Shown here: piece after piece, positions 1-38,764 of the stretch
Layout: every line of letters begins with the position of its first letter
Numbering within the stretch: position 1 is the stretch's first letter
NCBI GenBank assembly: GCA_000996085.1
Contig: LBYG01000004.1
Location: 1-38,764, forward strand
Source: Parcubacteria group bacterium GW2011_GWB1_40_14
GTDB taxonomy: Bacteria; Patescibacteriota; Minisyncoccia; Terrybacterales; GWB1-40-14
DNA length: 38,764 bases
Reading direction: 5' to 3'
The notes under the pieces: generated by a model
Seen by the model: the letters and a program-made list of their open reading frames with translations, nothing else
Databases searched by the model: none
Told to the model about the DNA's origin: nothing
Made by a program: the position numbers and the translations under genes

Positions 1-1
1 A

Positions 2-376
2 AACAGCAAAATTAACCCCAAAGACGCCAAAGAAAAATTAGCACGCAACATAGTTGCCTGGCTTTGGGGAGATAAAGAAGCGCAAGCGGCACAAGAAGAG
101 TTTAACAGGGTTTTTAGGGACAAAAAATTACCCACAAAAGCACAGGAAGTTTTTGTGTCGCCAGATAAACCCCTGGGGTTGCCGCAGTTTCTTCACGTAA
201 GCGGAGCCACAAATTCTTCAACTGTGGCCAGACATAAAATTTTAGAAAACGCAGTTTATATTGACGGAGAACGGGCCAATTATGAATCACATCCAGAAAT
301 AGACACAATAAAAGAACATATTATTAAAATAGGCCACACAATAATAAAAACAGTGCCCAAAAAAGATAACCTATAA
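2..376 (+). CDS. tyrS: Tyrosyl-tRNA synthetase, C-terminal part (5' truncated by window edge)
   Basis: The frame is open from the window edge and ends at a TAA. It reads as the end of a class I tyrosyl-tRNA synthetase. The opening NPKDAKEKLARNIVAWLWG matches the TyrRS segment just after the catalytic domain. A short linker follows, then an S4-like RNA-binding domain (from about LPQFLHVSGATNSSTVARH to VYIDGERA), which in this family contacts tRNA-Tyr. About 124 codons are visible; the HIGH and KMSKS motifs would lie upstream of the window. An internal GTG at 155 could be mistaken for a start, but the homology runs unbroken across it. The gene is followed by an inverted repeat ending in six Ts (454-513), which could terminate its transcript. 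Family identity is fairly certain. Confidence 0.88.
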   Translation, partial: NSKINPKDAKEKLARNIVAWLWGDKEAQAAQEEFNRVFRDKKLPTKAQEVFVSPDKPLGLPQFLHVSGATNSSTVARHKILENAVYIDGERANYESHPEIDTIKEHIIKIGHTIIKTVPKKDNL

Positions 377-453
377 TAAGCCTGTCAATAACCGTTTTTG
401 ACCTCGCGCCCCCAAGGATTTGAGACCGGCAAACGGTGTGTATAATCTCAAAA

Positions 454-513
454 GGTGCGGGGTTGACACAAACCCTTGCATGTTTATAATGGCGTTGACC
501 CCGCACCTTTTTT
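454..513 (+). promoter_or_regulatory. Consensus promoter inside an inverted repeat ending in a T-run
   Basis: TTGACA (463-468) and TATAAT (485-490) are both exact consensus, 16 nt apart. The -35 is embedded in the box GGTGCGGGGTTGAC (454-467). GGTGCGGGGT (454-463) pairs perfectly with ACCCCGCACC (498-507), which is followed by TTTTTT (508-513). The same DNA can therefore act as a strong promoter and as a terminator for transcripts arriving from tyrS. The small acidic ORF at 625 lies downstream. A second -10-like TATAAT (441-446) sits just upstream of the box. Confidence 0.6.
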
Positions 514-551
514 AGATAAATAGCCATTTTTATCGGCTTATGTTTTGAAAA

Positions 552-590
552 GGTGCGGGGTTGATTTAAATTAATTAACAAAAATACATA
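552..590 (+). promoter_or_regulatory. Second copy of the GGTGCGGGGTTGA box with weaker promoter
   Basis: GGTGCGGGGTTGAT (552-565) repeats the box at 454-467. It again places a -35-like hexamer (TTGATT, 561-566) at its 3' edge, with a plausible -10 TACATA at 585-590 (18-nt spacer). It lies 35 nt upstream of the small acidic ORF and is the nearest promoter candidate for it. The other copies in the window are on the minus strand at 3711-3725 and 3846-3859. Confidence 0.45.
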
Positions 591-624
591 GCATAAAGTC
601 TATTTTTTGGGGGAGGTGAGCAGT

Positions 625-786
625 ATGTTTGAAGAAATTTTAAACACAACAATCAAAACACCGGATGATTTTTCTGACGATCCCGATCCGGCAGCGGACG
701 ACTTGGGCGATGACCTAGAAGAACTTGAAGAGGAAGATTCAAGTGAAGATGAAAGCTCTGAAGAAAGCGATGATGTCGAAATATAG
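625..786 (+). CDS. Small acidic protein, 53 aa, unknown
   Basis: This is an ATG-to-TAG frame with an excellent ribosome binding site (GGGGGAGGTGA, 5 nt from the ATG), a strong promoter region upstream and a bidirectional terminator 20 bp downstream. The product starts MFEEILNTTIKTPDDF, and from about residue 18 it is almost entirely Asp, Glu and Ser (for example EELEEEDSSEDESS). It has no Cys, no membrane segment and no known motif. The composition suggests a disordered, highly charged cytosolic peptide, perhaps a nucleic-acid mimic or a partner of basic proteins, but that is only inference. The signals around the ORF, rather than its sequence, make it likely to be a real gene. I do not recognise a family. 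Confidence 0.6.
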   Translation: MFEEILNTTIKTPDDFSDDPDPAADDLGDDLEELEEEDSSEDESSEESDDVEI

Positions 787-805
787 CTTGCGACGATTTT
801 TATAA

Positions 806-840
806 AACCCCCGATCTAAAAGGATCGGGGGTTATTTTAT
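806..840. terminator. Bidirectional intrinsic terminator
   Basis: AACCCCCGATC (806-816) pairs perfectly with GATCGGGGGTT (823-833) around a 6-nt loop. T-rich sequence follows on the plus strand, and an A-rich stretch precedes it, which reads as U-rich on the minus strand. It serves the acidic ORF (plus) and the ruvC end (minus, stop at 855). Confidence 0.85.
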
Positions 841-854
841 ATAAATATAATACT

Positions 855-1334
855 CTATAAACGTATTTTATTTCTATAAAAAGCTACACAAGAAGCAATA
901 GCCAAGGCATCAGCCGCGTCATCGGGACGCGGCATTTCTTTTAGCTTTAATATTTTTTGGACCATCTGACCAACCTTTAGCTTGTTTGCCCGCCCGGAAA
1001 AAGCAATAAATTGTTTTACTTGAAGAGGCGTTATTTCAGTCAATTCTCCCCACCCGGAAGACGTTGCCAAAATAACACCGCGGGCTTCCGCCACAGTAAT
1101 GGCGGTTTTTCTGTTTTTGGCAAAAAATAACTGCTCTACAGCTATTACATCAGGTTTCATTTTTTCTAAAAGCAAATTTAAAGAAAAAGCTATCGTCTTC
1201 AACCGTTCATCTTTGAGGCTTTCTTTTGATGTTTTTATTGTTCCGTAATCAATACAGCGTAAGGTGCGACCGGATACCTCAACCAGCCCCCAACCCACAA
1301 TCGCTATTCCCGGATCAATACCTAAAATTCTCAT
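855..1334 (-). CDS. ruvC: Holliday junction resolvase RuvC
   Basis: RuvC is the endonuclease that cuts Holliday junctions symmetrically after RuvAB branch migration. The 159-aa product has the RNase H-like fold signature: the first catalytic Asp in MRILGIDPGIAIVGWG, a Glu in VIAVEQLFFAKN, and the C-terminal Asp pair in RPDDAADALAIA. The length is close to the family norm (E. coli 173 aa). The basic segment FSGRANKLKVGQMV fits the DNA-binding region. It lies downstream of yebC on the same strand with a 68-bp gap holding an inverted repeat (1351-1397). The ruvC-yebC pairing is common in bacteria, but here ruvA and ruvB are several kilobases away. Confidence 0.96.
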   Translation of the reverse strand: MRILGIDPGIAIVGWGLVEVSGRTLRCIDYGTIKTSKESLKDERLKTIAFSLNLLLEKMKPDVIAVEQLFFAKNRKTAITVAEARGVILATSSGWGELTEITPLQVKQFIAFSGRANKLKVGQMVQKILKLKEMPRPDDAADALAIASCVAFYRNKIRL

Positions 1335-1350
1335 GCAGCGTTTAGCATAT

Positions 1351-1397
1351 AGCGGTTAGCGTTTAGTTCGTAATTTTTACCCTAAACGCTTAACGCT
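1351..1397. repeat. Inverted repeat between yebC and ruvC
   Basis: AGCGGTTAGCGTTTAG (1351-1366) and CTAAACGCTTAACGCT (1382-1397) form an imperfect 16-bp stem. Further copies of the AGCGTTTAG word stand at 1337-1345 and 1396-1404. There is no T-run. It may be an mRNA stability or processing element between the two genes; its function is unknown. Confidence 0.5.
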
Positions 1398-1402
1398 AAA
1401 CG

Positions 1403-2125
1403 CTAGTCTTTAATATTTGAATAAATTTCCTGAATGTCGTCATGTTCATCTAAGGCTTCAAATAGACGCTCCAAAACGTTTCTATCTTGTTCCGAAACAG
1501 CTACAGGATTTTTCGGAACCCACTCAACAGAGGCAGATTGTATTTCAATTCCGGAGTCAAGCAAAAGTTTTTTTATTTCCTCCAATTTTTCTATGGGAAC
1601 AACAATATTTAAACCGTCTTCTTTTTCAACAATATCTTCCGCTCCGGCATTAATAACTTCAAGGGTTAAACTTTCTATAAGTTCCTTGTTTTCGGGTAGG
1701 GACGTATTAATTACGCCGGAATGAGAAAACATCCAGCTAACCGAACCCTCTCCGCCCATTTTACCCTGATGTTTAGTTAAAATATTCTTTACCTCAGAAA
1801 TCGTCCTGTTTTTGTTGTCAGTAATTCCTTCAATTATTAAAGCAATCCCCGAGGGGCCATAGGCTTCATACACAAAACTTTCAAGCGCCTCTCCTCCGCC
1901 CTTGCCACTGCCTCGTTCAACGGCTCTTGTGATGTTTTCTTTGGGCATATTGAATTTTCGGGCCTTCTCTATTTCCATGCGCAATCTGGAATTTTTATCC
2001 GGATCTTCACCATCGCGCGCCGCAATAGCAATAAGACGGGCTAGCTTACTGAAAACAACGCCCCTTTTTTTATCTTGAGCCTCTTTTTGATGTTTAATTG
2101 TAGACCATTTAGAATGACCGGACAT
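1403..2125 (-). CDS. yebC: YebC/PmpR family protein
   Basis: The 240-aa product starts MSGHSKWSTIKHQK, the signature N-terminus of the YebC/TACO1 family, and keeps the family blocks (DPDKNSRLRMEIEKARKFN, MPKENITRAVERG, EAYGPSGIALIIE, SWMFSHSGVI). Family members have been described as transcriptional regulators and as translation factors that help ribosomes through difficult peptide stretches. An in-frame start exists 16 codons further upstream, but homology begins exactly at the ATG at 2125. No clear Shine-Dalgarno is present. Instead a strong hairpin (2128-2168) abuts the start, and an extended -10 (TGTTATAAT, 2212-2220 on the minus strand) lies upstream. The gene probably shares a transcript with ruvC. 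Confidence 0.95.
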   Translation of the reverse strand: MSGHSKWSTIKHQKEAQDKKRGVVFSKLARLIAIAARDGEDPDKNSRLRMEIEKARKFNMPKENITRAVERGSGKGGGEALESFVYEAYGPSGIALIIEGITDNKNRTISEVKNILTKHQGKMGGEGSVSWMFSHSGVINTSLPENKELIESLTLEVINAGAEDIVEKEDGLNIVVPIEKLEEIKKLLLDSGIEIQSASVEWVPKNPVAVSEQDRNVLERLFEALDEHDDIQEIYSNIKD

Positions 2126-2127
2126 GC

Positions 2128-2168
2128 CGACGGTGCCTGCGAGCGTTAACGAGCAGTATGCACCGTCG
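2128..2168 (-). promoter_or_regulatory. Stable leader hairpin abutting the yebC start codon
   Basis: CGACGGTGC (2128-2136) and GCACCGTCG (2160-2168) pair perfectly. Inside them CTGC (2137-2140) pairs with GCAG (2153-2156), enclosing the palindrome CGTTAACG. The stem ends 2 nt from the yebC ATG, where a ribosome binding site would normally be. It could impede or gate initiation. Confidence 0.5.
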
Positions 2169-2220
2169 TGCACACGCCGAAGCGCAGCGTAGGAGTGTTA
2201 CCTAATTAATTATTATAACA

Positions 2221-3618
2221 CTAAGCGCGCAGCTTTTTTCTTATGATAAAAACAGCAAAGCCTCCCAGAAAACCCAAGAGTAACGCTAAGGACAAGACAA
2301 GAAAGTTTTTTGATTTTAACCACGTAGAAGACTGAGCCTTTAACTGATTTATTTGTTCATTATCGTCTTGTCCGAAAAAAGAATCAGCGTTGTTGTTTGC
2401 AGGAACGGATTTTTCCGTTTTGACGGCAGAAACACCTTCGTTTATGTCGGGCGCTGTTGCTATAGCAACAGCATTTGGTTCGATTGTTTGAGTTTCTGTC
2501 CCAGGCATATCGGACGATGCAGAAAGTTTGTTTTTTTCTCCGGGCGTTGCTTCCTGGGTCCATAGCCACGAGCCATCAATTTTGACCAAACTGAAACCCT
2601 CTTTTGTTTTGCCGTACTGTATGGCGTCTTTGAGTTCATTGTTTTTATCAAAAAATTTAATAGTATCCCCGTCGTTGTTTAAATTAATATGGGTTTCGTG
2701 AGCATAAAAAACTAAATATTTCTTTGGTTCCAACAGAATATCGGTTCCTATAACAAATATTTTTGTCGGGTCTGTAATAGTCCATCCGGAAAGATCAACT
2801 ACGCTATCTCCAAGATTAACTATTTCTATGAATTCAAGATCGCTGTCGGCTCCGAGAGGATTTGGGATAAGTTCGGACAAATATACTTCTATTTTTGCCG
2901 GAGGTTCTTGTTGTTCGCTTGGCAAAGGCTCTTGAGTTGTTTGTGTATTATCCGGGGTTGTTTCAGGAGCCGAAGGAATTTCGGTTGATGAAGGCGGCGG
3001 TTCATCGGGTTGCGGGGGAGGAGGCGGTGGTTCTGCTGGCGGAGGAGGTGGTGGTTGAGGATTTTGTTGCCAGATAGAGTTTTCTTCTCCTGGCGTGCCC
3101 CCATCAAAAAGTCCTTCAAACCACACACCTTGCGAGTTTAATTCTAATGTTTTTCCGTTTCCGTTTGCGCCTAAAGAACTAGAAAAACTCACGGAAACCA
3201 CCGTTGAAGCTGCTTCATCCCGCAAACTTAAAGAGTCAGATATATTTTTTATATACATCACAGTATCGATTAATGTTCCTGTAAAACTGGGATGGTTTGC
3301 GAGAAAAAGCGAAGCATTTCCTGTTAGAATTGCATATTGATTCGGTTGTAACAACATAGAACCCTGGCCGCCATTTATAGGAGGCGCGTTAAGGCCATGA
3401 GGACCATTACTATCTATGAATTTCCAATCAGTTATATCTATGGGCTCAAGACTGTAGTTGTAGATTTCAATCCATTCTTTGCTTATCCCAGATTGATCCG
3501 TATCCGATCCTTGAAGGTCGTACATTATTTCTGTGATCAGAAGATCGCTTTGAGCTTTTGCTGAAGAAACAGAAAAAAATAAAGAGAATATAATAAATAA
3601 AAAAGTATATTTAGACAT
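2221..3618 (-). CDS. Secreted/anchored lamin-tail-domain (LTD) protein
   Basis: The 465-aa product has a signal peptide (about residues 1-23, ending SSAKAQ) and a first LTD domain (from SDLLITEIMYDLQGSD through WIEIYNYS and ITDWKFI). A proline-rich linker with runs of PPPPP follows at about 190-235, then a second LTD-type domain (SELIPNPLGADSDLEFIEI, WTITDPTK), and a C-terminal membrane helix (LVLSLALLLGFLGGFAVFII) with a basic tail. LTD repeats are beta-sandwich modules common in extracellular bacterial proteins, including those of CPR bacteria. The arrangement suggests a surface protein held by its C-terminus with the LTD domains outside. The ATG at 3618 is preferred over an in-frame TTG two codons upstream. 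A terminator-like hairpin lies just upstream (3648-3674). Confidence 0.82.
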   Translation of the reverse strand: MSKYTFLFIIFSLFFSVSSAKAQSDLLITEIMYDLQGSDTDQSGISKEWIEIYNYSLEPIDITDWKFIDSNGPHGLNAPPINGGQGSMLLQPNQYAILTGNASLFLANHPSFTGTLIDTVMYIKNISDSLSLRDEAASTVVSVSFSSSLGANGNGKTLELNSQGVWFEGLFDGGTPGEENSIWQQNPQPPPPPPAEPPPPPPQPDEPPPSSTEIPSAPETTPDNTQTTQEPLPSEQQEPPAKIEVYLSELIPNPLGADSDLEFIEIVNLGDSVVDLSGWTITDPTKIFVIGTDILLEPKKYLVFYAHETHINLNNDGDTIKFFDKNNELKDAIQYGKTKEGFSLVKIDGSWLWTQEATPGEKNKLSASSDMPGTETQTIEPNAVAIATAPDINEGVSAVKTEKSVPANNNADSFFGQDDNEQINQLKAQSSTWLKSKNFLVLSLALLLGFLGGFAVFIIRKKLRA

Positions 3619-3647
3619 AAACAATAATTATCAGTTTAAATTTCTTA

Positions 3648-3674
3648 TAAAAACCCCGTAATTTTCTAACGAGG
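3648..3674 (-). terminator. Terminator-like hairpin just upstream of the LTD gene
   Basis: On the minus strand CCTCGT (3674-3669) pairs with ACGGGG (3659-3654), one G-U pair included, followed directly by TTTTT. It lies 30 bp before the LTD start codon, so it would stop transcripts entering from 3.7-3.9 kb. It is either the end of a short RNA or an attenuator for the LTD gene. Confidence 0.5.
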
Positions 3675-3890
3675 CATATGTTTACTGTTTTAATTATTAT
3701 TTGCTCTCAGGTCAACCCCCACACCAGTTTTTGCAGAGCGAGTTATTGGTTTTGGGGTGTCGTAACATTTCAAAACCTTTGCATTATCGATAAGGGTTAA
3801 AAGATTGGTATTTACGAATATTCTTGCCGCAAAAATGGTGTGTGGGTCAACCCCGCACCACATTTTATTTAGCGCGAGGTTAAAAACCGG
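3675..3890 (-). promoter_or_regulatory. Intergenic region with two GGTG(C/T)GGGG-TTGAC boxes
   Basis: There is no ORF here. Read on the minus strand, it holds GGTGCGGGGTTGAC (3859-3846) and the variant GGTGTGGGGGTTGAC (3725-3711). Both end in a -35-like TTGACC and match the boxes downstream of tyrS. The second is followed, 17 nt later, by a weak -10 (TAAAAC) and then by the hairpin at 3648-3674. A weak CCGG-loop-CCGG plus TTTTT at about 3883-3900 may end the PH-domain gene transcript. Confidence 0.4.
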
Positions 3891-4424
3891 TTAATCCGGA
3901 CGGGTTAAAGACTGTTCATGCGCTACGGCGTAACGTTGTTGGTTCATTATCGTCTCTTTTAATTTTTCAGGATAACGCACCTGGAAAAAATCAAATTCAG
4001 GAACCTCAGCGGCGCTGCGTATTTTTATGTCTCCATAATGCAAAAACGTAGGAAGAACGCCACTAATTTTTATTGTGATGTCTTGTATGCGCGAGAGACG
4101 GGCTTCAGCAACCGTTCTATGGAAAACACCTTTTTGTTCGATGTGTATGAGACGCTCATTGGTTACGATAAGAACATCTAGGTAATAAGTTACTAACGCC
4201 CAGAATAACCAGATCCACAAGGCCCAAATCCATACAAGCGAACCTAAAAACAATAAATTTAAAAAAGGCGCCTGCCCTAACGCTGGAAATATAGCGCCAA
4301 GAGTAGGAATCAGTATCAAGGGCAGTAAAATCAAACCAACTGCAGAACCATAAACCGTAGCAAAGGCCACCCAAAATTTGCGGTTTACTGACAGGATTTT
4401 TTCATTTTCATGAAGTGATATCAT
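3891..4424 (-). CDS. Membrane protein with bacterial PH domain (YdbS/YvcB-like)
   Basis: The 177-aa product has two hydrophobic segments (about 18-45 and 52-85, the second rich in Trp, WIWALWIWLFWALVTYY). A cytosolic C-terminal domain follows with the bPH2 pattern TNERLIHIEQKGVF, then LSRIQDITIKISGVL and a strand containing GDIKIRSAA. This is the usual layout of DUF304/bPH2 membrane proteins, which have a structural, poorly understood role at the cytoplasmic face. It overlaps the 3' end of the small membrane gene at 4408-4644 by 17 bp, so translation is probably coupled, and it is the last gene of a ruvB-led transcript. Confidence 0.78.
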   Translation of the reverse strand: MISLHENEKILSVNRKFWVAFATVYGSAVGLILLPLILIPTLGAIFPALGQAPFLNLLFLGSLVWIWALWIWLFWALVTYYLDVLIVTNERLIHIEQKGVFHRTVAEARLSRIQDITIKISGVLPTFLHYGDIKIRSAAEVPEFDFFQVRYPEKLKETIMNQQRYAVAHEQSLTRPD

Positions 4425-4644
4425 AGAAAACTTCTAAAAGATTATTCCAGGGAATCGACAAAAAAGATAACAAGATTAAAGCAAAAAAGACAGCGCTACC
4501 GCAAAGAACAACCGTGCCGAACAATTTGGACCTATCTCCTTGAACACCAAATTTAAAAAAATGCATTGCTATTACTACGCTTGATAAGCCCAAAAGCGAG
4601 GATATTAATATGAATATTGAAAAGGCGATTAAAAACATAAACAA
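4408..4644 (-). CDS. Small two-helix membrane protein, unknown
   Basis: The 78-aa product has two clear hydrophobic helices (FMFLIAFSIFILISSLLGL and GTVVLCGSAVFFALILLSFL) joined by a short basic loop (FKFGVQGDRSKL). It lies 6 bp after ruvB and overlaps the following PH-domain gene by 17 bp, a typical middle-gene arrangement in a compact operon. I recognise no family. Its place next to a PH-domain membrane protein suggests the two form a membrane complex, which is inference from position only. Confidence 0.62.
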   Translation of the reverse strand: MFMFLIAFSIFILISSLLGLSSVVIAMHFFKFGVQGDRSKLFGTVVLCGSAVFFALILLSFLSIPWNNLLEVFYDITS

Positions 4645-4650
4645 ATTTTA

Positions 4651-5685
4651 TCAGAGAAGTTGTTCGTTTTGAGGTTCTTCGGGGTTTTCTGGCGGAGGAT
4701 TAAAACCAAGATGTTGCCAGGCTATTTTTGTAACCATTCTTCCGCGCGGAGTTCGGGTTAAAAATCCAAGTCTTAACAAATAAGGCTCAAAAACCTCAAG
4801 AATTGTCTCTTCCTCTTCCGCAGAAGAAGCCGCTATGGCTTGTATTCCTGCCGGACCACCGTTAAAACGTTCAATAAGCACTTTAAGTATTTTACGATCC
4901 TGCGCATCCAGGCCGACTTCGTCTATCTCCAGCATAGCAAGACTTTTCATTACTATTTCTTCATCAATCGAGGCCCTTCCTTCTACTTGGGCCAAATCAC
5001 GACAGCGTTTTAGCAGACGGTTGGCTACGCGCGGTGTTGCGCGGGAAGCCGCAGCCAAACGGGCGCGCGCCTTGGGTGTTAACGGAATGTTTAAAATTTT
5101 AGCCGAACGATCAAGAATGTCTTCTATTTCTTTTTGAGTATAAAATTCTAAACGGAAAGTTGAGCCGAAACGCGAACGTAATGGGGCAGATAACAAACCG
5201 ATGCGTGTGGTGGCGGCAACAAGAGTGAATGGGGGAAGGGGTAATTGTATAGTGCGCGCTCCGGTGCCTTTGCCCAAAACTATATCTAAAGAGCGCGATT
5301 CCATGGCCGGATATAAAACTTCTTCGATGAGTTTAGATAAACGGTGAACTTCATCTATGAATAAAAAATCACCGGCTTCCAAATTTGTTAATATTGCGGC
5401 AAGATCACCGACTTTTTCTATGGCTGGCCCGGATGTAACACGAAGATTTGCCCGCATTTCTTTAGCAATAATATAAGCAAGGGTAGTTTTTCCTATACCA
5501 GCAGGTCCGTGTATAAGTATGTGTTCAAGGGATTCTTGTCTTATTTTCGCGGCGGCAATAGCCACATCCAAATTATTTTTTGTGACTTCTTGGCCGATAT
5601 ATTCTTTAAAGCTTTGAGGCCTTAAAGTTTGTATCAGCATATTTTCTTCACGAGCTTCGTCTTGTTCTTCAGGTGGTAAAGACAT
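4651..5685 (-). CDS. ruvB: Holliday junction branch migration ATPase RuvB
   Basis: RuvB is the hexameric AAA+ motor that drives branch migration with RuvA. The 344-aa product carries the family opening (LRPQSFKEYIGQ), Walker A (HGPAGIGKTTLAYIIA), Walker B (FLFIDEVHRL), sensor 1 (FTLVAATTR), the arginine-finger segment (PLRSRFG) and the C-terminal winged helix (GGPAGIQAIAASSAEEEETI, RTPRGRMVT). Length is normal for the family. No Shine-Dalgarno is evident before the ATG at 5685. A minus promoter with -35 TTCAAC and -10 TATATT can be read at about 5700-5730, overlapping the plus-strand promoter of the neighbouring RNA gene. Confidence 0.97.
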   Translation of the reverse strand: MSLPPEEQDEAREENMLIQTLRPQSFKEYIGQEVTKNNLDVAIAAAKIRQESLEHILIHGPAGIGKTTLAYIIAKEMRANLRVTSGPAIEKVGDLAAILTNLEAGDFLFIDEVHRLSKLIEEVLYPAMESRSLDIVLGKGTGARTIQLPLPPFTLVAATTRIGLLSAPLRSRFGSTFRLEFYTQKEIEDILDRSAKILNIPLTPKARARLAAASRATPRVANRLLKRCRDLAQVEGRASIDEEIVMKSLAMLEIDEVGLDAQDRKILKVLIERFNGGPAGIQAIAASSAEEEETILEVFEPYLLRLGFLTRTPRGRMVTKIAWQHLGFNPPPENPEEPQNEQLL

Positions 5686-5689
5686 ACAC

Positions 5690-5718
5690 TTGACAAGTTG
5701 AATATAATTTGATATACT
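5690..5718 (+). promoter_or_regulatory. Near-consensus promoter for the ncRNA at 5.7 kb
   Basis: TTGACA (5690-5695) and TATACT (5713-5718) are separated by exactly 17 nt, which predicts a start near 5725. It faces away from ruvB and has no ORF downstream on its strand, only the structured segment 5725-5926. Confidence 0.75.
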
Positions 5719-5724
5719 ATAGAC

Positions 5725-5926
5725 GTTGAAAAAGAATCTATTTTTTGGATGTATACATGAGCTGCCGGGAGCCCGTACCTATTAAGTACCATAACACACT
5801 CGGTACTTAACAGGTGCGGGTTAGGGGCCTTCTTTAGCTGGACTGTTTGGTTTCGACTGAATTGTTCCTCGGGGATGCTCTTTACTCTCGGGTTCCCAAG
5901 CCTAGAGTTTTTTTAGCCGGCAGCTC
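5725..5926 (+). ncRNA. Probable structured small RNA, about 190-200 nt
   Basis: It is transcribed from a near-consensus promoter and contains no ORF. CCCGTACCTATTAAGTACC (5773-5791) pairs with GGTACTTAACAGGTGCGGG (5802-5820) as a 19-bp hairpin with only two imperfect positions. GAGCTGCCGG (5759-5768) pairs perfectly with CCGGCAGCTC (5917-5926), and this closing stem continues outward with mismatches. A terminator-like hairpin with ACTCT/AGAGT arms is followed by seven Ts (5908-5914). GGGAGCCCG (5768-5776) can also pair with CGGGTTCCC (5889-5897), competing with that terminator. Length and rod-like closure resemble 6S RNA, but I see no diagnostic sequence. The 3' end, near 5915 or 5930, is uncertain. 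It lies between divergent ruvB and the end of pilB. Confidence 0.55.
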
Positions 5927-5938
5927 TTGCGTACATCT

Positions 5939-7621
5939 TTATTCGCCAAGCGGACCGGTTATTCTTTCAAGTTCCTCGACGGTTGTTAAACCTTCGAGGA
6001 TTTTTAATATGCCGTCCTGTTGCATTGGCACCATACCGTGATCTATAGCCCATTCTCTTATTTCGTGATTGCCGGGTTTTTTAAGGATAAAATCTTCCAT
6101 AGTCTCATCTATAATTAACAGTTCAAAAATACCAATCCTTCCTTTGTACCCGGTGTTGTTACATTGAGTACAGCCCGTGGTTTGAGGAAGCTTAAAGTCG
6201 CCGTCTAATTTTCCCCCAAGTAAGTTTTTAGGTACGTGCGCAAGCGCTTTTTTTATTTTGGTTATTTCTTCTGGCGTTGCGGCGATTTGGACAGCACAAT
6301 ATTTACAAGCTCTTCTTATCAGTCTTTGAGCCATAGTTACGTTGATGGCCGGGGCAATAGTATCCACCGTAACACCAAGTTCTTCCAGGCGTGGGATGGC
6401 CCCTGCCGCATCGTTGGTGTGGAGCGTAGAAAAAACAAGATGTCCGGTTAGTGCGGCTTGTATCGCGATGGTAGCCGTTTCTTTATCTCTTATTTCTCCA
6501 ACCAAAATAACATCAGGATCTTGCCGAACAATTGAAGTAAGGCCGTTAGCAAAATCATATCCTTTTTCCGGTGCAACCTGGGTTTGTTCGATCCCGGATA
6601 TTCTATATTCTATAGGGTCTTCGATCGTTATTATTTTTATTTGAGATGAAGCTATATTTTGGACAAAAGCTGCCAAAGCGGTTGTTTTTCCCGAGCCGGT
6701 CGGCCCCGTAGTTAGGACCATTCCGTTTGGTTTTTTTAATTCGTTTTGAATTAGGTCAAGAAGATCAGGCCTGAGCCCCAAGTCATCAATAGAAATAAGT
6801 TTGGTGGGGTTTAAGACGCGCATTACGATATATTCCCCATGTTCTCCGGGAAGAGTTGAGGCGCGTATTTCTATTTCTTCGTTTCCGGTATTAATAGAAA
6901 ATCTGCCATCTTGTCCTTTATCGGAAACATTTAACTTGATACCCGAAAGCAATTTAACCCGCTCAAGCATCAGATGATAAATTTGCGGTGTTATATTTAA
7001 AAGATCATATAAAACGCCATCTATTCTTAGTCGTATGCGAGCCTGCGTTTGCTGCGGCTCTATATGTATATCGGAAGAATCAATGCTCATGGCTCCGCCC
7101 AAAACCAATTCAATTAACTGCGAGGTATTTGAAGGAGCAACTTCTCCAATTTCTTTTTTCAGAGTATCAACATCTTTTACTTTTAAGCGAAATTCTTCAA
7201 AAAGTTTATAAGATATATTAACCTCTCCGGTAATTTTTGTTTTTAAATAAGCAAATCTTTTAAAAAACACTAAAGCGTGTTCAAAACTTGTATTTGAAAT
7301 AACAAAAAGCGATATGCGCCATTTTTCTTGTTCAAGTTTTTCTATAAGTGCCCGAACTCCATTTGAATTAGGATCGGTCGCACCCAAGGATATTAAATGT
7401 TCTTTTTTAGCAAAAATTACACTTTGGGTTTTAACCGATTCTTCTTCAGAGATTATAGTCAAAGCGCCTCCGTCTATAGGGGTTGTTGTAAGGTCTTTGT
7501 ACAGAAGATTGGCTTGTTTGGCGATCAGCTGAGCCATGCGTTCCTGCTCTTGCCGGCGAAGCAGCTGTACTTTTTGATCGCGAGCCGCGCCTAAATCATG
7601 TTTTGAATCTTCATCGGTCAT
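5939..7621 (-). CDS. pilB: GspE/PilB-family secretion or type IV pilus assembly ATPase
   Basis: This family comprises cytosolic hexameric ATPases that power pilus extension or type II secretion. The 560-aa product has an N-terminal domain, Walker A (TGPTGSGKTTALAAF), the Asp box (IITIEDPIEYRI), Walker B (DPDVILVGEIRDKETA), the His box (GHLVFSTLHTND) and the zinc-binding pair of CxxC motifs (CKYC, CTQC) near the C-terminus. About 200 residues precede the core and include a degenerate N1-like region. Other pilus genes (PilC, PilD, pilins) are not in the window, and in CPR genomes they are often scattered. The end of the gene abuts the 5.7-kb RNA. Whether it serves pili or secretion cannot be decided here. 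Confidence 0.93.
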   Translation of the reverse strand: MTDEDSKHDLGAARDQKVQLLRRQEQERMAQLIAKQANLLYKDLTTTPIDGGALTIISEEESVKTQSVIFAKKEHLISLGATDPNSNGVRALIEKLEQEKWRISLFVISNTSFEHALVFFKRFAYLKTKITGEVNISYKLFEEFRLKVKDVDTLKKEIGEVAPSNTSQLIELVLGGAMSIDSSDIHIEPQQTQARIRLRIDGVLYDLLNITPQIYHLMLERVKLLSGIKLNVSDKGQDGRFSINTGNEEIEIRASTLPGEHGEYIVMRVLNPTKLISIDDLGLRPDLLDLIQNELKKPNGMVLTTGPTGSGKTTALAAFVQNIASSQIKIITIEDPIEYRISGIEQTQVAPEKGYDFANGLTSIVRQDPDVILVGEIRDKETATIAIQAALTGHLVFSTLHTNDAAGAIPRLEELGVTVDTIAPAINVTMAQRLIRRACKYCAVQIAATPEEITKIKKALAHVPKNLLGGKLDGDFKLPQTTGCTQCNNTGYKGRIGIFELLIIDETMEDFILKKPGNHEIREWAIDHGMVPMQQDGILKILEGLTTVEELERITGPLGE

Positions 7622-7688
7622 CTTAATAAATTAGCTATTATATCTTCTATTTTAAGCTTTTTGCCCTTAAATTACTAGCAATATTAGA

Positions 7689-7716
7689 TTGCCGTCATAT
7701 GCAATAGCGCTATACT
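7689..7716 (+). promoter_or_regulatory. Promoter giving a leaderless or near-leaderless tsaE-polA mRNA
   Basis: TTGCCG (7689-7694) and TATACT (7711-7716) stand 16 nt apart. The -10 ends 7 nt before the tsaE ATG (7724), so the predicted start coincides with the start codon, and no ribosome binding site can fit. Confidence 0.6.
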
Positions 7717-7723
7717 ATTAAAC

Positions 7724-8188
7724 ATGTCAAAGATAATAATCAGGTCGCCAGAACAGATGCGGCGCCTGGGATCAAAATACGCAAAAGACATTTTAAATCA
7801 CAAAAAAACAAATTCTTCTGCAACAACAATAGCTTTATACGGAAATTTAGGTTCGGGTAAAACCATATTTACGCAAGGATTTGGCCGGGAATTGCGTATA
7901 TCAAAACGCATACAAAGCCCGACGTTTGTTTTAATGAGACGATATTTAATTTTCAGGTTACGGCATCCTATTTTTAAACGGTTTTATCATTTAGATCTAT
8001 ACAGAATCAAGCACAGTAAAGACCTTGAATACTTGGGGTTAAAAGAGATATTTAAAGACGCTTCAGCTATAATAATTATTGAGTGGGCAGACAGAATTGA
8101 AAAAATGTTGCCTAAAAAAACCATAAAGATACAAATGAAGCATATAAAAAACAAAAAACACAGAAAGATCCAAACTAAAAAAACATAA
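7724..8188 (+). CDS. tsaE: tRNA threonylcarbamoyladenosine biosynthesis protein TsaE
   Basis: TsaE is the P-loop ATPase partner of TsaB-TsaD in making t6A37 on ANN-decoding tRNAs. The 154-aa product shows Walker A (YGNLGSGKTIFTQGFGREL), the family motif SPTFVLMRRY, and the HLDLYRI and EWADRIEKMLP blocks. Compared with typical TsaE it carries a short insertion (LIFRLRHPIFKRF) and a very basic C-terminal tail (KHIKNKKHRKIQTKKT). It ends one base before the polA start codon, so the two genes are almost certainly cotranscribed and coupled. Confidence 0.92.
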   Translation: MSKIIIRSPEQMRRLGSKYAKDILNHKKTNSSATTIALYGNLGSGKTIFTQGFGRELRISKRIQSPTFVLMRRYLIFRLRHPIFKRFYHLDLYRIKHSKDLEYLGLKEIFKDASAIIIIEWADRIEKMLPKKTIKIQMKHIKNKKHRKIQTKKT

Positions 8189-10393
8189 ATGTCCAAAAAA
8201 AAACAACTATTAATAATTGACACAAGCGCTCTGTTTCACCGGGCTTTCCATGCGCTGCCGCCTCTTACAACACCGGCAGGAGAACCGATACAGGCAATTT
8301 TTGGGCTGGCCAGTCTTTTGATAAGGGTACTTAATGAGATAAAACCCGATTACGTTATTGCCGCACTTGATTCTCCGGGGAAAACTTTCAGACACGATCT
8401 GTCTGTTGCCTATAAAGCTACACGTCCCGAGCCGCCCTCAGACCTGAAAGCACAATTTTCTAAAATTCCCGAGCTGTTACACGAAATAAAAATACCAATG
8501 CTTGCCGCAGAGGGATTCGAAGCCGACGATGTTATCGGTACCGTTGCCGATAAAATAAGTAAAAGCGAAGAAGATGTTTCTGCGCTTATTTTAACGAGCG
8601 ATAAAGATGTTTGGCAGTTAATTGACGACAAAACAACCGTTTTAGCTTTAAAGAGAGGAGTAACTGAACTAGAACGCGTAGATGAAGGTGGAGTTTTAGC
8701 TAGGTTTGGTGTTGCGCCAAAATACATTCCCGATTATAAGGCCATAGCAGGAGACGCTTCTGATAACATACCCGGAGTAAGAGGTATGGGCGAAAAAACC
8801 ACATTTACTCTATTGTCTAAATTTTCTTCACTCGAAAATTTATATGCAGAATTAGGTCACAGCGAAGATAAGTTAATCAAGCGTTTTGAAGAAAAACTGC
8901 AAGAAAATAAAGGACAAGCAATATTGTCGCGTACTTTGGCAACAATAAGGAAAGATGCTCCCGTTGTATTTAAGCTGGAAGACTTCAAATGGCAAACAGA
9001 GAATTTGGGTGCCGGGAAAAAAATATTTGAGAAATGGGGTTTTACGTCACTCACAGCAAGGATTAATAAACAAAACGGAAATAATGCGGATGCTTCAGAG
9101 AGCGAAACAACAAGCATTGAAATAATCGATGAGGCTGAAAAAAGGGGAATGCTGCCTCCGCAAATAGCAAGATTAGAAAGAGAATTAATGCCGATTTTTA
9201 AAGAAATGACAGAAACAGGCATTCTTATAGACACTGTTTATTTAAAAAAATTATCTAAAGAAATAAAAAAAATAAAAGAAAATTTAGAAAAAGAACTTTT
9301 TGAACTGGCGGGCAGGGAATTTAACCCCGCTTCAAGCGATCAGGTTAGAGAGATTTTGATTGAAAAAATGGGGAATCAAACGAAGCGTTTGCGGAAAACC
9401 CCGGGAGGCAAAGCCTCAACAGCTGTGCGTGAACTGAAGCGTCTTGGACAAACCGAACCGTTGGTGGAGAAAATTTTATCATGGCGAGAAATAGCAAAAT
9501 TACTATCAACTTATGTTGACGCGCTACCCAAGTCTATTTCTCCGAAAGACGGGAGAATCCACACCACTTTTTTACAGCTTGGCGCAGCAACAGGCCGTAT
9601 AAGTTCTATTAAGCCAAATCTGCAAAATATTCCCATAAAGTCTGAATTAGGACACCTGGTCCGCAACGCATTTGTAGCCTCTCCTGGAAAAGTGTTGTTC
9701 TCATCTGATTATTCACAAATTGAATTGCGGGTAATCGCTCATCTGTCTCAGGATCCAACGATGCGCGTCGCGTTTCAAGAAAACCAGGACATTCATCGTT
9801 TGACTGCCGCAAAAATATTTCATGTTGATTTAAGCAATGTAACTTCTACAATGAGGAGTCGCGCAAAAACGTTGAATTTTGGAATACTTTACGGCATGGG
9901 ACCAAGAAGATTGGCAGAAGAAACAGACATGAACGAAGAAGAAGCCCGGGAATTTATTTCTGAATATTTTGCTCAGTTCCCTGCGGTAGCGGATTGGATA
10001 AATAATACCAAAAAACAGGTTAAGGAAAGCGGTTACGTTGAAACCATGTTTGGGCGTAGGCGCCTTATACCCGAAATTTTTTCTCAAAAAGCAGGTATAC
10101 GAGCGCAAGGCGAAAGAGCCGCAGTTAACATGCCCATTCAGGGAAGCGCTGCGGATATAGTTAAAATGGCGTTAGTTGCCTGTTTTAATTTGCTTAAGCC
10201 AACAAAAGGAGACGCAAAAATAATACTTCAGGTGCATGACGAAATAGTGTTTGAAATAAAAGAAGAATTTGTTGATGAGATTGCTTCAAAAATAAAAAAA
10301 ACCATGGAAAAAACAGTCGAATTATCAGTGCCCCTTGAGGTAACCATATCTTTCGGGAAAACCTGGGGAGATATGGCTATCCTTGAAGCATGA
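8189..10393 (+). CDS. polA: DNA polymerase I lacking a 3'-5' exonuclease domain
   Basis: This is a family A polymerase for gap filling and Okazaki primer removal. At 734 aa it is about 190 residues shorter than E. coli Pol I. The N-terminal 5'-3' exonuclease is present (IIDTSALFHRAFHALPP, EADDVIGT, GDASDNIPGVRGMGEKT). The polymerase domain is complete (motif A FSSDYSQIELRVIAHLSQD, the O-helix AKTLNFGILYGMG, motif C LQVHDEIVFE). Between them, from about residue 290 to 325, there is only a short linker, so the whole 3'-5' exonuclease domain is gone, not just its catalytic residues. Such proofreading-free Pol I is known from several bacteria. It starts directly on the tsaE stop codon. Confidence 0.96.
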   Translation: MSKKKQLLIIDTSALFHRAFHALPPLTTPAGEPIQAIFGLASLLIRVLNEIKPDYVIAALDSPGKTFRHDLSVAYKATRPEPPSDLKAQFSKIPELLHEIKIPMLAAEGFEADDVIGTVADKISKSEEDVSALILTSDKDVWQLIDDKTTVLALKRGVTELERVDEGGVLARFGVAPKYIPDYKAIAGDASDNIPGVRGMGEKTTFTLLSKFSSLENLYAELGHSEDKLIKRFEEKLQENKGQAILSRTLATIRKDAPVVFKLEDFKWQTENLGAGKKIFEKWGFTSLTARINKQNGNNADASESETTSIEIIDEAEKRGMLPPQIARLERELMPIFKEMTETGILIDTVYLKKLSKEIKKIKENLEKELFELAGREFNPASSDQVREILIEKMGNQTKRLRKTPGGKASTAVRELKRLGQTEPLVEKILSWREIAKLLSTYVDALPKSISPKDGRIHTTFLQLGAATGRISSIKPNLQNIPIKSELGHLVRNAFVASPGKVLFSSDYSQIELRVIAHLSQDPTMRVAFQENQDIHRLTAAKIFHVDLSNVTSTMRSRAKTLNFGILYGMGPRRLAEETDMNEEEAREFISEYFAQFPAVADWINNTKKQVKESGYVETMFGRRRLIPEIFSQKAGIRAQGERAAVNMPIQGSAADIVKMALVACFNLLKPTKGDAKIILQVHDEIVFEIKEEFVDEIASKIKKTMEKTVELSVPLEVTISFGKTWGDMAILEA

Positions 10394-10466
10394 TTTTATT
10401 AAGCGGTATTAATGAATATTAAGACTCGCTTTAGTCTGACGGGACTGGTAAAATACAAATAATTAT

Positions 10467-10709
10467 ATGACGGAAACCAACCCTAAACTCGAGAGGGAAA
10501 AACAGCATAAAAGTATAAGATTTCCTATAAGTCTTAAGATAATAATCACCACGGCTATTTTTGGCGTGGCGCCTCTTATTGTGGCAATGGTTTTATCTTT
10601 GTTGGCGCAAGATATTTTTGTATCTTTAATGTTTCCAAATCCCGTTAATTTCCGGATTAATATTGGCTCTTTATTTGTTAAGCCGTTCTATCAGCGAACC
10701 GATACTTGA
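10467..10709 (+). CDS. N-terminal fragment of the frameshifted histidine kinase
   Basis: The 80-codon frame encodes a basic N-terminus and one membrane helix (IIITTAIFGVAPLIVAMVLSLLA). It then runs out into a sequence without family character (FPNPVNFRINIGS). In the +1 frame over the same DNA, beginning at about 10630, the second membrane helix and HAMP start can be read (FQIPLISGLILALYLLSRS) and lead straight into the kinase at 10663. The two frames together make one ordinary two-helix sensor kinase interrupted by one extra base, or two missing bases, near 10630-10640. It may be a sequencing indel, a recent mutation or recoding. Confidence 0.6.
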   Translation: MTETNPKLEREKQHKSIRFPISLKIIITTAIFGVAPLIVAMVLSLLAQDIFVSLMFPNPVNFRINIGSLFVKPFYQRTDT

Positions 10710-11607
10710 TTTTAGAGCCGCCTTCCGCGAACTTGTTAAAGGCAAAAGAAACGTTAGAGTAAATTTGGGAACAAAGGACGAATTTGAAGACTTAGCAAAA
10801 CACTTTAATGAAATGGCCGAATATATAGATAAAAATAGGGAAAAAGAAGAAAAAATTAATGATCTTAAATCAGAATTTATTTCAATAGCAGCGCATCAGC
10901 TTAGGTCGCCTTTATCCGGCATTAAGTGGACCTTCAAAACCTTGCTCGATGGAGATCTTGGAGTTATGACCACAGAACAAAAAGAATCATTGGAACGAGC
11001 GTATTCTGTTAATGAAAGGTTAATATCTCTGGTTGCCGAACTTCTTGATGTTTCAAGAATAGAAGAAGGTAAAATAGGTTACAATTTTAACGGAACATCT
11101 CTGGAAAGAGCGGTTGAAGAAGCTGTCGAAGAATACAAACTGATTGCTCAAAATAAAAATATAGAACTGTCATTCTTTAAGCCGCAAATAGCGCTGCCCA
11201 ACATGCCACTTGATGAAGAAAGGTTGGGTCTGGCGTTGAATAATCTTCTTGCTAATGCCACCAACTATACCTTAAGTGGTGGTAGGGTTTCGGTAAGTAT
11301 TGAGCGCGTTAATGAAGAAGCGAAAGTAACAATAAAAGATACCGGCGTTGGCATACCCAAAGGAGACATGAATAAGATTTTTAGCAAGTTTTTCCGCGCC
11401 TCTAATGTTGTTCGTATGCAAACCCCGGGTACCGGTTTGGGTTTGTTTATAGCTCGTAATATAATAGAGAAGCATGGAGGAAAGATTTGGGTAGAATCAG
11501 AAGAAAATAAAGGCTCTTCTTTTATTTTTACTTTACCTATTAATAACCACAAACAAGGTTTTGTTGTAGATGATCTGTCAGCGGACGACTTAGTAGGAGA
11601 AGAATGA
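10663..11607 (+). CDS. Sensor histidine kinase, HAMP-HisKA-HATPase part (5' end in another frame)
   Basis: This is a membrane sensor kinase that passes phosphate to a response regulator, likely the one encoded next. From TTG at 10663 it reads the end of TM2 and HAMP (SRSISEPILDFRAAFRELV), a short coiled coil, and HisKA with the phospho-acceptor His (FISIAAHQLRSPLSGIKW). The HATPase boxes follow: N (NNLLANATNYT), G1 (IKDTGVGIPKGD), and G2 (GTGLGLFIARNIIEKHGG). With only about 20 aa between the two helices there would be no real extracellular sensor. The true gene start is the ATG at 10467, and a frameshift separates the parts. The C-terminal tail (VDDLSADDLVGEE) is acidic. Confidence 0.85.
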   Translation: MALYLLSRSISEPILDFRAAFRELVKGKRNVRVNLGTKDEFEDLAKHFNEMAEYIDKNREKEEKINDLKSEFISIAAHQLRSPLSGIKWTFKTLLDGDLGVMTTEQKESLERAYSVNERLISLVAELLDVSRIEEGKIGYNFNGTSLERAVEEAVEEYKLIAQNKNIELSFFKPQIALPNMPLDEERLGLALNNLLANATNYTLSGGRVSVSIERVNEEAKVTIKDTGVGIPKGDMNKIFSKFFRASNVVRMQTPGTGLGLFIARNIIEKHGGKIWVESEENKGSSFIFTLPINNHKQGFVVDDLSADDLVGEE

Positions 11608-11618
11608 TTATCTAAAGA

Positions 11619-11647
11619 TTGGTTTTGATGTATAATTAGTGTATAAT
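11619..11647 (+). promoter_or_regulatory. Promoter of the response-regulator gene
   Basis: TTGGTT (11619-11624), 17-nt spacer, TATAAT (11642-11647). It lies in the 73-bp gap after the kinase, so the response regulator can be made independently of the damaged kinase. Confidence 0.55.
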
Positions 11648-11680
11648 ATATATAGAAACTTAAATTAGTAGATTAAATTT

Positions 11681-12106
11681 ATGGATAAACCAAATTCAGA
11701 ACCCGTTACTCTGCAGCCAGTTAACGATAACGGCAACGTAAAAGTATTGCTTATTGAAGATGATAGGTTCTTGCGAGAGCTTATTGCGCAAAAACTAGAG
11801 CGCGAAAAATTTCAAGTTATGCAAGCCGTAGATGGCGAAGAAGGTTTGCGCAAATTGGGAGAGCAGAAACCGAATATAGTTTTGCTGGACTTAATACTGC
11901 CGGGCTTAAGCGGTTTTGATGTTTTGAAGAAGATAAAAGAGGATTCGGCAAATGCTTCTATGCCGGTTGTGATACTTTCCAATCTGGGACAGCGAGAAGA
12001 CGTTGAAAGGGGTTTGAGTTTGGGAGCGAGCGATTTTCTTATCAAAGCACACTTCACACCTCAGGAAATAATAGTAAAAATACAAGGCATTTTAGCAGGA
12101 AAATAA
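11681..12106 (+). CDS. Single-domain response regulator (CheY-like)
   Basis: The 141-aa product is one receiver domain with a short N-terminal extension and no output domain. It has the acidic pocket (LLIEDDRF), the phospho-acceptor Asp (IVLLDLILPG), the switch Ser (VVILSNLGQ), and the conserved Lys in ASDFLIKAHFTP. It lies directly after the histidine kinase and is presumably its partner. Without an output domain it would act through protein-protein contact. It has its own promoter at 11619-11647 and is followed by an intrinsic terminator at 12142. Confidence 0.93.
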   Translation: MDKPNSEPVTLQPVNDNGNVKVLLIEDDRFLRELIAQKLEREKFQVMQAVDGEEGLRKLGEQKPNIVLLDLILPGLSGFDVLKKIKEDSANASMPVVILSNLGQREDVERGLSLGASDFLIKAHFTPQEIIVKIQGILAGK

Positions 12107-12141
12107 TTCTTACAGGGCTTTTGTTTATTGTGGTATTGTAT

Positions 12142-12169
12142 CCTTGGTCTTGAAAGATCAGGGATTTTT
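12142..12169 (+). terminator. Intrinsic terminator after the response regulator
   Basis: CCTTGGTC pairs with GATCAGGG, including two G-U pairs, around TTGAAA and is followed by ATTTTTG. In the rest of the 193-bp gap to the next gene I see no ORF; a short repeat of CAAAC/GTTTG words stands at about 12245-12270. Confidence 0.7.
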
Positions 12170-12299
12170 GTAAGAATAAAAATATGAGCTCCGTTAAAAA
12201 ACTGTTATTATTTATATAAAAAGAATTGTTCAGTTTATAACAGTCAAACAAGTTTTCGAATATGTTTGACCGTTAACTTTCGGGCAATTTTTTAACGAG

Positions 12300-13394
12300 G
12301 TGAAGAAAAAGATTTTTATAATTTTTATATTTTTAATAATTGCGGCTGCAGGCACTGCTTATTTTATGGTCTGGGCAAAAGGCAGGAGCGTTTCTATTGA
12401 CGGCATTTCAAATTCGGCTAAAGATATCGGGCAAACATATAATTCTTTGGCGCCTCTTGCTGAGCCGATTAAAATATCGCAAGAATCGCTTACCGGAGAT
12501 TTTTGTCCGGACGGCATAAATAAAGAAGGACAATTATTGAGACCGGTTGGTGTTATGTTGGCCGCAGACGGGTCAACGAGACCGCTTTCCGGGATTGCGC
12601 AGGCAGACGTTGTTATTGAGATGCCGGTTATTGTGGGAGGCATAAACAGATTTTTAGCTATTTTTCAATGTACTAATTCTGACGAAATAGGCTCGATACG
12701 AAGTGCCAGGGACGACTTTATTCCTTTGGCCGCAGGATTTGATGCAATATATGGCCATTGGGGCGGATCACATTTTGCTTTAGACGAACTTAAAAAGAAA
12801 GTTGCAGATAATATTGACGCATTAAAAAATCCGTACGGAGCTTACTATAGAAAAAGAGGAATAAAAGCTCCCGACAACGGTTTTTCAAGTATCGAACGGT
12901 TGAGAGAAGCGGCAAATAAACTTGGATACCGCGCAATTCAAGACAACGCTTATGGTTATATAAGAATAAATCCAACAGAAATAATTTCGCCTTCTGTTAA
13001 GTATAAACTTGATATTAAATATCCGGGGAAAAACGCAGTGAGTTGGCTGTATGATCCGGCAAGCAATTTTTTTGTCAGAAATAGAGGAGGTCTTGCCGAG
13101 ATGGATAAAAATACAAAAAAGCAAGTTGAAGCGGCAAATATTATTATCCTCAAAACCACATCACGCAGATTGGAAGGCCAATATAATGATGTTAGGGTGA
13201 TGGGTAGGGGAGAAGCTATAATATACAGAGCCGGCCAGGAGATCAAAGCAACGTGGGAAAAAAATACAAACAAAATTTCAAGCCGACTACGTTTTTTGGA
13301 TGAACAGGACCAAGAAATACCTTTAGCTAAGGGTAAAATATGGCTTGAATATATAGATAGTATGACCAGCACATCTTATATAGCAGTTCAATAA
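12300..13394 (+). CDS. DUF3048 domain membrane-anchored protein
   Basis: The 364-aa product starts with a basic N-terminus and one hydrophobic helix (IFIIFIFLIIAAAGTAYFM), so it is anchored with the rest outside. The body matches the DUF3048 (YerB-like) family: LLRPVGVMLAADGSTRPLSG, QADVVIEMPVIVGGINRFLA, EIGSIRSARDDFIPLA, then the C-terminal half with FVRNRGGLAEMD and RRLEGQYNDVRVMG. The molecular function of the family is not established. The only possible start after an in-frame stop is GTG at 12300, whose G overlaps an AACGAGG sequence, an unusually close spacing. holA follows after 2 bp. Confidence 0.85.
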   Translation: MKKKIFIIFIFLIIAAAGTAYFMVWAKGRSVSIDGISNSAKDIGQTYNSLAPLAEPIKISQESLTGDFCPDGINKEGQLLRPVGVMLAADGSTRPLSGIAQADVVIEMPVIVGGINRFLAIFQCTNSDEIGSIRSARDDFIPLAAGFDAIYGHWGGSHFALDELKKKVADNIDALKNPYGAYYRKRGIKAPDNGFSSIERLREAANKLGYRAIQDNAYGYIRINPTEIISPSVKYKLDIKYPGKNAVSWLYDPASNFFVRNRGGLAEMDKNTKKQVEAANIIILKTTSRRLEGQYNDVRVMGRGEAIIYRAGQEIKATWEKNTNKISSRLRFLDEQDQEIPLAKGKIWLEYIDSMTSTSYIAVQ

Positions 13395-13396
13395 AT

Positions 13397-14341
13397 ATGT
13401 TGTATCTTTTATACGGACCGGATACATTCCGTAGCCGCCAAAAACTCAACGATATAATTGCGCGCGCCGAAGCTTTGCATCGCGATAAATTAAGTCTTCT
13501 GAAAATAGATTTAGCGGAAGAGGATATAGATGTGCTTGAGAGAGAGCTTGAAACGCCCTCGTTGTTTGCCCCGCTCCGTTTCGTTGTTTTAAATAACCTG
13601 ACAGACAAGGAAAAAATAAAAAAATTTGAAGTTTTAGCAGAAAAACTCAATCTGTCTAAAAGCAAAGAATCTATTGTGGTTTTATACGAAGAAAACCCGG
13701 AAGACAAAAATATTTTAATTAAATTGGTCAGCGAAAAAGGAAAGGTTCAACGGTTTGATTTATTATCAAAAACAGGGACAGTTTCATGGGTTACCAATTT
13801 TTTTCTTAACAGAAAGATAAAAATAGATGCCGATGCTATTTTAAAAATAGCCGAAGGCATTGGTCCCGATCTTTGGCGCATCAATAATGAATGCGAGAAG
13901 CTTGCTGCCTGGGCAGTAAACCCCAAAACAAAAATTTCTACGGAAGATGTTTTAAAATTAGTCGTTTTTGAGAACGAGTCAAATATTTTTGCTGTGGTTG
14001 ATGCTGTTTTAACAAAAAATTCCTCCAAAGCAATTTACGACCTTGAAACATTGGTTACCAAAGGAGAGGATGTTACAGGAATTTTTTATCTTTTAGTTAA
14101 ACAATTTCAGAACTTATCACAACTTTTTGCGCTAGCGCAAAAGGGATCTCTGCCTGCTAACGCAGCAAAAATCCTGAATATTCATCCGTATGCGGCAACC
14201 AAACTAGCATCATCATTACGTAGGTGGCCCGAAAAAGACCTGAAGTCTATTTTTGATAAGCTTGCCGCATATGATCTGGCAATAAAAACAGGCGCGCAAG
14301 ACGCGCGCCTGAGCCTAACAATGTTGGCTTCCGGACTTTAG
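13397..14341 (+). CDS. holA: DNA polymerase III, delta subunit
   Basis: HolA is the clamp-loader subunit that opens the beta clamp. The 314-aa product starts MLYLLYGPDTFRSRQKLNDI, the usual HolA opening with a degenerate P-loop region. It continues with the RFVVLNNL strand, the VVLYEENPEDKN block, and the C-terminal collar region (LLVKQFQNLSQLFALAQKG, IHPYAATKLASSL). Length is close to E. coli HolA (343 aa). It follows the DUF3048 gene by 2 bp. Its stop overlaps the stop of rpsT on the opposite strand by 4 bp, so no separate terminator separates the two convergent genes. Confidence 0.88.
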   Translation: MLYLLYGPDTFRSRQKLNDIIARAEALHRDKLSLLKIDLAEEDIDVLERELETPSLFAPLRFVVLNNLTDKEKIKKFEVLAEKLNLSKSKESIVVLYEENPEDKNILIKLVSEKGKVQRFDLLSKTGTVSWVTNFFLNRKIKIDADAILKIAEGIGPDLWRINNECEKLAAWAVNPKTKISTEDVLKLVVFENESNIFAVVDAVLTKNSSKAIYDLETLVTKGEDVTGIFYLLVKQFQNLSQLFALAQKGSLPANAAKILNIHPYAATKLASSLRRWPEKDLKSIFDKLAAYDLAIKTGAQDARLSLTMLASGL

Positions 14342-14598
14342 TTTTTCTTTAATAGTTTTGCTAGGCGAGATTTTTTTCTTGCAGCTGCGTTCTTTTTAAT
14401 AACGCCATTTTTAGCCGCCTTATCGATAGCTTTATAGGCTTTTGATAAATAGGCCGAAGCCTCCGAAAGTTTTTTGGCACGAACAAGCCTTTCAAATTGC
14501 TTCTCCGCGTTTTGGAAGGATTTTTTTTGTTTGTCGTTTAAAACTTTTTTCTTGGCAGATCCGCGCAACGCTTTTTTCGCTGATTTTGTAATTGGCAT
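14338..14598 (-). CDS. rpsT: 30S ribosomal protein S20
   Basis: The 86-aa product is highly basic and helical with the S20 pattern: MPITKSAKKALRGSAKKK, KSFQNAEKQFERLVRAKK, and the C-terminal KNGVIKKNAAARKKSRLAKL. S20 binds 16S rRNA early in 30S assembly. Length matches the family (E. coli 87 aa). It is convergent with holA, sharing 4 bp at the stops. In many bacteria rpsT and holA are neighbours, which supports both calls. Confidence 0.95.
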   Translation of the reverse strand: MPITKSAKKALRGSAKKKVLNDKQKKSFQNAEKQFERLVRAKKLSEASAYLSKAYKAIDKAAKNGVIKKNAAARKKSRLAKLLKKN

Positions 14599-14694
14599 AA
14601 TATGAATTAAAAAGGTGAAAAATTGTATTTAAGCAATTATTAGCTTATCAGTTTTTATAAAAATGGCAAGAACCACGTTAGGATTAAATCATTT

Positions 14695-16653
14695 TTACTT
14701 ATTCGTTAATCTTTTAATCAAATCTCTTACCCGCGCCGCCTCCTCAAAGCGCATGTTTTTTGAGTGTTCTTTCATTTCTTTTTTTAACAGTTCTATGACC
14801 TTGGGATCTCCCTGCCAGGAAGAATTTATTTTTTCCAATTCCTCTTCCGCGCGCACTTCGGGTATAAGCCGTGATTTGTTGATGGCTTTTAAGATAGAAG
14901 AGGGTGTTATGCCCATTTTTTGATTGTGTTCTTCTTGTATTTTTCGTCTTCGTTTGGTTTCGTTTATAGCTTCACGCATTGATTGCGTTATTTTATCGGC
15001 ATACATTATTACAAGACCATTTACGTTTCGCGAAGCCCGTCCGATCATTTGTATCAAAGTGGGAGCGTTTCTTAAAAAACCTTCTTTGTCAGCATCAAGT
15101 ATGGCCACCAAAGAAACTTCCGGCAAATCTAATCCTTCGCGCAAAAGATTTATTCCAACGACCGCGTCTACTTTTCCTGAACGCAGATTTTGTAATCGCC
15201 CCGGTCTCTCAAGTGTTTTTACTTCCGAGTGCAGCCAATCCACTTTAAGCCCTTTGTCGTGAAGATAGGCAGACAATTCTTCGGCGAGCCGTTTAGTAAC
15301 GGTTAAAATTAAAGCACGCTCATTTTTTTTGGAACGAGCCGCAACCTCCTTTATTAAGTCATTAATTTGTCCCCGTATGGGCCTGATTTCAATTTGGGGG
15401 TCAAGCAAGCCGGTTGGACGTATTATTTGTTCAATGATATTTTCAGATTTTTCAAATTCATATTGCCCCGGCGTAGCTGACGTAAAAATAGCCGGCCCTA
15501 TTTTCTCAGAAAATTCTTTAAAGGTAAGCGGACGGTTATCTCGTGCTGACGGCAGGCGGAAACCATATTCTATAAGCATATCTTTGCGGGCCCAATCCCC
15601 ATGGACCATGCCTCGTATTTGCGGAATACTCATGTGCGATTCATCTATAACGCATAACCAGTTTCCGTGTCCGTAGGCCTCATTGAAATAATCTATTAAT
15701 GTATAGGGCGCTTCTCCCTCAGCGCGAAATTCAAGATGGCGTGAGTAATTTTCAATACCATGGCAATAGCCGGTTTCTTTTATCATTGCTAAATCAAAAT
15801 TTGTCCTTTGTCGTAAGCGTTCGGCCTCAAGTATTTTGCCGTTATCTTTTAACTCTTTAAGTCTTTCGGCCAGTTCGGCTTCTATATTACTGAATGCCAG
15901 ATCTATAGAGGAGGCGGGAGAAACCCAGAATTTTGCCGGAAATATAGTTGCCTTAGTAATTTCATTATCGTTACCCGATTTTGTAAGCGTAATTTTTTCA
16001 ATATTTTTTTTATCAAACTCGACAGTATAAATTTCTTTTGCTGTGGGAGGAAATATTTCCAGTTTGTCTCCGCGCAACCTGAAATTTCCAGGTTGGGGAT
16101 CAATATCGTTTCTTTCATATTGAAGATTTATTAAGGCTAAGGCCAATTTTTTTGTCGTGATCTCTTGTCCGGACACCATATCCAAAGACACCGCTTTATA
16201 TTCTTTGGGAGACCCTAAATTGTATATGCACGATACCGAGGCCACAACGATAACGTCTTTTTTGGTTAATATTGTCTGCGCGGCAGCATGACGCATCCTA
16301 TCCAGTTCTTGATTTATAGACGAATCTTTTTCTATATACGTATCGGTTTGTGGAATATAAGCCTCGGGTTGGTAATAGTCATAATAAGAAACAAAATAAT
16401 GAACCTCGTTTTCAGGAAAAAAAGATCGGAATTCTTCCCACAGTTGTGCGGCTAAAACCTTGTTGTGGGATATAACCAAAGTGGGTTTATTGGTTGAAGC
16501 AATAACGTTTGCCGCCGTGAATGTTTTTCCCGAACCAGTAACTCCCAAAAGGGTTTGGTGGGGAAGCTCTTTTTTTAGCCCCAAAACAAGACTTTCTATG
16601 GCTTTGGGTTGGTCGCCTGCGGGCTTGAATGGTGCTTTAAGCTTAAAAGACAT
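14695..16653 (-). CDS. uvrB: Excinuclease ABC subunit B
   Basis: UvrB is the damage-verifying, helicase-like core of nucleotide excision repair and recruits UvrC. The 652-aa product shows FKPAGDQPKAIESLVLGL, Walker A (LGVTGSGKTFTAANVIA), the beta-hairpin region (YYDYYQPEAYIPQTDTYIEK), Walker B (CVIDESHMSIPQI), motif V/VI (GINLLREGLDLPEV, QMIGRASRN) and the C-terminal UVR motif (KEMKEHSKNMRFEEAARVRD) that binds UvrC. It is full length. uvrA and uvrC are not in the window. It is transcribed divergently from ruvA with a 29-bp gap, so the two promoters must overlap. Confidence 0.98.
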   Translation of the reverse strand: MSFKLKAPFKPAGDQPKAIESLVLGLKKELPHQTLLGVTGSGKTFTAANVIASTNKPTLVISHNKVLAAQLWEEFRSFFPENEVHYFVSYYDYYQPEAYIPQTDTYIEKDSSINQELDRMRHAAAQTILTKKDVIVVASVSCIYNLGSPKEYKAVSLDMVSGQEITTKKLALALINLQYERNDIDPQPGNFRLRGDKLEIFPPTAKEIYTVEFDKKNIEKITLTKSGNDNEITKATIFPAKFWVSPASSIDLAFSNIEAELAERLKELKDNGKILEAERLRQRTNFDLAMIKETGYCHGIENYSRHLEFRAEGEAPYTLIDYFNEAYGHGNWLCVIDESHMSIPQIRGMVHGDWARKDMLIEYGFRLPSARDNRPLTFKEFSEKIGPAIFTSATPGQYEFEKSENIIEQIIRPTGLLDPQIEIRPIRGQINDLIKEVAARSKKNERALILTVTKRLAEELSAYLHDKGLKVDWLHSEVKTLERPGRLQNLRSGKVDAVVGINLLREGLDLPEVSLVAILDADKEGFLRNAPTLIQMIGRASRNVNGLVIMYADKITQSMREAINETKRRRKIQEEHNQKMGITPSSILKAINKSRLIPEVRAEEELEKINSSWQGDPKVIELLKKEMKEHSKNMRFEEAARVRDLIKRLTNK

Positions 16654-16682
16654 ACAATATAAATATAAGTTAAAGTGGAATC

Positions 16683-17261
16683 ATGATCAGTTATCTTGAG
16701 GGAAAAACAATTTTTAAAGCCGAAAAATATATAATTATTGATGTGGGCGGAGTAGGCTACAAAGTTTTTATATCCAAAGACAACGCCGCAATTTTAGCTG
16801 ATAATGAAACAGTAAAGATATTTACGTATCTTTACATGCGGGAATCCAAAGCACTAGAGCTATACGGTTTTATAAGCTCAAAAGAATTAGCCTTTTTCGA
16901 ATTATTGCTTGAGGTTCCGGGGGTAGGACCCAAAAGCGCATTGGCTATTTTAGGAGAAGCTTCGGTTGATGATCTCGAAAGAGCAATCGCTTCAGGGGAC
17001 GAGAAATACTTAACACGAGTTGGCGGTATCGGTAAAAAGAAAGCACTAAAAATATTACTTGAACTGAAAGAGAAATATGAAGGTCTGGCGTTAGTTATGG
17101 GAGAATCTTCATCCAGCGCAGCAGATGTTTTAGATGCACTAAAAAAGTTAGGTTATTCCGACAGAGAAGCACGTGAAGCTTTACGGCAAATCCCGGGAGA
17201 TGTAGAAAATATAGAGGAAAAAGTTAAAGTAGCGCTTAAGATATTGGGAACAAAACGATGA
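16683..17261 (+). CDS. ruvA: Holliday junction binding protein RuvA
   Basis: RuvA is the tetrameric platform that holds a Holliday junction open for RuvB. The 192-aa product has the N-terminal OB fold (MISYLEGKTIF, YIIIDVGGVGYKVFI) and tandem helix-hairpin-helix motifs (VPGVGPKSALAILG, VGGIGKKKALKILLELK). The C-terminal domain III contacts RuvB (ALKKLGYSDREAREALRQI). It overlaps the next gene by 4 bp (ATGA), so it is translationally coupled to a cell-wall gene and not to ruvB or ruvC, which lie 11 and 15 kb away. Confidence 0.96.
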   Translation: MISYLEGKTIFKAEKYIIIDVGGVGYKVFISKDNAAILADNETVKIFTYLYMRESKALELYGFISSKELAFFELLLEVPGVGPKSALAILGEASVDDLERAIASGDEKYLTRVGGIGKKKALKILLELKEKYEGLALVMGESSSSAADVLDALKKLGYSDREAREALRQIPGDVENIEEKVKVALKILGTKR

Positions 17262-18268
17262 ACGCTGGTTTTGCAGATAAGAATAAATGGAATGCTTTTG
17301 TATCCGCCCAGAGCGGATCTTTTTTGCAATCGAGCCAATGGGCAGAGTTTCAAGAAAAAATAGGAAGAAAAGTTTTATTTTTGGGATTAGAAAATAACGC
17401 TAAACAATGGAACGCGCTGGTCATAAAACAACCTTTGCCATTGGCGCAAAATTATTTATATATTCCTCGCGGTCCCGTTTTTGTCGATAGTATCAGCGAC
17501 ATACTCAAAGAGTTTTTGCCCAACATTCAAGCCGCCGCCGGAACAGAAAAGTCTTTATTTGTTAGAGTAGACTCTTTTTATCGCGGAGATTTGAGCGAGG
17601 CATTAAAATCTTTTAATAATTTAAAATTTAAAGATATAGGTCGTACCATTCAACCCAAAAATAATTTGGCGATAAATTTAGAAAGATCCGAAGAATATTT
17701 GATGGGGGATATGCACGAAAAAACGCGATATAATATCCGCCTGGCACAAAAACACGGCGTTTACATAAAATCATTTACCGTAGAGGAATCAGAAGAGAAT
17801 AAAAAAATATTCTGGAAATTAATATCTAAGACAACGCAAAGACAAAACATACGCAGTTATAGCCAAAAATATTATGATACAATGATTGACATTTTTTACG
17901 AAGCCGAAAAACAAAACAGACCCGGCGCTTTCGGAAGAACATATCTTGCTTATTATAAAGGCGAACCTCTTGGCGCGGCGTTTGTGATTTTTTTTGGTAA
18001 GCGCGTAACCTATCTGCACGGAGGCACAAGCATGGAACATAAAAATGTCATGGCTCCTTATTTGTTGCATTGGGAAATAATGCGTTCAGTAAAACAGGAT
18101 GGATTTATTGAATATGATTTGGGGGGAATTGACGAGCAACGTTGGCCTGGGATTACACGTTTTAAAAAGGGATTTGGCGGGACAATAGAAAGCTATCCCA
18201 ACGCTATTGATCTGCCCCTGTCGGATATAAAATATTCTTTATACGAATTAAGTCGAAAATTTTTATGA
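17258..18268 (+). CDS. FemAB-family peptidoglycan bridge aminoacyltransferase
   Basis: Members of this GNAT-like family transfer amino acids from aminoacyl-tRNA to the peptidoglycan stem peptide. The 336-aa product shows the family opening (WNAFVSAQSGSFLQSSQWAE), the motif MHEKTRYNIRLAQKHGVYIK, and the second-domain signature (AYYKGEPLGAAFVIFFGKR, YLHGGTSMEHKNVMAPYLLH, YDLGGIDEQRWPGITRFKKG). It is coupled to ruvA upstream and to the Mur ligase downstream by ATGA overlaps. That neighbour supports a role in wall precursor assembly at the membrane. The actual amino acid and acceptor position cannot be read from sequence. Confidence 0.9.
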   Translation: MNAGFADKNKWNAFVSAQSGSFLQSSQWAEFQEKIGRKVLFLGLENNAKQWNALVIKQPLPLAQNYLYIPRGPVFVDSISDILKEFLPNIQAAAGTEKSLFVRVDSFYRGDLSEALKSFNNLKFKDIGRTIQPKNNLAINLERSEEYLMGDMHEKTRYNIRLAQKHGVYIKSFTVEESEENKKIFWKLISKTTQRQNIRSYSQKYYDTMIDIFYEAEKQNRPGAFGRTYLAYYKGEPLGAAFVIFFGKRVTYLHGGTSMEHKNVMAPYLLHWEIMRSVKQDGFIEYDLGGIDEQRWPGITRFKKGFGGTIESYPNAIDLPLSDIKYSLYELSRKFL

Positions 18269-19578
18269 TCAAGTCTTTGGTTAAAAAAATATTACCTAAT
18301 TCAGTCATAAGCCGTTATCACTATTTTTTAGCTTTTGCCGGAGCTTTATTCTACGGTTTTCCTTCCAAAAAAATAAAAGTTATAGGAGTTACCGGCACAA
18401 ACGGAAAATCTACAGTTGTATATCTGCTTGCGCAAATGCTTAAAAATGCCGGATACAAGGTAGCCCTCTCTTCTTCAATAGAATTTTGGATGGGGGATAA
18501 GATATGGCCGAACACCTTTAAGATGACCATGCCGGGTAAAGCCTTTCTGCAAAAATTTTTAAAACAGGCGCTTATTTCAGGATGCGATTATGTTATTGTT
18601 GAAGTTACCAGCGAGGGAATATTGCAAAACAGGCACGCGTTTATAGATTTTGATTCAGTGGTTTTGACCAATATTAGTCCCGAACACATTGAACGTCACG
18701 GAGGATACGAAAACTATAAAAGAACAAAAGGCAAGTTGTTTGAAGCTTTAGGTTCAAGCACGAAAAACAATAAAAATATTATTATTAATATTGCGGATAA
18801 AGAAGCTAATTATTTTTTGAGTTTGGTCGGAGACGATCCAACTAAGCGTCCGAGCGGAGTTGTTTTTAGACGTTCAGATCAGGTAGCCACCACAGGTATC
18901 TTTTCAGGCATACAAGAAGTTGTTTCCGCTAACGAGCGTGTAAATAAAGAAGGTGTTTTGTTTAATATAAACGGTGTAGAATTTGAATCTAAATTGCAAG
19001 GTGTTTTTAATATAGAAAATTTGCTGGCCGTGATTTCTGTTGGGATAGGCCAACATATGCAATTGGACGATATGAGCAAATTTTTGAAAGAGTGCGGAGT
19101 TGTTCCGGGAAGGCTTGAAAAAATATCTAACAGCAGAAATATAGATATTTATGTAGATTATGCGCATACGCCCGCAGCCCTTGAAGCGGTTTATCAGACC
19201 CTATCCCGCAATTCAGAACTTGTTTGTGTTTTGGGAGCTGCAGGAGGCGGACGAGATAAATGGAAGCGTCCGGAATTGGGACGCATAGCAGCTCAATATT
19301 GCAAAAAAATAATTCTAACTAACGAAGATCCTTACGACGAAGATCCAAAAAATATTATTGAGGCCATTGAAGAAGGGATTAAAGAAAAAAAAGAAAGCGA
19401 CATTGATTTCGAAATAATAATCGATAGAAAAAAAGCAATTATTAAAGCTATAGAATTTACAAAACCCGGACAAGCGTTAATAGTTACCGGTAAGGGTTCA
19501 GAAAATTTGATGATGTTGGCGCATGGTGAAAAAATGTCTTGGGATGACAGAGAAATAATTAAAGAAATAATCGCCTGA
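18265..19578 (+). CDS. MurE-like UDP-MurNAc-peptide ligase, short form
   Basis: This is an ATP-dependent ligase that adds the third residue to the muropeptide. The 437-aa product has the Mur P-loop (GVTGTNGKSTVVYLLAQML), the central domain (VTSEGILQNRHAFIDFD, LTNISPEHIERHGG), and the C-terminal domain (DYAHTPAALEAVYQ, LGAAGGGRDKWKRPELG, GKGSENLMM). It lacks most of the N-terminal UMP-binding domain seen in E. coli MurE (495 aa), a common shortening in CPR. The substrate motif that is DNPR in diaminopimelate-adding MurE reads NEDPYDEDP here, so diaminopimelate specificity should not be assumed. It is coupled to the FemAB gene. Confidence 0.85.
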   Translation: MIKSLVKKILPNSVISRYHYFLAFAGALFYGFPSKKIKVIGVTGTNGKSTVVYLLAQMLKNAGYKVALSSSIEFWMGDKIWPNTFKMTMPGKAFLQKFLKQALISGCDYVIVEVTSEGILQNRHAFIDFDSVVLTNISPEHIERHGGYENYKRTKGKLFEALGSSTKNNKNIIINIADKEANYFLSLVGDDPTKRPSGVVFRRSDQVATTGIFSGIQEVVSANERVNKEGVLFNINGVEFESKLQGVFNIENLLAVISVGIGQHMQLDDMSKFLKECGVVPGRLEKISNSRNIDIYVDYAHTPAALEAVYQTLSRNSELVCVLGAAGGGRDKWKRPELGRIAAQYCKKIILTNEDPYDEDPKNIIEAIEEGIKEKKESDIDFEIIIDRKKAIIKAIEFTKPGQALIVTGKGSENLMMLAHGEKMSWDDREIIKEIIA

Positions 19579-19632
19579 GCAAAAAAGGAAATAGTTTTGA
19601 CTCAGAAGGCCGCAGTTTTAATAAGGTCGGTC

Positions 19633-19661
19633 TTGCACAGAACAAGGTTTTTGTGTATGCT
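19633..19661 (+). promoter_or_regulatory. Promoter of structured RNA element 1
   Basis: TTGCAC (19633-19638), 17-nt spacer, TATGCT (19656-19661). The predicted start is at or next to GGTAGTG (19667), the first base of the closing stem. The copy at 38.5 kb has the same architecture. Confidence 0.55.
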
Positions 19662-19666
19662 TGCCC

Positions 19667-19799
19667 GGTAGTGAAAATTCGACTATTCCGCAAGGTGGAA
19701 TAAAAAGAGATATTACCCGACATAAACAATTCAATCATATTTTAAATATTTAGGTTAAGTAGAATTTAACTAACATAATTTAGTCGAATTTCTACTACC
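19667..19799 (+). ncRNA. Structured RNA element, copy 1 (about 133 nt)
   Basis: The 5' strand GGTAGTGAAAATTCGACTA pairs with the 3' strand TAGTCGAATTTCTACTACC, with a two-base mismatch (GA/AG) at the same place as in copy 2. Flanking bases extend the pairing (GCCC/GGGC). A local hairpin follows the 5' strand (ATTCC-loop-GGAAT, 19684-19700), and GTTAA/TTAAC forms another near the 3' side. An internal TATTACCCG (19711-19719) resembles the 3' strand TACTACCGG (19793-19801) and could compete for the 5' strand. The inner six stem bases differ from copy 2 but remain paired, which is covariation. It lies between the Mur ligase and a 50-aa ORF. There is no ORF within it and no clear terminator after it. 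It may be a leader or a small RNA. Confidence 0.5.
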
Positions 19800-19905
19800 G
19801 GGCTTGGCAAGGTTACGGAACCCCAAGAAGAAAGAATAATAGTAAAAAAGTCTATACAAGTTTTGATTGTTAAGCAGTCACAAGCAAATACAGGCTTCCA
19901 AAGAT

Positions 19906-20058
19906 ATGAGTAAAGTAAAATTGCCAACAGGATTAAAAAAATACATCCGCCGACAAAAGGAAAAAATAAGGAAACAAACGCTATCCCAAACGGAAGCCGA
20001 TCAAAAAATACACGAATTTTTAGGCGGCTTAATACGCAATTACGGAAAGGCCAGGTAA
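19906..20058 (+). CDS. Small basic protein, 50 aa, unknown
   Basis: The ATG frame encodes a Lys/Arg-rich, probably helical peptide (MSKVKLPTGLKKYIRRQKEK, then ADQKIHEFLGGLIRNYGKAR). There is an in-frame TTG 13 codons upstream, but the ATG starts the more plausible sequence. The Shine-Dalgarno is weak. It stands about 110 nt downstream of structured RNA element 1 and is followed by a hairpin plus T-rich tract (20095-20122). I recognise no family. Being enclosed by an upstream promoter and a downstream terminator argues for a real gene. It is not obviously linked to the VWA operon that follows. Confidence 0.5.
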   Translation: MSKVKLPTGLKKYIRRQKEKIRKQTLSQTEADQKIHEFLGGLIRNYGKAR

Positions 20059-20068
20059 CCAAAAACCA

Positions 20069-20122
20069 TTGACATACAAGCGTTAATATTATATAGCGAT
20101 ACCAACTGGTGTCGCTATTTTG
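20069..20122 (+). terminator. Terminator hairpin overlapping a promoter-like sequence
   Basis: AGCGATACC (20095-20103) pairs with GGTGTCGCT (20108-20116), one G-U pair included, followed by ATTTTGTTTG. It probably ends the small-ORF transcript. A consensus -35 TTGACA (20069-20074) and a -10 TATAGC (20092-20097) at 17 nt overlap the stem, so a transcript started here would begin inside the hairpin. The remaining 100 bp to the DUF58 gene shows only a short CAATC/GATTG repeat. Confidence 0.5.
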
Positions 20123-20226
20123 TTTGTTGTTGCTCCTAAACATAAGCAAAGGATCGCAACAATAAGCACTCCAATCAAGGTTGGGATTGGCGACGGATAG
20201 TCTTTTGAAAACAGAAAGAGGATAAA

Positions 20227-21120
20227 ATGGATATTAAAGATCTTATAATTCCTGATTTTTCCGTTGATTTATTTCCCACACTAAAAGTGTACAGTAATGC
20301 TTTGGGCCAATGGGAAAGTGTTTATCGTGGAGACGGGTACGGTTTGGCCGGAATTCGTCACCATCAGTCCGGAGACGGAATTCGTAGGATTGCGTGGAAG
20401 GCCACAGCTAAACGCGGAGAATTAATGGTCCGCGAAACATATTCAGAGAGAAGTTTTAGCGTTTTGATTGTAGTTGACCGCTCTCCGCGTATGGGGGCAT
20501 ACGATTTGGAAAAACTATTATTCATTAAGACGGCAACAGGCGCCATCATTAACGGTGCTCAAAGTCGTAATTTAGCCTTAGGTTTTCTTGATTGGGCTAA
20601 AGGTAAGGAGCATTATCGCAGGCCTCAAGAAGGTCACGCGCATGCTTTTAAGGTTAGAAAGTCCACCACAAACCGCAATTTTCTTGCGGTTGATGATAAC
20701 GTTAATTTGCAGCTAACAAGACTTAAAGATTTCAAAAAACATCTTCCGAAAGGAACCATGCTTTTCTTGTTTTCTGATTTTTTTGTTTTGCCTGCTGAAG
20801 AATTAATTATAGAAATTGCAAAATCATTCGATTTTCATCCTGTAATTGTGCAGCATCCTATTTGGGAAAAAGATTTTCCTGAAATCGAAGGAACTCTATC
20901 TTTTGCAGAACCTTTGACCAACGAGATCGCCGAAGCGTTTTTTACGCTTAACCAATCTCGTTCATTAGCAAAGAAGCACCGTCAGCGTTACGCGGACATA
21001 GTTTCTTTTTTCGAATCTATGGAAATCAATCCAATTACTTTAACAACGAGCGATGAAGCTGAGTGCGAAAGAAGTTTTGCATTTTGGAGCAACGAACGTT
21101 CCTTGCACAGAGTCCGTTGA
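20227..21120 (+). CDS. DUF58 protein, first gene of the VWA operon
   Basis: DUF58 proteins usually occur beside MoxR AAA+ ATPases and VWA proteins, thought to act together in maturing protein complexes at the membrane. The 297-aa product has the family core (SGDGIRRIAWKATAKRGELM, VRETYSERS) and then a VWA-like half with a degenerate MIDAS (VVDRSPRMG) and later strands (GTMLFLFSDFFV). No membrane helix is visible, unlike many DUF58 proteins that carry two. The start follows AGAGG at good spacing. The next gene begins 13 bp after the stop with a strong AAAGGAGG. No MoxR gene lies upstream or downstream in the window. Confidence 0.85.
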   Translation: MDIKDLIIPDFSVDLFPTLKVYSNALGQWESVYRGDGYGLAGIRHHQSGDGIRRIAWKATAKRGELMVRETYSERSFSVLIVVDRSPRMGAYDLEKLLFIKTATGAIINGAQSRNLALGFLDWAKGKEHYRRPQEGHAHAFKVRKSTTNRNFLAVDDNVNLQLTRLKDFKKHLPKGTMLFLFSDFFVLPAEELIIEIAKSFDFHPVIVQHPIWEKDFPEIEGTLSFAEPLTNEIAEAFFTLNQSRSLAKKHRQRYADIVSFFESMEINPITLTTSDEAECERSFAFWSNERSLHRVR

Positions 21121-21133
21121 AAGGAGGACGCAG

Positions 21134-22045
21134 ATGAAAACGCGGAATTTTCTGAAAATTTCGTTACCCGCGATCCTTCTAACCGTTTTGGTTTCCGGGA
21201 TCGCTGTAATTTCTCCATTGATCGTCGATAAAGATCCGGAAAAACTGACAGCTACAACCGAAGTTACTCCGCGGTCTAATTTTATCGCAGATTCATTTAC
21301 GTTTGTTTTGGACATAAGATTTTCGCATCGAGAATTTACGGTTGAACCGGGAGATATTGAGGTAGATTTTAGGCCACTGACGCTAGTTTCGGAGTCATCC
21401 GAAAAAACATCAGGCCGTCTAGTTATTAGGTATCAGCTGCGCTGTCTTGAAAATCCGAGTTGTTTGGCTAATAAGAGCTATCCGATTTCAGATATTATTA
21501 TAAGGTATGTGAACAACGATACGGAAAAAGTTCTCATAATGCGCATTCGAGTTGAACCGATCTATATTTCTCCGCGTATCGATCCGACAAGACAGGATTT
21601 TCCTCTGCGTTTTCCTAAGGAACCGTTGGTGGAAAACAATCTTATCTTTTTTGCGGGTTTGATAATCGTAGGTTTTCTGTTGATTGTTGTTTGGCCGCTC
21701 ATCCGATTTTTTATCAGAAAAAGAGCGACACGCCGTGCATCAGAAGAAGAAAACACATATACGGATAAGACTTCTTTTCTGGCAAGGCTCGAATATCTTA
21801 AGATCATGCTGGCCAATAATTCTGAACCAAGATTAGTGTTGGCGCAATGTGACGGTATAATAGCCGATTATTTGCGCGGTCGCAGAAATGTTCCCGGCGA
21901 TTCTCAAAAATCGCTGAACGTTTTGCAGCGTCAGCTTCAGAGTATGGCTTATCAGGAGCACGACCCAAGCAGGGAAGAGGTAACACGCAAGCTTATAGAA
22001 ATATCTTCTGTGCTGGTTTCGGACCAGGAGCAGTACAATGATTGA
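21134..22045 (+). CDS. Two-helix membrane protein with periplasmic beta domain (BatD/DUF4381-like position)
   Basis: The 303-aa product has an N-terminal signal anchor (ISLPAILLTVLVSGIAVI), an outside beta-rich domain of about 150 residues (FVLDIRFSHREFTVEPGDIE, two Cys in LRCLENPSCLANK), and a membrane helix (LIFFAGLIIVGFLLIVVWPL). A cytoplasmic basic and helical C-terminus of about 90 residues follows. The layout matches the BatD/DUF4381 role in MoxR-VWA operons, but sequence similarity is too weak to name it. The start at 21134 is chosen for AAGGAGG 7 nt upstream; an earlier in-frame ATG at 21053 overlaps the DUF58 gene and lacks a signal. It overlaps the next gene by 8 bp. Confidence 0.75.
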   Translation: MKTRNFLKISLPAILLTVLVSGIAVISPLIVDKDPEKLTATTEVTPRSNFIADSFTFVLDIRFSHREFTVEPGDIEVDFRPLTLVSESSEKTSGRLVIRYQLRCLENPSCLANKSYPISDIIIRYVNNDTEKVLIMRIRVEPIYISPRIDPTRQDFPLRFPKEPLVENNLIFFAGLIIVGFLLIVVWPLIRFFIRKRATRRASEEENTYTDKTSFLARLEYLKIMLANNSEPRLVLAQCDGIIADYLRGRRNVPGDSQKSLNVLQRQLQSMAYQEHDPSREEVTRKLIEISSVLVSDQEQYND

Positions 22046-22994
22046 AAACTTGCTTAACTTATTTTCTGAAAAACTTTTCATCTTTGGTTTTGTCATTGTC
22101 TATGTTCTTTTGCTGGCCGCATTCCTTTTTAGAAGGAAAACCGGCACGGCTATAAGATATAGTTCTTATCAAGACCTTAAATCGGCACGCTCAAGAGCCA
22201 AGAAAGTAACCACTTTGGTTGTTGTTCTTTTTGTTTCATCGCTTGTCTCAACCGCTCTGGTGATGGTGGATACAGAATCTAATTCTTCAAGCGGCGGAGA
22301 TTGCGTAATAAGATCTACGGATCGTCGTGATACGATGATCGTTCAAGATATCTCAGGAAGCATGATAGTTATGGGCGAACCAAAATTTGAGTTAACCAGA
22401 TCGGTTACGCTTAGAATTTTAGGCGCTAATCCAAATGAAAACATAGGGCTAGCTTTTTTCTCTACTATCGCTTTTGCGCCTATTGCTCCGACAAATTGCC
22501 ACGCATTATTTGAAAGCTTTACTGATAAAGATTTTTATGAGACCCAACTATTAAAGAATCTATCACAGGGCACTGATGGTTCGGCTGGTTTGCGCGTTGC
22601 CCAGCATTTGCTCGAGTTGAGTGATGCAAAATACAAACGTATCGTTTTTGTGGGCGACCTCGAAGACAATAATGTAGATACTTTCACTAAAACACTGAAA
22701 GAAGTTAAGGCCAGCGGTATAGAAGTACAGCTTGTCGGTATTGAGTCCAGTGGCTATTACTATGAAAGCTTGATGGTGTATGGATTTGACATTTTGAAGA
22801 TTGAAAACGAAGATGACGCCGAGCGTATAGGCCCTCTACCCGAAGATCTTTCAAGCAAAGAAAGTTTCTATTTTTCTTCTAGACTGAATCAAAAGCAGAT
22901 ATCTATAGGATGGTTCGCGATGGCGGCCTTTATTAGCGCTTTACTTTTGAACTTTTATTTTCGACGGAGCTATGAGATCAGGAGGGAGAGATGA
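22038..22994 (+). CDS. VWA-domain membrane protein (BatA-like)
   Basis: The 318-aa product has an N-terminal helix (FIFGFVIVYVLLLAAFLF), a second hydrophobic segment (TTLVVVLFVSSLVSTALVMV), a von Willebrand factor A domain and a C-terminal helix (WFAMAAFISALLLNFYF). The metal site (MIDAS) is intact at IVQDISGSMIVMG, with a matching second loop (GTDGSAG) and the strand RIVFVGDLEDNN. This is the BatA/BatB arrangement, with the VWA domain lying outside the membrane. It is coupled to its neighbours by an 8-bp overlap upstream and a 4-bp overlap downstream. It differs from the operon's other VWA protein (23620) and is not a recent duplicate. Confidence 0.82.
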   Translation: MIENLLNLFSEKLFIFGFVIVYVLLLAAFLFRRKTGTAIRYSSYQDLKSARSRAKKVTTLVVVLFVSSLVSTALVMVDTESNSSSGGDCVIRSTDRRDTMIVQDISGSMIVMGEPKFELTRSVTLRILGANPNENIGLAFFSTIAFAPIAPTNCHALFESFTDKDFYETQLLKNLSQGTDGSAGLRVAQHLLELSDAKYKRIVFVGDLEDNNVDTFTKTLKEVKASGIEVQLVGIESSGYYYESLMVYGFDILKIENEDDAERIGPLPEDLSSKESFYFSSRLNQKQISIGWFAMAAFISALLLNFYFRRSYEIRRER

Positions 22995-23620
22995 GGACGG
23001 CTATGAGCTCAGGCAAGATTAGATTTTTGCTCTTGCCGCTGGTCGTTCTATCAATGATTAGCGGCAGCATATTGATTCTTTGGGGCAGCAGCACGCTTTA
23101 TGGAGAATTGAACGCGGTTCATGATGTCAAAGCATTTGCAGCAGGCAATCATGACGCAAGAGCTTGGTTTGAGTTTGGTTCTTTGGACGAGAAACTTAGC
23201 GGACAAGACGAGTCTTATTTTGTCTACAACACGGCAATCGAACTTGTTGCGAAGGCTTTACAGGAAAAAGATCCCAAAATTGCGATGTTGAATTTGAAAA
23301 CAGCCGCCCATAGATTCACTGAAGCAATGGTGAAAGCAGAAGAAAGAGGAGATAACTTTTTGTTGTCTCGTTCTGCTGCATCGTTGGGCGCTATTTCTGT
23401 AATAATAGGTTTAGTACAACAGGATGAAGAATATATTCAAAAAGCAGATGCCATGCTGGTTAAGGCGTTGACATTGAATCCTGATGATAATGATGCGAAA
23501 TGGAATCTTGAACTATTACGAAGGCTTTATTCTTCGCAAGGTGGTGGAGGAGGAGGAGAGCCTGAGGAAGGTCCGCCAACTGGCCCCGGGCGTCTTGATC
23601 CGGGGAAGGGGGGACTCTAA
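22991..23620 (+). CDS. TPR-like membrane protein (BatC-like)
   Basis: The 209-aa product has an N-terminal membrane helix (FLLLPLVVLSMISGSILIL) followed by helical repeats that read as TPR-type pairs (YNTAIELVAKALQEKDPKIA, KADAMLVKALTLNPDDNDAK, WNLELLRRLY). It ends in a glycine/proline-rich tail (SSQGGGGGGEPEEGPPTG). In Bat operons a TPR protein (BatC) stands beside the VWA pair as a scaffold, and the same role is likely here. It has a strong GGAGGGAG ribosome binding site. The stop codon TAA shares its last A with the next ATG (TAATG), so the last two genes are tightly coupled. Confidence 0.75.
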   Translation: MRTAMSSGKIRFLLLPLVVLSMISGSILILWGSSTLYGELNAVHDVKAFAAGNHDARAWFEFGSLDEKLSGQDESYFVYNTAIELVAKALQEKDPKIAMLNLKTAAHRFTEAMVKAEERGDNFLLSRSAASLGAISVIIGLVQQDEEYIQKADAMLVKALTLNPDDNDAKWNLELLRRLYSSQGGGGGGEPEEGPPTGPGRLDPGKGGL

Positions 23621-24672
23621 TGTTCTTCCGTGATCCTTGGGTATTGTTTATAATCTTGATTTTTATCCCTTGTTTTGGGGCGATTTCATTCATCGCTTTC
23701 AAAAAACAAAGATATTTGGCGAACAAACTCGGTTTTTCTTTAGAATTAGGATTTTCTTCGATTTTAAGAAGAACAGTATTCGCCTCAGTGATTGTCTCGC
23801 TTCTGGCTTTGGGCTTAGCTCAACCACGGTTGCCTACCACACAAAGCGTACCGATAAGATCTGATACCCAAATAGCATTTTTATTTGATGTATCGGTAAG
23901 TATGGCAGGTTCAAAGGAGCCAAATCCGTGTATAGCGGCAGAAGGTCCTTGTAATATACCGGAAGATGCTATGCTTCGTATTGATCGAACAAAGAGAATA
24001 ATTAAAGATGTAATGGGTTCTTTGGGAATAGTTTCTGTTGCCGCCTACGGATTTTCGAATAAGATCGTATGGCAAATGCCGTTTACTTATTCGCCTCAGC
24101 TTGAGCTATTGGATAATGGTTTAACGGCCGGCTCTCTTCAAGCGGCCTGCGACAATAGAGAGATGTGCACAAATTGGTGGATGGCTCTGCTTGCTGCCAC
24201 CAAAGAATTCGATCCCAACAAAAAGAACAAAATAATTGTTCTTTTGACGGACGGTGACTCGGAGGCTTTCTTAGATGAAGGCACCAATCAGACGCTCAAA
24301 AGACTTAACATAAAAGTTTTTAGCGTTAGTATAGGCAATAACAGTGAACGTATCTGGTTGTATGACGATAATGGGAACACAACAGGTTATTATCCTAAAC
24401 CGCTTCCGGTTAAGGATGATGTTCTTAGGTTTGTAGCTGAAAATTCCGGAGGCCGTTTTTTTACCGAAAATGAGGCCGACGGTCTGGCTCCCGCTATTTT
24501 AGCAAACATCGGCAGTTATACTCAGGCGACACTGATAACTTCGCGAGGAGACCTAGTTCTTTCGCGTATTTTCTTTTTTGCCGCAATGGTTGCTCTGATG
24601 CTTTTTGTTCTACGTTATGTCGTAGGAGTACGATTTACTTTCAGGAAAGGTTCTCTTTCAAATAAAAAATAA
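23620..24672 (+). CDS. VWA-domain membrane protein (BatB-like)
   Basis: The 350-aa product has two N-terminal membrane helices (WVLFIILIFIPCFGAISFIA and TVFASVIVSLLALGLA), then a VWA domain with an intact MIDAS (IAFLFDVSVSMAG). The strand KIIVLLTDGDSEAF and the closing NSGGRFFTENEADGL follow. A helix near the C-terminus (FFFAAMVALMLFVLRYVVGV) completes the BatA/BatB layout. Cys pairs lie in two insertions (CIAAEGPC, ACDNREMC), suggesting disulfides outside the cell. It closes the five-gene operon and is followed by an intrinsic terminator. Confidence 0.85.
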   Translation: MFFRDPWVLFIILIFIPCFGAISFIAFKKQRYLANKLGFSLELGFSSILRRTVFASVIVSLLALGLAQPRLPTTQSVPIRSDTQIAFLFDVSVSMAGSKEPNPCIAAEGPCNIPEDAMLRIDRTKRIIKDVMGSLGIVSVAAYGFSNKIVWQMPFTYSPQLELLDNGLTAGSLQAACDNREMCTNWWMALLAATKEFDPNKKNKIIVLLTDGDSEAFLDEGTNQTLKRLNIKVFSVSIGNNSERIWLYDDNGNTTGYYPKPLPVKDDVLRFVAENSGGRFFTENEADGLAPAILANIGSYTQATLITSRGDLVLSRIFFFAAMVALMLFVLRYVVGVRFTFRKGSLSNKK

Positions 24673-24697
24673 CCTCTGGTAATACCAGGGGTTTTTA
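24673..24697 (+). terminator. Intrinsic terminator of the VWA operon
   Basis: CCTCTGGT pairs with ACCAGGGG (one G-U pair) around AAT and is followed by TTTTT. Confidence 0.85.
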
Positions 24698-24745
24698 ATT
24701 ATCCGCTCTTGCCTAAGTTAGATTTAGCTATACAATATCAGCATA

Positions 24746-25270
24746 ATGGCCAATGGAGACATATTACAACAACCATTTTTAAGTATAACCTCGGGTCCGT
24801 GTACCTTTAGTGAGGTGATCCAAGCTATAGTTCAGTCCTATAATTTTAACCCCACGGAAAACTTTAAGGTATCGGTAGGAACCGACTCAGAAGAAGTTAG
24901 CGGCGTGGTTAAGTTTGTGACGGCCATAGTTTTGTGGCGGGTGGGGCACGGAGCCAGAGCGTGGCGTACAGTAAGCTGGGGAGACCCCAAAGAATACAAG
25001 AAAACAGGCTGGAACCCCAAACGTATTTACGAAGAGGTTGTATTAACCGGCACTCTTACGGTTGAATTAAGAAGTCAGTTGCATAAAATATTGGGCGAAA
25101 GCGTTTCAAATAATATTGAGGTCCATGCTGATGTGGGGGAGTCCGGACGCACTTCTGTGCTTATGCGCGAAATAATCGGTATGTTATTGGGTTATGGGTT
25201 TCCTTTGCAGAATATAAAATGGAAGCCTGAATCAATTGCGGCCTCGGTTGTTGCGGACAGATATATTTGA
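24746..25270 (+). CDS. DUF458 (YkuK-like) RNase H-fold protein
   Basis: The 174-aa product matches the DUF458 family, predicted RNase H-like proteins of unknown substrate. Seen are the N-terminal block (ITSGPCTFSEVIQAIVQSY), the first strand with an acidic residue (FKVSVGTDSEEVSG), the strand pair KFVTAIVLWRVG, the helix IYEEVVLTGTLTVELRSQL, and the late acidic strand (IEVHADVGESGRTSVLMREI). The family is common in Firmicutes and CPR. It is a single-gene unit with a possible promoter TTGCCT-16-TACAAT just upstream. A bistable hairpin begins 26 bp after its stop. Confidence 0.78.
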   Translation: MANGDILQQPFLSITSGPCTFSEVIQAIVQSYNFNPTENFKVSVGTDSEEVSGVVKFVTAIVLWRVGHGARAWRTVSWGDPKEYKKTGWNPKRIYEEVVLTGTLTVELRSQLHKILGESVSNNIEVHADVGESGRTSVLMREIIGMLLGYGFPLQNIKWKPESIAASVVADRYI

Positions 25271-25295
25271 TTCGTGATTGTGTTTTAGCTTTTGC

Positions 25296-25416
25296 CTGCG
25301 GGGACGATCACTGTCATTCCGTTTCGCAAAGTGTCTTCCGGCGAACTCGCCCCGCAGCTTACGGGGCTCAAACAGCGCCTCACGGCACTTTGCTCAACGG
25401 GACAGTTTACGTCTCC
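25296..25416 (+). promoter_or_regulatory. Large hairpin with an alternative fold
   Basis: The 5' arm blocks GGGGACG (25300-25306), ACTGTC (25310-25315), CCGTT (25319-25323) and GCAAAGTG (25326-25333) pair in order with CACTTTGC (25386-25393), AACGG (25396-25400), GACAGT (25401-25406) and CGTCTCC (25410-25416). The tip holds GCCCCG/CGGGGC (25349-25354/25362-25367). CTGCGGGG (25296-25303) can instead pair perfectly with CCCCGCAG (25350-25357), which would break both the outer stem and the tip. The coding strand is not certain; plus is given because the neighbours are plus. Confidence 0.5.
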
Positions 25417-25465
25417 TCGGATATCGCTAAAACACAGCCACGATTTTTTATTGTTTATAGAAAAC

Positions 25466-25624
25466 ATGAAAAATTATTCCAGAAAACCCGCCAGGCAAGG
25501 CAAAACCGCATTTCGCACACCTAGTAATTTTAAGGGCAGGTTCATACGGGAAAAATCCGAGCCCCGTTACAAAATTTACAGAAGTCATAAAAATAACTCA
25601 AACCACAATCCGACAGTTGACTGA
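25466..25624 (+). CDS. Possible small basic protein, 52 aa
   Basis: The ATG frame gives MKNYSRKPARQGKTAFRTPS, then NFKGRFIREKSEPRYKIYRS and a short Asn/His-rich end. It is strongly basic, without hydrophobic segments, and looks like a nucleic-acid-binding peptide. There is no good Shine-Dalgarno. It stands 50 nt after the hairpin at 25296-25416, which might be its leader. The frame stays open further upstream to 25292, but that part runs through the hairpin and looks noncoding. I recognise no family. From 25625 to 25763 I see only a CGAC/GTCG hairpin whose loop holds the ribosome binding site of the next gene. Confidence 0.35.
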   Translation: MKNYSRKPARQGKTAFRTPSNFKGRFIREKSEPRYKIYRSHKNNSNHNPTVD

Positions 25625-25763
25625 TCTATTTCGTTTTTGTTCAATGAAAATTTTGTAAGTGGGGTTGCATAGAGCGTTCGTATGGTCAATAATTCAAGAA
25701 TAAAGTTCTTTGATAGAAAGATAAAATAAAGATGGCTTGCCATGAGCGACCGAAGGGAGTCGA

Positions 25764-26378
25764 ATGGAACACACAGAAGTCGAGCTTAAATGGCCGATTC
25801 CAGATCCGGAAAAGTTTTTCGCTGCTTTAAGAGCCGTCAGTGCCAAAGTTCATATTAACCGTTACGCTACGGAACATGAATTAAATATTTGGTATGAAAG
25901 AGGAAAAAATGCGGAAGACGCCAGACGTCTTCGTATTTCCCGTCCATATCCTTATAGGCGAGGTTGTGATTATTACTACTGTGTTACCAAAAAGGGTTCA
26001 AATAAGAGCGTCAGATTTAAAGCAAGCCTGGAAGAAAATTTTTATGGCTTGTATTTCGGTAGTCCTCAAAAAGCGCTCCAATTTTTTCTTTTTGCAGGAT
26101 ATACGGATCATTTTCGATACGAAAGAATCCGAACAGATTTTCATTTCAACGGTATTGTTTTATCTTATGATAGCCTGCCGCAAATAGGGAATTATGTAGA
26201 AATAGAAGGCGATCCGGGTGATATTTTGGAAGCGGCTTCTTTGTTGGGATTAGACGAAAAAGACTCAACCAACTTAAGCTACAAGGCATTATTTAAGAAA
26301 TGGAAAGCGGATAATCCAAGCAGTGACGCCAAGGATTTGTTGTGGGAAGACGAAAGACATTTTTTCTCAGTAATTTAA
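25764..26378 (+). CDS. CYTH-domain protein (class IV cyclase/triphosphatase-like)
   Basis: CYTH proteins bind triphosphorylated ligands with divalent metal in a beta tunnel. The 204-aa product shows the signature ExExK near the start (HTEVELKWPI), the basic strand RRLRISRPYP, a later Lys strand (YYYCVTKKGSNKSVRFKA), YERIRTDFHFNG and the closing acidic strand YVEIEGDP, ending with the helix ILEAASLLGL. The usual RLR...K...ER order is kept, so the metal and phosphate site looks functional. Substrate is unknown; in CPR bacteria such proteins are often annotated as class IV adenylate cyclase without proof. It ends at a strong bidirectional terminator. Confidence 0.82.
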   Translation: MEHTEVELKWPIPDPEKFFAALRAVSAKVHINRYATEHELNIWYERGKNAEDARRLRISRPYPYRRGCDYYYCVTKKGSNKSVRFKASLEENFYGLYFGSPQKALQFFLFAGYTDHFRYERIRTDFHFNGIVLSYDSLPQIGNYVEIEGDPGDILEAASLLGLDEKDSTNLSYKALFKKWKADNPSSDAKDLLWEDERHFFSVI

Positions 26379-26388
26379 TTTAGAAAAT

Positions 26389-26415
26389 ACCCACCGATTT
26401 TGTCGGTGGGTTTTT
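26389..26415. terminator. Bidirectional intrinsic terminator
   Basis: ACCCACCGA (26389-26397) pairs perfectly with TCGGTGGGT (26403-26411), with a T-run on the plus strand and A-rich sequence on the other side. It serves the CYTH gene and the convergent small genes. Confidence 0.88.
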
Positions 26416-26419
26416 ATTT

Positions 26420-26635
26420 TTATGACGATTTGTTTTGAGGATGTATTTTAGTGTATAGCTCAACGTCGCAATTGCCGGTGAAAATTTCTTCTTTATACAG
26501 ATTTTTCAGGCGTTTGGCTACGTTTAGTTTTGCCTGCGCCGGAGAATAAGCTTGTGTATGCTCGTGGACGTTTTTTTGTAGTCCGGTGCCTTTGCCCCGG
26601 ATAACGCCAAGAATACAGTAAAGCGACAAAGTCAC
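26420..26635 (-). CDS. Small protein of unknown function, 71 aa
   Basis: The start is GTG at 26635, chosen because AGGAG stands 5 nt upstream, directly after the stop of the preceding gene. The product opens with a hydrophobic strand (VTLSLYCILGVIRGKG), followed by a region with KNVHEHTQAYSPAQAKLNVA and a helical stretch (KRLKNLYKEEIFTG). I recognise no family. It is the second gene of a two-gene minus operon with the zinc-ribbon gene. Confidence 0.55.
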   Translation of the reverse strand: MTLSLYCILGVIRGKGTGLQKNVHEHTQAYSPAQAKLNVAKRLKNLYKEEIFTGNCDVELYTKIHPQNKSS

Positions 26636-26645
26636 TTTTTCTCCT

Positions 26646-26897
26646 TTAGGCGGGAATCTCTCCGGTTCCGCCGCACATTGTGCAAGTGCCCCGTATATCA
26701 CAGGCGGGACATCGGGCCAGGAGCATGAATCCCGGAAGTACAGTGGTGCCGTTGCACACATAACATTTTCCCGGACGGAATTTGCAGCAGGCAGGACAGC
26801 GTTTTGTTTTTTCTTTAGTCGGGTCTTCCGGACTATTTTCGGGCGGATTTTCCGTGCGAGAAGCGGCGTTTTTCTTGTTTCTGTTGAAACCGAACAC
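26646..26897 (-). CDS. Small zinc-ribbon protein with DnaJ-like CxxC repeats
   Basis: The 83-aa product has a basic, polar N-terminus (FGFNRNKKNAASR), a charged linker with PENSPEDPTKE, and then four Cys pairs in about 45 residues (CPACC, CYVCNG, CPAC, CTMCGGTGE). The last pattern, CxMCGGTG, resembles the DnaJ cysteine-rich domain, so the protein probably folds around two zinc ions. Start is GTG with a strong AAGGAG 6 nt upstream. It has a clear promoter (TTGACT-17-TAAAAG with extended -10, 26946-26974). Its function is unknown; a chaperone or RNA-binding adaptor is possible. Confidence 0.65.
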   Translation of the reverse strand: MFGFNRNKKNAASRTENPPENSPEDPTKEKTKRCPACCKFRPGKCYVCNGTTVLPGFMLLARCPACDIRGTCTMCGGTGEIPA

Positions 26898-26945
26898 TTT
26901 ATTCTCCTTAAAAAGAACTAACAGGGCCTTCCCGACATTATTTCT

Positions 26946-26974
26946 CTTTTAGCATAAATCTTAATAAAAGTCAA
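26946..26974 (-). promoter_or_regulatory. Promoter of the zinc-ribbon operon
   Basis: On the minus strand TTGACT (26974-26969), 17-nt spacer, TAAAAG (26951-26946) preceded by TGC as an extended -10. From 26975 to 27176 I see no gene, only a CACAGA/TCTGTG inverted repeat at about 27050-27090. Confidence 0.6.
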
Positions 26975-27176
26975 TTAAGAAATACGTAAGCAAAACAAGA
27001 AAAACAGCATCCTGTAATATGCGGGGGTTATGAACAAATTTCAGTAATTTAACCACAGAGGAGTTTTAAGTAATAAAAAAGAGGTTCTGTGTAATAGAAT
27101 AGCAATCAGAGAGACCGGCAAAAGATAAACGAAATTTTTGTAGACGCAACCGCATTAAATGCTAGGATAAATTTGC

Positions 27177-27267
27177 GCCCTCGTCGTTTCCGCCAAAGGC
27201 GGATCCGTCTTCTAATTGGTTGCAAGCGACCATACAAGAAAGCGGCGGACAACTCCGACGCAAGGGC
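27177..27267 (+). repeat. Bistable stem structure upstream of tRNA-Arg
   Basis: GCCCT (27177-27181), CGTCG (27182-27186) and TCCGCC (27189-27194) pair in order with AGGGC (27263-27267), CGACG (27256-27260) and GGCGGA (27244-27249). TCCGCC can instead pair with a second GGCGGA only 3 nt away (27198-27203). GGTTG/CGACC forms another hairpin between them. It ends 17 bp before the tRNA and may be part of its precursor. It contains no credible ORF. Confidence 0.4.
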
Positions 27268-27283
27268 AAAGCGATTTAAAAGC

Positions 27284-27355
27284 GTCCCTGTAGCTCAACG
27301 GATAGAGTACAAGCCTCCGAAGCTTGGGATCGCGGTTCGATTCCGCGCAGGGACA
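27284..27355 (+). tRNA. tRNA-Arg (anticodon CCG)
   Basis: Acceptor arms GTCCCTG and CAGGGAC pair perfectly. The D arm is GCTC/GAGT-type, the anticodon stem CAAGC/GCTTG encloses the loop CTCCGAA (anticodon CCG, codon CGG), and the T arm CGCGG/CCGCG encloses TTCGATT. The discriminator base is A. CCA is not encoded; ACAG follows. The gene is 72 nt long. Confidence 0.95.
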
Positions 27356-27376
27356 CAGCTTAATTTGTTTTTATAA

Positions 27377-27700
27377 GCTTACATCTACCAGATATGCTGA
27401 ATTATTGCTTCGATTCTCTCGCCATTGTTAGCGAACGATAGTGAGCTTTACAATGACGTGGATCCCGCTTATTCCCAATCATAATTAAAATTCTGCCCAA
27501 TTAATTAAACAATGGCGGGATCGCGCAAATTCATCCGCTTGCTAATGCTTGCGGGAATTTGCGGGGATTCTTGAAGGCACCGACTAGAAAATACTATCTC
27601 GCTATAAGCGAGATCTGTATTTTCAGGAATACCGTCAAAGTTCCGAAAGCCTGGAGGAACTTCAGCCCGGAGGGCGAGGCGGGAATAGTTATTGAAGTTC
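27377..27700. repeat. Hairpin-rich intergenic region
   Basis: This gap between tRNA-Arg and the beta-CASP gene has no credible gene but a series of perfect inverted repeats: CATTGT/ACAATG (27423/27450), GATCCCGC/GCGGGATC (27461/27515) and GCAAATTC-CCGC/GCGG-GAATTTGC (27525-27562). A long hairpin at 27587-27624 follows (GAAAATAC and ATCTCGCT with AGCGAGAT and GTATTTTC), then AAGTTCC/GGAACTT (27638/27656). Whether it is transcribed is unknown. Confidence 0.45.
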
Positions 27701-27703
27701 AAA

Positions 27704-27712
27704 TGCTATAAT
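27704..27712 (+). promoter_or_regulatory. Extended -10 promoter giving a leaderless nuclease mRNA
   Basis: TGCTATAAT (27704-27712) is a perfect extended -10 without a clear -35. Its end is 7 nt from the ATG at 27720, so the predicted start coincides with the start codon and no ribosome binding site is possible. Confidence 0.55.
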
Positions 27713-27719
27713 AGAGTAT

Positions 27720-29075
27720 ATGTCTGTTAAGATTGCTTTTCTTGGTGCTGCGCGAACCGTTACAGGTTCGCAGTTTTTGGTTGAAGCCGCAGGCAAACAA
27801 ATATTAATAGATTGCGGCATGTCTCAAGGCAGCCGGTATTCTGAAGAAGTAAATCATAAACCTTTTGATTTTAAACCTAAAGATATCGATGCGGTTATTC
27901 TTACGCACGCCCATATAGATCATAGCGGCAGATTGCCAAAGTTAGTAAAAGATGGCTTTGGCGGGTTTATTTATTCCACGCCACCGACAAAAGATTTTGC
28001 GGAAATTTTACTTACCGACACAGCTCAGATCATAGGACAAGAAGACGAAAACGGAGGAGCAGAAGCCATTTTTACTCTACATGATGTTGTCCGGACAATA
28101 TCGCAATTTAAAACCGCGCCCTACGGTGAGGAAGTTAAACTGGCTCCTAATTTATCTTTTCGATTAATAGACGCAGGACATGTTTTGGGTTCCGCTATCA
28201 TTGAATTAAAAGCAGAAGGCAAAACAATTATTTTTTCCGGAGATCTGGGAAATCCGCCCACGCCGCTTTTAACGCCCACGCAAATACCCGAACAAGCCGA
28301 TTATGTGATCGTTGAGTCTACTTACGGAAATCGTTTACACGAGCCGCATGAAGAGCGAAGCAAAAAACTGCAAAATATCATAGAAAGAACAATAAATCAA
28401 AAAGGTGTATTGTTAATGCCGATCTTTGCTTTTGAAAAAGAACAGGAAATTTTATTTGAGATAAATAAATTTGCGGAACAGAAACAAATTCCGCGAGTGC
28501 CCGTTTTTATCGACAGTCCTCTTGCGATTGCTGCCACAAAAATTTATGAGAAATACCCCGATTATTATAATGTCGAAGCCAAAAAACTCGTTGCCGAGGG
28601 CGACCAACTATTTAATTTCCCCGGGCTTCAAATGACACCTACAGTTGAGAAGTCTAAAATGATAAACCGCGTCCCGAATCCTAAAATTATAATTGCCGGC
28701 TCGGGCATGATGACGGGCGGTCGCATTCTTCATCACGCCATACGTTATCTTTCAGATCCCAACTCCACAATTTTGTTTGTGGGATATCAGGCGGCAGGTT
28801 CTTTGGGACGAAGAATTTTTGATAGAGCCAAAGCAGTAAGAATAATGAATGATATGGTAAATGTTAGATGTTTGGTAAAGGGTTTGGGAGCATATTCTTC
28901 ACATGCCGACCAGGATGGTTTAGTTATGTGGTTAGATAATATAAAGAAAAAACCCAAACGGGTATTTGTTGTACACGGAGAGGAGGCGGCAGCTTTGGCC
29001 TTGTCACAGAGGATCACCGAGGACCTTAAATTAAGCGTTTCAGTGCCGTATGTGGGAGAACGAATTGAGTTATAG
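27720..29075 (+). CDS. Metallo-beta-lactamase/beta-CASP ribonuclease (CPSF/YSH1-like)
   Basis: This family comprises zinc-dependent RNA endo- or exonucleases. The 451-aa product has the MBL core (ILIDCGMSQG, LTHAHIDHSGRLPKL, the metal His in DAGHVLGSAIIEL, and FSGDLGNP). The beta-CASP cap follows (YVIVESTYGNRLH, ESTYGN typical of the clade), then PVFIDSPLA, SGMMTGGRILHHAI, and the C-terminal RMMBL segment (YSSHADQDGL, VHGEEAAAL). All expected metal ligands are visible. It resembles bacterial homologues of the eukaryotic CPSF nuclease more than RNase J. The mRNA appears leaderless. Confidence 0.93.
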   Translation: MSVKIAFLGAARTVTGSQFLVEAAGKQILIDCGMSQGSRYSEEVNHKPFDFKPKDIDAVILTHAHIDHSGRLPKLVKDGFGGFIYSTPPTKDFAEILLTDTAQIIGQEDENGGAEAIFTLHDVVRTISQFKTAPYGEEVKLAPNLSFRLIDAGHVLGSAIIELKAEGKTIIFSGDLGNPPTPLLTPTQIPEQADYVIVESTYGNRLHEPHEERSKKLQNIIERTINQKGVLLMPIFAFEKEQEILFEINKFAEQKQIPRVPVFIDSPLAIAATKIYEKYPDYYNVEAKKLVAEGDQLFNFPGLQMTPTVEKSKMINRVPNPKIIIAGSGMMTGGRILHHAIRYLSDPNSTILFVGYQAAGSLGRRIFDRAKAVRIMNDMVNVRCLVKGLGAYSSHADQDGLVMWLDNIKKKPKRVFVVHGEEAAALALSQRITEDLKLSVSVPYVGERIEL

Positions 29076-29090
29076 TATAATTTAATTATC

Positions 29091-29702
29091 ATGCCGCATC
29101 ACTATCAAAAGTATAAAATATGTGTTTCGGGAGCCGCCGAAACGGATTTCTGCACACCGGAAGCTATAGCGTTGGCAAAGGAAATCGGGCGCGAAATAGT
29201 AAGACAGGGCGCGGTCTTGGTAACCGGCGCCACCAACGGCATGCCTTATTGGGCCGCAATAGGCGCAAAAGAAGAAGGCGGATTATCTATTGGTTTGTCG
29301 CCTGCTGCCAGCGAAGAAGCGCACGTTAAAAGTTATCATCTTCCTATAGATTATTTCGATATAATAATTTATACGGGTTTTGATTATTCAGGAAGAAATT
29401 TATTACTTACCCGTGCGGCCGATGCCGTTATTATTATTTGCGGAAGAATGGGCACTTTAAACGAATTTACAATTGCCTTTGAGGACAAGAAAGCTATAGG
29501 TGTTATGGTTGGTTCCGGCGGCCTTACCGAAATAATAAAAGATTTGGTTGCGAAAACTCATCGTGGTAGTGGTGATATAATTTACGACAGCAACCCAAAA
29601 AGATTGATAGAAAAAGTTATTAAAAAGGTTGAAGAGCAGAAAAAAGAACTGAACAAGAGAACACAGAAACATAAAAAGAAAATCACGAAAGAGGAAAGCT
29701 AA
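29091..29702 (+). CDS. SLOG/LOG-family Rossmann nucleotide-binding protein (TIGR00725-like)
   Basis: The 203-aa product has the Rossmann opening (YKICVSGAAETDFC), the helix ALAKEIGREIVRQGAVLVTG, NGMPYWAAIGAKEEGG, and the signature CGRMGTLNEFTIAFE in place of the PGGxGTxxE loop of LOG proteins. It ends in a strongly charged helical tail (VEEQKKELNKRTQKHKKK). LOG enzymes release cytokinin-type bases from nucleotides, and SLOG relatives bind nucleotide-derived ligands. The altered loop makes a binding role as likely as catalysis. It lies 15 bp after the nuclease gene; a TATAAT stands 9 nt before its start. Confidence 0.8.
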   Translation: MPHHYQKYKICVSGAAETDFCTPEAIALAKEIGREIVRQGAVLVTGATNGMPYWAAIGAKEEGGLSIGLSPAASEEAHVKSYHLPIDYFDIIIYTGFDYSGRNLLLTRAADAVIIICGRMGTLNEFTIAFEDKKAIGVMVGSGGLTEIIKDLVAKTHRGSGDIIYDSNPKRLIEKVIKKVEEQKKELNKRTQKHKKKITKEES

Positions 29703-29755
29703 AAGCAAACAGTAAATATTAAATCTAAAGTTAATAAATATAAGATTTTGAAATT

Positions 29756-30271
29756 ATGTTAGAAATTTTTACCAGTTATCCGGAAATTGAATCAGTGTTC
29801 CGTTTATTTCTTGCAACCGCCTTAGGCGCTATTGTGGGCATTGAACGTGAAATCGTCGGTAAATCAGCAGGCATCCGTACTTTTTCTTTTGTTTCTTTGG
29901 GCGCGTGTCTTTTTACAATAGTCTCTCTTTTTGGAGTTAATCATTTAATTCCGGTTACTTCAGATGCGGTGGGTACTGCCTTTCGCTATAATTATGATCC
30001 AACAAGAATAATTTCAAATATTGTTGTGGGAATAGGATTTTTGGGCGCAGGACTGATAGTGTTTAGGGGATTTCGCGTAGAAGGTCTGACAACTTCAGCT
30101 GGTTTGTGGGTGGTTGCCGCAATTGGAACCGCAGTAGGATTTGGTATGTATATTATTGCCAGCGTTACGGCAATTTTAGTTGTTGTTATATTCTTTTTAC
30201 TTAAAAGAGTTGAGCCTTGGGATCGTATAGGTAAGAACGGTGAATGGAACGACAATAGCAAATCTGTATGA
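29756..30271 (+). CDS. MgtC/SapB-family membrane protein
   Basis: The 171-aa product has four to five hydrophobic helices with the MgtC/SapB pattern: LFLATALGAIVGIEREIVGK, SAGIRTFSFVSLGACLFTIV, then IISNIVVGIGFLGAGLIVF, GLTTSAGLWVVAAIGTAVG and a last helix (ITAILVVVIFFLL). MgtC-type proteins are linked to growth in low magnesium and to control of membrane ATP synthase in pathogens; in this organism the role is unknown. The soluble ACT-like tail of pathogen MgtC is missing. It overlaps the permease gene by 4 bp (ATGA). Confidence 0.9.
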   Translation: MLEIFTSYPEIESVFRLFLATALGAIVGIEREIVGKSAGIRTFSFVSLGACLFTIVSLFGVNHLIPVTSDAVGTAFRYNYDPTRIISNIVVGIGFLGAGLIVFRGFRVEGLTTSAGLWVVAAIGTAVGFGMYIIASVTAILVVVIFFLLKRVEPWDRIGKNGEWNDNSKSV

Positions 30272-31407
30272 GTGAACGTTGGCGATTTTGGAGTGGTATA
30301 GCCATAGTCGCAGGAACGATATTTGGAGTTGGAGTTTTTGCTATACCCTATGCCGTAGCACAAGCGGGTCCTGTAGCGGGCCTTTTTTGGTTTATTGTGG
30401 TGGCTTTTGCCGTTGTCTCTCTGCATCTTTTATACGGCTCTTTACAATTGAACGGTAATTCGCATAAGCGTCTCATAAGTTTGGTGGGCAATAATTTAGG
30501 TTCAAAATGGCGTTTTATTCCCTTTGTAAGCACTTTCGTGGGTGGTGCGGGGGCAATGCTCGCTTATTTAATAGTTGGAGGAAATTTTGCAAAACTTTTT
30601 TCGGGGGATTTGTTGAACGTATCTTCTGATCAGTGGACCGTTGTTATTTGGTTACTGTTTTCGGTTCTAATATTTTTTGGAGTTAAATCTGTAGCAAGGT
30701 TTGAATTAATTGCCACGGGCGTACTTTTTTTGGGTGTAATTTTTATAATAGTAGTTTTTTGGCAGAACGCATCAATATCCCTGATCCCCCAGGGATCCGC
30801 GGCTAATTTTTTTGTTCCGTACGGAGTTATTTTATTTTCTCTTTATGGCGCAAACGCTATTCCTGAGATGGTTGAATTTGTCGGCGACAAGCACAGGAAA
30901 ATTACAAATATAATTATGATCGGCACTTTGTTGCCGTTGGTATGTTATATATTTTTTACGTTCGGCATCCTCGGCTTAAGCGGCTCTTCCGTGTCCACAG
31001 ACGCAATTTCGGGATTAAGCGGATTGGTTAATCCCGCAATAATAAAAATAGCCGCCTTGGTCGGATTTTTAGCTATTGCCACGTCGTTTGTGACCGTGGG
31101 TTTGTATTTAGCCGATACGTTGACAGAGGATCTGAGGTTTCCTACTTTGGTGGCGCGCATGATCGCGGTTTGTATTCCTGTAATACTGTTTTTAATCGGA
31201 TTACGTAATTTTATTACAATCGCCGGTTTTATCGGCGCGGTTTTGGGAGCCATTGACGGTATTTTGATCTCATACATATTTTTAAGGTTAAGATCTTCCG
31301 GCAGAATATCGCCGCTTGTTTATACTCCTCGACTCATACCGATCATTTTAATCGCGGTTTTTTTAGTGGGCATATGCGGAGAAATAGTTTTTTTGATATT
31401 CAAATAA
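30268..31407 (+). CDS. Amino acid permease (aromatic amino acid/HAAAP-like)
   Basis: The 379-aa product has about eleven membrane helices and the APC-fold first-helix motif (GIAIVAGTIFGVGVFAIPYA), as in HAAAP (Tyr/Trp/Ser) transporters. Other segments are FVSTFVGGAGAMLAYLIVGG, YGVILFSLYGANAIPEMVEF and NFITIAGFIGAVLGAIDGIL. It probably imports an amino acid with an ion gradient, which would suit an organism with limited biosynthesis; the substrate cannot be told. It is coupled to the MgtC gene and followed after 9 bp by the Wzy-like gene. Confidence 0.85.
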   Translation: MSERWRFWSGIAIVAGTIFGVGVFAIPYAVAQAGPVAGLFWFIVVAFAVVSLHLLYGSLQLNGNSHKRLISLVGNNLGSKWRFIPFVSTFVGGAGAMLAYLIVGGNFAKLFSGDLLNVSSDQWTVVIWLLFSVLIFFGVKSVARFELIATGVLFLGVIFIIVVFWQNASISLIPQGSAANFFVPYGVILFSLYGANAIPEMVEFVGDKHRKITNIIMIGTLLPLVCYIFFTFGILGLSGSSVSTDAISGLSGLVNPAIIKIAALVGFLAIATSFVTVGLYLADTLTEDLRFPTLVARMIAVCIPVILFLIGLRNFITIAGFIGAVLGAIDGILISYIFLRLRSSGRISPLVYTPRLIPIILIAVFLVGICGEIVFLIFK

Positions 31408-31416
31408 TATTTAATC

Positions 31417-32745
31417 ATGTTTAATATAAAACCAGCAAATAAAAATAATTTATTTGGGGGAGCGCTTATTGCGCTTTTGGTTTTTTCTATCCCGATCCAG
31501 ACAAGAATTTTTATCGGCGAGGTGGGCGGAACATTGCAAGGGAACGAATTTTTAACCGCGTGGTTATGGGCAAGCGATATAATTATTTTTTTCTTTATTG
31601 CGACAGCTATTGCCAGAAGACATAAAATAATAAAGAGCCTAGTCCTTATTTTTTTGGGCTTATTTGTATTTTTTGTAATACTTAGTTCGATATACGCAAT
31701 AAACGACGAATCGTCTTTGTGGCAGTTGTTTAAACTTATCGAATTCATTTTATTGTTCATAGCGGCGCAGGTATTTAGTTCAAAAAATATTAAAGATGGA
31801 TTGGTGTATGGTTTAGCGGCTGGAGCAACATTTCAATCTATAATCGCTTTTTTGCAATTCCGTTTTCAGCACGAAGCCGGTTTTTGGATTTTGGGCGAAA
31901 GTCCAATAAATGTGAATATGCCGGGTGTTGCCGAAACTATAATAACCAATGCTTCTGTTTTGCGCGCATATGGCACAACTCCTCATCCCAATATTCTTGC
32001 TGCTTATCTTGCGGTTACGATTATTATCTTAAGCGCTTATCTGATAAATTATTTCAAATGGACCAAAGAAGAAAAAGACAAAAAAAGCACCGCGCAGAAA
32101 ATCGTTTTCGGCGGCGTAATACTGCTTTCATTCTTCGGTATAATACTTACCGCCTCTCGGGTATCGTGGTTTGTTTTGGCTTCTGGCTTGTGTATACTTT
32201 TCTTCTGGGTTCTTATGCAAAAAAAATATTGGTTTAAGCCAATATTGTCAGTGGCGGGCATTAACGCAACCGCAATATTTTTTGTTTTTTTGGCTCTTTA
32301 TCCCTTCATTGTTCCGCGTCTGACGGTGAATAGATACGAACAAGCTGTTGGGCTTCGTCTGTTTTACAATCAAATTGCCCGGGAAATTATAGGCGAGCGT
32401 CCTTTGACGGGAGTAGGGTCAGGCGCATTTTCTGAGCATATCGGAAAACCAAGCCCGACTTTCCAGTTAAAAAACTGGCTCTACCAGCCGGTTCATAATA
32501 TATATTTATTGATAGGAGCCGAGAACGGCTTACCTGCGCTGGCGGCTTTTATTGCGTTTGTCGGCGCGGTTTTGTTTTTCGGTATAAAAAATATAGTTAA
32601 AAATGAACAGGATAAAATTTTTAGGTTTGGTGTTTTTATTTCCGCGTGCGCAATACTTTTTATCGGTTTGTTCGATCATTTCCCGTGGACGCTCCAACAG
32701 GGGAGAATGATGTTGTGGTTGTTGCTTGCATCAATATTGGTGTGA
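31417..32745 (+). CDS. O-antigen ligase/polymerase (Wzy_C/WaaL) family membrane protein
   Basis: The 442-aa product has about eleven hydrophobic helices and the Wzy_C pattern: the TPHPNILAAYLAVTIIILSA region, the SRVSWF motif, and the large outside loop with GERPLTGVGSGAFSEH and PVHNIYLLIGAENGLPALAA. Such proteins polymerise or ligate polysaccharide, or transfer glycans to protein, on the outer face of the membrane. No other glycan genes are in the window. It ends just before a long bidirectional terminator. Confidence 0.85.
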   Translation: MFNIKPANKNNLFGGALIALLVFSIPIQTRIFIGEVGGTLQGNEFLTAWLWASDIIIFFFIATAIARRHKIIKSLVLIFLGLFVFFVILSSIYAINDESSLWQLFKLIEFILLFIAAQVFSSKNIKDGLVYGLAAGATFQSIIAFLQFRFQHEAGFWILGESPINVNMPGVAETIITNASVLRAYGTTPHPNILAAYLAVTIIILSAYLINYFKWTKEEKDKKSTAQKIVFGGVILLSFFGIILTASRVSWFVLASGLCILFFWVLMQKKYWFKPILSVAGINATAIFFVFLALYPFIVPRLTVNRYEQAVGLRLFYNQIAREIIGERPLTGVGSGAFSEHIGKPSPTFQLKNWLYQPVHNIYLLIGAENGLPALAAFIAFVGAVLFFGIKNIVKNEQDKIFRFGVFISACAILFIGLFDHFPWTLQQGRMMLWLLLASILV

Positions 32746-32752
32746 TAAAAAT

Positions 32753-32781
32753 GACCGGTTGGTTAAACCAACCGGTCTCAA
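32753..32781. terminator. Bidirectional intrinsic terminator
   Basis: GACCGGTTGGTT (32753-32764) and AACCAACCGGTC (32766-32777) form a perfect stem, flanked by A/T-rich tracts on both sides. It serves the Wzy-like gene and the convergent 151-aa gene. Confidence 0.85.
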
Positions 32782-32782
32782 T

Positions 32783-33238
32783 TTATTTTATTAGAACATA
32801 AACAATTGTTCCGTCTTGAAGAGTCCATCCTCCCTGAAGTAGGTCAAACGTAGCACCACACGCCACGAGCCTATTTCTAAGTTTTTGCTCTGCCGAAGGC
32901 AGAACGCCATCGTTAATTACTTCTTTGATAATTTCAGTATCTAGTCTTATCAGAAGACGCAGGAAGTATTCCAGAGCAGCAACTTCATTTTGGGGCATTT
33001 CAACGGTAATCGTCCGTCTAAGATAACGCTCTTTATTGTACGTGTGTATGCGCCAGCCGTTAAATTCTTTCGATTCGGTTTTAACTATCCGGGCACCTAC
33101 GCGTTCCAGGGCCCCGCGAAATCGTTTACCCGCACTTTCAAGAAGTTTATTAATAGTGCGTAGCTCTTCTTTTCCACTAAAAAGATCAATAAATTCATAT
33201 GTTCCAGCCATTTCGTCAAAGGTAAGTACTATTTGCAT
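32783..33238 (-). CDS. Protein of unknown function, 151 aa
   Basis: The product is soluble, mixed alpha/beta and without Cys clusters. Visible segments are MQIVLTFDEMAGTYEFIDLF, a helical stretch (ELRTINKLLESAGKRF), a basic strand pair (WRIHTYNKERYLRRTITVEM), a helix (EVAALEYFLRLLIRLD), and a C-terminal half with LRNRLVACGATFDLL and a closing strand (GTIVYVLIK). I recognise no family. Expression signals are excellent: AGGAGG 6 nt before the ATG and an almost perfect promoter at 33285-33312. It lies directly downstream of the ~340-nt RNA gene on the same strand, separated from it by that RNA's terminator. Confidence 0.75.
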   Translation of the reverse strand: MQIVLTFDEMAGTYEFIDLFSGKEELRTINKLLESAGKRFRGALERVGARIVKTESKEFNGWRIHTYNKERYLRRTITVEMPQNEVAALEYFLRLLIRLDTEIIKEVINDGVLPSAEQKLRNRLVACGATFDLLQGGWTLQDGTIVYVLIK

Positions 33239-33284
33239 TTAATTCCTCCTAGAGTTATTTAGCCGACAATAAACGAGTTTATTT

Positions 33285-33312
33285 ATTATATAATTTTTAT
33301 TTATTTTGTCAA
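33285..33312 (-). promoter_or_regulatory. Perfect consensus promoter of the 151-aa gene
   Basis: On the minus strand TTGACA (33312-33307), 16-nt spacer, TATAAT (33290-33285). It starts 3 bp after the T-run of the upstream RNA gene terminator. Confidence 0.8.
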
Positions 33313-33315
33313 ATT

Positions 33316-33656
33316 AAAAAATAAAACCCCAACATATGTCGAGGTCTTAGGGGTGTCCGCTGTTTTGGCGGGCATACGGCATGAGACTTCACGCCTATTG
33401 AAGAAAGAACTTGTTAAATGGCTTTTCCCTGGTTTCATCCTGACGATGCCTCGTCGGGACCCCGGGCAGGACCTCCGTGATACGGAGTTTAGCCTCGGTT
33501 CGGGAGCAGTGTTTCGCGGTTGCCTGAGCATCCGCACTCTGCTGCTGGCGCACTATTGCGCCTCCCGTTCCTAAGAACCTGCCAGTGGATTGTCGAGCGC
33601 TTGACGCAACCACTGGATTAGCTGGGCCGTCCAACGGACGGAACACCAGCCTTAAT
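33316..33656 (-). ncRNA. Large structured noncoding RNA, about 340 nt, unassigned
   Basis: The RNA runs from a near-consensus promoter (33663-33691) to a hairpin plus T-run (33315-33344). No credible ORF is on the strand, and base composition is far richer in G and C than the neighbours. Minus-strand hairpins in order: GCTGG...CCGTCC-GTT-GGACGG-C-CCAGC, CCAGTGG/CCACTGG, GTTC-TTAG-GAAC, GGCGCA-ATAG-TGCGCC, AGCAG/CTGCT, CTCCGT-ATC-ACGGAG, GACGA-GGCA-TCGTC and CCGC/GCGG near the 3' end. I searched by eye for the RNase P core (GAGGAAAGTCC, ACAGAA), the tmRNA tRNA-like ends, the SRP tetraloop region and group I core elements, and found none. A highly divergent housekeeping RNA remains possible. 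Confidence 0.65.
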
Positions 33657-33662
33657 AGGTAC

Positions 33663-33691
33663 AGTATAGCATATAAAATATATCATGTCAA
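33663..33691 (-). promoter_or_regulatory. Near-consensus promoter of the ~340-nt RNA
   Basis: On the minus strand TTGACA (33691-33686), exactly 17 nt, TATACT (33668-33663). These are the same hexamers and spacing as the promoter of the other RNA gene at 5690-5718. Confidence 0.8.
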
Positions 33692-33745
33692 TAGTTGCTA
33701 AATTACCGTTTCATTTTATTTAAATCCGAGTTACAAAGTATCTAT

Positions 33746-35014
33746 ATGCATAAATTTATCGCAGATTTTCATATCCATTCGCATTATTCTCGTGCGGTGT
33801 CCAAAGATATGAATATTCAGGAACTTGATAAATGGGCAAAAAGAAAGGGAATTGCAGTAATGGGTACCGGAGATTTTACGCATCCGGAATGGATAAAAGA
33901 ATTAAAAGAGTTTGTTTTAAAAAATGTTACAGATACAGCAAACGCAACAAGATTTGTTTTAAGTGTTGAAATTTCAAGCATTTATGCAAAGGGCGGCAAG
34001 GTCAGAAAAGTTCATACGATTATTTTGGCGCCGTCGTTTGAAGCAGCTCAAGAAATAAATAAACAGCTGGGTTGGCGGGGAAATTTACATTCAGATGGCC
34101 GACCAATTTTAGGTTTAGATGTTAAAGAACTGGCAAAAATAGTCTTTGCTACGTCAGATAAATGCTTGGTTATTCCGGCACATGTATGGACACCGTGGTT
34201 TTCGGTTTTCGGTTCAAAATCCGGATTTAATTCTCTGGAAGAATGCTTTGAAGAACTAACCCCGCAAATTTATGCCATTGAAACCGGGCTTTCGTCTGAT
34301 CCCGCCATGAATTGGCGCGTTGAAAAGCTTGATTCTGTTGCTTTGATATCTAATTCAGATAGTCATTCCGGAAGGAAAATAGGGCGCGAAGCAAATATAT
34401 TTGATGGAGAAATGAGTTATGCCGCTATATATGAGGCAATAAAGTATGGCGCACCAGCCAGAGCAGGCGAGCGAAGCGGTAAGCCGGCAAAATTAGTAGG
34501 CACCATAGAATTCTTTCCGGAAGAAGGAAAATATCATTATGACGGACATCGCGCATGCGGGGTGTCTTGGCAGCCCACGGAAACAAAAGCTCATCAAGGC
34601 AAATGTTCTGTTTGCGGGAAAAAAGTAACAGTAGGCGTTATGTCGAGAGTGGACGATTTAGCCACACGGCCATTGAACGAAAAACCCAGAGAGGCCTTAG
34701 AATTTATCTCAACGGTTCCGTTGGAAGAAATAATTTCTTCGGCCTTGGGTGTGGGGCCGGTATCTAAAGCGGTTCAGAAAGAATATAATCATTTATTAGA
34801 GGCTTTTGCCAACGAATTTGAAATTTTGCTTGAAGCAGATATTGATAGAGTATCTAAAGAAAGTTTGCCTATAATAGGAGAAGGATTGAGGCGTGTTCGA
34901 GAAGGGAAGCTTCACATCAAGCCGGGATATGACGGTGAATTTGGTAAGGTAGAAATTTTTACAGAGGAAGAGAGAAATAATTTTAAAACAAGAGCCGTTG
35001 AACAAACAGTGTAA
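33746..35014 (+). CDS. Endonuclease Q-type PHP phosphoesterase (TIGR00375 family)
   Basis: EndoQ cuts DNA 5' to deaminated bases (uracil, hypoxanthine) and abasic sites; it is known from Thermococcales and a few bacteria. The 422-aa product has the PHP metal motifs (IADFHIHSHYSRAVS, GTGDFTHPEW, LSVEISSIY, VIPAHVWTPWFSVFG, SNSDSHSGRKIGREAN). A zinc-finger region with CxxC (GKCSVCGKKV) and the conserved MSRVDDLATRP segment follow, then a helical C-terminus. All visible metal ligands are intact. The ATG at 33746 is chosen; an in-frame start 17 codons earlier would add a sequence without homology. It was often annotated as a UvrD-type helicase, without support here. Confidence 0.85.
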   Translation: MHKFIADFHIHSHYSRAVSKDMNIQELDKWAKRKGIAVMGTGDFTHPEWIKELKEFVLKNVTDTANATRFVLSVEISSIYAKGGKVRKVHTIILAPSFEAAQEINKQLGWRGNLHSDGRPILGLDVKELAKIVFATSDKCLVIPAHVWTPWFSVFGSKSGFNSLEECFEELTPQIYAIETGLSSDPAMNWRVEKLDSVALISNSDSHSGRKIGREANIFDGEMSYAAIYEAIKYGAPARAGERSGKPAKLVGTIEFFPEEGKYHYDGHRACGVSWQPTETKAHQGKCSVCGKKVTVGVMSRVDDLATRPLNEKPREALEFISTVPLEEIISSALGVGPVSKAVQKEYNHLLEAFANEFEILLEADIDRVSKESLPIIGEGLRRVREGKLHIKPGYDGEFGKVEIFTEEERNNFKTRAVEQTV

Positions 35015-35032
35015 AGTTCATTATTTTAATTT

Positions 35033-35425
35033 ATGTTTAGCGACAAACCAATAAAAGAAACAGAAGATATAAATATTCCTCCGCATCGTCTTGCGCAAAT
35101 TTGTCGTCGTTATGAAAATGAACTTTTGCAGATGAAGGATTGGATGTTTTGGTTTTTGATGCTTTGGACATTTGTAATTTTGCTTATGGAGTGGTCAGAA
35201 TTTTTGTTTGCTTTGGCTGTACCGCATGCCATGCAGGCGGGTTACGTTGTTTTGCTTGGCGGCTATATAGCGCATAAAGAGGTTTTGCGTTGGATGGGCG
35301 TTGCTCCACGAGCAAGAAAAGGGGAATTGTTCGTTTATATATGGTGGGGCACGCTTTTGGCAATGTTTATTGCAAGTTATACAAATAAGAATTGGAATGT
35401 TCCCGAAAGCATGACCTGCCTATGA
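35033..35425 (+). CDS. Three-helix membrane protein, unknown
   Basis: The 130-aa product has a polar N-terminus (residues 1-35, with PPHRLAQICRRYENELLQ), two hydrophobic helices close together (WMFWFLMLWTFVILLMEW and ALAVPHAMQAGYVVLLGGYI), a basic loop (WMGVAPRARKGEL) and a last helix (VYIWWGTLLAMFIASY). It lies 18 bp after the EndoQ gene. I recognise no family. The 83-bp gap that follows shows no feature except a weak GGAAGGGG about 25 nt before polX. Confidence 0.6.
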   Translation: MFSDKPIKETEDINIPPHRLAQICRRYENELLQMKDWMFWFLMLWTFVILLMEWSEFLFALAVPHAMQAGYVVLLGGYIAHKEVLRWMGVAPRARKGELFVYIWWGTLLAMFIASYTNKNWNVPESMTCL

Positions 35426-35508
35426 AATTTTAGCGTACTTTATAATTACCGAGATTTCAAAGGCCATAAATATATGGAAGGGGCTTAAGAGCAAATAGCT
35501 GTTTTCGT

Positions 35509-35919
35509 ATGGTTACCAATCAAGACATAGCTCATATTCTTTACCAGATCGCAGAATATCTTGCGATGGAAGAAATTCCGTTTAAGCCGCGCGCATACGA
35601 AAAAGTCGCACGCACGATAGAGTCAACGGAAGAATCCGTTGAGCAGATCTATAAAAGCGGCGGGCTAAAAGCGCTTAAAGAAATACCCGGGGTCGGAACG
35701 TCAATAGCCGAAACTATAGAAGAATTAATTAAGACCGGACATTCAAAATATTACGAAGAACTGAAGAAAAAAACACCCGTCGAAGTTGAAGAGCTTACTG
35801 CCATAGAAGGAGTCGGTCCAAAAACAATTTTAAATTTATATAAGGAATTAGGAATTAAAAATATCGCCGATCTTAAAAAAGCGGCCAGTGAAGGGAAAAT
35901 CCGCAAAACATGGCGGTAG
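35509..35919 (+). CDS. polX: Family X DNA polymerase, N-terminal part (gene broken)
   Basis: The 136-codon frame holds the PolX 8-kDa domain: MVTNQDIAHILYQIAEYLAM, FKPRAYEKVARTIESTEES, and helix-hairpin-helix motifs (LKEIPGVGTSIAETIEELIK, AIEGVGPKTILNLYKELG). It stops after GKIRKTWR. In family members a segment of roughly 20 residues (another helix-hairpin-helix of the type FGxKxExNIL) follows KIRK and leads into the polymerase palm. Here that segment is absent and the next part continues in a different frame at 35888. This is best read as a deletion that also shifts the frame, so the two halves are probably remnants or a split gene. Confidence 0.8.
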   Translation: MVTNQDIAHILYQIAEYLAMEEIPFKPRAYEKVARTIESTEESVEQIYKSGGLKALKEIPGVGTSIAETIEELIKTGHSKYYEELKKKTPVEVEELTAIEGVGPKTILNLYKELGIKNIADLKKAASEGKIRKTWR

Positions 35920-37198
35920 ATTTTCCTTGGGACAGGCTTTACCTCTAGCCCTGCGCATACAAGCGCGTTTGAGTAAGTTAGAAAACGTAGAAAGAGTTGA
36001 AATTGCAGGCTCATTACGGAGACGGAAAGAAACGATAGGAGATTGTGATATTTTAGCGATTTCGGCAAAGCCCGAAGCAATAATGGAATATTTTGTCGGT
36101 ATGAACGAGGTTGTGCATGTTTACGGCAAAGGCAAAACCAAAACAATGGTGCGTTTGAGTAATGGGATCGATGTTGACTTAAGAGTTGTGCCGCACAAGT
36201 CTTTCGGCGCGGCCTTGAACTATTTTACAGGCAATAAAGATCACAATGTTAAATTGCGACAGATAGCGATAAAAAAGGGATTGAAATTAAGCGAATACGG
36301 TATTTTTTCCGGAAAGAAAGGAGATAAATATGTTGCCGGAAAAAATGAAGAAGAAGTATATAAAAAATTGGGATTGGTTTATATTGAGCCGGAATTGCGT
36401 GAGAATACCGGAGAAATAGAAGCCGCGCGTTCAGGAAAATTACCCGATTTGATAGGTTATGACGATTTGCTTGGGGATCTACAGGTTCAATCGGATTGGA
36501 CTGACGGACAAAATTCAATTGAAGACTTAGCAAAAGCGGCCATTAAACTCGGAAGAAAATATATCGCAATAACAGATCACACAAAGCGTCTTGCCATGAC
36601 GCACGGACTCGACGAAAAAAGGATCTTAAAACAGATGGTTGAAATAGATAAACTAAATAAAAAATTTTCTGGTTCGACTTCGCTCACCACAAGTGGCTTC
36701 AAAATATTAAAAGGAACAGAATGCGATATTCTAAAAGACGGCTCTTTGGATTTACCCGATGAGATTTTATCTAAATTAGATTTTGTCGGCGTTTCTATCC
36801 ATTCATATTTCAATATGCCGCGCGAGGAAATGACCAAGCGCATTGTCCGTGCTATTTCAAATCCGCATGTAGATATTTTTTTCCACCCCACGGGACGGCT
36901 TATCAATAAACGCGATCCCTACGAGATTGATATGGAAGAGGTCATTGGGGTTGCCAAGCGTACCGGAACAATACTTGAAATAAACGCACATCCCGAAAGA
37001 TTAGATCTTAAAGATGAATATATACGAAAGGCAAATATTGCAGGCATAAAATTCAGTATCAATTCAGACGCACATTCGATAAACGATCTGAACCTTTTGC
37101 ATTACGGTATTGCCCAGGCAAGACGAGGTTGGACGGAAAAGAAAAGCGTAATTAATACTTATCCTATTGAACGAATGTTAAGACTTCTGAAACATTAA
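35888..37198 (+). CDS. polX: Family X DNA polymerase, palm and PHP domain part
   Basis: The 436-aa frame begins at GTG 35888 and overlaps the N-terminal part by 32 bp. It has the palm (GGRFSLGQALPLALRI, the catalytic GSLRRRKETIGDCDILAI, third Asp in GIDVDLRVVP, FGAALNYFTGNKDHNVKLR). It then has the C-terminal PHP domain usually giving 3'-5' exonuclease (ITDHTKRLAMTHGL, GTECDILKDG, VSIHSYFN, FFHPTGRLINKRDPY, INSDAHSINDL). The first PHP motif reads GDLQVQSDWTDG, where the two metal-binding His of many homologues (HxH) are Gln, so exonuclease activity is doubtful. Initiation at the overlapping GTG could make a two-chain protein; pseudogene is the alternative. The last 60 bp are duplicated downstream. 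Confidence 0.82.
   Translation: MKGKSAKHGGRFSLGQALPLALRIQARLSKLENVERVEIAGSLRRRKETIGDCDILAISAKPEAIMEYFVGMNEVVHVYGKGKTKTMVRLSNGIDVDLRVVPHKSFGAALNYFTGNKDHNVKLRQIAIKKGLKLSEYGIFSGKKGDKYVAGKNEEEVYKKLGLVYIEPELRENTGEIEAARSGKLPDLIGYDDLLGDLQVQSDWTDGQNSIEDLAKAAIKLGRKYIAITDHTKRLAMTHGLDEKRILKQMVEIDKLNKKFSGSTSLTTSGFKILKGTECDILKDGSLDLPDEILSKLDFVGVSIHSYFNMPREEMTKRIVRAISNPHVDIFFHPTGRLINKRDPYEIDMEEVIGVAKRTGTILEINAHPERLDLKDEYIRKANIAGIKFSINSDAHSINDLNLLHYGIAQARRGWTEKKSVINTYPIERMLRLLKH
37125..37198 (+). repeat. Direct repeat copy 1: 3' tail of polX
   Basis: This is the gene's present C-terminal coding end (WTEKKSVINTYPIERMLRLL). A close copy lies at 37421-37491. Its left edge ACGAGGTTGGAC (37123-37134) is also inversely repeated at 37209-37220 as GTCCAACCTCGT, a perfect 12-bp inverted pair enclosing this tail. 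Confidence 0.85.
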
Positions 37199-37420
37199 TT
37201 CGCTGATAGTCCAACCTCGTTAGAGGGGGTCGGGGAGAAGTATTTCTCCCCGTATCGGAAACCAGTGAGTCCGCCAGTTGGCGTACGAGCGCAAGAAACC
37301 GAGGGTTTCTTGGGGTCGAGCTGCGGAAAGTCCCGCTGAGCGGGACGAGCAGCGAGACGGGTTGAGTGATGCGCTTAGGTGCCACGAAACCCCGGGTACC
37401 TTTTAAAATAGTGAGCGACA
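37199..37420. mobile_element. Palindrome-rich 222-bp insert between the two polX tails
   Basis: It has no credible ORF and is much more GC-rich than the flanks. It contains three perfect hairpins: GGGGAGAA/TTCTCCCC (37232-37251), CAAGAAACC/GGTTTCTTG (37292-37312), and GTCCCGC/GCGGGAC (37330-37346) nested in CTGC/GCAG. Flanking direct repeats of about 70 bp suggest that it entered by recombination that duplicated the gene end, or by an element that carries a replacement tail. There is no transposase and no recognisable insertion-sequence end. The mobile nature is inference. Confidence 0.4.
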
Positions 37421-37491
37421 GAGGGTGGACGGAAAAGAAAAGCGTAATTAATACTTATCCTGTTGAACGGATGTTAAAATTCTTAAAATAG
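37421..37491 (+). repeat. Direct repeat copy 2: displaced polX tail
   Basis: It repeats 37125-37198 with about seven substitutions. In the matching frame it encodes WTEKKSVINTYPVERMLKFL followed by a stop. The changes are synonymous or conservative (Ile/Val, Arg/Lys, Leu/Phe), so both copies derive from functional coding sequence and not from a single recent duplication of identical DNA. Confidence 0.8.
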
Positions 37492-37517
37492 GGCGAAAAC
37501 ATTTTATGATAAAAATA

Positions 37518-37545
37518 AAACCTCGGAATGCCGAGGTTTATTTAT
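37518..37545. terminator. Bidirectional intrinsic terminator
   Basis: AAACCTCGG and CCGAGGTTT pair perfectly around AATG, with A/T tracts on both sides. It stands downstream of the second polX tail and of the convergent M50 gene. Confidence 0.82.
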
Positions 37546-37564
37546 AAAAAGAACAGTTATTCTT

Positions 37565-38416
37565 TTAAAGAATATAATTTATTATGTCGTTATGGAACGA
37601 CAGGAACAGAAGTGCGGCTAAAGCAACAGCACCCACCCAACCAACCGAGGTTTGGAATCGTTGAGGAGCATTTGCTTTACCAAGGAGCGCGTTGAGAATT
37701 TGCGCGCCGTCGGTGATTTTGAGCGGCACAGCATTTATTATTGCCATTGAAAGGTTTACACTTAACGCGATTATCAGGACTTCAAATATGCTCGTAGTTT
37801 GTGTGGATATGGCCACCACGCTTATAACGCCACCGACAGAACCTCTGCCTTCGGGTGTTAGAATTATTAACAGTACAAGCACTATGCCCAAAGCGCCAAG
37901 AAAAATCGGCCCATGACGAAATACAAAATCTCGGAAGCCGACAAGCAAGGCGAACACAGAGGCGCCAAGCAGGGCATGTATAAGGATCTCTTTTGGAGGA
38001 TACACGCCATTTAAGGCAGCATATACGCCAAGAAGAGAAAATATTGTGAAGTAAAGTAGGGCAGTAAGCACCAGATGCACATAGCTTCCGGCGCCATATA
38101 TTTCAATTTTTGAGGAAGTAGATAGAGTTGAAAACTTATCCTCTTCATCTATCGGGTCAACGTAGGCACCCAACGGAATTGCATGGAACGCGATCCTGGG
38201 AATGTCCATATGTACACCCCAAGCATCAATGCGACGAGGCGCAATTGAAGTCAGCGGTTTGCCGGGAGATTTTCCGATCAAGCTTCGTAAGCTCAAACCA
38301 ATGCCAAGCTCGCTAATTTTAATCCCGTGCTTGTTAAGGAAAAACGCATGTCCAATTTCATGGAGCACTGTAGACGCTATGACTAAAAATACAGTTAAAA
38401 TCACGTTTACCAACAT
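37565..38416 (-). CDS. M50-family (site-2 protease-like) membrane metalloprotease
   Basis: This family comprises intramembrane zinc proteases. The 283-aa product has the zinc motif HEIGHA in its first helix (LVIASTVLHEIGHAFFLN), a long polar insertion (residues about 45-105, including LGAYVDPIDEEDKF), further helices (YVHLVLTALLYFTIFSLLGV, LLGASVFALLVGFRDF) and the second zinc motif region NAVPLKITDG, the local form of NPxPxxDG. The Pro and Asp are kept, so activity is plausible. The ATG at 38416 with AGAGAGG upstream is preferred to a TTG ten codons earlier. Its promoter reads TTGACA-17-TATTGT on the minus strand, and its -35 overlaps that of the RNA element on the other strand. Substrate is unknown. 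Confidence 0.83.
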   Translation of the reverse strand: MLVNVILTVFLVIASTVLHEIGHAFFLNKHGIKISELGIGLSLRSLIGKSPGKPLTSIAPRRIDAWGVHMDIPRIAFHAIPLGAYVDPIDEEDKFSTLSTSSKIEIYGAGSYVHLVLTALLYFTIFSLLGVYAALNGVYPPKEILIHALLGASVFALLVGFRDFVFRHGPIFLGALGIVLVLLIILTPEGRGSVGGVISVVAISTQTTSIFEVLIIALSVNLSMAIINAVPLKITDGAQILNALLGKANAPQRFQTSVGWVGAVALAALLFLSFHNDIINYIL

Positions 38417-38478
38417 CTTACAACCTCTCTTCAGCGCAGATTTCAAGGTTTTTTATACAATAAAACAAATTGTTTTAG

Positions 38479-38507
38479 TTGTCAAATGAGTATAGAATGG
38501 TTATATG
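38479..38507 (+). promoter_or_regulatory. Promoter of structured RNA element 2
   Basis: TTGTCA (38479-38484), 17-nt spacer, TATATG (38502-38507), with the predicted start at GGTAGTG (38511) as in copy 1. TTGTCAA is at the same time the complement of the -35 (TTGACA) of the M50 gene, so the two promoters overlap divergently. Confidence 0.55.
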
Positions 38508-38510
38508 CCA

Positions 38511-38633
38511 GGTAGTGAAAATTATATTGTTCGCTTTGCGAACAAAATATATCAATATCTGGTTATTAGCAGTTAATTTTTAAGATTTAATAGGCGAAAC
38601 CGTTAATAATTTAAAAGTATAATTTCTACTATC
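38511..38633 (+). ncRNA. Structured RNA element, copy 2 (about 123 nt), leader of the Nudix gene
   Basis: GGTAGTGAAAATTATA pairs with TATAATTTCTACTATC with the same GA/AG mismatch as copy 1. Flanking CCA/TGG and further bases extend the stem into the start codon of the next gene (ATG 38638). A perfect hairpin TTGTTCGC-TTT-GCGAACAA follows the 5' strand, and TTAA...GG-CGAAA-CC...TTAA forms a second one. The internal word TATCTGGT (38556-38563) is an exact copy of the 3' strand word TATCTGGT (38630-38637), so either can pair with CCAGGTA at the 5' end. If the 3' copy is paired the Nudix start codon is closed; if the internal copy is paired it is open. This is a switch hypothesis from pairing alone. 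Confidence 0.5.
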
Positions 38634-38637
38634 TGGT

Positions 38638-38764
38638 ATGCGTCCTGAAATATCCGCTGGTGCAGTCATATTCCGGCGTTATAAAAAAAGAAGAGAATAT
38701 TTACTGCTTCATTACGGATCAGGTCATTGGGATTTTGCTAAAGGACATTTGGAGGGAGAGGAAA
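38638..38764 (+). CDS. Nudix hydrolase, N-terminal part (3' truncated by window edge)
   Basis: The 42 visible residues read MRPEISAGAVIFRRYKKRRE, then YLLLHYGSGHWDFAKGHLEG. They match the Nudix fold opening (SAGAVIF, LLL) and the start of the Nudix box (WDFAKGHLEGEE), as in bis(5'-nucleosyl)-tetraphosphatase-type members, which degrade Ap4A and related nucleotides. The catalytic half of the box lies beyond the window. There is no Shine-Dalgarno; the start codon sits at the end of the 3' stem strand of the RNA element. Confidence 0.85.
   Translation, partial: MRPEISAGAVIFRRYKKRREYLLLHYGSGHWDFAKGHLEGEE

Follow-up and report, generated by a model that had tools for sequence, protein, structure and literature searches.

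The window, that is, the whole 38,764-nt stretch of DNA analysed here (the 38.8-kb contig C4 of a Parcubacteria genome of 0.94 Mb in 38 contigs), carries on its minus strand, from about 33656 to 33316, a segment that very probably is an RNA gene, judging by its sequence and that of its homologues. The RNA is absent from Rfam and is a new RNA family. With homologues in three other genomes (G001 of the same genus, and G257 and G115 of another order) and compensatory base-pair changes among them, the family is very probably one of structured RNAs. The explanation we favour, and consider probable, is a stand-alone, trans-acting large structured non-coding RNA, the founder of a sporadic family. A preliminary description of this DNA, which gave no strand, had proposed either a novel large non-coding RNA or a very divergent essential RNA; the former is supported by the lack of an Rfam match, the homologues and the strong covariation.

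The RNA gene and its flanks

The elements of the locus, all on the minus strand, are as follows.

33663..33691, minus: sigma-70-type promoter, TTGACA-17-TATACT (11/12), read from the sequence
33316..33656, minus: the RNA, about 341 nt, from folding z, GC and homologues; both ends predicted
33404..33500, minus: conserved core, about 97 nt, a three-way junction, from covariance models R1-R3 and the covariation count
33395..33646, minus: 83-aa GTG open frame within the RNA, from the ORF listing, judged incidental
33322..33349, minus: intrinsic terminator, 12 pairs then TTTTTT, read from the sequence
33285..33312, minus: promoter of the 151-aa gene, TTGACA-16-TATAAT (12/12), read from the sequence
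32783..33238, minus: 151-aa protein gene, a neighbour outside the RNA unit, no Pfam or PHROG match

The strand was assigned from the promoter, the terminator and the homologues, because folding alone is insufficient: the plus strand folds well too (z -4.0). The putative 5' end was set about 7 nt past the -10 box and the putative 3' end at the T-run of the terminator. The near-consensus promoter (33691..33663) and the terminator (stem 33349..33322 followed by TTTTTT) are both present as first described, and all four homologues (window, G001, G257 and G115) have their own near-consensus promoter upstream of the RNA. The gene is single copy within the genome. Against dinucleotide shuffles the window RNA has a folding z of -5.4 (348 nt) or -4.5 (341 nt), and the four homologues score -4.5 (window), -6.7, -5.6 and -5.5. 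Its GC content is 0.548-0.556 versus 0.402 genome-wide, a level reached by only 0.2% of 341-nt windows. The raised GC noted earlier (about 55% versus 40% for the genome) thus holds, as do the at least seven hairpins, the predicted fold having more than seven.

The segment had also been described as having no ORF, which is not literally so: a GTG frame of 83 aa runs in the RNA sense from 33646 to 33395 (minus). It spans most of the RNA and its phase runs for 47 codons without a stop in G001, as would suit the mRNA of a small protein, but the same phase meets stops in G257 and G115, the phase of the longest frame varies among the homologues, and no single frame can be read through the core of every one of the four. 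The 83-aa frame belongs to no protein family and has no matches, and substitutions in the stems are paired. Because it lacks both a family and a frame shared by the homologues, we judge it incidental, and a small-protein mRNA is the least probable of the readings weighed here, close to negligible.

The 151-aa gene lies directly downstream on the same strand, an arrangement that would suit a leader or cis-regulator and that had led to the suggestion of a functional link. However, the terminator closes the RNA, and the gene has the strong promoter of its own that was claimed for it (12/12). For the 151-aa protein, neither Pfam nor PHROG gave a match and NCBIfam gave one below threshold only; the protein also has no match in G001, where the RNA occupies the corresponding position. 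The proposed link fails because the gene is missing beside the G001 copy, and cis-regulation of this neighbour is very improbable. Past the 151-aa gene, an inverted repeat of 11 perfect pairs, flanked on either side by T-rich runs (32753-32777), looks like a terminator common to the converging ligase and 151-aa genes. In G001, the RNA and the PHP gene are separated by a 95-aa frame with no confident family (L024:2907-3194) that has no equivalent at this place in the window, so the intergenic site varies within the genus.

Homologues and a conserved junction

Homologues were recovered by profile and covariance searches. The BLASTN comparison proposed in the preliminary description found no homologue in 93 relatives, its sole match beyond self (L002) being rejected as AT-rich low-complexity sequence past a terminator; the homologues came later, from nhmmer and covariance models. 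In neighbourhood loci, nhmmer detected the RNA of G001 (L024:3440-3743, E 1e-4) at the corresponding site, between an O-antigen-ligase gene and a PHP gene, in identical orientation and with a TTGACA-17-TAATAT promoter and a terminator. R1, a covariance model built from the window core alone, recovers this homologue at E 1e-8 and, across 384 genomes of the class, adds G257, in which promoter, core and terminator are all readable. A three-sequence model, R2, brings in G115 (E 1.8e-10), and G115 and G257 match each other by nhmmer, independently of structure, at E 1e-9. Their RNAs, of about 840 nt (G115) and about 400 nt (G257), lie between a glycosyltransferase-like and an ftsQ-like gene, names given from reading the translations.

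Only four credible members emerged from R2 over the 384 class genomes, and R3 over 380 genomes of the phylum gave no further one. Several core-model matches were set aside as chance: L057 within a gyrB-like frame, L060 and L062 inside frames, and L179-L182 in open frames of 196-558 codons; L061, a weak 21-bit match, was not accepted as a member. Pattern scans of genome contigs and viral contigs yielded L084 alone as a scoring member, with a core identical to that of G257, and the Bacteroidota look-alikes L085, L096 and L109 from these scans scored weakly and were set aside.

The core has the same layout in all four RNAs: a closing helix with two arms, one a hairpin and the other a longer arm of two stems. 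In the window, the closing helix is GGCU/AGCC, the hairpin CUCCG/CGGAG, and the longer arm has the stem UCCUG/CAGGG around GUCC.GACGA/UCGUC.GGAU; in G001 the closing helix is GGUC/GACC. Two unpaired stretches are conserved, namely GGCUAAA, around the first strand of the junction, and AAAAGCCAUUUAA, following the last one; G001 deviates from both. An unpaired AUUUAACAAGUUCUUU tail is also part of the conserved core. In the four-sequence alignment, 95.4% of structure cells hold standard pairs, compared with 33-50% when the partners are slid. Two-sided change is seen in 14 of 22 pairs (18 cells), and none of 500 shuffles reaches either the pairing or the change level; with only four sequences, aligned by fitting them to the structure, these pair counts lean towards it, but the margin is large. 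Around this core the helical periphery ranges from 340 to 840 nt.

The neighbours differ between the two clades (ligase and PHP genes in one, glycosyltransferase and ftsQ in the other) and are chromosomal envelope and PHP genes, with no phage, prophage or tRNA-island context. In G003 the ligase and PHP genes are nearly adjacent and the site is without the RNA; the majority of the genomes related to G257 and G115 have a gene directly at the corresponding site, again with no RNA. These empty sites, together with the sporadic occurrence (4 of 384 class genomes) at two unrelated places, are what would be expected of a guide or accessory RNA of a mobile element, or its remnant, either of HEARO or omega-RNA type or of the ornate type found in phages. 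However, the gene is single copy, no adjacent nuclease or transposase gene was found, and no Rfam HEARO, ROOL or GOLLD match was obtained. Searches of plasmids gave no match, those of phages one chance-level match, and no viral-contig pattern match scored as a member. We regard a mobile-element origin as rather improbable.

Comparison with known RNAs

The Rfam scan asked for at the outset found no match to the window RNA at gathering scores and no convincing family even at E<=10, where the two matches are poor (23.7 of 55 and 15.3 of 40 bits of the required score); the homologues are likewise without an Rfam match. No paper on this RNA was found in the open-licence literature. Within the segment, neither the RNase P RNA models (RF00010 and others, covariance models at E<=10) nor those for tmRNA (RF00023 and permuted forms, by covariance model or ARAGORN) gave a match, no Rfam SRP model matched at E<=10, and no SRP domain motif was seen by eye. 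The absence of these three signatures, first judged by eye, is thereby confirmed. The sole tRNA that ARAGORN finds in the window is a tRNA-Arg 6 kb from the RNA gene.

Of the essential RNAs that the preliminary description wished to see accounted for, rnpB (G000:C7:29972-30407, 113 bits) and ssrA (G000:C22:13218-13603, 134 bits) are encoded elsewhere in the genome, and SRP RNA was not located in the scans made. The small SRP RNA model RF00169 is silent in the genome and five relatives (G000-G005), and neither a comparison of 60 of its GC-rich intergenic pieces with all of Rfam nor a motif scan gave a convincing SRP RNA; these results would leave room for a strongly diverged SRP RNA, or another essential RNA of the lineage, at this locus. 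But RF00169 also misses the B. subtilis control, so that its silence proves little, and the segment resembles no SRP RNA by model or motif. An essential RNA, moreover, would be expected in every genome, whereas the core is credible in only 4 of 384. With RNase P RNA and tmRNA placed elsewhere, a very divergent essential RNA is disfavoured, and we consider it improbable. The SRP RNA in the lineage of G000-G005 may have diverged or belong to a different type. Above gathering scores, the 60 intergenic pieces contained rRNAs, tRNAs and one LOOT RNA (RF03000, 74 bits; G000:C3:7538-7657 minus, L278:94-213).

In anatomy, the closest kind is the large ornate bacterial RNAs. In GOLLD the 3' region is universally conserved and the 5' region less so, and many examples exceed 800 nt; the genes for both GOLLD and ROOL occur in phages and prophages, in many cases close to tRNA islands (PMC12286853). 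Like GOLLD, ROOL and OLE, the window RNA is stand-alone, large and heavily folded, and its conserved core with a variable periphery recalls the conserved region and variable remainder of GOLLD. It differs from all three in having no Rfam match, its smallest member being 341 nt, and from GOLLD and ROOL in that its loci have no phage, prophage or tRNA-island setting. Since sequence family and genomic setting differ, we do not file it as a member of the ornate RNAs. For GOLLD, ROOL, OLE, raiA and HEARO alike, no Rfam covariance model matched where the family exists in Rfam.

The raiA motif RNA, for which we know of no established biochemical role, is likewise a large and intricate bacterial RNA; the new RNA differs in size and in having no Rfam match. 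A structure has been reported for raiA, which is 205 nt long, and HEARO RNA, at 343 nt, is nearly equal in length to the window RNA (PMC12286853). HEARO, however, is tied to an HNH endonuclease, whereas the new RNA has neither an adjacent nuclease gene nor an Rfam match. RNase P RNA and tmRNA are similar in size range, GC richness, stand-alone organisation and multi-helix structure; they differ in being encoded elsewhere in this genome and matching nothing in the segment. The large type of bacterial SRP RNA, of about 270 nt, is also stand-alone and structured, unlike which the new RNA is sporadic and without an SRP-model match or SRP domain motif.

Mode of action and possible wider relationships

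The strong promoter would lead to constitutive production of the RNA, and the folded molecule would act in trans, since the gene carries transcription signals of its own and lies beside different genes in the two clades. It would scaffold a protein, as part of a ribonucleoprotein, or self-assemble, and the unpaired GGCUAAA and AAAAGCCAUUUAA junction strands are predicted to be its binding or active site. We place a scaffold mechanism in trans at about an even chance. A trans-acting regulatory sRNA that pairs with mRNAs through these strands would also have its own promoter and terminator, and conserved unpaired U- and A-rich strands lie beside the junction. However, an sRNA of this kind would be exceptionally long at 340-840 nt, and the molecule is mostly helix, with core helices kept through compensatory change. 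A core preserved within a periphery of anywhere between 340 and 840 nt favours scaffolding or self-assembly over an antisense regulator, which we consider unlikely. Among the main rivals, the base-pairing regulator nevertheless ranks first, ahead of a mobile-element RNA and then a divergent SRP RNA.

The rapid sequence change and the rarity would also suit an RNA that is accessory or under weak constraint. Genomes of about 0.5-1.5 Mb offer scant space for dispensable large RNAs, and the small genome, the strong promoter and the compensatory core together suggest that an RNA of 340-840 nt is probably useful. That RNA size can shift more than two-fold among relatives with one junction kept helps to locate the function, and the core models R1-R3 provide a means of testing for a class of large, fast-remodelled RNA belonging to this lineage.

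Strongly folded intergenic stretches of about 400 to about 1000 nt also occupy the glycosyltransferase-ftsQ site in G177 (L141), G201 (L136) and G241 (L133), with promoters of 10-12/12 and folding z of -7.8, -5.8 and -9.7, respectively. Rfam gives nothing above chance for them, and they are not alignable with the RNAs of G115 and G257; no model or nhmmer search joins them to the four-member family, and R3 with filters off gave nothing below E 1 over these three or the RNA at L029. It is conceivable, at a tentative level, that the four RNAs and these three stretches make up one hypervariable RNA class of the lineage, with a small junction core and a shell rebuilt from genus to genus, serving as a ribonucleoprotein scaffold or an RNA-only assembly. 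A tail pattern chosen after viewing G177, CCATTTN{0,4}AAGTTCTTT, gave 30 matches in 286 genomes, nearly all of them within frames, compared with about 19 when the pattern was reversed as a control, and was discounted.

Two further observations concern sequence near the PHP genes. Downstream of the PHP gene in G023, L029:3806-3554 (minus) holds a promoter-to-terminator RNA candidate of about 230 nt, with no Rfam or core-model match. In the window, a GC-rich insert of about 250 nt lies past the PolX/PHP gene (37150-37492); the last approximately 46 bases of that gene (AATTAATACTTATCC...) recur in diverged form beyond the insert, at 37447-37492, and the arrangement suggests that an insertion duplicated the 3' end of the gene.
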